Assembly: GCF_003144195.1 (NCBI RefSeq)
Contig: NW_020290011.1
Coordinates: forward strand, 124,001-188,000
Source of the DNA: Ceraceosorus guamensis
Taxonomy: Eukaryota; Basidiomycota; Exobasidiomycetes; Ceraceosorales; Ceraceosoraceae
DNA length: 64,000 nt
Direction: 5' to 3'
The notes below the pieces were generated by a model, which had not been told where the DNA came from, ran no database searches, and saw nothing but the letters and a program-made list of their open reading frames with translations. Positions within the stretch are counted from its first letter, which is position 1; every line of letters starts with the position of its first letter. Shown one piece after another: positions 1 to 64,000 of this stretch. The position numbers were made by a program, and so were the translations under genes.

Positions 1-709
1 TTCTCTGCGCCTCAAGACGACCGATACTGGAAAAACGTGTCGCAGGAAGCAAAAGAATTTATCAAAGGCTGCTTGACTGTGGACCCTGCAAAGCGACTTA
101 CCAGCGAGGAGGGCCTCGCACATCCTGTGAGTCTTCGACTTTGACCCCGCAAATGCACGTAGCATCTGTTGATCGTCGATGCTACTCGCTCGTCTAGTGG
201 TTTGAAAAGTTCCAGGACGCTGCCGAAGCGTCACACGATATCAGTGCGGGCTTGCGAGAGAATTACAGGAAACGTTGGAAGGTGCGTGGCAGCTCTTTCT
301 CGAGATGAAATGAGCAGCAAATTGACATTCTCACTTGTTGCACATGTTGCAGACGGCCATCAGTGCAGTCCGAGCATCGACTCGAATGGCCGCAATGGGT
401 CGAGCGGCGTCGCAATCGTCTTTAAAAGAAGGAGACATATCTAATACCACGTCGAGCGAGCAGTCGGCCAGTGCTAGCGATTCCATTTCGCCGGAAGAAG
501 CAAAGAGAAGAGCGGAAACGACGGACAAAGTCGCTCCTTTGACGAAGAAGGAGCTCTACTCGGACTCGAGCGACGAGCAGTTGGATGATGCGAGCGATGC
601 AAATGGCTTTGTGGACGCTAGCACTGGAGAGGACGAGATTGGGGAGAGCAAGAAGGAGGCCGACAAGGATCCAGGCGGATTGGCGGGCCTTGTCAAGCGC
701 ATCCTTTGA
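1..709 (+). CDS. Calcium/calmodulin-dependent protein kinase, C-terminal part (5' end outside window)
   Basis: Only the 3' end lies in the window, as exons 1-126, 198-281 and 353-709 (about 188 residues). The first exon encodes the last part of a Ser/Thr kinase domain, with the subdomain XI signature DPAKRLT and then, across an intron, HPWF, the usual end of a CaMK catalytic domain. Next comes a basic, amphipathic stretch (NYRKRWK, AVRASTRMAAMGRA) where fungal Cmk1/Cmk2-type kinases carry the autoinhibitory and calmodulin-binding helix. The tail is Ser- and acid-rich and ends VKRIL. Both introns have gtgagt- or gtgcgt-like donors and keep the frame. The family acts on cytosolic proteins in calcium signalling. 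CaMK membership is well supported by the kinase end plus basic helix. The exact orthologue cannot be fixed without the catalytic loop. Confidence 0.8.
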
Positions 710-1582
710 GCTTGACGTCGAGCCATTTGCTCGCTTCTGTACCTCCCTCGCAATCACCTTCAGCTCAAGCACGTTACGCGCGCAATGCTAAAGTCCCCTT
801 CGATATCGCTTGCACGCGCTGCCCAACCTCCATCTGCACAGCTCGCCCAAGCTAGTCTCGGTCTCCAGGCTTGCTTGCTGGGAGCAGCTTGAACCCCAAT
901 GCTTGCCACTTGATTCGCCCCCCTCTCTTTTCCTCTAGCCTGTACCACTAGCGAACCACGAATCCTCTTCTTTTGTTTTTCTGTCCATCGGGTCAAATCA
1001 CATGCGCACGGGACTTCTGACGGAAATCAGGAACTGCGGGGATGAGCCTTGCGATAGCTGTCTCAAGTCTGGATGAGCTTGTTGGTGCACAACATGCTCC
1101 GGGCCGCCGTCCCTTCTTGCTTGACTTGCAGTCACAAGTCCAACTTGAGTTTTGAATCAAGAATTCAATCTCGCACTACGTGCCGAGGGTCAAGAATGAA
1201 GAATAATCAAGGAAATCAAAAATGTAACGATTGCGAGCCGCAATCTTGAAAAGCGTGAAAATCAAGAATTCATGATCCACACGGAGCAGGTTCGCCGGGG
1301 TTGGGTCACGTGGTCGAGCCTCCACGTCGATGCTACAAGCTTGTGCTGTGCCGCGGACCGCACCCTGCAGCTCGAGTGCGCCCTGCAACGGCTTATTGTA
1401 CCGCAATCACATCTCGAGTCGGAAGGCTAGATCCTGCCACCTCTACATCCTCTCCCTCAATCTGCCTTTGATACTCGCGACTTCGCAAGGAAATTTTGGC
1501 ACTCGCTTCTCCTCACAGAAGGCCCTCGAAAGTCCATGATTGGACATTCGCCTCGGTCCTTGTCGCGCGAACAGCCGGCTCG
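710..1582. other. Intergenic region with AT-rich AATC/GATT patch and a CACGTG box
   Basis: No gene is seen between the kinase stop and the YOS9 start. Positions about 1150-1275 form an AT-rich patch with repeated AATCAAGAATTC-like words, the same kind of patch found in several other intergenic regions of this window. A CACGTG box sits at 1307-1312, about 270 bases upstream of the YOS9 start. The rest is probably kinase 3' UTR and YOS9 promoter. Confidence 0.6.
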
Positions 1583-4225
1583 ATGGACATCATGAATCGT
1601 TGGACGGCGAAGAAGGCACATAGCAGCAGGATGAGGAGGTCGACCCTGCTTGGCGGTGCCCTTTTCTTGGGCTTCGCATCAGCTCATCGACTTGGCAAGC
1701 CTGGACCTGGCACATCTGGCCTTGGGCTCAATAGCAAAGTGTTTCCTGAAGATCCCTTCTCCTCGCCTGCGTACAATATCATCTTTGACCCGCTCGATCC
1801 TGTCAGAAATGCCACGCTGGTAGGACTACTTCAAGACCAAGCAGACGGTCTTGCGGACGGAACGCAGAGCATAGAGCTGCTGGGAGGAGCGGACGGCCTG
1901 CATGCTTGTTTCAGCGCTGCATCTCCAGAGATAGATGCGCGCAAGAGGGCACAATCGAATATAGATCTCTCTTCCCTCTCAGCAACAGACCTCGAATTAG
2001 CTCGATCGCGCGCTCTATCCAAAGGCCTATCGTTGCTTGCGCCTCTGCGCAAGACTTGTCTCTACCACACGCTCGACTGGTTCACATACGAGTTCTGCTA
2101 CGGAGCTCAAGTGAGACAGTTTCACGCGCTGCCCGGAAGCTCTCTACCTGGACGCACACCCGTGCCGGACCCAGGACAGGATAGCTACGTACTGGGCAGA
2201 TCGCCTTCTTCGTCTTACTATGCAAATCGCTTGGATGGTAGCGCGGTTGCGCAACAGGATGATGCGGCGAGCAGCAACGCTCAAGACGAGGCTAAGAGGG
2301 AAGAAGTAGGCGAGTTGATGGAGGTGGTCTCGCTCGCAGCTGCACCTGGCCCCTCGGCTGCCAGACAAGGCGCAACGAATGCCAATGATGCCAACGAGAA
2401 ATCGCAGCATGAAGCGTCCAGCTCGCTCAAAAGAGGCGAGAGGTATGTCTCGCAACTTTGGGGAGGCGGCACGCTTTGTGATCTGAACAACGAGAGGAGG
2501 AGCGTGGAAGTTCAGGTGAGTCACCTTTGCGCCTGCGCAACCCAACGTCGCCTTTCAAGTACTTGCGTCGAGGCGGCGATGCTCCATCCGTCGTCATCAC
2601 AACGTCGGAACACTGATTCTCGTCACTTTTTACACCCTTCTAGTTCTACTGTTCCCGCAGACCGGGCGATCGCATCTCGCTGGTAAAGGAGACGACTACG
2701 TGCAATTAGTGAGTTCGGAAAGCTTGTGCCCCAAACTGTGGTTTCTGTGCTGCTGCGACAGTAATATAGAGCTCAACATCTTCTCTCTCATCGCAGCGTC
2801 ATCGTCATCGAAACACCACTGCTTTGCACGGAGCCCGCCTTCGCTCTTCAGGATGATCCAGTGCAAGATATCAAATGCAGACCGGTCGTGTCTGATGATT
2901 GGGTGGCACCGGCCAAGCCCGTCACGCAAGCACCAGAAAGGGGCATAGACGCGTCGCAGACTCGAGATCATCAAGATCAAGCTCGACCCACCACTGCTGC
3001 AGCGTCTAGGCCCAAGTCGGTGGGCGACGTGAAGGGTAGTCAGGACATCGATGAAGAGCTAGTGTATGTTCCAACGAACCCCAGGGGTCCTGACGATGCA
3101 GAGGGCGCGCAGAGGGAGAGGCCTGATGAGCAAGACGCGACTACTGCACGGACGGAGGAAGATGATGACGTTTCAGGATTTCACACCAGAGGGGACGGTT
3201 TTTCGTTGGGAGGCATAGCGGATGGGTTTTTGCCGGGCGAACATCTACAGCAAGAACATACGGACGAATTGTTTGAGCTTGATCTGGATGATGACGGAAG
3301 TCTGGTACTTTATCCGGTCAATGAGAGGGGAGAAGCTGGAGATCCAATCGTCCAATTGACGAGAGACGCGGTGAATCCGGTGGGCGGAGCGGATCGAATG
3401 CCGGGTGCTGGTGTGGACGGAGGAGCAGGAATTGCACCTGGCGAGTGGCTCGACGAGGGCGATCTGCCAGCCATCCAGGAAAGGCTGCAGGATCATCTGG
3501 ACAGAGCTGCTGTGAGGGCTGAAGAGGAGGATGCAAGGCTGGGCCAAGCAAGACCTCCGGAGGATAGGCGAAGAATCTTGCAAGATGCACTTAGAGAAGC
3601 TTTGGGAGCTCAGGGCGTCTTCCAAGAGGTCAGACAAAGAAGAGCACGAGCGGCAGCTGATGCTGCTAATGCAGATGTTGCTGCGAGGAATCCCGCGCAC
3701 GCCCAAGGGCAGGCAGAGCAGCAGGCAGGACAAGACGCTGCCGGACAACGCAACAATTTGGAGCGAGTACTTCAAGCTCAAAGAGAGAGGATTGCCCAGG
3801 TCTTTGCGGAGTTGAACGGTGATGCGAGAGCCAGGGGTCGGGCGGGTGCGCCAGGACAAGGCTCGACGGATCGACGAGCGCCGGACGAGCCAGCGAGAGG
3901 AGCTCAAGGCGGCACAGGAACACACGACCGTCAGAACGCTCCGCCAGCGCCAGCGCCAGCACATGCAGACGCAAACGCACAGGCGCCAGAGCCAGCGCCC
4001 GCTCAAGGGCAAGCCCAAGCGCGCGCAAGAGGCCAGGGATCTCTGCGCGGTCAATTGTCCGACCAGGCCATCGCTGCGGCTATCGCTGCCGCCAAACCTG
4101 GCCCGCCTGGAGGTATGCAGAGGAATGCGGAAAGCCTGGCAGAGAGAGCGGCTAGACATTATGAGAGGAAAGAGAAGGAGAAGGAGGCGCAAGAGAGAAG
4201 AGCTAGGGAGAGGGTGGAGCTGTGA
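1583..4225 (+). CDS. YOS9: ER quality-control lectin Yos9/OS-9 with long Ala/Gln-rich tail
   Basis: Exons are 1583-2515, 2644-2708 and 2797-4225. The protein reads N-linked glycans on misfolded glycoproteins in the ER lumen and hands them to the Hrd1 ERAD ligase. The in-frame ATG at 1631 starts an ideal signal peptide (LLGGALFLGFASA); the first ATG at 1583 only lengthens its basic n-region. The MRH lectin domain is split by both introns: CLYHTLDWFTYEFC with VRQFH in exon 1, then GTLCDLNNERRS, FYCSRR and CNYVIVIETPLLC. It keeps the spaced cysteines and the Q, R, E and Y expected of the mannose-6-phosphate-receptor fold. After the MRH domain come several hundred acidic, then Ala/Gln/Arg-rich residues of low complexity, ending RVEL. 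This is only a weak echo of the HDEL retrieval signal of budding yeast Yos9. MRH assignment is strong; the tail's role is unknown. Confidence 0.9.
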
Positions 4226-4571
4226 GCGTGAGAGGAGAGTGTGATGGAATTGATGCTTGACGATGGGTCTGAATAGACGATAGTCTGGCTCGTGATGACA
4301 CAGGTCTGCTGTTGGATTGGTCTGGCGCGCGCAGCTTGACGTGGGATACCTACGCTTGACACCGGACGTCATCCCAGCGTCGTCGTTGTGCCACGGTCAT
4401 CTGGCTGTTTTGGAACATGAGGCGCAATGGCACAAATAGATTGAATTGCGTGTGCGGATAGAGTTGAAGTCGTGCGAAGCTGAGTATCAAAAATTTGAGA
4501 CGAAGTACATGGTAGCGCCTATAAGTGCCTGAAACGCTGGGGAGAGAAAGCGCGCCATTGGGAAAGTCAAG
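4226..4571. other. Convergent 3' intergenic region, YOS9 and DUF2237
   Basis: About 350 bases between two convergent stop codons. Nothing beyond probable 3' UTRs is seen: no ORF with coding character, no repeat and no RNA gene. Confidence 0.5.
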
Positions 4572-5127
4572 TCAAAGCTCGCTCTTGCTTCCGCTGCTAT
4601 GTCCTCCGTTCACCCTCGTCACACCTGAAGAAGTATTGTCCAGGCTGAACTCGCGCAGATCATCGATGGAGACGGTCTTGAGCGCTGTTTGGTGCGTTGC
4701 TGGGATGATGACTCTATGCAAGTAGCACAGAAATGGGGGCATTCAGCGGAACGTTTAGGCGCGCGTGGAGATTGTTGCGTTGGCAGATTGTATGCCCTTT
4801 TGAGAACCCTTTGGGCATCAGACAAGTGGGCGCTACTCACTTTGGAACACTTTCTCTCCCGACTTGTCCATCCCTAAAAGCCTTGACGCTCTCGAACCAC
4901 CTACTAGCACAGAGACACCACCTACAGCCATCCTTCAGGATAGGTCGAAGATCATTGCCTCTGCTAGCCGAGAATTTCAAGAAGTCATCCGTGACTTGAG
5001 CGGCCAAGACGTGAGAACCTGCGTCGGCGGGTGAGGTGTTGCAGTAACCGTCTCTGTAAAAGCCGGTCAGGGGTTGGGTGGAGCAGGGCTGCAAGGGTTG
5101 TCCTAGCACGTTGATGGAGGGCTCCAT
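4572..5127 (-). CDS. DUF2237 family protein
   Basis: Exons (minus) are 4841-5127 and 4572-4713. Splicing joins VPK to VIIPATHQTAL. The protein matches the DUF2237 family, widespread in bacteria and fungi and without an established biochemical role. Recognisable blocks in order are NVLGQPLQPCS, TGFYRDGYCNTSPADAGSH, AAQVTDDFLKFSASRGNDL, GCRWCLCASRW and VIIPATH. The conserved cysteines and the RWCLCASRW block suggest a metal- or ligand-binding core, which is inference. The start is the only in-frame ATG before the first conserved block. The gene is divergent from HSP104, with the two sharing about 840 bases of upstream DNA. It has about 143 residues, the normal family size. Confidence 0.88.
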
Positions 5128-5570
5128 GTTGAAAGCTGAACCTTGCGAGATTGCGCGAGAGGTCAGGGGCGAGGGTGAGGGGACTTGCTTGCGCTTAAGC
5201 AAACGTCCTAGATGTTGAACGAGGCACCGAATGTTGGGCAAAAATAAATTGCCAGGGCGTGCGAAGGGTGGAGCGCCGCGACGTGCTGGGTAGCTCGAGT
5301 GTTGAAGCGACAGCGCAAATGGGAAGTTTGGACTGGTGGATGGGAATCAGTAAACTTACGTTTCCGATTCACGATTCGTGATTACTCGAACTGCTTGACG
5401 CTTTACTCTGGACTCATGACTGCGGTGAATCTGAATGTACTCATACACAAGCTGACGAGATATGGCTGAGACCCTCTCAGCGCTCCGACCATACATAGCC
5501 CGTGAGCGAGCGAGTCAAGAGTGGAGGCATGCAATGCATACAACGCACCTCGCACGCCATCCAGTCTGGT

Positions 5571-5825
5571 CACGTGTATATCACGTGATCCAGCTTGCCT
5601 GAATCTGTAGAAGGTTCTCGATGTTGAGCTCGTCTATCTGCCGGCACCGCGCGGCGGGGCGCATGGGACGGCGTGACAGATTCCAGAAGGTGCTACAAGC
5701 TCCTCCACTTTGCTCGTGACTTCCAGAGCCACCAATGCAGTCACCTGCTGTGGAACTTGCATGCGCCCGCCAGTCGCGAGTCGTGAGTGTTGGACTCCGT
5801 CCCGCGACGGCCTCGCCTATATTTA
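5571..5825 (+). promoter_or_regulatory. HSP104 promoter: CACGTG pair, heat-shock-element-like sites and TATA box
   Basis: Within the divergent DUF2237/HSP104 intergenic region (5128-5968), two CACGTG boxes lie at 5571-5576 and 5582-5587, the second inside ATCACGTGAT. Inverted nGAAn/nTTCn pairs typical of heat-shock-factor sites occur at 5610-5617 (GAAGGTTC) and 5681-5688 (TTCCAGAA). A TATA-like TATATTTA is at 5818-5825, about 145 bases before the start codon. A GATTCACGATTCGTGATT patch lies farther upstream at 5366-5383. Assignment is by motif match only. It fits a heat-induced chaperone gene, but sites of two units are short and could occur by chance. Confidence 0.55.
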
Positions 5826-5968
5826 CCCCCCACCACCCTTGGCCATCCAAGGATGCCCGCACCGTCACCATCAGCGCACCAGACCGTACCATATCAGATC
5901 CACGCACAGCAGCCTACAGCAACGGTCCCATCCACACGCTCGCAAACACACCCCACAAAGCCACTCGC

Positions 5969-8725
5969 ATGGAGTTCACAGATCGAGCTCAAGCAGCCGT
6001 CGGTGCTGCACTGCAGCTGGCCAAGGACTTTGCTCACCCCCAAGTACGGCCTGAGCATCTGGCGCTAGCATTTCTGAACGACGATGCTCGCGGCACATCC
6101 GCTGGCGCTCTAAACACCTTTGAGCCATCGCGTCCCTCCACGCCATCCAGCAACAAGCCCAACGCATCCGAGTCCCTCTTCCGAAGCGTATTGGGCAAAG
6201 CAGGCGTAGACGCTTCCAGATTCGAATTCAGCCTTCGAAATGCGCTCAAAAAGATTGCCAGCCAGAATCCAGCGCCGGATGAGGTGGGCTTGGCTGGGAG
6301 TACGAGCAGAATCTTAAAGGAAGCGGATCATCTCAAGACGCAGCAACACGACTCTTTCATCGCCGCGGATCACATCTTGCTGGCGCTGCTCACTGATAGC
6401 AGCACCGTCAAGCTTCTCAAAGAGGCTGGTCTTGCAAACGAAAATCTCCTCAAGACTGCCATCACTCAAAGCAGAGGACAGCGCAGGGTGGACTCTCGCG
6501 CCGCTGATGATGGCTTGGCAGATGCGGTCAGCAAGTACTGCGTGGATCTCACCGCTCTTGCGTCCGAGGGCAAGCTGGACCCAGTGATCGGTCGAGATGA
6601 AGCGATCCGAAGAGTCATTCGAATTCTTTCGCAAAGAAGAAAGGCTAATGCCGTGCTCGTAGGACCTCCAGGAACGGGAAAGACGGCTATTTGCGAAGGA
6701 TTGGCTCAAAGAGTCATCGATAACGATGTGCCTCCTCAATTGCAGACCAAGGTTCTCTCTCTCGATCTTGCTGCACTTGTCGCCGGCGCATCTTACAAGG
6801 GTCAATTTGAGGAGCGTTGGAAAGCGCTTCTTACGGAACTCGAAAAGATGGCCGACAACGGCAAGGCTCCGATCCTCTTCATCGACGAGGTGCACCTGCT
6901 CGTAGCTGGAGGAGGCAACGGATCCACGGACGGCGGCAATCTGCTCAAACCCAGCCTTGCTCGTGGCAAGCTGCGCGTCGTAGCAGCCACGACGCCCTCC
7001 GAGTACCGCACAACAATCGAAAAGGACGGAGCTTTGGATCGTCGTTTCCAGATGGTCAATGTGGACGAGCCGAACGAGGAGGAGACCATCGCCATCATGA
7101 GAGGGCTTCGAGAACGCTACGAGAATCATCACGGACTTCGCATCCTCGACTCGGCGCTCGTAGCGGCTGCCAAGCTGGCCAGACGATATTTGAGCGGTCG
7201 CAAATGTCCCGACTCTGCCATCGACTTGCTGGACGAAGCTTGCGCGGAAGTGAGGGTCAGCAGAGAAACGCTGCCGCCCGAGATCGACTCGTTGCAGAGA
7301 GAGGTGGTGAGACTGGAAGTCGCTATACATGCGTTGGAGCGCGAAAAGGACGACGCGAGCAAAGAGGCGCTGGAGCATACTCGCAAGCAATTGGCCGTCA
7401 TCAAGGAGACGCTGGCGCCCAAGATGGCGGCGTACGAGGCGGAAAAGGAGCAAGCTGAAAGACTGTCCAACGCTCGTAGACGCTTGGAAGAGCTTCGACA
7501 AAAGGCGGAAAAGGCTCAGAGGATGATGGATGTCGCTACCGCTTCCGATCTGACGTATGGTGCCATACCCGATTTGGAGGCCAGGATCGCGGAGTTGGAA
7601 GCGGAAGAGAAAAGGAAGGCGGAAAGAGGAGAGTCGGACAAGGGAACTGTTGGACCTGAACAGATTGCCGCTACGGTAGCGCGCTGGACGGGCATTCCCG
7701 TCGCTTCCATGCTCGAGTCTGAGCGCGACAAGGTTCTGCAGTTGCCCAAGCTGCTGAAGAAGGAGGTGATTGGTCAGCCGGAAGCTACGAATGCGATCGC
7801 CAAGGCTATCCAGCTGCAAAGAGCAGGACTGGCAAACCCCAACTCTCCGCCCAGCTTCTTGTTCTGCGGACCCTCTGGAGCGGGCAAGACGCTGTGCGCC
7901 AAGACGTTGGCCAAGATCCTCTTTGGAACGTCGGATGCGCTCATCAGGATCGATGCGTCCGAGTACAGCGAGCGACACTCCATCAGCCGACTTTTGGGCG
8001 CTCCACCGGGATACGTGGGCTACGAGCAAGGAGGTGCGCTAGAAGCTGTGCGAAGAAAACCTTATAGCGTCATTTTGGTGGACGAGTTGGAAAAGGCGGC
8101 AAGGGAATTCCACATGACCTTCTTGCAGGCGCTGGATGATGGACGCTTGACGGATGGACAAGGAAGGGTGATCGATCTGAGGAACTCCATCATCATCTTC
8201 ACCTCCAACCTCGGCTCGGCCTTCATTTCCGACAATGAAACGACGCTGGACAATGGCAAGATTGCACCGGCTACGAGACAACTGGTCGAGGGCGCCATTG
8301 CCGCTGCTCTGCCTCCGGAGCTCAGAAACAGGTTCAGCGCTACTGTTCTCTTCAGACCCTTGTCGCGCAAAGACGTGCGAAACATTATCGATTTGCGCAT
8401 CGAGGAGGTTCACGCTCGCATTCGATCCAACGGCAAGCAGATAAGATTGGTCCTTTCGGAGGAAGCAAAGGATGTGCTTGCGAAGCTGGGATACAATCCA
8501 CAAATGGGAGCTCGACCCCTGACGAGGGTCATCACGAACGAAATTCTCAGTCCTCTGAGCGTCCTGATGCTTAGAGGAGCCGTGCTGGACAAGGAAGAGG
8601 TCAGAGTGGATGCCGATGTGGCAAAGGATAGGCTCGTTGTGAGAGCTAATCACGAGGCCAACGAGATGGAGGTGGACGATGAGGAGGATGGAGAGAGCTA
8701 TCTTATGGCAGAGGAGGTCGACTAG
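5969..8725 (+). CDS. HSP104: Hsp104/ClpB protein disaggregase, intronless, C-terminal EEVD
   Basis: A single exon of 918 codons, close to the roughly 908 residues of yeast Hsp104. The hexameric AAA+ machine threads aggregated proteins through its pore together with Hsp70 in the cytosol. Visible parts in order: Clp N-terminal repeats (TDRAQAAVGAALQLA, AADHILLALL); NBD1 with Walker A GPPGTGKT at residues 232-239 and Walker B ILFIDEVH; the coiled-coil middle domain (about 400-540, rich in Glu, Lys and Arg); NBD2 with Walker A GPSGAGKT at about 634, Walker B VILVDELEKA and GYVGYEQGG pore loop; then the C-terminal domain (MGARPLTRVI). The start is chosen because residues from MEFTDRAQ align with the family and a TATA box lies just upstream; an in-frame ATG at 5735 precedes that TATA. 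Absence of introns suits expression under heat, when splicing is blocked. The acidic tail ends EEVD, unlike the DDLD-type end of yeast Hsp104. Confidence 0.97.
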   Translation: MEFTDRAQAAVGAALQLAKDFAHPQVRPEHLALAFLNDDARGTSAGALNTFEPSRPSTPSSNKPNASESLFRSVLGKAGVDASRFEFSLRNALKKIASQNPAPDEVGLAGSTSRILKEADHLKTQQHDSFIAADHILLALLTDSSTVKLLKEAGLANENLLKTAITQSRGQRRVDSRAADDGLADAVSKYCVDLTALASEGKLDPVIGRDEAIRRVIRILSQRRKANAVLVGPPGTGKTAICEGLAQRVIDNDVPPQLQTKVLSLDLAALVAGASYKGQFEERWKALLTELEKMADNGKAPILFIDEVHLLVAGGGNGSTDGGNLLKPSLARGKLRVVAATTPSEYRTTIEKDGALDRRFQMVNVDEPNEEETIAIMRGLRERYENHHGLRILDSALVAAAKLARRYLSGRKCPDSAIDLLDEACAEVRVSRETLPPEIDSLQREVVRLEVAIHALEREKDDASKEALEHTRKQLAVIKETLAPKMAAYEAEKEQAERLSNARRRLEELRQKAEKAQRMMDVATASDLTYGAIPDLEARIAELEAEEKRKAERGESDKGTVGPEQIAATVARWTGIPVASMLESERDKVLQLPKLLKKEVIGQPEATNAIAKAIQLQRAGLANPNSPPSFLFCGPSGAGKTLCAKTLAKILFGTSDALIRIDASEYSERHSISRLLGAPPGYVGYEQGGALEAVRRKPYSVILVDELEKAAREFHMTFLQALDDGRLTDGQGRVIDLRNSIIIFTSNLGSAFISDNETTLDNGKIAPATRQLVEGAIAAALPPELRNRFSATVLFRPLSRKDVRNIIDLRIEEVHARIRSNGKQIRLVLSEEAKDVLAKLGYNPQMGARPLTRVITNEILSPLSVLMLRGAVLDKEEVRVDADVAKDRLVVRANHEANEMEVDDEEDGESYLMAEEVD

Positions 8726-9572
8726 GCCCGGCCCGGCCCGCCTCTCCTGCAGAGAACGAAAACGAACAAATCAACAAGAGAAAGTGCAAATTTACTCTTG
8801 CCGCGAAAATGGGGGGACGAGCTGAGGATCGTCGCCCCCGGCGCCATTTCCCCGTAAAAAAAAAAAAAAAGTCAATATCGCTTCACGGCCTCATAGTCAC
8901 CTCGAGCCATGCATCAACCACGTCCGCATCCCTTTTTGCCCCAAAACCAAACCACCATCCCGTCACTCTTTCCGTCACTCTTCTGTAGTTCCAACTTCAA
9001 AAACACAAACGTCACCCTTGCCCTGTCCGAAAACATAGATGAATGAAGATGAAAAAGTGAACAAAACCATCCTTCCTTTGTGTTGCTAGCGTCCCTTTTT
9101 GCTTCCGTCATTCCGCCCAACAAATGGATACCCTCCGTCTGGCGCTCGCGACACTTGAAGCTATCTATCCATGATGCCGCTTCGTCATGAGCAGTAGTAT
9201 TGAATTCACGCATGACCTTCGAATGCGGGTTTGTCGACACAATCGGGCGATCTGATGGGGCTCCGCTCGCAGCATGAAGTGTTCGCAATGCGCGAAAGTT
9301 GCGAAAAAAAAAAAACAAAAGCAGCCTCTTGTTTCTGGTCAAGGACAGGCTCAAATTGGAGTGCTTGTCTCGGCCTACATTTGCCACATCAGGAACGGGG
9401 GGATGACCAAGCGAAGAAAGATAGAGAGAGAGAAAGATAGAGAAAGAGAGAGAGAGAGAGAGAGAGCCGAGACTTTCCTGTTCGCTCATTCTTTGATTTC
9501 TGAAGCATCTATTTTGTTCTTTCTTTTTTCTCTTTTCCCCTCCCTTCCTCCCCCCAACGTCAACTCGGCAGC
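8726..9572. other. Convergent 3' intergenic region with simple repeats
   Basis: About 850 bases between the HSP104 stop and the NIC96 stop. It holds a run of about 14 A near 8857-8871, a second A-run near 9304-9313 and a GA-rich microsatellite at about 9421-9467. Open frames on both strands here are driven by the GA/CT composition. No gene is seen. Confidence 0.6.
9421..9467. repeat. GA-rich microsatellite
   Basis: An imperfect (GA)n tract interrupted by AAGATA, followed by about 10 perfect GA units. It lies in 3' intergenic DNA. Confidence 0.85.
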
Positions 9573-12500
9573 TCAATGTATAAAGACGTCCAAGCGGGTG
9601 AGCTGCGCAAAGACGGACTGTTCGATGCGCACTGCAGGGGCAAGAGAGCAGCGAAAGAGACGATTCGCGATTCGAAACGCAAAATGATGAGCTTGAGTTT
9701 AAACGGATCAAAAGAAAGCAAGGGCTTTACTCACGTCTGAGACTACCAGCATACACCATGAGCGCTCTAGCTTTCGCCCTGAGCTCCTTGATCCTAGGTA
9801 GATTCGCATTGCTTCTCTCTCCCGCCACCGCCGCCGCCGCAGCAGCAGCAGCGGTACCGCCAGTACCAGGCGCGAGAGCCGAGCTCTTGATCAGACCTTC
9901 GTGCAGCTTGTACAGCGTCTCCATGACGAGCAAGAGGATGTTCGAGACGTTTTTGGAAATGTGAGGCGATATTTCTCTGAACTTTTCCGCTTGACGAGTA
10001 ATGGACACTGCGTCCGTCTTGCTGAGCGGAATCAAATCCAGCGATTCCACCGTCTGATGATGATCATCGAGTCAATGCCCGAGATTTGGTAAGTCTTTGG
10101 CAGCTCACATCGTCGCCACACGCACGGCAACAAGCGACTCACGTTGAGCGACTTTTCGAGCTCTCCAGCATGGAAGAGATTGACCGCATCTTTGAGCGCC
10201 AGCAGAACCTTGATCGTCTCCCTCTTGGCCGGATTGATGCTTCTGAGAATATGTTCTTGTCTTTCGTAATTTGCCACGATAGCCTTGGCAAGCTGAGCTG
10301 TATCCATCGCATCGGCCAGTCCTGGATCAGCTGCAGCCATAGTCTTTCTTCCTGCTCCAACTTCCAGTGTCTGAGATGAAGCGGGCAAAGGAGAAACCTC
10401 GAAAAGCGTCACGCCAAGATCTCGATTGAGCACCTCGATCACCGTGTTGTACTCCTCCGCGAGATTGTAGAGCAGAATGGCATCTCGGACTCTGTGTTCT
10501 CTGTCCGATTGGGAAGCTGCTTCACACACGATATCTTGCAAGAATTGACGAGAGTCCGAAAGCCCGATGAGTGAGAGGTTGCGCTCAATGAGACCGGGCT
10601 ACAGTAAGTACGACGCGTAGCGCAGATCCGAATTGCAAGCGGTCAGCTCGTCGTCGAGCTAAATATCGTCTCGTTGACCTCGCCATCGCAGGGCGACTCA
10701 CCGCTTTCGTCCCATCATTCCTGATCTCGCCTAGCAGATCAAAGTACTGTCTACTCTCGAGAACAAGACCCCTGATGAGTTCGTGGCACCTCTTGACCTG
10801 TTGAGGACCAGCAGGCTTAGGCGCATCCTCGTTGAGGCATACCAAAGCGATGTACTCGAAAGCTGAACGAGCGTCGGATCTAGCAAACGACCGCACGTAG
10901 CGTTCGACGAGCTTTGCAAAGTCCAGATGAGCCTTTCGATTCGGCTCTGTCCCTTGTATAGTCACTGTATGGAGAAGAGACAGGAGGGGTCAAACACGTC
11001 AGCAACGTAGAGCCTTGTAGTAGAAGGCGAAAAGGCTCACGCACATAGATCAGTGGCGGAGGTGTGGGCCTGGCTTGGCACGCGCAGCAAGCCGTAGTAC
11101 GAAAGCGCAGCCGCAAATTGCACAGCATCCACTTGATGCTGAGGACGGCTGTACAAGAAAGCCACCGCCTGTAGCCGCGTACTTATGAGCATCAGCCACT
11201 TCTGTGTCCAATTCGCGACGTGATCTCGCACCATGCACGCACCTGCTCGAATTGCCCGCTCAGGAGCAGAATCTGGAAGTAGTGCAGCGGTCTAGCACCC
11301 TTCGGATCGAAATGCTTCTCACCAAAGCCGAGCAGCTTGTTGCCTAGCTGGACCAATCCGTAGCCATCTCCATTCTCCTCGTCTTGCGTGGCAAAGGGAG
11401 AGCTGGAATCCAAATCCCTGATCAAGCTCAGCTGCACCCAAAGCCAATTCTCTGTGCTGCGTGTCAACACTACAGGAAAACGTTTGTGGATATCTATACG
11501 GCCCAACAGGCGATATAGACCTTGCTTGTACCCATCAGAAGAGCCCGACGAAAGTACTCCTCCGCGGAAAGTCGCGTTGTAGGAGGAAACGATCCTGTCC
11601 CGCAAAGACTTTGGAAGGCTGAAGTGTCCGCCCAAGGAAGGTGAGCAGGACGCAGGCAAACAGTGAGCGCCAAGCTACTCACAGACGTTCAGGACTGTCC
11701 ATCCAAGCTTTGAAATAGGCGACCAGGCTAGTGCCACCTGCTGAACCACCGGTCCTTTGAATTGCCTCGTCATTTTCCGTGATGATATCAAGCGCAGCAT
11801 GCTCGTTCCCAGTGCGCAGCAGGTGGAAGATGATTGCCCAAAGCGGCAGCAGGCCTTGGGCCGTGTTGACGAGCTAGACGAGGGTTACAAGACACGGAGC
11901 AAAAACAGTACGTCACAGCGTCAGTTCGCGGCCCAGGTGATTCGGCTGAAGCGTGCACGAAATAGAACAATGGAAATTTTATTTCTCACCTCGAGGTCAG
12001 GATCCCAGCGTCCTTCGCGATCTTGGTGAATCACTCGGATGAATGCCGTCACTCGGTTGCGCACCGATGGGACGCCTCCGAGCTGAGCCTTGACGGGATT
12101 GAGCGCAATGACTTCGTCGATGTGTTGATCGAATCTGCATGAAGAGTTGCAACTTGAATGATCAGCTGGCTTCATTGCGCACGCGACGTGGCAAGCTAGA
12201 TGAAGCTGCACAAGAGCTGACTCACTGATGCTGCAAAAAGCGACGCGCCCCGGTAGCAATCTTACGCCTGAGTTCTTGCCCACCGCTTTCGTTCCACTGC
12301 TTCTCGTCTGTGTAGGCCAGAGCATACTGTCTAGCCCGAATGGCAGGTCCATCAAAAGCATCACTGCCCCCTGTGGGCTCTTCACCAACAACGAGCGACA
12401 GAGCCTTCCAGGTGTCCGACAGCGCAGAAGCGGTCTGGGAAGCTGAAGATGACAAGTCACCCGCGATGGATGATTGAGGCAGGCTCACTGCTGAGCCCAA

Positions 12501-13229
12501 CAAAGCGACCACAGGAACGGGTCTGCTTTGAGATCGAGCATGATTGATCAGCCGAATCTTCTCGTCGTACTTCATCATTCTTCCGTGCAGACGTGTCGAG
12601 GAGCCAGCGTTGGAGGTGAGGGAGCGCGTCGCGCCTGCCTGTCCTGCTCTAGAACCCGTCGCCAGCTCATCCGATGCGAATGCGCTCAGCCCGGAAGAGT
12701 ATCCTCCCATCTCTTCAAGTGCCCTCGCTCTTTGTCTGCTCCAATCCCTGGCCAGTCCGCGACTCATAGCCACCGCAAAGTCTTTCTGCGTCTCTCTTCT
12801 TCCTTCTTCGATGGAGCTCAGCAAGAGTTGTTCGTGCGAGTGCTTGAGGTAGGCATCGATATCTGTGTCGTAGATTGGAGACAGAGGCTCGAATGCTCTG
12901 GAAGTGTTGATACGGGCGATGGAGGCTCCCAAAGAAGCAGCATCTATCCCAGCACTAGCCAAGAAATAAGCCGCCTTGTCGTTGGAAGCCACACCGTCTC
13001 CTCCATAGCCTCCTGCTCCCACACTGGCTCGCGCACCAGAGGACGGTCCTACCGATTGGTGCCTCAGCAGTCTGCGCGTCTGCGACTCGATCTGATCGAG
13101 ACCTAGTTGGATATGTGGCAGGTCATTGCGATTGCCGAGATGGGCAGTGAGGGAGTGCGATTGATTCAATAGTTGCGAAAGTGTCGATTGAGATTCCTCG
13201 CCTGCCACGCGGCCTACGTCCACGTCCAT
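9573..13229 (-). CDS. NIC96: Nuclear pore scaffold nucleoporin Nic96/Nup93
   Basis: Nine exons (minus): 12226-13229, 11990-12134, 11683-11873, 11243-11618, 11045-11168, 10702-10964, 10143-10598, 9735-10053 and 9573-9631, about 978 residues. Nic96 is the linker and scaffold nucleoporin of the inner ring that anchors the Nsp1 channel complex. Evidence includes an N-terminal region with coiled-coil-like heptads (SQLLNQSHSL, LGLDQIESQTRRLL), then the long alpha-solenoid (QLGLIR-like repeats, WLWVQLSLIRDL, GDGYGLVQLGNKLLGFGEKHF, PLHYFQILLLSGQFEQ). The final part, LYNLAEEYNTVIEVLNRDLG and ISKNVSNILLLVMETLYKLHEG, is diagnostic. A frame-keeping splice at 9734/9632 adds a short last exon, which replaces an early stop and gives an end (FAQLTRLDVFI) resembling the Nup93 C-terminus. 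The start at 13229 is the first in-frame ATG. Divergent from ERG8. Confidence 0.93.
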
Positions 13230-13421
13230 CCTTGCGCTGAGCTGCTCTTGCTCGAGCAAAGGTTCGAGATGATGGGTCGGAGAAGAGAGGAAGATCGCAC
13301 GACAAAGCGATGCGCAGGCAAACTTGCGCAAAGATGGAGATGTTGGTGAAGGGAACCGTCGACTGGCTTGAAGCGCGATCTGCCTCTAAAGACCGCGTTT
13401 TGGGGGTGCGCGTCTTTGCAT

Positions 13422-13427
13422 CACGTG
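13422..13427. promoter_or_regulatory. CACGTG box inside ATCACGTGAT, NIC96/ERG8 divergent promoter
   Basis: A perfect palindrome ATCACGTGAT at 13420-13429 lies almost exactly midway between the NIC96 start (13229) and the ERG8 start (13607). CACGTG is the classic E-box bound by bHLH factors such as Cbf1. The placement suggests a shared control site; binding is inference. The 377-base region holds no other recognised feature. Confidence 0.5.
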
Positions 13428-13606
13428 ATCTGCCGCAAGCTCCGCGATCAGGCCATGCGCTCCAACTCAAACTCGCCCATGTTTCTTCTTGACGTTGCTT
13501 GGGCAGACTGTTGTGACTCTTGACTTGTTGGTTCGCTCAACATCACCACACGCTCTCCCCCTCGTTCGCTGCGAATGCGAAAGCAAAAGGTCAATCAGCT
13601 CAAGTC

Positions 13607-16062
13607 ATGTCGACTGCGGCCACGTCAAGCACGCTAGTCTCGGCACCTGGAAAGGTCCTCTTGGCAGGCGGATACCTGGTTCTAGATCCGGCCTACGTGG
13701 GCGTCGTCGTAGCGACCGATGCGAGATTCTACTCCCTGGTCAGATGCACAGCATTGGATGGAGGGGATGGTGCTCCTTCGAGATCAGAGGTAGGGATTCA
13801 AATCGTCTCGCCTCAATTCTTGCAGGCGGAATGGGAGTTCTTAGTCAAGAAGCGCGAGGCGGGATGGACTTTTGCGCAAAGCAGGTGAGTCGCGACAGCG
13901 CATCACTACAGCACACGTACAACTTGATTCGAGCGATTATGCGTGCATGCTGCGCATTTTTGCGTCCTGACGACACCGATCGCCGTCCCTGATATGTTGC
14001 GCTCAGAGAGTCGCACGCCTCTGCAAGTGCGGGCCCCAACCCATTCCTCTCCCTCTCCCTGTTGTACGTCTTGCGGCTGGCCCTGCAGGTACTCGGGCAA
14101 GATGCAGTGGAGAGAGCGCTGGGCAGTGGGCTGCAAATACACGTGCTAGGTGATAATGACTTTTATTCTCAACGAATCGAAGTGAGTTCAGCAGTGCTGC
14201 TACTCGTGCCTACACCGGCCAGCTGGCACTACAGCGAAGGGTACGTCGACTAAAGCGTGCCCATTCGCTTCGCAGGGGCAATCGAGAGCTCCGACATCTG
14301 CCGAGCTGCGCGCTCTTCCACCGTTCAACAAGCAGTCTTGTATAGTCAAAGATGTGCACAAGACTGGTCTGGGTTCATCAGCCGCCATGACCACTTCGCT
14401 CGTGGGAAGCTTGATGCTGCACTTGGGACTCGTCGGATCGGGCCCCGCTCCATCGCACACATCCTCGTTCGATGCTTTGAAAGGACCACGGGAGGAAAGG
14501 AGATTGAATCCCACAGATCTAGGCTTGGTGCACAATACGGCTCAATTGGTCCACTGCGCGGCGCAGGGAAAAGTCGGAAGCGGATTCGACGTCAGCTCGG
14601 CCGTCTGGGGGAGCCATCTGTACAGACGGTTTGACCCGATTGCCATCAATCATTTGATGGACGGGACCAAAGTTGGGGCTGAAGGGGAGGGAGAAGTTGT
14701 GAGCCCCGCGCATGGCACTACTGATGCAAGAGTCTCATTTTGACGCCCTCTTCTTCTGACCGCGTGCAGCCTCTGCGAAGCGAAGCCGATCTTGGTAAAG
14801 CTCTATCACCATCGAACAAGATCTGGCAGCCTTCCCCGTTGCACTCGGACGCAAGCACAAGCGAACGCGGGACAAATCCGACAGCAGTAGAAGGTCTGCA
14901 CTTTTCTTCGACCGCATCTCAGCAAACACATCGTCCAGCTCCATTATCCCTTCCTCCTCACATCTCTCTCATCCTAGCAGACATCAATGCCGGCTCTTCG
15001 ACGCCAAGCCTAGTTTCCAAAGTCAACGCCTGGAAAAAGGCGAAACCTGATTGGGCCAAGCAGCTGTTCAGCATTTTGGCAGCTAGCAATGCTAACCTTG
15101 CCGATGGACTTTTGGCTTTGGGATTGGAGTACGGTAGGGATGCCAAGGCTTACAATGAAGCTATCAAGCTGGCTGCGAGCCAGAGGAGCAAAGATGTGAG
15201 TCTTTTGGCGCACTTTGTTGAGCCCATGTTGCGGCATGTGCGGAGACTCAGTCTGACTTACAAGACCCCCACCCAACCTCTCGGTACAAGTGGGACGCAA
15301 CGCTTCGTTCTCTGCCTGCATCGAACGTGGCGCACACCCCTCCCTCGCCGTCATCGCAATCGAGCATTCTGACGCTCTTGATAGAAGTTCGAAATGCTCT
15401 CAGATCCATCAGAGCGGGCATGAGGGAGCTGGGCCAGCGAGCCGGCGCGCCTATAGAGCCGGACGAGATGGGAAGAGTCCTCAGAGCTTCAACGGATGGA
15501 GCTGATGGAGTTTTGGGAGGCGGAGTACCTGGTGGTGAGTAGCAATGTCTCCCAACGGATGTGCAGCTAGATGCATGAAAGTGTGGGCTGCGAGGAGCAA
15601 GAAGGATAGCTGAAAGGTGATGAAAGAGGTGCTCTTGGGCCAAGATGCATTGATAGGCATAAAAAGGGGTCAGGCATCTTGTCACTCTGCTCACACTTTG
15701 CATCAACCCACCTCGTAGCGGGAGGCTTCGATGCGCTCTACCTGCTCTACCTCGACCCTTCTCCAGAGACGTCGTCAAACAGACATGCCATAGAAGACTT
15801 GTGGTCAGGATGGAAGACGGATGGACTTTGTGTCGGACCCTTGTTGTGTGGAGCGGTTGATGCTGGGGTTGAACAATGGGGAGCCTTGAGGAAAGCTTTG
15901 CCCGAGAGCAATTTGGCAGGCGAGTCTGAAGAGCAAGCTTTATCGGTCAGCGGTGCTGCTCAGAGCGTGGATCGTGCGCGAGAATCGCAGCCGGGAGCAG
16001 GGTTTCGAGTAGAGAGGTTGGAGAATGTGAAAGGATTGCATCGCGCCATCCAGAGGATTTGA
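13607..16062 (+). CDS. ERG8: Phosphomevalonate kinase (mevalonate pathway)
   Basis: Six exons: 13607-13884, 14007-14181, 14276-14698, 14770-15195, 15291-15534 and 15719-16062, about 629 residues. The enzyme converts mevalonate-5-phosphate to the diphosphate with ATP, feeding sterol and dolichol synthesis. Family evidence: the GHMP-kinase N-terminus APGKVLLAGGYLVLDP, the DNDFYSQR block, the ATP-binding loop KTGLGSSAAM at about residues 180-189, the GKVGSGFDVSSAVWGSHLYRRF block, and the C-terminal GHMP segment AGGFDALYLLYLD. All splices keep the phase, and each intron has a gt donor and ag acceptor. It is longer than yeast Erg8 (about 450 residues), mainly through Ser/Pro-rich inserts in exons 3-5. 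The ATG at 13607 immediately precedes the conserved N-terminus. Confidence 0.95.
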
Positions 16063-16326
16063 TGCGCGGTGCGCTTTAGAACAATGTGATACTGGCACAG
16101 GCCGCACTTGCACCTTGCGTACCTCGCACCTTTTGAAAGCGCCAGTGGTTTGGCATAGCACCATTCCCACGTGCGGGTTCGCATGTGACATTAAGCAGTG
16201 AATGAAGTGCGGGGGGTGGCAGCCAAGTAGCCTCAAGAGGGGAGAAAGAGGAGCGTACAAAAGATTGCTTCGGGCCAAGATGGAGCTAGGGCTAGAAAGG
16301 GGAAATGAGAAGAGGAAATTTCGGTG

Positions 16327-19300
16327 TCACGAGCTGACGTCCATATCCTGACTCTGGCTCGTCTGAGCTGCTGCAGCACCACCCCTAAACAGTTCCTGTC
16401 CCACCTCCAGCTCGTCCCTCTCCGAGCTCTCTTCGGCCGCATACATCTCATCATCGTCCAAAGCCTCCTGTACCGCCCTCAGATCGTCCGCGTCCAACGA
16501 CTCTCCGTCTCCAGCGTGCAAGGGATGTCGAGCTTGGCGAGACGTGGAAGCATCTTGATTTTCCGACGAAGAACTTGCTGCGGCGGCGCCCGATTCGTCC
16601 AGGTCCGCATCCGCATCCGCATCCGCATCGGCATATCCAATCGCTTCTTCCTCCAACTCGTCCTGCTCCTGCTCCTCCTGCTCCTCCTCGTTTACACTCT
16701 CATCCTCATCCACATGCATCTCATCCTCCTCCTCCTCCTCCTCTACCCCCATGCTCGTTCTAGACTGCCAAGCCGCACCTCTCAACGCGCTGGTAGCACC
16801 CTCTCCCATACTCTTGATCTCCCGCAGCGATCTCGGGTCCAGATCGATAGCCGCACAAAGATGGTGCGCGACCAATTCCTGCATCTTTTCTGGAAGAGCG
16901 GTTCGAAGGACCTTCTTGCCCTGAGCATCGGACCACGCGCTCCATCCACGCTTTTTTCTCTCCAGCTGCGTCTTCTTGCGAGAGGCGGAAGCGGTTGAAA
17001 ATTCTCCTCCGCCCAGCTTCATGTACGATCGAGCCAGCTCTAGATGCACCGAGGGCTCGTCGGGCGCAAGTTGGCAAGTCAACAGCAATTGCTCGTGCGC
17101 TTTCTGTTGAGCGTTGGCAGAAAAGCGAGAGCATGCGTCGTCAGCGTGTGGGAACAGGAAACTTGGCATACTCCGATGCGCTGAAGACCACCTACCTCCG
17201 TGTCACCAAAGAACGCGTGCAGCTGGGCAAGACGCAGGCGAGTGCTCGGGAGCTTGGGATCCAGACTGATAGCTCGTTCGTAAGCCGTGCGTGCTTCTAC
17301 AGGATTACTGAGCGCCTCCTGGCACTGTAACAAGCACCAGAAGAAATCGCGCGTCAGAGGCGCGCTGAACAAACCAAGAGCAGGACATGGTTCGCGTGTG
17401 TGCCCTTACTCACCCGGCCATACACGTCCCACAAGACCGCATTGCCAGTATTGAGTCTCAAGGCCATTCCCCAGTGATACTCTGCGAGGTCAAAGGACTC
17501 ATTGGCCATATAAACCTCTGCCAACCCCGCCCAAGCGTTCCAAAACCTCTGATCCGCTCTGATCGCCGCTCTATAAAGCGCGATAGCTCGTTCGAGCAGA
17601 TTCAAACTTTTCGCTTCGTGTGCCGCCAGCGTATAAGCGTAAGGATGAGCAGGCGAAGCGAGCGCCGCTCGTCTGAAACACCTCAAAGCGATCGAATGCT
17701 CTCCTTGCATCGAGTAAGCATTTCCTGCTGCGATCTGAGCGATAGGGTGCGAAGAGTCCAGCAGCATCAAGTGACAGACGAGCGCAGAGAGCGCTACTTC
17801 CCTCTTGAGATAGAACAAGACTGTGGAGAAAATGTCCATGTGCTGCACCATCGAGGGATCCTTGGCTCTCGCGTAGGCAAAGTGTCGTTCAGAAGTAGCA
17901 TAGTCCGCCGTTTGGTATGCGGCAATGCCCAAGAGGCATCTCGTAGCAGGCGCATCGCGCACAGAAGCAGGCAATGAGCCCCTCCTATGATCCCCTCGAT
18001 CTTTCCAGCCTTCGCTGAAGCCAAGAGACCTCGCTTTGGAGCCAGAAGAAGTCTCGCCAAACATCTCCTCCGAAGGTCGCAAGACCCAGCTGGCTTTGCG
18101 GCCCACGTTTCGACTCAAGGCGCCATAAGCTTCCGCCATCGTCCGCACCACATCCAACACCGCTCCATCCACAGCAGACCAAATGCAAGCCAAGCGAGCA
18201 GCCTCTTCGCAAGACGCTCGCAAGACCTCCCTCAGCGCACGATCGATCGCGGCCGACTCTTCACCAAGCGCAGTATTGCGCTCCTTGTGTTGACCGCTAC
18301 TGTTCGATCGACCTGCAGTCAGGCCTGCCTTGCGATGTCCGGGCCCCGCTTCGCTTTCCGAGGAAGTCGCAGAGGAAGGTGCACCGGCTCTCATGGCACG
18401 TCGCGGGGCTTGTGTACCAGTCGGTGCGGCAGTCCTGCCAGCAATGCTATTTGTCTTTGCCGCCCCTTGTGGAGCAGGTGTAGTCTGAGATGCGGACGAA
18501 GGGGTGTTTCTGGTGGCAGCGCTCCTCCCACCCTGCGAATTGACCGCGCGCGATCTGGTCTGTGCTGCTCCAGAAGTAGGAGCCAGAGCAGATCTGGTCA
18601 CTCGCTGACTTTGAGATCCTCCAATGACAATATGAGAAGAAGCCGGTTTCTCATCTGCCGCGTTTGCCGAAGAGGTCAGAATGCTGCTTCCACTCATACT
18701 GCTAGCCGGTCGAGTGGGCGGTTCGTTTTGGCGGCCAACGGACAATCCTTGCCTCACACCTGGACGAGTCGTGGCGGCCGCGCCGCTGCGCGTAGTGCTT
18801 TGCGATCTGGTTGCGTTTGCGCTAGAAGGGGCAGCAACTGTTCCGGCTGCTCTCACTCGCTTGACCCCAGCGGTTACTGCGCTGCCAGCAGTCTGAGAAG
18901 GGTGCCGTGAGCCAGGACGGACCTGAGGAGCAGAGGTGTGACTGCCAGCTCGCGTAGGAGCCGCAGCAGCAGCTTCAACCACATTGCTTTCTTTCGCTAC
19001 AGCCGCATTAGCTTTGCTCATGCTGCCCGCCCTCCCTACCTGCTCTGCATTGGCACTTCGGCCTCCGACCCAGGAGAGGCATCCTTCCGCAGTGGCTTCT
19101 AGTCCAGCGGCGCTCAGCCGCTCGAGGAAGACGGCCGCGAAGAAGACCGCTGGGGAGTGGTGGGCCAGTGCGCCTGGAAAAGCGTACTCGGCCGAAGGGT
19201 CGGAGGCTGGTTGAAGCGTACAGAGGTGGTGCACGAAAAAGAAGATGAGTCTACACTCTCGGATCTGCCGTTCACAGCATGCCACCAGCGTCTCTACCAC

Positions 19301-20523
19301 CACTCACCAAGTCCGCACCTTCCTATCCAAGCGCGCCAATTCCAAGGATCGACGCCGGCTGCCGCATATCCAATTTCCGCATCCTGGCTCTTGCCACTTT
19401 TGCAAGCCAGAGCGGCCAACTCAGCCTCATCGTGGGCCTGCGCTCTCACCTTTTCTCGCGTCAAGCCTGGGACGACACGATGCGGTTCGAGCACGCCCTT
19501 TGACAAGTCGACTGACGAACTAGTTGGGGAATTCGCACCGGCACGCGGGTGCACTTTGCCGCTCGAGAAGGTCGAGGATTTGTCTGTGCGCGAGGCCGTC
19601 CATCTCAGCGCCGTCTCCGCCTCTTCGAACTTGCTCAACCTGCTACAAGCCTTCGCGTACAGCCGAGCGCATTCCGCGTCCTCGAATATCGTGCTGGGTC
19701 CATCTGTGAGCAGATGCAGGGTGGCATGTGCTGACAAAACGTCTCCAAGCGGGGGCGAAGTCAGTGGGAAAGGGGTCGATCCTGCAAGGTAGCACATGGC
19801 AAGTGTTCGACGAGCACGAATACTTTTAGGATCGAGCGCGAGCGCAAGAAAGGAGTAGAAGGAGGCGCTGGTCCTGTCTGGAGGTGACAGGTCGAGATGA
19901 GACTGGCTAAGCTGATTGAGGCGTGTCACCTGCAGTGATAATAGGTCGGTGCTCGTTGATGAGGATGATGAAGCGAATTCCACTGCGGCTGGACTTGGAT
20001 AGCTGGGCACCAGTCCATTGGCTATCAATATTGCTTGCACCCTCTCCGCTGCTTTCAAGCAGCCGTCTTCCTGGCTGGCTCTGGGATCAAGTGAAGCTTG
20101 AGTTGCACTCAAACCCGACGTGCTGCTCGTGCTTCGCACTGTCCCAGCTACGCCCGCCCATCTCCCGTCCCTTGCGAGCGTAACGATTTCACTGATGCTT
20201 TTGGGTGCTGCATCGTCAGCGTCAAGCCGTGACTGGCTTTGCAGGGATGCCCCACGCGCACCCGCGCTCCCAGCTTGAGATTGGCTTTGTTGTGGTTGAC
20301 TTTCGGCCTGAGTTTGGCTTAGCGCATCAATCTCGGCGTGCATCTGTCGGGTACGAGGGTCCAGCTGCCTTCGATGATATCCGCTAGATCCTGATCGGAG
20401 TTGTGGCGCCATGCTAGAGGTGGCTCTTGTATTCAATGATGCACCAGGCATTGCTGAACGTGCGGGTTGGATTTGTCGACGGGAGGAGGATGATGCTCCC
20501 GTATCGGTGGAAGGCGCTACCAT
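16327..20523 (-). CDS. CDC27: Anaphase-promoting complex TPR subunit Cdc27/APC3
   Basis: Four exons (minus): 19308-20523, 17414-19206, 17196-17324 and 16327-17103, about 1304 residues. Cdc27 is a TPR scaffold of the anaphase-promoting complex that binds the IR tails of Cdc20 and Cdh1 coactivators in the nucleus. The C-terminal half is a clear TPR array with APC3-specific wording: HMDIFSTVLFYLKREVALSAL, AGNAYSMQGEHSIALRCFRRA, HPYAYTLAAHE, FWNAWAGLAEVYM and FDLAEYHWGMALRLN. The N-terminal half has weaker TPR-like helices (LDPKSIRARRTLAMCYLAG) and a long Ser/Thr/Ala-rich low-complexity linker, as in other APC3 proteins. After the last TPR comes an acidic tail with a repeated Asp-Ala run encoded near 16604-16630, also seen as a GCATCC hexamer repeat in the DNA. 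The start is the first in-frame ATG before the conserved region. Confidence 0.92.
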
Positions 20524-22016
20524 GGTGGTTGCTGTGATGGTCGATCGCTTCTGAAGGGCACGCGTCAACTTGCACAAGCCAAAGATGATCAAGATTCTGG
20601 CAAATAGCGGCGGCAGCGGCAAGAGAGCAACTGAAAGCACCTGCAAGCTCGCACGTGAAGCACACCCGCGTGCGTGGACGTTGATGAACTTCTTGTTGGG
20701 AGCTGCTGATCACCAGCCTCGCGCCAGATGAACGCCAGCAGCTATTGAGCTCCCAAATTGTACAGCAGTGAGCCACTTGAAAACTGGGAAATATTCTCCT
20801 CGCCGCGAAAGAGTCAGCATCTATGGTTCGCTGTAGGGGTCTTGCATGCAGATAAGGGAGGGGCAGTGATGGACTGATCTGCACAATAGGGCGTCGCGAG
20901 ACCGAGATGTAAAGTGGTCTCGGTGTGTTTGAGTCGGACTGGACTGGACGCAACTCTGTGCGCTTCGCGAGGGACGCAAAGTGAGACGGTCAAGAGTCAG
21001 TGCTCCGATGAATAGTCTCCTGGCTCGCGTCGAGAGCGTTGAGGATGGCCGCGAGCAGATTGGACAGCAGAGAGGGTTGGCACGCAAGATGGGGGTGGTA
21101 AAGTAGTGAAGTGGTCCAAGCAGCCCCAATCACGACAAAAGTGACTGCTGTGCGACTGTGACTACGAGGTGAGATTCGTGGTTGAGATGATTCTTTCAAC
21201 TGACTCTTGACTGATGGGCCATGCATGCATGCATCACCGCGACGCGTCGCAGCTCAAAACACGCCCCTTCGCGCCGTTATGTACAACTCTCTGTATATCG
21301 CAGATTCTAAATTCTGATTTTAATTTGAGTTCAGAATCTTGGAATTTGAATGCCTGGACGCATACAAAATGGCTGATGCATGCATCATGGATGACTCGCA
21401 CTGCTAATAATACCTTGCCTCAACGATTTCACACTTGAGAGCGATGAAACATTTGATTCTTGATTCACGATTTTGGAAATCTCACGCTGACAAGTTGGGA
21501 GGAATTGTGAATGTGCGCTTCTAGTGCGTGGTAATCAATGACAAAGGGACTTACAAAAGCCGTCAAAGCTGAATGCATGTTGCAGCCTCGAGGCGACGTG
21601 TGCTGCGCGGTGCACGGACAGCCCGCCATGGACGAATCGTGCGACTCTTCGAGCTAAAGAGTTCAAGAGGGGGCGAACGCATTCACAAACTTTTGCCGTG
21701 CTTAATTGTTCAAGTCTCGAAGAGCAATCTAGCTTTTCACCACTAATCCTGGCCTATCTTGACTCCCCCCAGATGCAGACACGCCCCCATTCATCGCCCT
21801 TGCAAGGGCACAAAGCGTCATGCCGCTCAGAGAAGGGTGCTGAAACACCAAAAGCGTCAAGGCTCAGCTGAACCGAAACGATCCACGGCGTGGCTTCAAG
21901 CACTGCACAAGTGCCATCGCATTGACTGCGGACGAGAGGATACACTTTGAAGGATCGAGGCGCTCGAGCCTTCTCGCCGCGTCGCATCATCGCTCTTCAG
22001 CCGGACGATACTCATC
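20524..22016. other. Divergent intergenic region, CDC27 / CAX4-RIB2
   Basis: About 1.5 kb with no gene. It holds CACGTG at 20652-20657 (130 bases upstream of CDC27), a run of TGCATGCATGCAT near 21222-21234, and an AT-rich patch at about 21295-21475 with GATTCTTGATTCACGATT-type words like those in other intergenic regions here. Confidence 0.6.
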
Positions 22017-24036
22017 ATGTCAGCGCCAGGTTCCTCCATCGATCCCTCTAGCTACTCAGTGCTAGGTCTAACGCACGTACAGTACAACCAGCACGATCCC
22101 TTTGCCAAAGCGCTAGCTCTGATAACCCTCAGTCCCATATTCTTGCTATGCTCCTACGTCACCATCATTCTCTACAGAAGGGAGTTGACATTCATCAATG
22201 CGCTTATTGGGCAGTTGGGATGCGAGGGAGTCAACTGGGGCTTGAAGAGGTTGATCAGGCAGCCTAGACCTACTGGTAAGTTGCGAGCAGCATCCGCAAC
22301 AAGGAGTCCGGCAAGTCACACGGTATGCTAGCTGGCATGGCGCTCATCACGCGCCTCTGTCCTCACTCCACCTCTGATTCACAATGCTGGTCCAGGTAAC
22401 CTAGGCTCAGGTTACGGCATGCCCTCTTCTCACGCCCAATTCGTCGGTTTCTTTGCTGCCTACTTTTTGGCCCACTTTGCTCTGCATCATCCCAAAGCTG
22501 CCAGACCTGCGACGCTTGTCAACACCATGCGAAGGTTCGAGCACGCTGTAGCCATGTTGGCCATCGCGAGCTGCGCCGCCATCACCGCATACAGCCGGTG
22601 AGTCGCTTGCTCATGCGTCTAACAATGATCGCTTTGGCGATGTACCGGGTCGTATCTCAGATGCTCAGCGAAATAAGTCTCGTGTCCCTCTCAGATATCA
22701 TCTTTCCTATCATACGGCAGCACAGATCTGGGTAGGCCTTTCACTAGGAATAGCCATCGGCTCCACATGGTATTACATAGCAGAGTACCTGCCCCGCAAG
22801 CCTCTCAGATTGCCCATCCCTCTAGGCTCGCCTCATCAATCACCAGCCACCGGTGATCCGAAAAGCAGAACATCTGCGCGGGTCGAGGCTGAGAGAACAA
22901 AGCTTGGCTCTCCTCTCGAGCTTCGACAAAGGCTGCGCAAGTCGATCAGCGCTAAGGAACAAGAGATCGCTCATGCTAGTAATCAGGTACCCACAACCTC
23001 GCCAGACCAAAAGCGCGCAAGACGTCGATCATCCCTCTCTTCCTTCTTACCGGAGCTTCATCCCGCTCCTCCGCTACGTCAGTTGATCCTGGACCATCCC
23101 ATCGCGGTAGCTTTTCGAATCAGGGATTCGTGGACTGTATGGCTGGACGGAGGCATCGAGCAAGAGTACGGTCGATGGCGGGACGAATGGTTGGACAGGC
23201 GAACCGAGTGGAGGCAAGACGATGCGCTCGCAGATTCACCCATCGATCAACGCTTGAGCGATTTGCCGCTTCTCGAGCGACGTGCCTTTCCCAACAAGGA
23301 TGATACAGGTGGAGAAGCATGGACGTCAAAGCAAGACGAGATTCATTACAGACGTTTGCTGAAAACGCTAGCATTAGCGGATCTTTGCGTTGCCAACCAG
23401 ACCGCTTTTTGCGTAGGATGCGTCGTCAGTCCTTCGCGCGCGTCTTCTGCGCAAGGGGAGCAAATACTAGCTACGGGCTACTCCCGGGAACTTCCGGGCA
23501 ACACGCACGCTGAAGAATGTGCATTGCAAAAGTTGCTGCTTTTGCGAGATTCGTCGATGGCTGCGTTTGAGCCCGAGACGATTTGGTTGGATCTGTACAC
23601 TAGTATGGAACCGTGTTCTGTACGAGGATCTGGCAACACCAGCTGCGTATCTCGCATCCTCTCATTCAACACCTCCTCCATCTCATCCGCCTCCACCTCG
23701 CCTTCCCCTTCCTCCGGAGGAGGCGGTGCTGCATCATCTGCAAAACGCGCGGGCACGGGCATGGGCACGGGCAAGGGCGCGCGCGCTTGCTACCAGATAT
23801 CCCGCGTGTTCATGGGGGTCAAAGAACCGCAAGATTTCGTGCAGTGCGAAGGCGTTCGCATGTTGAGAGAGGCGGGCGTGCAGGTCATCAGCGTCCTGCC
23901 ACCTGAGAGAGAGACGAGCAGGTTGGGATTGAAACATGGTTGGTTGGAGAGGGAAGCGCTCAGGATTGCCAAGAAGAGCCACCTGGACCAAGCCGGGTCT
24001 GAAGGTGCCGAGGTCGCGTGGAAAGGTCTTGCTTGA
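22017..24036 (+). CDS. CAX4/RIB2: Dolichyl-diphosphatase fused to Rib2-type pyrimidine deaminase
   Basis: Three exons, 22017-22275, 22396-22597 and 22695-24036, give 600 residues with two domains. Residues 1 to about 200 match dolichyl-diphosphatase (Cax4/DOLPP1), a multi-pass ER enzyme that recycles dolichyl-PP. It has PAP2 motifs KRLIRQPRP (77-85), PSSHAQ (96-101) and SRYHLSYH (153-160), hydrophobic segments, and an IRDSW block near the usual end. The same frame then runs on, with no stop, into a zinc deaminase of the DRAP type (C-terminal half of fungal Rib2, riboflavin step): GYSRELPGNTHAEECAL with H425 and E427, MEPCSVRGSGNTSC with C461 and C471, then VFMGVKEPQDFV. Spacing equals that of fungal Rib2. 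No in-frame ATG lies between exon 3's start and the zinc site, so the deaminase has no start of its own. Residues about 200-330 form a charged linker. Convergent with URC1. Confidence 0.9.
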
Positions 24037-24382
24037 TATCTCCCCAGATCGAACGCGCGTCTCTCGCACAAAGAAATTTCTTCAACCCCATCCCACCCTT
24101 CTCGGCCTCTTTCGTCTCCAAAATTTTCTCGTATCATGCCTGCTATTTATACTTCTCGCAATGCAATCACAAAAGTCACCACTGCACTCATCCATCGTGA
24201 CGTTGGCAGCTCGAGCGCGGTAATTGGCAGACGAAAGCTTTCCCTCGCGCTCAAGTGGCTGGAGAGACTTTCGCTCTCTGTGCTCATTGCATCGCAGCGT
24301 CGCGCATCAAGAGCACCTCGACGATTACACCCCGCTCCAGCCCCCTCCCCAGACATTTCGCTTGGCCGGTGAGCAGAAGATC
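24037..24382. other. Convergent 3' intergenic region, CAX4-RIB2 and URC1
   Basis: About 350 bases between convergent stop codons. Apart from likely 3' UTR sequence, nothing is seen. Confidence 0.5.
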
Positions 24383-27300
24383 TCAATGCGCAACATCTTC
24401 CCAACCGCGTCCAACGACCTTTTCCAATGGCTTGTCGTGCTCTCGTGCCGAAAAGTATCCGGCAAAGACCTGTTGCGAAGTGCGGGTACCGGGTGAGATG
24501 GTGGCACGATTGCCCTCTCTCCACCCCTCAAGAAAACCAAGCAGATAGGTCAACAGGCCCAACTCACCTTGGCTTCGATTTCCACTTGACTGTCTGCCGG
24601 GATCAATTCGGGCGGGATCTCGTAGCGCTATTACCGGGCGCACGAACACGCAATAGATGCATCAGTATCCATTCGGGATGCTAGAGGCGAGGCGCTGAGC
24701 GTGACTCGCCTTGTGGATCGGGATACCACTATTTACGATGGCGTCGTGCTTGAGGTTGGACATGGACTAGTGTGCGATCCGCAATGATGAAAAGGCGTCA
24801 AACAATCGCGCACGGCTTCGCAAGTAACAAGAGCACCAATACTCACGATCATATTGTCTATCTTGGTGATGCCGAGCCAGTGCAAAATATCCGGCGTGCC
24901 GAGAGACTGGAATCGCATGTCTAGACGCAAAGAAGAGTTTCCCCAAGAGTCAGCTTGCTCTTGCGTAGACGTGCTCTTACATAGACCTTTCGAGCGTCGG
25001 TGCGACGGCCCTGCAACAGCCCAGCACTGACCTTCAACACCAGCAATGACCTCGGTGCGCTTGAAATAATTGTGGGCAGAATCGACGCCGCGCTTTCGCG
25101 CATTGTAGACCAGGTACTTCGTCACTTCGCCCAGCGCTCTTCCTTCTTTGCGGAAGTCTGAGAGTGAGCCGCGGGGGGAAGCGGAAAGGGTGCAAGAGTG
25201 AGGCGGATCCGGAAGGTGCAGCTACACGCAGCAACCCGCGAGAAACGCATGACGCACATACGATCACGCCACTGCCTCCTCTCTGCGCACACTTGATGGC
25301 TTCTTCGATACCGTACTGCAAAGTTTGGTCGGTCGAGCGAGGCACAGAATCTGGTCAGGTATGCAGAGGCAAGAGCGGTGCGCCCATATTTGCTCACAAT
25401 CAAGTACGGTCGACCTGGCGTGGGAACGAATCAGCCTGGTGAGCACCGTTTGCGTGCAGCAATCATACGATCTTACTCACACGTGCAAATATCCGAGCCA
25501 AAAACATCCGAGCCGTTGCACTCGTCGTGAACGCGCACGGTGACCTCTTTGGTAGGATCGCGCATGTACTCTGGCTGGAAGCGAAGCTCAAGGTGGGGTA
25601 AGGGCAGTGTCCTGGCAGTTCATGCCAGGATTGCGACACTCACGGGTCCGAAAATGTAGACTGTGAGACCGCTAATGGGCGGCAAGAAGAGCGAGAGGTC
25701 TGATCGAGTGAGGAGCTGGTGCGAAGAGTCAGGAGCGAAAGGGTCAGAATACGAGCCAGGGTGGACATGGTATGCATGGTTTGGCGTTCAAACCCACCTC
25801 GGGATACATTCCACCGGTGTCCTCAAACAGCGCGCGTCGAAGCAGCCCCTCAGGCACTCCGAGCCTCTCCGCCACACCCGGCAAGCTAAGTTTCAGCACT
25901 ACGAGTCAGCGACAGCTCCGACAACGAGCAACATTGCTTTTCGGCGACTTTGTCCTCTACTCACAACCACACCGGCTCAACTGCAGCCTTGCTGCAGTTA
26001 ATTTCCACACCCGGGTTAGATCCGGGCTCGGTCCCGGGTAATCTGTCGCTGGTCACGACGATCCTGCCGTCCAAAGGTACCCGACCGGCGAGAACAGCAG
26101 CGTCCAGCTCTGCCATCTTTATATGCGCTCGAGTGAGTGAGCTTGTAGGTCTGACATCGATGCCCGCATTAAAATGGGATTTGAAGCTACGAGAAGCGGA
26201 TTGGGCAAGCCGTGAGTCATGGACCGGGCACACAACTTTGAATCATTCGGGCAACTGACAGAGTGGGCGCCAAGTGCCCGAATGGATCCAGCGTGACGAT
26301 CTTTTTGGGATCGAACCAGGCAGGGTTGGGGGGAATATCAAACGGTCTGTGAGAGAGAGAAAAGATCTCAGAAAACCGGGGCTGTCTTATCGCTGCTAGC
26401 CAGGCATGCGGCTCTTACGGTTGTGTGTCTGTGTAGTTTGGTCGATGGTTCGGATTCAGCTTGCCTTGGCTGAAAGTGGCGCGAATGCATCAGCTGGTCA
26501 GCTGCTCAACGACGCTCAATACCCTGTACCCACGCAATGGCCAATGCTCTATAGACCGAGTAGAATCCTCCATATGCGCCAATAGCATTTCTGACCTTTA
26601 TCCTGTTCCCCCGACGCCCGACGCCCGATAAATTTGAAAATTGGTTGAGCTATTTAACGCGAGCCCAAGCACTTTGCTGCCAAGATCGACTCACGAATTG
26701 GGATGACGGCTCGCTACGATGACGCCACGCTGTTGCGGATCTTGAGCACCCCAAACCAGGGGCAAAGGTTTGATACCGCTCTGACCGGGGTAGGTGGAGA
26801 GGATGACTGTGTGCGTCGAGAGAACCGAAGACGCGAGGTCAGCCATGATGGCGTCTCTGCAAATTTCTGTAACGAGATCTGTCCCGGCAAAGTGAAGCGA
26901 CCCCGCAAGCGCCATCGAACGCTTACTCACCTCTATCGGAGTAATAGCCTTCGGTTGGGTTCTTTTTGAGTGCAGAAATACCAATCTCGTGGCTGCTGGC
27001 TACAGGCGCAGCAGGGACAGGAACGGCAGGTGGTCCGAGAGGCTGAGCAGGTGGAGAGCTACCTAGCAGGGCCGCAGAGTCTTTGGCATTTGCAGGCACA
27101 GCATTCGAAGCGGCTGACCCGATAGCTCGGTGCAAAGGAGACAATCCACCACCTGACGAACGTCGTGTATGCGCCGCAAAGGAAGATGGAGAAGCGACGT
27201 TCGACAAGGTTGCTGCACCATGCAGCGCGTCCACCTGAGTGCAAAAACAGCGATGCTCTCCGTCATGTTAGTGCGCGGCCCACTGACACGACGTTGGCTG

Positions 27301-27426
27301 TCGGAGCAAAATGTCCCAACTCACCTTGGCTTCCAACTCCTTGTTGCGATCCTTGATGTCCCTCAGCTCTCGCAGAATCTCACCGAGGACTGCGGAGTCA
27401 GCAGGCGCCCCAGACGTTGCAGCCAT
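24383..27426 (-). CDS. URC1: GTP cyclohydrolase II-like uracil catabolism protein Urc1
   Basis: Seventeen small exons (minus), reconstructed from phase and family resemblance: 27325-27426, 26931-27234, 26695-26854, 26534-26590, 26419-26469, 26260-26346, 25965-26186, 25798-25885, 25644-25715, 25481-25574, 25398-25414, 25258-25315, 25032-25157, 24847-24920, 24710-24766, 24568-24627 and 24383-24469, about 571 residues. The family pairs an N-terminal GTP_CH_N-like domain (ILSTYPGQSG, NAIGAYGGFYSVYRALA, DPKKIVTLDPFGHLAP, GIDVRPTSSLTRAHI) with a RibA-like catalytic domain. The zinc site is C-x10-C-x-C (C400, C411, C413 in HDECNGSDVFGSDICTC), followed by YGIEEAIK, YFRKEGRALGEVTKYL and ILHWLGITKIDNM. 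The length and N-terminal domain favour Urc1 of the URC pyrimidine-degradation pathway over the shorter riboflavin enzyme Rib1, but Rib1 function is not excluded. One intron uses a GC donor, and one exon is only 17 bases. Confidence 0.88.
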
Positions 27427-28101
27427 GATACGCTATGCTGTCAAGCAACGCTTGTTGCGATGGATGTGGTGTGCTGGATGGTGTGCTGGATGTAGGCAGA
27501 GAAAGCATTAGCCAGTGGAATGAATGACCGCTATCAAGGGAGTCAATTGAGTCTCCATCAGATGTCGTGTGTACGCCCTAGCGCTGCTCATCGTTCAGAG
27601 CGTGCGCCCAAGGAGATAAGCCCGGCAGGCTGCATGCATGCATGCAACCAGCCGTGCGTGCAGCTAATGCTCACACTCGCACACTGCCCTGCGTCACTCT
27701 GATGAGCTCTTTCTTGATCCGCGCGGCACTCCATGGCCGCTCCGTGCCGCGGCGGACGTTTCGCCGCGCGCGTGCTGCAGCCCCGCACGGATCATTCTGC
27801 GCGCGCGTTTTTGGTATACGCGTACGTGTGGCGCGCGCACAGCCACGCGCAGCATCACGTGATTTGCATGAAAGGCAAACTCTCGCGCGCCCGCTGCAGG
27901 CGCTGCATAGCATCCCGATCCGTTGGAAACTCGTGACTACTTGCTCGGCAGGGAGGTACGACAAGGTAGAGGAGTCGCTGCGCTGCTCTTTCTCACCATC
28001 ATTCCTATGCATGGCTCGAATCTGGGATCAAGCCAGACTTTGCGACACTTTACGGATTGTCGCGACCACACGTATCATCACTTAACCAACAGTCGGCGAG
28101 C
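27427..28101. promoter_or_regulatory. URC1/PEF1 divergent promoter with TCACGTGA
   Basis: A 675-base divergent intergenic region. A perfect ATCACGTGAT lies at 27854-27863, about 245 bases upstream of PEF1. A TGCATGCATGCATGCA run is at 27631-27645. The stretch 27740-27850 is rich in CGCGCG. No gene is seen. Confidence 0.5.
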
Positions 28102-29672
<1,571 letters not shown>

Positions 29673-29981
29673 TACGTGTGCGGACAAGCGACATCTGCAG
29701 GGGCAGCAGCCTGACGGCGCATCGCCTATACTTGTGCAATAAACTCCCCTTCCCAACAAAGTCGTGCCATTCTGACCCAAGGAATGTGACGTGGACAGTT
29801 GCCTCTGTAGCCGTTTTTTTTGACTGAACGGATGGGGGGGGGAAATGAACCCGACTTGCAATCACGAAATGCTACGATACAACCAGACGCGCTTTTGTGA
29901 TGTGGGTTGGATAGGTCGAGAAAAGAGGGGGGGGGGGGGGGAGGGAAGGGGAAAAGCGAACGATTTTGTTGCCTCGCCTTC
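29673..29981. other. Convergent 3' intergenic region with poly-G tract
   Basis: About 310 bases between the PEF1 and VPS39 stops. It holds a run of 8 T near 29814, a run of 8 G near 29835 and 15 consecutive G at 29927-29941. No gene is seen. Confidence 0.6.
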
Positions 29982-32900
29982 TCATCTGCACGAGTAGTGC
30001 AAGACGGCACCGTTGGTATTGACGACGGCAATGACGCTATTCCCCAATCTCTTCAAGCATCTAGGACAAGTCCTACCTTCCGTAACCTTGACCCTCCGAC
30101 TCCTCAACCTGATCAAGCCCTCTTCCAATCCCAACTTTCTGCTCTCCATCACGCCTCTCAACACCTTCTTGTTGGCCAAGACGCTGGATTGCGTTTGTAG
30201 CGTCTTGAGCGCAAAGGGAAGGATATCTTGAAGTGGGACGAGGGGAGGAAGCAGGTCCAGCGCTGACTTGGCATCTATTCGAGCTCCCTGCCTGCTGATC
30301 AGTGCGAGAGCGGGAGCTAGATGTTCGAGCGCGACGTCCGCCTTCGACGCGTCCGAGCCTTCTTTGAACTCGGATGCTCTCAAGTACAGCTTGAGCAAGA
30401 TCAAAAACACATCTTTGCCCTTCTGCTTCGCCTCTCCCGCTTCCACTTCCAGCTCCTTGGAGTCCCACTCAGTATGCGCAGAAGCGTTCCAAACCTTTCT
30501 GCAGTACTCTTCCGCCTTCTCATGGTCCTGCAGCCTACCGACGTAGATCTTCAAGGCCGATTCGTGCTGACCCAATCTGCCCAAAAGGAGCGCCCTAATC
30601 TCTAGCAAATCGTCATCCGACTCTGAAGCTGGCAATCGACTCAAAATCTTCTCCGCCCTGTACTGATGCGAAAGCTGCAAAAAGCTAGCCAGCTGCTGCA
30701 CACCTTCCTGCCGATCAGATCCGGCTTGCGTGTCCGTCGAAGCAGCGCGCACGCTCGACGTGACGCGACGAAGCAGCAGCAAGGCCAGCTTCTCGTGCAG
30801 TGCTGGGTCGCCTTCTCCGAGAGTGATGATGATGTGCCTCAAGTACCGAATGCACAGGCGCGCGTCGAATTTTTCCAAGTCCGCAACGACGGCGTGACGA
30901 GGCAGCTCGGACACCTTGCCAGTGTCCTCACAGAAGACCTGCAAGATGCAAAGCGCAAACACGTGTTTAGGTGCTAGAGCTTCACAGAAGGCGTAACATT
31001 GCCTCAAGAGAGCCGAGCCTCGCCAGATCGCCACTCACCTCCATACCTAGGTCCGGATTAGTCGTGAGTACCCAATGAGAAGCTTCGAGAATGACATCGA
31101 TGTGTTCAGGTCCAAGGTTCTGCAAGTAACGAATCGTCGGTCCAATCTTTTCGTCTTCGTCTTCCTCCTCCTCTCCCAAGCTGACGAAGCGCATCAAAGA
31201 GGGTCCCTCGTCAACATCATATCGCGATCATGCAAGACCGGGGCGCCCGTCACTCACTTTCTTAGCAATCTCAAAGCTTTCGCATGCATATTCTTTCCGC
31301 CATAGAGGGCGATAAGTTCCGAGAAGCGCTAGCAAAGTCCAAAGAAAGCCACACAGTCGATCAGCTAAGCGATTCGAGCGTTGCCAGCAGCATCCCGAGA
31401 AGGCCGTGCGCTCCAGCAACATCGACCCGTTCGCTCACCTCCTTGTCCAGCAACAGCTCTTCCACCTGTCCAACCTCGCACCAATTCTCCACTCTACAAA
31501 GCGAACCAAGCAAGGCGGGCTTCACGCTCAAAAAGGTCTTGAAGAGAGCCGTGTCGACGGCCTGGGCGATAGCCGTGAGATCGTCCACGTCGAAAGAAGA
31601 CATTGGAAGGTCTGGCAGGGCAAGCAGTTGCTTGCTATCACGAGGATGTTGAGACGAGGTGTGGGATGAAGGATGTACCTCTAGCAAAGGCTTGAAAATG
31701 CGTCGACGGTCCGCTAGGTAACGTCCGAGCGCCTCTAAAGATCGTCGCGCCTCTTCAGGTGTCGGACCTTCTTGGGAAGCGCCAGAACCTAGAGAGGGCG
31801 ATCCAGCTGATCGCGAAAGCGCGAAAAGGCGTCAGCTCAGTCAAGCCTTGCGTCTCTCTTGTGGACCATGCGGCCTGTTCTCTGCACTCACTAGGCACAG
31901 GTGGCTTGACGGATCGCGCCGAGCGCACAGACCGTACAGACTTGGCATCGTCGTCCTGCACCGCACCAAGATTTTGATGCGCGGGCGTCGCGCGATTGAA
32001 TTTGGATGGGCTGGATACGGGCGAGGTCACCGCTGCTGGATTTGCGCTTGATGAGGGCGCAGCAGCAGCAGACCCAGAAGGTGCACCAGGGCTGCCCGCT
32101 GTGCCTGCTCCATACACGCTCTGGGGTCTCCTGGCAAACAATCCTCCCAATCTAGCTCTAGGAACAGCCAGAGCCTCCGACTGCCCATCCGGGCCCGAGC
32201 CGCTCTTCTTATCCGCACCTGCGCCTATCTCTGACGCTCCTTCACCCGCAGAGGGCGCGAGCAAAGCTTCAGGAGCTCCAAAGATCTTGTTCCACTGTTC
32301 CGGCCTGCGCGATAGGTTGCCAGCGACAGAGTGAGGGTACAGCGCGACAATCTTGCAAGGGTTCACATCCAATTCCAAAAAGTGCTCCAAAGATTCGTCG
32401 TAGCATTTAGCTTTGAAGAGGTCTAGGGCCCAAAGCGCTTCCACGTACGCTTTCCTCTCGGGCTGCGAGAGCGTCCCAAAGACCAAGAGCAGGTACGTAG
32501 CTGTCGGTCAGGAATCTCATGGCAAGAAACGGCTCTCGGATCGTGAGGGACGCACCTTGTCGGGCAAATGAACCTCGTCAACACCTTCCAATGTCGACAG
32601 AGCCTCCCCATAAGCTTGCGCCTTGATCAGCTCCTCTACCTGCATCTTCCAAGGTCTCATGCGAAGCGCAAAAATGGCTCCTTCTGCCGTGCCCACAAAC
32701 GCATTCTTAGGGCCAGCGGTCGTCAGCACCGCATGAGAGCCGGCGGGGATCGATGCCGAGGAGGCATCTGTGCGTGGCAGAGGAAGAGGAATGGATTGTA
32801 CTTGCGCTAGGGTCTGACCAGATCTGATGACGAGATTTGGGGGATGTCCCCCTTGAGCAGGCAAGAGGCCCATAACGTATGGTCTAGCGAAGACTACGTG

Positions 32901-34554
32901 CGCGTGACGAGATGGTGCAGCGCGTGAGCATTGGCTCCAAAGTGAGCGCACTAGGGAGCCCACTCACCAAAGTCATCGGGCACGCTGGGCCATTCGATCG
33001 CTTCTCGTCTCGCAGGCGAACCATCCGGTCCGAGAAAGATGGTGAGTTCTGCAACGATACAGAAGCGGCTCGAGTCAGTCACGTTCTTCTGCGCTCTAGC
33101 ACCTTTTGAGCAATCGACAACACCCACGCTCGCGCTGCACCATCGTCTCTCCGTCCAGAGCAGCTCTGACGATCGGATTCCTCGCTCCCCTGAGAACTGT
33201 GAGCGCTCCAGCGCCCCATCCAAAGCCCGTTGCTACCCCACCAGAGGCAGAATTGGAAGGGTGCTGATTGCTGAAGGAGGTGTCGCCTGTCGAGCTGTTC
33301 ACTTCTCGAGCGACTTCCCATGAAGCCATTGGTAGGGCCAGAGGAATGGGCTGGATAGAGGCGCTGCTCGGCGTGTAGCCCATAAAGAGCGATAAAGCCG
33401 AAGGGAAAGCCAAAGATCGAGGAGTGTGCGGTAGTGCGATTTCCTGGTCGTGCACGTGAGAATAAGTGGGCAGGGGTTGAGCACAAGCCTTGCATTGCCT
33501 CTCACCAGTCAGTACGTCTGGCCATGCTCACTTTTGTATCGAACACCGCACCATCGACCCATCTCATGATGACGCATCTACGTCTACATCCCACAGCCAG
33601 CGTGCTGACCAAGACGTTTTCAGCATTCTCCGTCGACTTTTCTTCTCTAGCTCTTTCCTTTCTATCTTGTTTCTCCCTGATCAGCGCTTCCATATCCCTC
33701 ACACCAGCTCTCATCGTACCTCCTGCTGCCCTCACGCTTGCCGCTTGTCGAGAGCCCTCCGCGTGGCTGCTCGAACCTCGTAGCGTGGCGTAGGGAGTGG
33801 CGGTGCTGGATGAAGTACCTGCATCGGGTCGGAATGCTCGACCCAGAGTGTTGGGATTGTACAGCGACATGGGTCGTGCTTGTGATCTAGCCTGCGCTTG
33901 ACGAGCAGGCAAACGCTGGACCGAAGTGTCGATGGCAAAGGTGAGGGCGCCCTTTGTTGATGCGATCGCTTTGGGCTCGTTGGCTTGCAAAGGCAGCTCC
34001 AAGGTGTTAACTGTCGATTCTGTGATCGCAACACATGGGCAGGAGTGCATCGTCGAGCATTACTATGGACGCTACAGCGCACGAGTCGTGGAGATGTGAG
34101 CATCTATCTAGTCGACTCACCCGTCAGCAAGAGCAGCATGCCGCATTCCTTGACGATACCAATCATCTCTACAGCCTTTTTGCCCACTTGTTTCGTCTCC
34201 AACAATTCCAAGCGCGCTTCTTGGCTTTGCTTCTTGGGCTCAGAGCCAGAAAGATTGGTCTGTGTGCTTGCGGAAGAGGAAGAAGGGGCATCATCTTCCG
34301 CTTCGCCCTTGGAGTCCACTTGGATGGGGAGAGAGTACACTGCTAATTGACCAGTCGGGGTGCCGATGTACAGCTTGCCCGCTGATTGTTGCACAACGTC
34401 CCACAGCAGGGGCATAAAGCTTGATCAGTCCACATCGTCATCCATCTGTTTCTGGTGGGGGGAAGGTGGCAGAAAGAGACTCACCGTGGGCTAGCACAGC
34501 ACTAGCAGCATGCTGAGAGCCCAAAAGGGGCAAAAGGTCGTACGCTTCGTGCAT
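29982..34554 (-). CDS. VPS39: HOPS complex subunit Vps39/Vam6
   Basis: Eleven exons (minus): 34485-34554, 34121-34381, 33532-34019, 33128-33443, 32968-33048, 32556-32893, 31892-32462, 31439-31788, 31258-31328, 31039-31180 and 29982-30938, about 1214 residues. Vps39 is the HOPS subunit that binds Rab7/Ypt7 and tethers membranes at the vacuole. The N-terminus MHEAYDLLPLL and KLYIGTPTGQLAVYSL open a citron-homology (CNH) beta-propeller, continued by LAVGCRRRCVIMRW, LPHTPRSLAF and QLTIFLGPDG. The alpha-solenoid follows (YVEALWALDLFKAKCYDESLEHF, LEALGRYLADRR, RFSELIALYGGKNMHAKAL, IRYLQNLGPEHIDVI). The C-terminal zinc-binding block is CPRCLKRLGNS with VLHYSC. A Pro/Ser/Ala-rich insert with an SVRSVRS motif lies in exon 7. 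The exon 6/7 boundary was chosen at 32462 because it removes a frame conflict seen with other acceptors. Confidence 0.92.
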
Positions 34555-35224
34555 CTCGCCTCGCCTCGCCGCTCCGTCTCTGCTTGTTCTCCTCTTCAAA
34601 CCTCAGCTACGCGCATCCAGACACCACCGCGAGGGTGGAGCTTGAGGGTTGAGTGCAGAGTGGTGACGCGCGTCCCGATGCAGCCCTGGCCATTGGTGAT
34701 CGGAGCGCACCAGTGACCGCCAATGCAAGAGCGTTGGCTCGGTCAAACACTTGGCCCGGACAAGGTTGGCGTTCGCAGTAGGAACTGAGGAGTGATCATG
34801 TGCTAGGTGGTCGTGCTGAAGGTGATGGGATAACGCATCATCGGGAATATGCACCACGCCAATTCACTTGAAACAGCGACATGTACAACATGAACACCAG
34901 CGATCAAGGGCGGGCGCGTATGAACAGCAGGAAGGGGTGGAGGGAGTCGCGCCAACGTGCGCGCGCGCATCATAGCGCCGACCTGCGCTCGCTCGACACG
35001 AAAGTCACGCGTACGATCGTGCAACACGTCGAATGACAACCATGTGAATCTGAATGTGCATGCCGCTCGTCGAGCCGTCATGAACATCCCAACTACGCTT
35101 CGATTGCGCCACTTGGCATCAGCCACACTGACGACACTCGCGACTGCAATCAGCTGGGCCCGAATCGCAAGGATCATGCATTCGCTGCCTCGTAAAGCGA
35201 GAGTCGTTTTGCGATCGTGCTGAT
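34555..35224. other. Intergenic region upstream of VPS39, downstream of GNA1
   Basis: About 670 bases between two genes on the same strand, presumably VPS39 promoter plus GNA1 3' UTR. Short open frames are present on both strands, but none has coding character or a recognised family. No clear motif is seen. Confidence 0.45.
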
Positions 35225-36417
35225 TCATGGGCTAGTGAGAGGAAGGGACATTGTACTTGGCCTGAAAGGAGGAGCGAAAGGAGGGTGAGCAGAGAGACAG
35301 ACAGCATCGAGAGGGGGAAGCAGAGCCAGATGGGGATGGGCGATGAGCAGAGTGCAGAAAGGATGATGCCGTGCTTCAACAGTCTCTCCACGCTCTCTAC
35401 GCACCATCTCTACACCTGCATACTTGTACCTTTTGAAAGGGCCGGCCAGCAAAACAGTGAATGCGAGATGGAGTATGATCAGCCATTGCCCAAATCTACA
35501 CGTGCGAGCAAAAAAAGCGCAAGGGAAGCGCAGAGGTCGACTTACCCGCACTTGACGTAGAAAGCTGCACGTAGACATGAAGGGAGAGCGGGGCACGAGG
35601 AGAAAGTTCAGAACATTGTAGCAAGCCAAGTGTGAAGGAGAAGACGACTACGCACGTTGATTGTCCTCTGAACAGTCCAAGATGGTCTTGTATGCTCCCG
35701 ATGCATCGCTGATACCTGTCAATGCTTGAATGATGCGTTTGCCCAATCCTTTGCCCTGGAGAAGACAATCGCACATTTATTAAGCACAACGCTCCTTCGC
35801 AATCGACGCCGTCTGGTCTTGGCACATCCGCCCGCGCGCACCCCGTCCAGCGTCCACCTGGGCTGACCCGGAACCCTGTCTACCGCCGCACCGCATTCCT
35901 TTCCCCCCTTTCCCCTTTACCTAATCCCGCATCCGCACCTCTCGCGCACTCACCTGCACATTCTTATCCACAGCAATATCCTCGATATGTCCGCAATCTC
36001 CCAAATTCCTGATGAATTTCCTCTCCATAAACACCGTCCCCGTGGCCACAATGGTATCCTTTTGCTTGTCCAATATGACGATGGGATAATAGGTTTGCGG
36101 AGATGCGGTTTGGATCAAACGAAAGCGGTCTGACCAGGCTTGCGCTCCTGGGTCCGGAACGGTGGTGAGAGCTTGAAGCACTTGAATGTGTCCGCGCGAA
36201 TGGTCGCTCGAAGAGAGAGGTCGGATCTGCAAATGATGCGCGCGCACAGGGAGGGGAGGGGAGGGAGGAGGATGCTTGGATGAGCCCTACTGATGCGCGC
36301 AATGACGATGCAGCCAGCGCTCACGTGTAGATCATCTGGCAGTTCGTCGATGACAGACTGAGGAATGAGCTTTGCGTCGAATGCTAGATCCAACTCGGCG
36401 TTGGGTGTGAAGGGCAT
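35225..36417 (-). CDS. GNA1: Glucosamine-6-phosphate N-acetyltransferase
   Basis: Five exons (minus): 36325-36417, 35954-36226, 35656-35755, 35546-35564 (19 bases) and 35225-35429, 229 residues. The GNAT enzyme makes GlcNAc-6-phosphate from glucosamine-6-phosphate and acetyl-CoA, on the way to UDP-GlcNAc for chitin, N-glycans and GPI anchors. Family marks: LIRPLSSSD-like start of the GNAT core (IRPLSSSDHSRG), YYPIVILDK, the beta-strand pair VATGTVFMERKFIRNLGDCGHIEDIAV, the acetyl-CoA loop GKGLGKRIIQAL, YKTILDCSEDN, and FYVKCG followed by AGVEMVRR, where yeast Gna1 ends CGFSNAGVEMQIRK. About 50 further residues, proline- and leucine-rich, follow before the stop. Whether they are translated or removed by an unseen intron is uncertain. 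Divergent from CWC27. Confidence 0.9.
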
Positions 36418-37103
36418 CTCGAGTATGCGCGCCTCTTCGGCTCTGATCTGCGCGTAGTCGCTTTCGCTTTGTGGTCAATTGATTCGATCTTCGAGTGCCC
36501 TCTTGAAGCTTATTGACTCGAGGTACATGGGACAATGAATGTGAATGTGGGTGTGGATGTGGGTGTGGATGTGGATGTGGGTGTGGCCATGTTCTGCCTC
36601 GACCCCTCGCCGAGTGTTCATGCTTGACAAGTTTTTGAGTTTGAGTGGATGCTGTGTTGTAATGCGCACCTTGCATGAACGCAATGTCACGAGTCAGAGT
36701 CGCGAGTGCGTGCATGCAACACGCCGAGATGCGGCGCACGGACCTGCCCGCACACATTCCGTACGAGAAGTGCGCCTGGGGCGGTATAGATAAGTGAATC
36801 AAATGACTTTGGCTGCTGTGGAGGAGAGGATGCTGCATGGTCACGCGGAGACGTTTTGAATGTGAATAATGTGAATCGTCAATGAAGACTTCGAATCTGC
36901 TGAATCAAGAATCAAGAATCTGAGTCAAGTGACAATCAACCGACCGATCAAAGAAAGTGAAAGAGTTGTTGTGTGCTTTCCACCGCGCGTCTCCATCCAA
37001 CGCTCGCGCCATAATTAACACAACACCTGGCCCGGCCATCCAACCCAGATCGACTCATCTGCTCTGCGTAAGGGCAGGGCACAGGCAGCCAGGCTTTACG
37101 AGC
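36418..37103. other. Divergent promoter region, GNA1 / CWC27
   Basis: About 690 bases with no gene. A (GTGTGG/GAATGT)n-type microsatellite lies at about 36537-36591. An AT-rich patch with GAATCAAGAATCAAGAATC words lies at about 36855-36930. Unlike most other divergent regions in the window, no CACGTG box was found. Confidence 0.55.
36537..36591. repeat. GT-rich hexamer microsatellite
   Basis: Imperfect tandem GTGGAT/GTGGGT/GTGAAT hexamers in the GNA1/CWC27 divergent promoter. A related pure GAATGT array occurs at 44.3 kb. Confidence 0.8.
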
Positions 37104-39372
37104 ATGTCCAACATTTACAACACCGAGCCCGCGCCTAGCGCTAGAGTCGTCATGAGCACCAGCGCAGGCGATCTAGACATCGAGTGCGTGCTTGCCAGCA
37201 GCTGCGACTTGCGATTGATTGATGCGCGCGGCGGGCATCAAAGGTCTCGCTGTGGCTGCCAAGGCATCCACACACACGCACGCACACGCACACGCAACGC
37301 ACCATTGCGTGGTCCAGGATATGGCCTCCTCTTGCTGACTCCCTTCACCGCATTCCCACTTGCACTTGCAGATTGTGGGCCAAAGAAACACCTTTGGCTT
37401 CGAGAAACTTTCTTCAGCTGGCCATGGAGGGTTACTATGATGGCACGACCTTTCATCGACTAGTGCAAGGCTTCATCATTCAAGGTGGAGATGCTTCGGG
37501 CGCAGGCGATGGCGGTGCGTTCACCCAGTCACTCGCTCATCTTCGTCACTTTTTGCAATCGATGAGTTCCGCTGATGAGCCTGCGCCTGTTCCCTCGCAA
37601 CAGGAGAATCGATCTATGGTCAACCTTTTGCTGATGAACCGCATCAAAGGCTGAGATTGAACCGAAGAGGCTTGCTAGCCTGCGCAAACGAAGGCGAGAG
37701 GGACAGCAACACGAGCCAATTCTTTGTGAGCGAGCACGGCATGGCAAGCCCGCACATCCAAGACGCGGGACCATTGCCGCGGCGAACTAAATGCATGCAC
37801 TCATGCTCCTCCCCCTTTTCTGTCCTGCAGTTCACCCTAGACGCTACTCCAGAGCTTCAAGGCCGTCATACAATGTTCGGTCGCATCACTGGTCCGACAA
37901 TTTACAATCTCTTGACGCTCGCATCTCACGAGGTTCAGCAGGGCACCGATACACCCGTGCAGCCCGCTCCCAAAGTGCTCACCGTCAAAGTTTTAGAGGA
38001 GCCTTGGGGCGACGTCAAGCCGAGGATCACGCGCGAGGAGAGGGCCGAGCAGGAGAGGGCGAGAAGAGTCGCAAAGAAGGAGAGGGCGCGAGAGAGGGAA
38101 AAGGGAGCAAAGGGCGTCAAGTGAGTTCTGAAGCTGGCCTCCTCATCGCAAGTCGAACGATCGCTGAGCTGCCCCTCTAAAACATGCCGCCCGGTGGTCA
38201 GGAACAAATCGTTGCTTTCTTTCGGCGAGACGGAAGAGGAGGGCGCGATATTGAAAGGTCCAAAAAGCTCGCACGACTTGCTACCGGAGTATAAGCGTGC
38301 CAAGCGAATGCGCCAAGAGAGCGAGGGGCTAGTGTCGCGAATTGGCTCAACGACCGAGACTTCCGCCTCTCGAGGCGACCGCAGCTCACACGCGCAAGCA
38401 GCGCCGTCCAGAGCGGTCAAAAAAGATGAGCAGGCCATGCACAAGAGACCTGATGGAGAGCTTGAAGAGGCCGTCTCTCTCGCCAAGCTGAGAGAGCAGG
38501 CTTCCAAGCCGACAGCTCGAGAAGAGCAAGCGCAAAAGATTGCAAAGTTGGAAGCTTCATTGCGGCGTGATGGAGCAACATCGAAGGAAGAGGAAGTGTC
38601 TCGAGCAACGCAAGCCAAGAGCAAAGGTCGATTAGCCTTGGAAGCTATGCGGGCTCAGTACACCTCGTCGACGAGCGGTGGGGGCGCAGCGAGCAGAAAG
38701 TCGAAGAGGGAGATGGACAGAGCGAGCAAGAAGGAGCGAGAGAATGAAGAAGCTCTGGAGAGGTTCAAGGATGGACTTAGGAGAGCTAGCGCTAGCGTCA
38801 GTGGGAGCGAATCGCCAGAGAGGAGCAGGAAAGGATCCAGAGCGCGAGGAGTGGAGGAGTGGGATGAGGAAGAGAGGTTGATGAAGGAGTATGGAAGCGA
38901 GAGCAGCGAGGGGATGACGGGTGGGAGCTGGAGAGAGCACGTGTTCAGAGCTGGGAAGGATCAAGTCAACGAGCGGGTTGGGCAGGATGATCAGGTGAGC
39001 CTAGCCTTGCGTCTTTTCGACTCCGCACTACTTGTTGACTCTGTGCGGCTGGATGTCGCTCATGTCCAGTACGTGACGTTGGACCCGCGTGCGCCTGGAG
39101 CCTTGTCCCTCGCAGTGGATGGAGAAAAGGACAGGGGCAAGCGAGGTCGAGAATTGGTCGAGTCGCGCGAAGATCATTCCAGGCGCTCGGAACGACGAGG
39201 AAAGGAAGAGAGCAGGAGGCAGAGCCGCAGCAGCAGGAGATATTCTAGGAGTCCGCAGTATGGACGTGCGCGCGATGATCGGGGTAAGGGTAGAGATGAA
39301 GAGAGAGATGCAAGGAGAGTGGCAAGGTACGAAGGTGAAGAGGTCAAACCCAGAGACGTGCAGAGATGGTAA
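37104..39372 (+). CDS. CWC27: Spliceosomal cyclophilin Cwc27
   Basis: Six exons: 37104-37183, 37372-37514, 37604-37725, 37831-38120, 38202-38994 and 39070-39372, 576 residues. Cwc27 is a cyclophilin-fold component of the activated spliceosome. The N-terminal about 180 residues form the cyclophilin domain: MSNIYNTEP, VVMSTSAGDLDIELWAKETP, YYDGTTFHRLVQGFIIQGGD, ESIYGQPFADEPHQRL, NTSQFFFTLDATPELQGRHTMFG. In the active-site region FHRLV and GGD are kept, but the Trp of catalytic cyclophilins is not seen in the LDATPELQGRHTMFG segment (His instead), as is typical of Cwc27. The rest is charged and helical (REERAEQERARRVAKKERARERE), with a late Arg/Ser-rich tail (SRSSRRYSRSP). The intron 38995-39069 is the best model, although the frame stays open across it. 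Divergent from GNA1. Confidence 0.95.
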
Positions 39373-40191
39373 GGGCCGCTTTCTGCTCTGCTCTGCTCCT
39401 CCCGCGCGCGCATTTGCAGTGCGAAGAGGACCAAGATCCTCAAACTCGACTCCCCATTCCTACCGCAACCGCTGCATCGCCCTCGCTGTTCCATCTACGC
39501 AAAACACAAATTGGGGGGGGGCGTGCTTACAGATCCACAAGCTACGCGTCTGCTTCTGTCCACCTCTTCGACCATGCAAGCGTGCTCTGCCGCATAAGCA
39601 CAAGTCGAGCGATGACGAGCTCGCGAATCGGACACTGTTGGCTGAACACAACACCTATCGAAGCTCTGTGTCGAATGTCCTGTTCTGCGCGTCCGAATTG
39701 CTCGACCAGCAGCGCATCTCCCACAGCCCCGCCACGTAAAGCCAGCGAGCGCCGACTCGTACTTTGGTCGCCCCCAAATAGATGAGCGGAACGACCATGG
39801 ATCCGCTAGCTAGCAGTTGACACCGAGCGTGAGTCACGTTCATCGAATTCGTGTACGTGTGAGCTAGAAATGAAGATTACAAATATCCATTGCGGGAGGG
39901 ATGGAGTAGAAGGGAACAGATGATAGTTGTCAGTGGTGCGAGACGTGTACAGTACAAGATGCGAATGAGTGAATCGTGCAGGCGGCGCAAACACCGACTT
40001 TGAAGCAATACACGCTGCGCAGAAGCTTCGATTGCTCATGAAGGGTTCGCAAGAAGAAGCTTGCAGGAGAAGCTTGCAGGCAATTCTGCAAGATGATATC
40101 TAGAGGAGAGGCACCCCGCGCCTACTCTTATGACCCGCGCCAGGTTGTTCACCCTATGGCACCGGCGTGCGGCATTAGCGTGCCATCCGTC
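39373..40191. other. Convergent 3' intergenic region, CWC27 and PROPPIN
   Basis: About 820 bases with no gene. A short direct repeat (AAGCTTGCAGG twice) lies at about 40049-40082. Nothing else is seen. Confidence 0.5.
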
Positions 40192-43100
40192 TCACCACTC
40201 GTCCATCTCGCTGCCAAATCTGCTGAATTCGACAAGCTCGCAGCCAAAAGATTTGCCGCGCTTCTCTTTCTTCGGGTCCACACTGGTCGAAGCTCCCTCT
40301 TCCGACTCTTTGTACATGTCCAGAACCACCGAGGATGTTTCTTTCGATGACTGCATGACGTCGCGAGACGTGTCTGGTCGAGCTGCGAGGGCGATGCGAT
40401 AGTAACCTCCTGAAGACGTGAGCGCGACGAGATGATACTTCCCATCTCTGGATTTCGGAGCCAGACTTGGACCCTCGTCTTGCGCTCGTTTCTTGACGCG
40501 ACCAGTCTCTGCATCCTGTGAGGTGGAGGTCATGGGAGCGTCGGCGCGGATCCAGCTCAAGAAGATCCTCTCTTCAATGGATGCTTCTCCCTTCAGGACG
40601 TCGCCCACTCTGGCTCTCATCGCTGCCCATGCGCCCTCTGTACTTCGTTGCTCTCCACCTCCCACAGCCTCTACTCTGCTGCTGTCCTTCTGCGCTGCTA
40701 CCGTGTCGCTCCGATGGTTTTCGTCTCTTGCGCTCTGGCGCGCGTGTGAACCTCCGACATCACGCGTCTTCCTTGGTCCGACCAGAAGCCCCTTTCCCCT
40801 ACTCGAAAATACTTCGAGCGGGATGAAGAATTGAGCATCGGACCACTCCGACTTGAAGTACTTTGGCAACATCTCTTTGGGTATATTGCCGACCAGCCCA
40901 CCAATCGCAGACGGCAGATATTTTGTGGCGTTTTGAGAAAGACGAAATGCTGTTGTCGTCTTACGCGACGTGTTTTGGACGTTGTCCAAGGTCGATGCGT
41001 TGCGGGCCTCGAGCATCGAGAAAATGTGAATGGTGCCCGTATCGCTGGCTACTGCCACTGCGCAATTGTCGGGTGCAAAAGACACGTCCAGAATGCCGGC
41101 TTGATCCGTGCCTCTTCTAAACTCTCGCAACAAAGAGGGCGCGATTTGCGTCTTTGCGCGTCCACCGTCGTTGTGGGGAGCTGACTTGGTCACCGCCCAG
41201 ACGCGGATCAAGGTTCCTCGAGCAGAAGCGGTGGCAAGCAGTGAGCCATCCTGAGATAACGCAAGCGAGGTAACGCTAGACGAGTGGGCTGCTAGGATGG
41301 ACGTTGCGCCTGTCAAAATTGCTCTTCGTTCCATGCCGCGCTGGTGGCGTGAGAGTGGGAGACGCAAGAGCTGCACATGGCCCCTCTGCCGTCCTGGCAA
41401 AGCTACGAGAGCCGAACCTCCTGCGTGGGAAGAGATGGCGATAGAAGATGCTGTGGAGCGGTGGTCGAGACGCGTCAGCAGGCTCGAGCACACGAGAGCT
41501 CTGATTGCACGGATCGCGAATTTCGAGCATGCTGACTCACAAGAAACTTTCGCAGCGATATCCAATTTTGCAACCTGCCGAACGCTCATTGGTCTACTCA
41601 TTACTCCAGATACAGCGTCGCTCTTCTCGTTCGGCTGGTCTGCCAGCTCAAAGACATGAGCTTGAGTCTCGAGAAGAGCAACAAGCATAGTACTGCGTTG
41701 GTCTGTGCCTTGGCGGAACGACTTGACCCGCACACCTTGTACAGCTTCGCCAAACTCTAGCTCTGCTACCTCTCTGCCCTTTCCCTCTGCGATGCCACGA
41801 TCTGCATCGCTCACAGTAGTGCGCTCCGGAATGGGAATAGCACCAGCGCGCATGGCCGCCGTTCGCCGTTCCTGTGCGGCGGCAGGCAATTCTGACCCGG
41901 TAATGCTCGTATTGAGGCTTCTGTCCATCTGGGCGCCGGATGCAGCCTGTTCCAGCGACAAATCATCCAAATGTCTCGCTAGACCAGCTGCACTGCCCAT
42001 CTCCGATGTCCTAGATGTAGCACCGCGCTGATCACGCTTTGCCTGGTGTGAAGCCTTGTTGACGTCCTCTTTAGTCGATTGCTCGCCCGAATATGACGCT
42101 CCGCCATCTGACGAGGCAGAGCGCGAGGAGCTTGACCTAGCATCTTCACCGCTGTGAGACGCAAAGGGGTCGTCTAGACCGGCCGAACTTGCTGATATGC
42201 TGCGGCCTTGTGAGTTTCCGTGCTGGCTCGAATCCATCCTAAAGCTTTCGGAATCACTAGAAAGCTTCCCTAAGGCCGCCGAGCTGTCTGAGAATTTGGT
42301 TGAGGCTTCGTTCGACAGCTGATGGAGCTGGCTGGCCGACATGCCGCGCAGCTCGAGGTCCGTGGGGTCTGTCGCCAGCTCCTGCGAGGATTCCCGCAGG
42401 ATGAGGCCATCATCCTCCTCAGCCTCATCCTCCACATCACCTACTGGCTCATGCGCCGGGAGATTGCCATGCAGTAAAGAAGAAAGTGCCCCACTGCGCT
42501 GCATACCTTTTGAGTCTCGAGATGAGCTCGCAATAGACGATGCGTCATCTTCGTGAGCTTCAGATGCCGCAGATGAGAGATGCAGGTCAGGATGACCAGA
42601 CTCGCGCGCCCATGCTGCTACTCTTCGTCGCGCTTCCATCCCTTCCAGGTCCAAGGAGCGAGACGATGCGGACACAGTGGGACTCCCTGAGATAGCTGGC
42701 ACTTGCCTGCTCGATTGCTTGCGATAGATTGGACCGGGCGCTTGCGCTGAGCCAGCATCAAAGACTGTGGAAGCTTGATCTTCGTCGGGCAGTCCCGCTG
42801 TTTTTGAGGAACTAGCCGCGGCAATGGACAAGCTTGCGGCTTCATCCCACAGCACGACCTTGTTGGGCGCGAAGAGGGGCACCCTGCCTCCTCCTACAAG
42901 CACGAGCAAAGAGCTGGAGTCAACAGCGCAAGCGAAGGACAAGCCACCTTGAGAGGGGGGGAAATCTGCGAGTCCAAGGTGAGGTCATCCGAGTAACGGA
43001 TATTTGCATGCGATTCTGGGTCCGACTCACTTCGCCTAGCCACGATCTTGAGAGGAGCAGCTCTGAGAATGATGAAACCATCGTCGGTAGCGCATACATA

Positions 43101-43277
43101 CAGGTTGCTTGCCGACCGGCTGTCCCTTGCCCCCACCACCTCGTGCACTTGAAGACGCGTATCCGGCCTTGATGCAGCCTCATCGCTGACGTCACCTCGC
43201 AAAGGAGTGCAGGAAGCCCAGGTGAACAAGGGAGCCGAGACGTGGGAAGAGAGCGTGTGTCGAGGAAGGGGCATCAT
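40192..43277 (-). CDS. PROPPIN (WIPI3/4, Hsv2-like) with very large disordered insertion
   Basis: Three exons (minus): 43031-43277, 41541-42947 and 40192-41450, about 970 residues. PROPPINs are seven-bladed beta-propellers that bind PI3P and PI(3,5)P2 on autophagic and endosomal membranes. Family marks are the blade-2 block GGGRVPLFAPNKVVLWDEA, LVALPGRQRGHVQLL, HSSSVTSLALSQDGSLLATAS, GTLIRVW, and the lipid-binding FRRG motif in LLREFRRGTDQA, followed by FAPDNCAVAVASDTGTIHIFS. These resemble WIPI3/WIPI4/Hsv2 more than Atg18. Between blade 2 and the next recognised strand (LEFGEAVQGVRV) sit about 355 residues, roughly 121-477, rich in Ser, Asp, Glu and Ala. A second insert interrupts the last blade. 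The 90-base intron 41451-41540 has strong splice sites and removes a segment foreign to the family, though the frame is open without it. Family PROPPINs are usually 350-500 residues. Confidence 0.88.
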
Positions 43278-43607
43278 GATGGAAGCGAGTGTACGATGGC
43301 TGTAGCTGCGACAGGGCTAAGCGATGGAAGAGCCATGTGGGGCGTTCGCGCGAGCGAGACCGTCAAGCTGAGCGCGGCTCTGGCCAATAGGAGCTGGCCC
43401 AAGGGCAAGGCACGCACGCTTTGCAACACTCTCTGATGCAAGCAAAGATCGAGGTATGGGAGTTGTGACTCTTGGTGGTCCGTGGGATGTGTGTGCACTT
43501 CACGTCGCACTTCGTGAAATGCGCGCGCATGCAATCATCACACGAGCGAAGCGAATTCACATTAATCGTGAATCACAATCTCGCATGGCTGCACAACAAT
43601 CACGAAT

Positions 43608-43613
43608 CACGTG
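43608..43613. promoter_or_regulatory. CACGTG box in TCACGTGA, PROPPIN/phosphatase divergent region
   Basis: ATCACGTGAA at 43606-43615, about 330 bases upstream of the PROPPIN start, embedded in an AT-rich AATCACGAATC patch. It is one of five TCACGTGA octamers, all in divergent intergenic regions. Confidence 0.45.
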
Positions 43614-44338
43614 AATGCCCGATCAACCTGCTGCTTCATGTGATGCACAGATACGGTAGACTGACTCACCTCTGGTAAGGCTGGTAAGGTATGATACCTC
43701 TGCACGCATCACAACTCTTGACTACTCTTGACTCATCAGACCTCGAACGATCCGTCCTGAATCGTGAATTTGAAGCGACACGTCGCCGCTAGCCACCATG
43801 GCGGGATTTGACTCTCCACTCAGAATTCTGTCTTGATGTGGATTCTGAGACAAGGGATGGGGATTCGTAATGGAAATCTTCCACAACTGCGAAAAACTCA
43901 AAAAGTTGAACTGTTTGAGTATTCGTTGGCAATTCACATTTACGTTGCGATTGCCAGTAACGTCACCGCACCCGTAGGCGCTCAAGGTCGGAGACTTGGC
44001 GCCAGATATTGGCGCCGTCATGTCAGAAATGTAGCTAGCTCGCTTCACAACGGCGGGAGATGCACACAGTCACCAAGACTTTTGGCCTCGACGCACTGAT
44101 GGCACACGCCACCAAAGGTGCAATCAAGAATCCTCTTCTGACTGTATCACCATAGTCGCACCCACGTACGCGCCCCGCAAAAGAAGCGCCACCAGCGGCC
44201 GCCGGTCCATGAGTTGGTCCGCTGCAGATGCGAAGCCACGACCAGCAGCGATCGCAAAGGCCCAATGCCTCGGCGAGTACCTCGACGGTCCCATCGACTC
44301 ACACCGACAAAGGCATGAAGCGGTGTGATTTGATCAAG

Positions 44339-44371
44339 AATGTGAATGTGAATGTGAATGTGAATGTGAAT
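44339..44371. repeat. GAATGT hexamer microsatellite
   Basis: Five near-perfect TGTGAA units in tandem at 44341-44370, in the long divergent intergenic region. Confidence 0.9.
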
Positions 44372-45104
44372 GATCAGAGCCCTGCAACCCGCCCACACTG
44401 CGCTGAGATAGAGCAGAGAGCTGAGCTGAGTTGCTCCACATTCAGAATGACAAGCCACTCCGCACGTGCGCAGAACGCGGTCGATGATGGCAAACAAAAA
44501 ATCCAAATCCAAATCCAAATAAGCATAGTGAAGGGTGGTGCGAGCAGTAGTGAGTGAGTGTCAGTGGCGGGCACAATGTGCCGCATAGCCGTGATGCAAG
44601 GCGGACGTTTACGGTTCACCTGCGGGCAATCAATCGCATCGGTGTTTGGTCACCTATACGTACATGCAAATCACGAATGCGCTTGTGAGAAGCTAGCGTG
44701 AAAAGGGCACCGAGGTACATTTCTCCGCCGTGCGTGATGCGATTCTTCTTGCGAATCACTTCTGTCGGGGAAACATCATGCTTCTCCACAACGCGCATAT
44801 AGGAACGTTCCCTATTGCGTTGCTCAACTTTGGTGGACCGCAGGCTGTCTTTGTGGACGGCATAGTCCAGCTCCGTCTTCTGTGCAGGTACCTTGCCCGT
44901 GCTGATGTAGGTACGAGCGCTAGCGGCGACTGCCGTTGCTTCATAGCGCTTCGGTGATGCTCGCTGGCTGCAAAGGTGCAGTACATCTCTCGTTCATGGC
45001 TGTGCGACGATTCCAACGTCCCTCAAACGTACAAAAGGATCATGATGCTTGACAAGCGCCCCAGTTCCCCACGCAAGCGACGCTTTCCGCATACTTTGTA
45101 CACG

Positions 45105-46954
45105 ATGCAGATCTCGCTGGCCCTACTCTCCTCCGTTCTGAGCGTCGCTCTCGCTGCTCAGAACATCCTTGCTGCCCCTAGCCCTTTGCCTTTGCCTGGC
45201 GTGGACAATGATTTGGACGGTGACAAGCAGCTCAATGATGGCCTACCTGCCGACATCTTTCATTACATGGTGAGCTCCAAAACATATGTTGCTTCCCCAC
45301 GCTCTGTCATCGTCACTCACCTTCCCATCTCACCACAGGGTCAATACTCTCCTCGTTACTTGGTGAAAGACGATACGACCTTGGTCCCTCCGGGCTGCCA
45401 AGTGTCCGCAGTCTCATCCCTTGAGCGTCACGGAGCACGTCATTTCACTTCCGGCGCTCTCAAGAACGCTCAAGCCACGCTCAAGACGCTCAAGACGGCT
45501 CTATCTCCGGCCGCAAATGTGCCTGATAACCTGCGCTTCATTGCCAACTACACCATTGGTACCGAGACTGGCAGTCTGGTGCCATATGGCGCGTTGCAAG
45601 CTTATCTCTCTGGCAAGAGCACCGCAAAAGTCTACCCGGGTTTGTCGGGACGCAACGCAAAGCTGTTCGTCAGGTCTTCTGGCGACGAAGCGCTTGGCGA
45701 TGATCGTGTCATTGTTACCGCCAAGTATTGGAGGCTCGGCTTCGAAGGCAAACCGTTCCCCTCTGGTGATTTCAGCACGTCGGCTCAGATCCGCGCGGCG
45801 CCCGGTCTGACCGAGCCAGACGTCGTGTTTAGCGAATTGACTGGTCAGAACAATACGCTCGACGTTTCTACCTGCACGAATGAAAACAATCTCCCCTCCA
45901 GTCAAGGAGAGAGCGGTGCCCAAAGCCGCTATGGAGCTTCGACTCTGGTGCCTACCATTGGCGCGAGGTTGCAACAAGTCATCAAGGACGCTGGTGGTGC
46001 CAACGTCACGCTGACCTACTCTGACATTTTGAACATCGGGAATTTGGTGAGATGCAACGCGGTCCGGGCGCACTGCAGGTGAACGATCACTGACAGTGTT
46101 TGTTTGCGCCGCACACAGTGCAGCTTCGAGACTCTGGGTCTCTCGACGGTGCAATCTGGATCCCTGCAGCTACCCAATGGAAAGATCTCGCCCTGGTGCA
46201 ACATCTTCAATAATGACGAATGGCCCTTGTATGGCTACGCCTTGGACGTGGGCAAATGGACTGGAGCAGGGTATGGCAATCCGTACTACAAAGCTCTGGG
46301 TCAAGGATACATCCGAGAGCTGTTGGCTAGATTCAACGGGAAGCTGCCTCCCGCACTTGACAAGCCTACCAGTCTGAACTCGACCATCGACGGCAGCAAT
46401 GCTACTTTTCCGACCCCGCCCGCCAAGACGATCTTCTTTGATGGCTCTCACGATAACAGTGAGTTTGAACAGGCGCATTTGCGGCTCTAGCGCTGACCTT
46501 GCATTCATGGGCTCTTTTAAGACGTTGGACCTATTGCGGCAGCTTTCGGCCTTTTTGACGGGCCAGCGCTCCAGACAAGCTCCCACGCCGAACAAGCCCC
46601 CCACAACTGGGTCTTCTCGAGAATCGCGCCATTGCAAGGCAAAATCGGTGAGGTTGCTCTCGTCTCTTCCATCTTTCTCGCTTGCCTGCTCACCCTCCCT
46701 CTCCTCGGCCCACTCGCGCACCGACAGTCTTCGAAAAGATCACGTGTGGCGTGCCTAACACGCCATTGCCACTGTCACAAGACTACCTTCGTATCCGAGC
46801 AAATGGAGCGATACAGTCTCCGAGCAACGCGTCTTGGTGCCCAGATGCCGGCCTTGACCCCTTATCGAGACTTGGCCTTTGCAAACTGTCTAACGTGAAC
46901 AAGGCACTCGACTGGGTCAACACTGACACCGAATGGCAAAAGTGCTTCGCTTAA
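45105..46954 (+). CDS. Secreted histidine acid phosphatase / phytase-like
   Basis: Five exons: 45105-45269, 45339-46046, 46119-46458, 46522-46647 and 46728-46954, 521 residues. The N-terminus MQISLALLSSVLSVALAAQNILA is a clear signal peptide; an in-frame ATG at 45042 would only add a basic leader. The branch-2 histidine-phosphatase motifs are present: RHGAR with nucleophile His at about residue 86, and the proton-donor pair HD at about 402-403 (FDGSHDN). The conserved Arg-rich second block (LFVRSSGDEALGDD), several paired cysteines and NxS/T sequons (NYT, NNT, NVT, NST, NAT, NAS) fit a secreted glycoprotein. The family removes phosphate from external substrates such as phytate. HDN and LFVRSSG are compatible with either acid phosphatase or phytase, so the substrate is open. 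Divergent from PROPPIN, convergent with COG2. Confidence 0.92.
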
Positions 46955-47078
46955 AGAAGATCGCGCACCCCTCCATTTTCTCTGACAGTGAAACCGGAAT
47001 TGCATGCAATTGAAATTTGACCATGTGTGTGCTATGTGAAGCGTAATTTGGAGTCGACGGCAAAGTCGAAAATCGCGA

Positions 47079-50000
47079 TCAAGCGTCTTCGGTAGAACCG
47101 TCCGCCGCAGCTTTAAGTCGATCCCAAGCCTCCCCGTCGAGCTTGACGAACGTGTCCACTTCTTGCAGCGCGCCAATCTCACTTCTGAGCGCTTCGACAT
47201 CTGCGCGCATTTGTGCTCTCATCCTTTCAGCTTCGGGATCTGACGCTAACGCCACGCCATCTGAATTGTTCACCCCACTGCGGCCGAAAATGGACCCCAA
47301 GCCGAGCGATTGATTGCCTCTCTTTAACCTTCGGAGCGACTCATAATTGCGATTCATGGCTTGCAGCGACGAAGTGTACCTTCATGGGAGGTGGCGTTCA
47401 GTGGGTGAGCCTAGTTCAAGACAGATCCGATCGTTGTGTACCTACCGTTCAACGATGTCATCGACGACCTTTTGAGCCCAAGAGCTTCTCGTCTCGGTGT
47501 CGAGGTGTCGCGCGAGCGCTAAGCTGCTATTCGTATCTCCAGCTCGCTCTCCCTTGCCAAGATACATTTTGAGCGGTCTCAAGGCTTGTGGCACAAAGTA
47601 CGATGGTTCCAATCCTTGGGCACTCGACGGGCTGGAGGTTGGAGCAGAGCTGCCTCTGTATTGCGTCCCCATCGACCTCACCAGTCTTAGCGGCTCTCCA
47701 CACCGAGTCTTTAGCACACTAACGATCCTCTGAGACAAAGAAGCGACGCTTTGTCCCTGGTAGGAACAAGCTTCCTGGAGTGTGTCTAAGAGAATAGGTG
47801 CCAGCCGAGATCAGCAAGTGGGACCTGCCGGTGCCTACAATACGTAGACTCACGACGCATTGCCTTGACCAGCTCTGAGGCCGAAGAACCATCGCTGAGC
47901 GATACGATGACAGGCACGATACGAGTGTCAAAAGCGTCAGACAGCTCGCGCTGAAGCCACAGGGTGTCGGCCGCGAAAATTGTCAGGGTCCGCAAAGCTG
48001 CATCATCCGCAGCGGTCGCAGCTTCCGATTCGACGTTGGCTGGCGTACCAGTTCGAGAAGGCTGCACAGATCTCATAGGAGAGGCGGGCTGAAGGGAAGC
48101 ATGAGAGGATCTGCTTGTGAGCAAGGGTGGGAGAGAGCAGCCGACCGCCTCGAGTCCACTCACGCGTTCTTCTTGACCGCTATTGAGGCGGCTGTGAGTC
48201 GAAAGGGGAGCTGGGCGGCTGGTCGCGTGCTTGTGAAGCTCCTCCGGTAGCTCCGCGTACAACCAACTCTTGTAACGGCTGACAATCTGCAGGCTCAACC
48301 TCCACTGTCTCGCTGCAAGTTCATTCAAGCGAATATGTTTCGCCCACGGAGCCACAAATGCCTCGACGGTGGCCTCGGTGCTGACCATGAGCGGCAATGT
48401 GATTGAAATGTTGCCGGTCCTTGCGGTGTCTGCTGCGACAGCTAGCTTGGGTTCTAATTTTGACACGATTTCTCGATACCTGATTTGGAAGTAGACGGAG
48501 AGCTGCCACCGCTTCTTGAAGGTCGTATATGTTGGATGATCACGAACAGCATTGGCGGCTTGAGGGGACGGCGCCAACATGAGCAAGCTCGCAAGAAATT
48601 CTGAGGTAAGGGTGAAATTCTGATGAAAGGGGGGCGAGAGAGGTGAGGAGGTGCCGTGCAAAGCGCATTGATAGCATGTTGACTTACCTGATGGAAGACG
48701 TCTGGTCTGCCGACAAAGAATAGCTGTCCGCCCAGCTCGTCCATGAGCCGATTTCCCACCTCAACCCAGAGCGACTTTGCGAACACGTTGCAGGGGCCGA
48801 GGTGCTTTGGTACGTTCGCGCCAGCAGCGTGATGTGCGCCATTCAAAAGTGACAGATTGACTGTTGGAACAGACAGGGCTGGCGCAGAAGCTTTCGCCTG
48901 GTGCCGAGGTGCTCTCTCGGCAACATCTGCGATGGGTGCAACCGTCTGGGCAAAGGCCAGAATCTGATTGTAAAGCACGAGCAAGGGCACAGTTGCCTCG
49001 CTAATTGCTTCTGGCTGCAGCAAAGGCTTGCTTGATGCTTCCTCGGAACGGACAGCTGCGGAACCCTGCTTCCCATCGAATCCAGCGGGCGTCACGGGCG
49101 TCCGTAGATTGGAGACCTCGAGGTTGGAAAGCGAAAGGGAGTTGGAATTGATTACATTCTCAGCCCAGGGTCGGACCAAGCATTCGCGAATGACCTCTGC
49201 GACCCCGCGCACACCGTCTAGAGCAGAAGGATCGCTAGAGTTGTCCTGTCGCTGGTGCGGCGCGCTATCTTTCCACTCGTTCTCGGGCAGCAATTGCCAG
49301 GTGGATACGGCAAGTTGAAGCCATCGTTGCTGCTCCTGCTTGCGCAACGACCAATACTGCGAGTCCGGCTCGGCCATCTTGGTCACATGGGTGAATCTCT
49401 CCAGTTCAGCTGCATCCTTCTCAGCTTGTTGACTGCGTCCCACACGAGCGCCGTAGTGCAAGAGCAGACTCCCACCATCGTACCTCGTGAGCAATTCGAT
49501 CAGCATTTCGAGATCAACCCGTAACCTTTCTTCCACGCAAGCGGTGCGTTGGCAGTGAGCATCGATGAACCTGCTCAAGCCAAGCGTGAGCGCTTCGCGC
49601 TTGTGAAAGAGAAGCGCAGAATACTCTGCAGAAGCCCTGGCCACGCGAGCAGGGAGATCTGCTGTAGTGCTTGCGCTGCTTTCCTCGACGCCGGAGGACA
49701 GCGCGGCGTCTGCACCGGCCGAGGAGCGCCGCGTGAGACCAGATGATCTGCGCCGTGCCTTGTGGGCGGAAGAGATACGTCGCTTAGCCATAGGGGGCGA
49801 GGAGTAGGGTGATTGATGCTCAATGGCCCCTTCGTCACTTTGAGGTTCGTCGTCGGTATCTGGTGAATGGTAGAAGTCCTCATCAGCAGAGATGGTGCCA
49901 TGTTCATCCGAATCGCTACCGCCATCCAATGCTATCCAACGAGCAGGATTGTGAGCTCGAAAAGGTCCGACGTCTGTCGGGCTGCGGAGTGACGGACGTG

Positions 50001-50739
50001 CTTGCGCCGGATGAAGTGGGGAGGCTGCTGCTGCGCGATACGATTCCTTGTGGTGGTGGTCGTGATGGCGATGATGTTGGTGGTGATGATGGGATGTCAG
50101 GCCAAGCAGCTGCTCCAACCTTTGCAAGCACTCCTCGAAATTGAGTAGTAACGTCAATTGAGCCTGCACAGGTGCATCAGCGACGTTCAATGCTGTGTAG
50201 GAACGATCCCGGTAGATGAAATTTGAACAACTCACCTTGCTTTGTGCTGCCAGGTGCCTCTGCAGCACCACGTCCTCTAACTGTCTCTCTGCCGCTCTCA
50301 AATCGTCGCGCACCTCTTCCACCCGACCCCGCACCGAATTCAGACCCAAGGTGCCCGCAACGGGTCCGACAGCGTCATCTGCGTTCTCCTTGTGCCAGGC
50401 TAGCCTTGCAATGCGAGGGGCTTCTGCCTTCAAGCTGGTGCCCAGATCTACAAACTTGCGAAAATCCCTGTCCACGACGGATTCCAACTGCTCACGAAGC
50501 TGCGACTCAAAGGAGTGCAGCTCGGATGATATCCTGCTCAGCGTCTGACCAGGTGCTCGGGATAGCAGGAAGATGTCGGGAGAAAATTCTTGCGATGGGT
50601 CTAGGTGGTCATCTCTCTCGTTGAGCGGGGGCAAGTGAGCGCCAAGCGCACCTGCGACGTCCAGGTGGGCTGTATGCGCATCGCGGGCCTCTGCCGCTGA
50701 TCGGCCATCAGCCTCAGACAGCTGTGCGTCCTTGCTCAT
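47079..50739 (-). CDS. COG2: Conserved oligomeric Golgi complex subunit 2 (Cog2)
   Basis: Five exons (minus): 50236-50739, 48688-50163, 47854-48619, 47446-47785 and 47079-47379, about 1128 residues. Cog2 is a lobe-A subunit of the COG tether for retrograde vesicles at the Golgi. The N-terminal COG2 domain is clear: FSPDIFLLSRAPGQTLSRI, LREQLESVVDRDFRKFVDLGTSL and VEEVRDDLRAAERQL. So is the C-terminal domain: EFLASLLMLAPSPQAA, FKKRWQLSVYFQIRYREIVSKLE and APWAKHIRLNELAARQWRLSLQI. Exon 2 carries an insert starting with a His-rich run (HHHHQHHRHHDHHH), then a disordered acidic and Ser-rich segment, making the protein longer than the usual 700-900 residues. The start at 50739 is just upstream of conserved sequence. 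An in-frame ATG at 50889 would add 50 residues without family support. Confidence 0.92.
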
Positions 50740-51543
50740 CGTAAAGACAGCATGGCTAGCGCTTGCTTGGTGCTCAGAGATGAAGGAGAAGGAAAAGGGA
50801 AGGGTGGAGGGAGGCTTCGAAAGGTGGACCCGTGCAGCACGGAGGCTTTGCAGGTCGTGAATCGAGCGCTTGCTCGGAACGATGCGCATATGCGGTACTC
50901 AAGACCGCTGGCCACGGCAGGCAGTGAGTGACCTATCGCCGCGGACCTCCGCTGCTACGCTTCGTTCACCCGAGACTCATACTTGACTCAAGACCGAAGC
51001 GCCGGCTGCGTATTCATCGTCTTCACATGTTCTAGTCATGAGTACCAATCAAGAATCACGTGAATCTTGATCAAGTAACTTGACCTACACTCACTCAAGT
51101 AATCAATTTTGAAGCGCGAATGCTTAGCTCCAATCAAAATCTGGGTCGAGAGTCAGATTTTCGAATCTGAATTTGAATCTGAAACGTGATTACCAACAAT
51201 CAAATTCAAACTGTACGGTACCTATACCACGTAGACTGGCTGATGCACGCGGTATCTGTAGACGAAGGGCCGGCCGGCTGCTGCTGTGCGCTGCTCCACA
51301 TGACAACCAAGATCGCCCTGCGCGCACCGGTCTGCTTCGCGCCCGGCAGCTGCGAGCCTGGTTGTGGCGGTGGCTCGCGCGGTGGTCATGATCGAGTAGC
51401 GACTGCATGTAAACCGCGTTCGCCCTCTCGAAGGCACCAGTCATTGTGAATGTGTGCGTCTTGGCCGCGAACACCATCTCTACTCAGCCCACTCACGAGT
51501 CAGTGAGTCTCTGCAGCCAGCAAAGCAGCGGAAGCAGCATACC
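50740..51543. promoter_or_regulatory. COG2 / F-box gene divergent region with TCACGTGA and AT-rich patch
   Basis: About 800 bases. TCACGTGA lies at 51056-51063 inside AATCACGTGAATCTTGA, in an AT-rich patch (51035-51190) with GAATCTGAATTTGAATC words. Nothing else is recognised. Confidence 0.5.
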
Positions 51544-53257
51544 ATGACTGGTAAGCATGGACCCGCGCCACCCAGATTCGGCAACCATCATGGCCGAGGT
51601 CCGCTGCCAAAGGCAGAGATTGTCAAGCAGGACACTCAACCACCATCTCTCCCCAAGCTCAGCACACCGCAAAAGAAGACCGATGCGCAAGGCAAGACGC
51701 GCAATTTCGATGCGGCTGTACTGCCCATGGAGCTGATCGAGGTCGTGATGGAGTACTTGCTGGACATGCCCTCCACCTCCAAGCTGACTCCGCTGCTTGT
51801 ATGCTCCTCCCTCACCCGCCTCCTCAAACCGATCGTCTATCGCCACGTGACGCTCACCAATCTCGCTGCCCTCCAATCATTCCACGCTGCCATCTCATCT
51901 CCTTCCGCCTCCGCTTCCAATAGCGCTGCACCTCGCTCGACATCCACCAGTGAGGGATCGCTGGCGCGCAAGGTGCGATCGCTCTACATTGCCCCGCTGT
52001 CGCTATCTTCGGATCTGTGGGCCGCGCTGTCGCCTTCTGCGTTGCCCACCATGCGCACCACAGCCCAGGCTCACAGTCTTGTCAGGCAGATCCTTCGCGC
52101 TTGTCGATCGCTGCAGCATCTTGCACTTGATGGCGCTCTGCTGAACAAGGAAGCAGCGGCGAGTTACGGCACGAGCTGCAAACCTCGCAGCTTGACCAGC
52201 GTCAATCCTCACTCGTACGTAGGCGGCTTTTCTGCTCCCATCTTCTCCAAGTGCACCACGTGCCACCTCATCGATGGCAGCTTAACACACGAAGAAGTAA
52301 GGGAGATTAGGGGAATGGCTGGTGAGTAATAGTGCGCAGTACGCGGGGGAGGCAATCAGTCAGCTAATGACAAAAGAGGTCCTCCGATGCGCCTTGTCGC
52401 CTTTCGCTTCACCAGGCCTGCGTCACTTCTCGTGGACCTCACCACGTGAGCACAATTCGGCTCTGCGAGACGTCGATGTCATGCTGCGCATCCTCACGGG
52501 TCCGCAGCCGCCCGGTCACACGTCCCTCGACGCGCTGGTCAACAATTTTCAAGCGTTGGATATCACCCCGCTCATCCTTGGAGCAGAGCAAGCTCAGCGC
52601 GATGTTGCCTCTGCCCACAACAGCGATGCGATTGAAGACGTCGCTCAGTTGGGGGCACTGGAAGCAGAGCAGCAAGATCGAGATGCTGCACAACTAACCC
52701 GTACAGATGCCGGTTTCAGGCTTGGCAGCTCCACGCGAGCAGTAAACATCAAGAGCTTGACCATGCGCTGCCCAGAGTCTAGGTCGGCACTCGTAGGCAC
52801 GCAATTGCAGCGCGTAGCCGCAAACAAGCCCGGTCTTACCTCCAGCTCACCTTGGGATCATCGCTTCTCGACGCCATCTTTCGCCACCAATTCGGACTAC
52901 ATCGACAGCTCGGCAGCTCACACTCGGGCATTACATGCGCCCAGCGGTGTCATGCTGTGCTCGCAGCCATTGCCCTCCGAGGAGCTGGTGGAAGAGTGGG
53001 AAGCGCTACGAGACACGCTCAAAGATCCCATGCTGCTCTACAATGCCATGCCTGGTGGCCACTACAGGGTAGCCAGACCACTCACGCCACCCAAAAGCGG
53101 GCAGGGTCACGGAGATGAGCACTCGAGCGACGATCAAGAAGCGGAGATTGATCCGGCTATGTGTCTGAGGCGGATCCACACAGAGTGGTTGAGCGACGTC
53201 CTGTCTGGGAAGCTGGATCGGGAATCACGGAGCGTAGCGCCCGCCATATCGGCATGA
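51544..53257 (+). CDS. F-box-like protein of unknown function
   Basis: Two exons, 51544-52321 and 52416-53257, 539 residues. Residues about 60-105 resemble an F-box, the Skp1-binding motif of SCF ubiquitin ligases (LPMELIEVVMEYLL, then LLVCSSLTRLLKPIVYRHVTL). They are followed by leucine-rich, helix-forming stretches (VRSLYIAPLSLSS, LVRQILRACRSLQHLALDGALL), as in basidiomycete F-box proteins that sort substrates for SCF. A small Cys pair (KCTTCHLIDG) and a downstream Ser/Ala/Asp-rich region carry no motif I recognise. The C-terminus reads EEWEALRDTLKDPMLLYNA and CLRRIHTEWLSDVLSG. The intron at 52322-52415 has a gtgagt donor and keeps phase. The F-box call is moderate; the substrate is unknown. 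Confidence 0.7.
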
Positions 53258-53855
53258 AGTGCAAACTTGTCTTCCGTCATTTCCTTGCCAAGGAAACAAG
53301 ATGTTTTGGACGAAACTCAAATTGAACTCGCCCATCATCGCCTCGACGGGAAGGTCGCGCTGCGTTGGCGCACCTCGCCGGACGGGTCCCCACCAATTCA
53401 TTCCTCTGCGCCCCTCGCGGTGTTCTGCGATCACGCGCGGCGCCACGCCACCCACTGGGAACTTTTGACGGCAGACGCACCTCTGTGGCGAAGAGATGGC
53501 AGCACCTCGACCTCAATCAGCATTTCTTCGCAGAGTGGTCCGGCTTGCCGAACCTAGTTCTGAGGTGGCGCACAATACAGGCGCCTAGTCCCACTGATCA
53601 ATAGAGTCCATGTTGGTGCCACCCGCGAGGGCGGATTGTCGTGCAGCGGTCATCTGTGTGGCAAATGTCGTGTAGGTATCGACAGAGTGCGAAGCATGGA
53701 GGTGTCGCTCATGAGGACCCACTCGAAAGCTATCGAAAAGTTTGAGAAGAAGCAAGATGTGCTGCTCTTCGCTCTAGTGTGCTATGTCACCCATCCAGAC
53801 GCTGGTCGTCAAAGCATCTCAAACGTACTCTTCTTCAGACTTTCGTCAACTCGCA
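53258..53855. other. Intergenic region between two + strand genes
   Basis: About 600 bases holding the 3' end of the F-box gene and the promoter of the next gene. No TCACGTGA or AT-rich patch is seen. Short open frames overlap but show no family. Confidence 0.45.
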
Positions 53856-54734
53856 ATGCTGTATCCAATTGCGCCCTTGTTTGCGACCCTCTTGCTCGTT
53901 GCCCGTGACATCCACGCTTTAGGAGGGCTGGGGCTTGACCGTGCAGCAGCACTGAAGAGCAAGGGCAAAGCTCTCGTCGGTGCAGGCAATACAGACGAGC
54001 TTCGAGTGCATTTCTTCCGTCATCAACAAACACACGCAAACGTATTGAAGGTTTCGCAAGGCGTGCATGAGCACGAAGGATTGACTACCCTTACGGACAA
54101 GGGAAGGGAAGACGCTCGCAGGCTTGGGCACCATCTCAGCACCCAAGGTCAATTCAAGACAATCTATCACTCGCCTATGCTCAGGGCTAAGCAGACCGCG
54201 GAGGAAATGCAGGGAGCTATGGCGGAGCACGGCCAGCACGTCAAATTGGTCCCACTAGAACAGATACGAACTCTTGACCGCGGCAAGGGAGAGGGTCTGC
54301 CGTTGAAACAGCTCACAGAGGATGCGAAAGCAGGGAAGGTTCACGAAGGACAGGAAACGCACGAGGCCCAAAACCTTCGATTGCATCAAGGTCTGCACCA
54401 TATCATCAAGGCGTCCCAAGGCGAGAAAAACACTGCCTTCATCGGGCACTATCACTCGGTTTCTTCCACTCTCGCCGATGTCTTTGCCAAAGGTGGCGCC
54501 AGGAAGCCATCTTACATCCCTCCAGATTTGAAAGAAGCGCAGCTGAAGGACAAAGTGTGGATCAAGAACGGCTCGCACAGCGTCGTTTCAATCAAGCCCA
54601 GCAAAGTAGCCGACCAGCTTGACAAAGATGGCAAGATGGTCTTCGATCCGGAAACTATACGGATCGAGAAGTGGGGCGAGCTGCTACAGCCGGACGGTAA
54701 ACTCGCGCATCCACAGATCAAGCCTTACAAATGA
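53856..54734 (+). CDS. Secreted histidine phosphatase-superfamily protein with RHQ motif
   Basis: A single exon of 292 residues. MLYPIAPLFATLLLVARDIHA is a likely signal peptide; the in-frame ATG at 53784 would put 24 residues before it. The body is a branch-1 histidine phosphatase (phosphoglycerate-mutase fold): HFFRHQQTHAN with nucleophile His at about residue 56, LTDKGREDARRLGHHL, TIYHSPMLRAKQTAEEM, and the second catalytic-type His in FIGHYHSVSS (about 198). The usual RHG is RHQ, and the second motif GHxxS reads GHYHS. Both histidines and the surrounding arginines are present, so activity is plausible but the substrate is unknown. It is unrelated in sequence to the acid phosphatase at 45.1 kb. 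It is the last well-ordered gene before the gene-poor stretch. Confidence 0.85.
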   Translation: MLYPIAPLFATLLLVARDIHALGGLGLDRAAALKSKGKALVGAGNTDELRVHFFRHQQTHANVLKVSQGVHEHEGLTTLTDKGREDARRLGHHLSTQGQFKTIYHSPMLRAKQTAEEMQGAMAEHGQHVKLVPLEQIRTLDRGKGEGLPLKQLTEDAKAGKVHEGQETHEAQNLRLHQGLHHIIKASQGEKNTAFIGHYHSVSSTLADVFAKGGARKPSYIPPDLKEAQLKDKVWIKNGSHSVVSIKPSKVADQLDKDGKMVFDPETIRIEKWGELLQPDGKLAHPQIKPYK

Positions 54735-57700
54735 TGTGGGTGCGTGGTCTGGTTGAGCATCGAGCAGGCGCTCTGTGCTCACAGCAGCGCCTTTACCGCG
54801 GCTTCGTGATCGTCAATACGCAAGAAATTGATTCATGGCTGGCGGTCAAACATCGACGCCTTCTGTGGAGGACTCTACCAAAACAAAGCGCGAAGTCGAC
54901 GGAGAGCAGACGTCTCGCCATTTCGAGAGGCCATCTTATTTCTTCTGTACATCTGAACAAATTTAAAATTCTCATCGAAGGCTTTTCAAAAATGCTTGAT
55001 TTGTTTTCGCACTCAGCTGTGACCTCAACTCCAACAAACAGGGGTCACATGTCTCACTTGCGGTTTGCTCCTCCATCCATGACCTACAGCAAACCTAATT
55101 GCTCCTCAAACTGTCGAAAGAGGATCTGTCATGTCTGTAAGACGTCTCGATCGAGGCCGTGCCCGCTTAAAGCCTTGAGCGCTAGTATGTATTGGAACAA
55201 CCGTTAGGCAGAGCGCTCAAGCTGCACCTCGTGAGTTAGCAGGTCAAAATTTTGAGCGAAGCTCCGCATAGCATATTTGCGTTTCGGATGTTGCGTGCCT
55301 TTTCTCATTTCATAACCTTTGGGACAGCAGTAGTCTTAAAATCACCATTGTTCTTCGTGCTCGTGGCCAGTGTCTGAGATGAACTTTGCCCTGCTAACGA
55401 ATTGAAATGATCAGGACGAAGTATCTGGCTATCAATTTGGCGGGGGACTATTGAATGGAGTCCTTGTTCGCGACCACAAGATCTGATGATGCAATCACCT
55501 TAACAAAAGATGGCTTCATTTTTGTTAATCTCGCACCCAAAAACGCGCACACTTGCCAGTGCTCGCTTCGTTTGAACAAAGCTTTTTCCGTGAACAAGGT
55601 TTGGATATGCATCAAACCTGCGCTGGTAAGTGATTGTTTAAGGAGCAAATCCACTTTGGATCATCCTAAAGCTACTGCTTCTATGCTCGAACCTTATGGG
55701 AGAGTACTTGTGGCCGCAAATGATAGGGAAGTGCACTACACCGTGCATGTAAATTGGGTCCGCGGGAGGATGAAGAGCGGAAGGATGAAGATATGAGTGC
55801 AGGGTTATTGTGCTTTTAGCCAGAGCTACTGGTCAGACGCGGAACCTCTTTGGCCTTTGGGACTCAATCAGCCAGCAGCGCAACTTTGGCTTCTGGTTCA
55901 ATCTTTGGAACTTTGAATGAATCAAGCGCCGGTGTGTGATGCTTTGTATAACCATTTGAGCCTTCAAATGTCGAAACTCAAAATAGCATGCGACGAAGCT
56001 TCAAGACTGGACATACAGAAACGTGAACGTTAAAGAGCGAACAAGCGAAGACCTTGAAAATCGCCCGACGACTCGTGCCAAGCGCAGATCAAAATGTTGA
56101 AGTGCTTTTGCTGACCCGAACAATCTGCAATTTTGTTTCTTCCTGTCTTTCTCATTGAATTTGTAGATCATTACAAGATGTAGGACACCAGTGCGCGAAT
56201 CGATACAATTCCTCTACTTGGCTTCGTAAAAGCTCATGTACGGCGAATGCAAGATGATTGAACGAGTGCGGACCAGAGAGTTCAGTGTACATTACTGGTC
56301 AAAAGTGAGCGCAGAAACGGCGAGATTACCTGTCCGAACTGGTCCAAAACATCAGACTTGCGAAGAGCTGTAAAGGAATCAAAATACTTCTAGGCTTGGA
56401 CCCTCGCTTTGAAAGACTGCTTACTCCCTAGGCCTGCCTCCTGGTGGTCCCCTTCGTCTCACTGCGGAGCTCGGATTAACTAGCGCACGTTAGGAAACCG
56501 TCCTGCTGCAGAATCCGAGCAAAATTGGACATGGAGGTTCCGCGCGTGATGAATCCAGCGACACGAGCCAAGTACGTCTGGTGAAAATTGCTGGTAGCGC
56601 ACTCCTTTCCACTTGAAAGAGCTACTCACAACCTCTAAAGCTAGCGAGGGTGATCTAGCGCTTCGAAGATAGCCGCGTTTCTGACCGCCAAAAAAAAAAA
56701 AAAAGGCATCGCGTGCACATCTAAAATATCGACGTTATTCTCCAACGCAAAACGTCACACTCTGACTGGGCTTCCCAAGAATTATTGATTCTTGAAATTG
56801 TTTCCGACCTCTGTGCCAGTACTCCACCCAAATTCTGGAAATTGGAAAATGGACTGAGCGCGATGAGACGCACAGATAACTTCCGAGCCTTCACGCGCCG
56901 CTGAGAAAGCAACTTCGCGCAGAAATCCGGTGTTTCATGACTCGGACACTGGAAATGTGGTTGGTTCCTCTGACAAACGCCAATACTAACTTGAAGCAAG
57001 CACCTGCGCTCTTCTATCCTGCGGTTGACTCATCTGTGAGAGACACAATCACGCGATGACCAGCAAAGTAGACACCAAAAGCATTGCTCGGAATGGGGGC
57101 TCTACCTGCAATAACTAGAAAACGAAGATGAAAACGTAGCTCAATGTTCTGGCGGTACAGTGTCATTGCTCAGCGTTCGCGGTCAGGAATTTAGCGCGAA
57201 AAACAGCACTTGCTAGTCTCGAGAGGCTACGGCTGCGCTCGCATCCAGTGTAGAATCAGTCTGTGACGTCTGTTTGACCCGATACGAAGATCATTTTGCT
57301 CTCCCCTCTGGCAACGCGTCGAGCAGCTGTCCAGATAGCTGGATGTAGATCAAAGTGGGGCGGCTAAAGTTGCTGATGAACAATTGAGTGTCCGTTGTGT
57401 AGATGTCGTTCATCATACCATTGCTGCTTGTGTGGACCAGCTCGCAGGATCGCTATGTGTTGATAGCCGGCACGAGTTAAGATTCATTCATTTGAGTCCG
57501 TGGAGAATCTGGACGCTGAGACCGACGTCAGCCATCATCATGCGAGCCACCCTTCTCATGCGCAATGCTCCTAATGGTAGTCGAGTGCGGCGAAAACCGC
57601 GTGGATTAAGCAGCTATGCCGTCCTTCTGAGAACTTGATTGCCTTTTTTCTGACCTAGATCTAATTTAAACAGCGCGGCTTCTGCAGTCTCTGATGGTAT

Positions 57701-58150
57701 TGCAGAATTTACAGTGCTCATCGTTTTTGAGAGCGATACAGGCGAAGGAGAATAATTCTCCGGGATATTTCAACAGAAATCGCCCTCGTCCTCGGCTAGA
57801 AGAAAAGTGAAATGACGCTGATACTGGATGCATGCAGACATGGTTGTAAGACTGAGGTGTTGCTTACAATGATCCCGGCTGAAAGTCAGGACGAGGCGAA
57901 GAACCTTCAGATTGGCTAACCTGCGGCGTGAACCCTAGCTCGGCCTACTCAGTGCTCGCTACGCCCCCATCAGTTGACATCGCTCGGCTCCCGGCTGGAC
58001 TTCGACGTGGAGGCGAATGCCCAGCCTCTGAAGCGCACTGATCCGCGTAACAGCCCATGAATGGACCTGCCAGGCCGTTTGCTGCTGTTCCACAAAACAA
58101 GATGCTACCCAGCAGATTGTGAGAGGGACCTACAACTGGCGCAGAGAAGG
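54735..58150. other. Gene-free AT-richer region
   Basis: About 3.4 kb in which no gene can be supported. Base composition looks less GC-rich than the genic part, stops are frequent in all frames, and no intron-exon series or family motif was recognised. The longest open stretch from an ATG, 55455-55796 (+), encodes 113 residues with no signal peptide and no recognised motif. A run of 15 A lies at about 56689-56704. It may be decayed repeat DNA. Confidence 0.5.
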
Positions 58151-58552
58151 CTGCAATGTGCAGGCCTTTAGTGTTGTTGCTTCTGCACTGGCTGCCTGGT
58201 ACGAGCTTGCTGGTCCCAGGCGCCTTGAATTGGAGCCGAGGGCGGCAAAGGCTTCATCGAGGGCAACTTGTTGCCCTTGGTCGCCTCAATGATGATTACT
58301 CTGAGCGAGGAGATCAAGGAAGCGAATGCTGGATCTGTCTCTTCGAAGGATTCCGCCATTGCGGCACTCACCAGCGAGGTGATTGCCCTGAGAGCAGACT
58401 TGGCACTGTTGAAGAAGGTGCGTGCTCCCAACGGCAATGCTTGATCTCGTGCATGCGCAATGCGCGCATGCTTTGTGAAAGGGTTCACTCAGATTTCACC
58501 ATCACAGAAGCTCTTGCCACGCAAGTCACAATGAGGTGCTTGTAAGCATCTC

Positions 58553-58642
58553 GGAGAAGGACTCTGCTCGCAAATTTGCTGTTCAACAGCAAACTGCAAA
58601 GGTGATGATGGAACAGCAAACTTGCAAGCAGAGTCCTTCTCC
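58553..58642. repeat. Inverted repeat, 32-base arms with 26-base loop
   Basis: Left arm 58553-58584 and right arm 58611-58642 are reverse complements at 30 of 32 positions. The 26-base spacer also contains a near copy of the start of the right arm (AACAGCAAACTGCAAAG). No flanking direct repeat was noticed. Confidence 0.9.
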
Positions 58643-59239
58643 ATCAACTCCTTCTTGCGGCGCAGCATGAGCTCTTTTAGCCATGGTCACTTTTTCTTTA
58701 CCCCAGCAAGCTGCTTGCGCTTAAAGTTTGTCCTGACCTCTTTGTCCTCACCCAGCAGGCTCCTTTAGCCTGCGCCGTTCTTCCACTTCATGCAAATCAA
58801 GTCAAATTCCTTCTTTGCTTGGGCTTCCTTGACCTTCAAGGCAGCAAGCTCTTGGTCCACAGGCTTTGGAGGTGGAGCTGCAGTAGGTGGGAGAGGGCGC
58901 AGCTTGAGCACTGGCATGTTGAACAAAGGGCGCTTTGCTCTTGGTTTAGCTTTGTTCTTTGGCTTGAGCTTGCAGAATTGAGAGTAAAAAGTAGATCTCA
59001 GCACTGATTGTTTGCTATCTCAATCGTGCGTGCCTGCCTAACTATGTGCGCCACATGTGACTCACTTGAGCGTGGGGGATGAACCCAATTGGGCAAAATG
59101 GTTTGCGTGCAGCGGCTTATTCAATTTTTGTTAGGCAAGAATGTGCTCTTTGCACTTGGGGGCACAAAAGACAAAGGGATAGGCCAGTAAGGAATAAGGG
59201 CTCAGCCTATGATGCTGTTGCAAGCAATGGTAGAAAGAA

Positions 59240-59339
59240 CTGGTGAGACACCACCTCCGCTACTGCCTGGTGAGACACCACCTCCGCTACTGCCTGGTGA
59301 GACACCACCTCCACTACTGCCTGGTGAGACACCATCATG
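59240..59339. repeat. 27-base minisatellite, block 1
   Basis: Three full units and a partial unit of a 27-base repeat beginning CTGGTGAGACACCACC, at 59240, 59267, 59294 and 59321. On the + strand it can be read as repeats of GETPPPLLP. Confidence 0.92.
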
Positions 59340-59592
59340 ACGACAAGGAAGAAGGCCAAATTCCGAGAACCTTGTCCCCCCAGTAACGCCTGGCAAACTC
59401 GTAAGAGTTGCCCACCTCCGAGCTTGTCTCCTGGGCGCTTGCGCTCGCGAGTACTTGACCTTGCGAGCGCAACGTTTCTTGCCAGACTTGGCACGACAGC
59501 GTCGTTCTTTGCAGGTGAGCATTGATTCTGGCTCAACAGGCATGACCTGTTCCTTGACCTCGTTTTTGATGCTCTTGTTGTCCTTAGCAGGA

Positions 59593-59711
59593 CTGGTGAG
59601 ACACCACCTCCCCGCCTCCGCTACTGCCTGGTGAGACACCGCCTCCGCTACTGCCTGGTGAGACACAACCTCCGCTACTGCCCGGTGAGACACCACCTCC
59701 GCTACTGCCCG
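59593..59711. repeat. 27-base minisatellite, block 2
   Basis: About four to five units of the same CTGGTGAGACACCACC-type repeat with more substitutions and a short insertion in the first unit. It is followed by GGTGGTGGCTGCCCTGAGAGCAG, which also follows block 3 with small changes. Confidence 0.88.
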
Positions 59712-60518
59712 GTGGTGGCTGCCCTGAGAGCAGCAGCATTCTGCGTCACAATCTCAATCTCATCAATCACAAGATGTGCAGTGCGCCGTGGATGGAGCTG
59801 CTCATGGACATGCACCATGGCAGACTTATGTGGAGTCCCAATCTCGTCACGAGCATGGCTGAACACCCTCCTCTCCTTGCCTCTGATGCGTCAGCAACTC
59901 TATGCGTCATTCTGTCCCAGCTCGACATTGTTTTTCAGCAGCTCGGTCTAGCGTAGCGCCAACTGACTCCGTCCTCGTTGGTCTATAATCTTCTGAATGC
60001 CCTTGACGCTGCAGCGTCGGCGCACTCTGTGCCTGCACCAATTCCCCTGGACGCCACATCAGGTGACGTCGACCCCGCGCTCGCCTCAATCTCGAACGCC
60101 GTCGACGCCACACCTGCAGCTGGCCCGCCTTTTGTTGGCCTTCTGCCCGCAACAGTGGAATGCACGGACAAGGATGCTGTTGGATTGCCACATGACGTCT
60201 TGCGCGAGCTGGCAATGTCACCGGCAACAACACGGCAACCAGCCCGACGCTTTACAAGGAGCCAGTCTCCTCTGCCTCTTGTTCTGGTTGTCCTCGCTGG
60301 CCAGTTGTTCTTTGCCAACTTTCTGGACCCATTTCACCCGGATCCAGCAAAGCAGCTTCGACCCTCAAGAGCTGGGCTCACAAGCTCGCTTGATTGATTG
60401 TTATCAATCTCACTCTCACTCTCCCCTTCCGCTTCCGCCTCCCGCTCCCGCCTCCCACTCTTGCTCCCAATCTCCTCTTCCGCTTCTGCCTCCCGCTCTC
60501 ATTCTGCTCTGGTAGAAA

Positions 60519-60551
60519 GAACTGGTGAGACACCACCTCTGCTCCTGCCCG
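60519..60551. repeat. 27-base minisatellite, block 3 (single unit)
   Basis: One diverged unit, preceded by GTAGAAAGAA as in block 1 and followed by the same GGTGGTGG... segment as block 2. Confidence 0.8.
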
Positions 60552-62416
60552 GTGGTGGTTACCCTGAGAGCAGACTTGGCAATGTTGAAGAAGGTGCGTG
60601 TTCCCAAGAGCGATGGTTGATATCGAGCTGCGCTTGAATCCTACCGCCAAGTACAAGCTTGCTGGTCCCAGGCACCTTGTATTGGCTTACAAAATGTGCA
60701 TATATGTGATTGCAATTGACAATGTTCTGGCTGGGCAGCATATGGTACTCTCTACCATCCCAACCATTGAGTTTGATATGTGGTGGCATGGTGCTATTGT
60801 CAAAAATTGAAGTAATTTGCTTGATCTTTAAGGAAGGGACGCTGGTAGCAGCAAGCCATTGATGATGTTGATGAGTTGCTCCTTGTTTGTTGTGGTGAAC
60901 TGATTGTTGTCATGTGCAAGATAGATTGCAGCGGTGAGCATGTCAATTGCACTGTTCACATGAATCTCTTGATCCTTGGAATCAGCTCAAAGGGACATTG
61001 CTGTGATCAGGGGCACTGGGCTGCGCAATTTGAGCCAGAAGAAGGACATGAGCGCAAAGATTGGGAGCTTCCAGTCCTTGAGCTTCTACTCTTGGTTTGC
61101 AGCAAGTGGGCGGTGGGGGGGAGTTGCTGGACAGGCACCTTGGGAATGCCCAAAATATCCAGCACTTGAGGAGTGGCATTGAGTGGATGACTAGCATCCT
61201 AGAACACATGGACCAGCTCCCTTCCAAAGCTGTGAAGGGCTTCATCTGCAACCAAAAAGATGTTGGGGGATAAGACACAATGCGCAATAGTTGCTCAATC
61301 CAGCAACAAAGATGGCATTGTTGTTGTCATCTGGTTTCAATGCTGCCTGAAGATTGCAAAGTGTCATCAGATCAGGATGGCAAGCATCAACTTGAAGGTT
61401 GTGGAAGCCCAACTCTCCAGCAGTCTGCAGCACTTGTTCTTCTAATGCTTCCTGCTTCTCTTGGTTGTAGTACTTGCAACTGATCTGTGTTGTGGACAGC
61501 AAAGCTGCAGCCAAAGGCCCAATCAGGAGACCGTGAGCAACGCGTTCAAAAGCAGACTTGCTCGGCCTCTTGCTCTCGGACAAGGGGAGGTCTGCCCACT
61601 TGTTCTCATCAGTGATTGCTCCAGGAAAAGTGGAGAGGGATTTGCCACCAAGCTCAGTGAGCAGATACTTGTTCGTGTTGGCAGCTACCCAGCCTTGACC
61701 TCCGGCATCATAGCATATATGGTTGCTGCTAAAGGGTCACCAGTTCCAGCTTCCATCTACGCGCGCTCTCTTGAGCTACCTGCTGCTTGTAACTGGCAAG
61801 CATTCTCACACATTCCTCAGATTTTAGTGGCCCACTCTCCGTCAAAACTGAGACAATTGTCTGCCTGCTACTTGGCATACACGGTGCGCAGCTCAGAAGG
61901 CGTCCCTATTCTATCATTCGACCTTTCAGACAAGTGCTTCATCATCAACCACAACCATGAAGATGGGGTCAAGCCCACTTGCCCAAAAACTTGTCGCGCA
62001 GTGGCCAAAGCGTTTATGCTCAACGTGAGGCGGCCGTACCTTGGGCTGCACCACTTTACCAGCAAGCGCAACGTGTTGAGGAGCAGACAAGGTTTGCAAG
62101 CTCTGATGATCAAGCCCTCAACAACTTGCAGCTCCTTGTCAACTGTTGGAACACCTCAACCTTGTAGGGTCTTGATGATGTGCAGATTGGGTTGCTTCCC
62201 CTTGCAAAGCATGCACATGCAGTGATGCAGAAAAGTGTGCTTGTCCCCTAGTGATTGTAGCGCGCGTTGGAGTCCAGAATCACCCTTCAAGCGGATCGCA
62301 GCCGCGTTCAGCCCATCGTCATTCCAGATGCTAATTCAAATTACATCTGCAACGAGTAGAGACCATGCCAGTGGCGGCTTGCAGATACATGAATTTCAGG
62401 AGACGCGGCAGGCAGA

Positions 62417-63934
62417 TCAGATTTTATTTTGCAAGGCAGGCCCAGGAACATGGTCCGGAAAGAGCGGGTCCTTGTGTGTCGGATGTTGCAAAACGAAGCG
62501 ATACCGGACTTGTCCAGCGTCGACTGCGAGGTCCAGAGAGGTTGCGTTATTTCAGTACATGTAGATTGTAAGCTGGATCGGAGACCGTACGTCAACGGTT
62601 CACTCACGCCGATTGACCGCTTCTTCTACGCCTTCAGGCGACATGGGCAGCAGCTCGATCCACGGCCACGAGCGCGTTCTGGCGCTGAAGTCGAGCATGA
62701 TTCGATGCACGGGCCGACTGGCAACCATCGAGCCTTGAATACGAATCTCTTTGGAAATCAGCTGCTGGTATCCTTTGATGTGGAGAGCGTCTGCGCTGAC
62801 GCTCAGCGGGATGACTGTGGCTCGCGAAGAGAGAATGCGAGGGTGTAGATACGTATCCCTGTGCAGGCAGAGCTTCTGTAAGGCCACAATACGTTGTGAG
62901 CAAAAGTTCATCCTGCGCTTACCAGTCGGGTTGGACGCTGCTAGCGACAAAGAGGTAGTCCACACTACCTTTCCAATCTGCGCTCTTAATCGCAGACTTG
63001 AGTTCCTTGTTGTCTCTTCCGGTAGCCACAAACTCGGACGCTCCGAGCTTGAAAGCCTCCTCCCGTTTGGAGTCCGAGGTGGAAAAGACGACCACGTGAC
63101 AACCCATCTTGGACAGGTACTGAATTGCTAAGTGGCCCAAGCCGCCTATAGCTAGCACTCCTACGCGGTGCCACGGCTTTAGATCCGCGCAGGCATGGAT
63201 GGCCTGCAGATGTGGTGCACAACGCATGCGTGTGAGAAGAGCTTCGAGATGTCTGAGTGATCAATGCACTCACACCAAAGACTGTCGCGCCGGCACATTG
63301 CAGAGGGGCGGCATACACGAGAGGCAGCGCGTCAGGGATGAGGTGTACGAAGCGGGCGTCGACGACGTAGGCGTCACCGATGCTGCCCTGATGCTTGTTG
63401 GTAACGCCATAGAGCTTGCGAGTCCGGCACCTGTAGATTTGAAAGGAGGTGTGGTAAGGTGAGCATGCGAGTGGGGCGCAGTCAAGGACCCGTCATCTGA
63501 GCTTGCGATATGGCGATGCATCACTGCGCTCACATGGTGTCGACTCCCTGAACACACGGCAAGCAGGCCAAGCATGCGCCTTGCACGTAGCCCCAGCCAA
63601 CCCTGCTTCCCACCTTCAAGCCGAGCTTCTTGGCTTCCGCGCCATCATCTTGCAGCAGGGCGGATCCCAAGGCAGACACAACACCCACACCCTCGTGACC
63701 CAGGCCAACGTCCTGGCCGAGGTAGTGCAAGTCGGTGCCACAAAGTCCGCTGGCCACCACATCTATAGCGACGCTCCACCCATCCAACCTTTGCTCTCCC
63801 GCAGCGACTTGCTTGATGGCGTGCCTATGCTGCTGCTGCTTGGCATCGCTGGACGATGACTCGCGTTTACCAGCACCTCTGTAGGAGTTGCCAAGCTGAA
63901 TGAGGGATGCTTGTGTGGGAGAGGACGACGACAT
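62417..63934 (-). CDS. Zinc-dependent alcohol dehydrogenase (MDR superfamily)
   Basis: Five exons (minus): 63534-63934, 63274-63430, 62923-63203, 62608-62858 and 62417-62523, about 398 residues. It belongs to the cinnamyl-alcohol/yeast Adh6-like branch of medium-chain dehydrogenases, which use NADP(H) or NAD(H) to interconvert alcohols and aldehydes. Catalytic-zinc residues are seen in GLCGTDLHYLG and GHEGVGVV. The structural-zinc cysteines are in CLACLPC and, after the first intron, CRTRK. Then come FVHLIPDALP, AAPLQCAGATVFG, and the Rossmann cofactor motif AIGGLGHLAIQYLSKMGC. Near the C-terminus, IRIQGSMVASR, PWIELLPMSPEGVEEAVNRL and VRYRFVLQ match the family end. The splice at 62923/62858 passes over a nearer AG at 62876 that would create a stop. 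The N-terminus has an extra Ser/Gln-rich stretch. Substrate not predictable. Confidence 0.93.
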
Positions 63935-64000
63935 GCTGGCTGCTGTGACGAAGGGCCGCTTCTAAAAGAAAACCAAATTGATTGAGCCGTGAGATGGATG

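Follow-up and report, generated by a model that had tools for sequence, protein, structure and literature searches.

A putative fusion of a Cax4/DOLPP1-type phosphatase and a Rib2-type deaminase in one reading frame of Ceraceosorus guamensis

Background

Within the stretch of Ceraceosorus guamensis DNA analysed here (64,000 nt, hereafter the window), domains of two enzymes from unrelated pathways, a Cax4/DOLPP1-type PAP2 phosphatase and a Rib2-type zinc deaminase, follow each other in one reading frame. This raises the question of whether the locus is one gene for one bifunctional protein or whether two products, or even two genes, are hidden in it. The reading that we favour, with a probability of about 75%, is that a single gene would encode a single phosphatase-deaminase protein of 600 residues. 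The locus probably represents a real and new domain fusion of two known and individually ordinary enzymes, the pairing itself being what is unusual. Open-access searches returned no published account of a Cax4/DOLPP1-Rib2 fusion, which agrees with the original prediction that this is not a described arrangement, although such searches are weak evidence of absence and unannotated examples may exist in the databases.

Results

Gene model and domain content

Judging by the spliced genes that it contains, the window appears eukaryotic. The spliced gene lies on the + strand, as do all of its features given below, and consists of three exons (22017-22275, 22396-22597, and 22695-24036) with a total length of 1803 nt, i.e., 600 codons and a stop. 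The start ATG is located at 22017 and the stop codon ends at 24036. Exon 1 encodes the N-terminus, the two first membrane helices (placed by hand), and PAP2 motif 1, exon 2 contains motif 2 and the beginning of motif 3, and exon 3 comprises the rest of motif 3, the final membrane helix, the linker, the entire deaminase, and the stop codon. Both GT-AG introns are required to keep the frame, and both have strong donors and end in CAG: intron 1 (22276-22395, 120 nt) reads GTAAGT...CAG, and intron 2 (22598-22694, 97 nt), which interrupts codon R154 within motif 3, reads GTGAGT...CAG.

According to Pfam, the one spliced protein contains PAP2 (4.9e-8), Inv-AAD (2.6e-25), and dCMP_cyt_deam_1 (1.7e-6), with the phosphatase occupying residues 1-185 and the deaminase about residues 371-570. 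The spliced frame has no stop codon between the two halves. Methionines are found at positions 1, 95, 131, and 140, and then only at 442, which is inside the deaminase core and past its HAE motif; likewise, no in-frame ATG is present from 22696 to 23500. Re-reading of the DNA thus confirmed the single frame, the coordinates, and the residue numbers of the phosphatase motifs and the zinc site given in the original prediction, together with its claim that neither a stop separates the halves nor an in-frame ATG could serve the deaminase alone. A pseudouridine synthase domain, the partner of yeast-type Rib2, is absent from the 600-aa protein (Pfam, E up to 0.01), and no second copy of RIB2 or CAX4 was detected inside the window (tblastn, E up to 1).

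The phosphatase half

PAP2 phosphatases share the motif patterns K-x6-RP, PSxH, and SR-x5-H, and all three are present here (K77-x6-RP, PSSH at 96, and SR153-x5-H160). Over residues 84-185 the Pfam PAP2 model scores 33.2 bits, above its cut-off of 27.2. Regarding the family, for which the comparison took in Cax4/DOLPP1 alone, a BLASTP alignment with a provisional version of S. cerevisiae Cax4 spans residues 1 to 183; 60 of its 194 columns are identical (31%), its E-value is 5e-26, and none of 1000 shuffles equals its score. Solved PAP2 structures gave no match in the PDB sequence search at E up to 0.1. These values support, at the level of sequence, the assignment of the N-terminal half to the Cax4/DOLPP1 dolichyl-diphosphatase family.

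The C-terminal end of this half is less distinct. Residues 271-325 (23044..23208) may correspond to a DOLPP1 C-terminal tail, since residues 271-335 match a provisional vertebrate DOLPP1 tail weakly (58 of 2000 shuffles are as good). For the wider stretch 181-335 the fraction is 149 of 2000, and the tail does not match that of the provisional yeast Cax4 (940 of 1000). Of the complete Cax4/DOLPP1 domain that had been proposed, only residues 1-185 are firm; support for the DOLPP1 tail, at about 280-325, is weak.

One gene or two

Between the final membrane helix and the deaminase lie a K/R- and S-rich stretch (residues 186-270, 22789..23043), the possible tail, and a junction linker (residues 326-369, 23209..23340). 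The linker as a whole (residues 191-369) is long and charged, and the deaminase might also, or only, be made alone from the same locus, with nothing tethered to the ER, by means of an internal promoter and a non-ATG start, alternative splicing, or cleavage in the K/R-rich linker. At permissive splice thresholds, 31 models with one intron can be drawn in which an ATG further upstream is spliced into the frame of the deaminase; the set covers introns of at most 250 nt and ATG starts. However, the best 12 of the 31 begin in phosphatase intron 2 and share a weak donor at 22732, which falls within the coding sequence of the last membrane helix, and the gap in methionines between residues 140 and 442 leaves the deaminase without an ATG of its own. 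We consider such a two-product locus unlikely.

A still less probable explanation is that two adjacent genes were joined by an assembly error, or that a missed intron holds the end of the first gene and the start of the second. The locus is known from a single sequence without reads, and the junction alone (57 codons, 23170-23340) is open by chance in 18% of simulations. The longer interval 22810-23340, however, is open in just 0.42% of 5000 simulations with first-order composition, and exon 3 is open throughout in none of 2000 Markov-1 simulations; ambiguous bases are absent. Moreover, a 3' end, a promoter, and a 5' end would find little space in the approximately 135 nt that separate the deaminase from the possible DOLPP1 tail.

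Codon usage, a weak measure of coding that was trained here on a few stop-to-stop frames of the window rather than on curated genes, gives a mixed picture. Twenty windows of 180 nt were scored along exon 3. The gene frame outscores the other five in 16 of them, among these all 11 that start from 22696 to 23296, a result partly due to stops in the other frames; in the remaining 4 an antisense frame scores highest. In the deaminase core the gene frame scores lower than the antisense frame (0.00 vs 0.05). For the comparison of segments, stops were set neutral. The 44 codons preceding the deaminase (residues 326-369) are coding-like, which speaks against a junction of two genes: their score is reached by 19 of 1605 off-frame segments, and 161 of 321 in-frame segments lie at or below it. 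For residues 191-270 the corresponding counts, 196 of 1511 and 8 of 303, are equivocal, so that a missed intron could lie there. The linker taken whole (191-369) falls in between, with 36 of 1267 and 5 of 255.

Candidate introns of 40-250 nt with starts at 22700-24000 were ranked with a hand-made splice score. On this scale the real introns reach 9.2 and 7.3, against 5.3 for the top-ranking candidate in exon 3; thus, none of the exon 3 candidates tested comes near the real introns. The sole frame-keeping linker candidate among those listed (22853-23005, score 2.8) would shorten the linker and leave the fusion intact. Overall, one fused reading frame appears to be by far the simplest account of the locus. 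The predicted fusion stands with respect to the single open frame, both families, and the catalytic and substrate-contact residues, from which we infer a single mature polypeptide with both activities at the ER.

The deaminase half

The Rib2-type deaminase and the C-terminal end of the protein occupy residues 371-600 (23344..24033). The zinc motif described for Rib2 deaminases in PMC8256712, HxE followed by PC-x8-9-C, is found as H425-A-E427 (HAE at 425-427) and P460-C461-x9-C471. In the PDB, matches at E up to 0.1 comprise two distinct sequences, one of entries 7drz, 7ds0, and 7ds1 and the other of 7dry, the best being 7drz with E 1.5e-15; all four entries are structures of A. oryzae Rib2 reported in that paper (PMC8256712).

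According to the same source, nine AoRib2 side chains serve as zinc ligands, in catalysis, or in contacts with DARIPP (T53, N59, H61, E63, C102, R105, S107, C112, and E136; PMC8256712). By alignment, their partners are S417, N423, H425, E427, C461, R464, S466, C471, and E531, respectively, so that 8 of 9 are identical and the sole change is Thr53 to Ser417. For the DARIPP-contact set (T53, N59, R105, S107, and E136) the count is 4 of 5. Four further residues of AoRib2 make backbone contacts; three of them (F26, A62, and E100) are conserved in the alignment, and Gly takes the place of L106. E136 and E531 are paired in the second segment of the HMMER alignment, weak when taken alone (i-Evalue 2), in which the surrounding GVKEP is identical. 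R105, which binds the DARIPP phosphate, and E136, which binds the ribitol, are contrasted with bacterial RibG (PMC8256712); as both equivalents are identical in the alignment, the residues that set AoRib2 apart there are present in the fused deaminase.

Between the zinc cysteines and E531, the deaminase carries a Ser/Gly-rich low-complexity insert (residues 481-515, 23674..23778). The corresponding segment of A. oryzae Rib2 is just about 8 residues long, and two Streptomyces proteins are gapped at this site. AlphaFold runs without alignment on two contiguous pieces of the window yielded mean pLDDT values of 32.0 and 38.7, i.e., unusable models.

Sequence comparison therefore supports a Rib2-type deaminase as the C-terminal half, and the earlier assignment is upheld in a more specific form, as Rib2-like, by the A. 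oryzae Rib2 match and the substrate-contact residues. That this half is instead another superfamily member (a tRNA, cytidine, or AID/APOBEC-like deaminase), as the name of the top Pfam model (Invertebrate-AID/APOBEC-deaminase, Inv-AAD) and the sub-threshold RibD match, the only one in NCBIfam (21.8 bits vs 156.35), might suggest, is hardly credible given that A. oryzae Rib2 chains are the only solved relatives found, that R464 and E531 are present, and that Inv-AAD also matches two Streptomyces deaminases, one of them adjoining a RibD_C reductase. An AID/APOBEC-like identity, taken from the Pfam name, was rejected on the Rib2 residues.

Relatives in other collections

A tblastn search with the deaminase over the plasmid collection gave matches in 38 records, of which 36 are from Streptomyces and 2 from Nocardia; none reaches 60% identity. 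Among the matches listed (5 of 38), the lowest E-values belong to two Streptomyces linear plasmids, L001 (1e-9) and L002 (2e-9), whose deaminases both match Inv-AAD. In these two records, the ones examined out of 38, the deaminase gene shares a single base with the end of a gene whose annotation names the dihydrofolate-reductase family (L001:2285-3429 and L002:2291-3435). The reductase-family gene of L001, which alone was scanned, has a RibD_C domain (8e-39), and its score against the archaeal-type riboflavin reductase model is 133.3 bits, under the cut-off of 186.45. As an argument from context, this arrangement favours a riboflavin-type role for the deaminase group; it says nothing on the fusion.

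The Inv-AAD profile, applied to 14 known control genomes, matched in Lactococcus lactis only, a result that has no bearing on yeast. Six short peptide patterns per collection, an insensitive probe, matched 13 stretches in bacterial and archaeal genomes and 3 in viral contigs, and none was confirmed. No relative with the same phosphatase-deaminase fusion was found among the bacterial/archaeal, viral, and plasmid collections.

Discussion

If the locus is expressed as one chain, its N-terminal half would be an ER-membrane dolichyl-diphosphatase of the Cax4/DOLPP1 type, whose active site, as expected from the family, would face the lumen. The chain would then exit into the cytosol after the final membrane helix and continue as a flexible linker to the C-terminal Rib2-type deaminase, which would convert DARIPP to ARIPP in riboflavin synthesis. 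Regarding topology, in the PAP2 superfamily the active-site motifs and the exit of the final helix are on opposite sides of the membrane, and the Cax4 active site faces the ER lumen; the chain after residue 185 should therefore be cytosolic. Charge counts over hand-placed segments partly agree (8 K/R vs 4 D/E in residues 186-230, and 4 vs 1 in the loop 118-136), but the motif-1 loop on the opposite side carries 4 K/R and no D/E as well. Thus, the cytosol-facing deaminase of the original prediction is plausible from the family, and the charges agree with it in part.

As for the origin of the fusion, read-through of two neighbouring co-directed genes would be the most likely route, and it would make coupling of the two pathways unnecessary. 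Gene fusions in fungi are not rare, and hence functional coupling should not be assumed. A more far-reaching version, in which an entire fungal lineage carries the fusion as a fixed trait and has no other RIB2, so that an obligatory riboflavin step is anchored on the cytosolic side of the ER at a level linked to that of the dolichol-recycling enzyme, is doubtful. The interest of the locus would be much greater if the fusion proved to be conserved and the sole RIB2 of its lineage. Even as an isolated case, a single chain would put a vitamin B2 enzyme on the ER by way of a partner from an unrelated pathway, and it would offer a direct test of whether fusions of this kind create a link between pathways or are accidental and harmless.

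In comparison with known systems, a parallel in architecture is S. cerevisiae Rib2, which PMC8256712 describes as a two-enzyme protein with a C-terminal deaminase. The deaminase is C-terminal in both proteins; its partner, however, is a pseudouridine synthase in yeast and would be a multi-pass membrane phosphatase here. Aspergillus oryzae Rib2, of the same deaminase family, is a stand-alone protein of 222 residues (PMC8256712) and has neither a membrane part nor the Ser/Gly insert. S. cerevisiae Cax4/Cwh8 and vertebrate DOLPP1 share the PAP2 core, and they are separate proteins without a deaminase; C. albicans Cwh8 is given as 241 aa in PMC12505894. The Streptomyces plasmid deaminases match the same Pfam models as the fused one, whereas each is a small separate protein encoded in an overlapping gene pair.

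With respect to annotation, a fused gene of this kind could mislead automatic pipelines, and its name may cover just one of the two enzymes. The Rib2-like deaminases of L001 and L002 bear annotation suggesting tRNA editing.

Downstream of the fused gene, a convergent gene of GTP cyclohydrolase II type with several exons occupies 24386-26999 on the − strand. Eight open pieces of this interval were scanned: GTP_CH_N (PF12471) was found in 4 (three above the cut-off and one equal to it as printed), GTP_cyclohydro2 (PF00925) in 1, just below the cut-off, and 3 had no match. We take the product to be a URC1-like protein, for which an open-access search returned no paper, and not the riboflavin enzyme Rib1, and its position next to a Rib2 domain is perhaps a coincidence. 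No tRNA genes were found in the window. Elsewhere in the window, an open frame of 574 codons (6314-8038, − strand) lies opposite a ClpB/Hsp104-like frame (5720-8725, + strand) and is probably a shadow of its codon usage.
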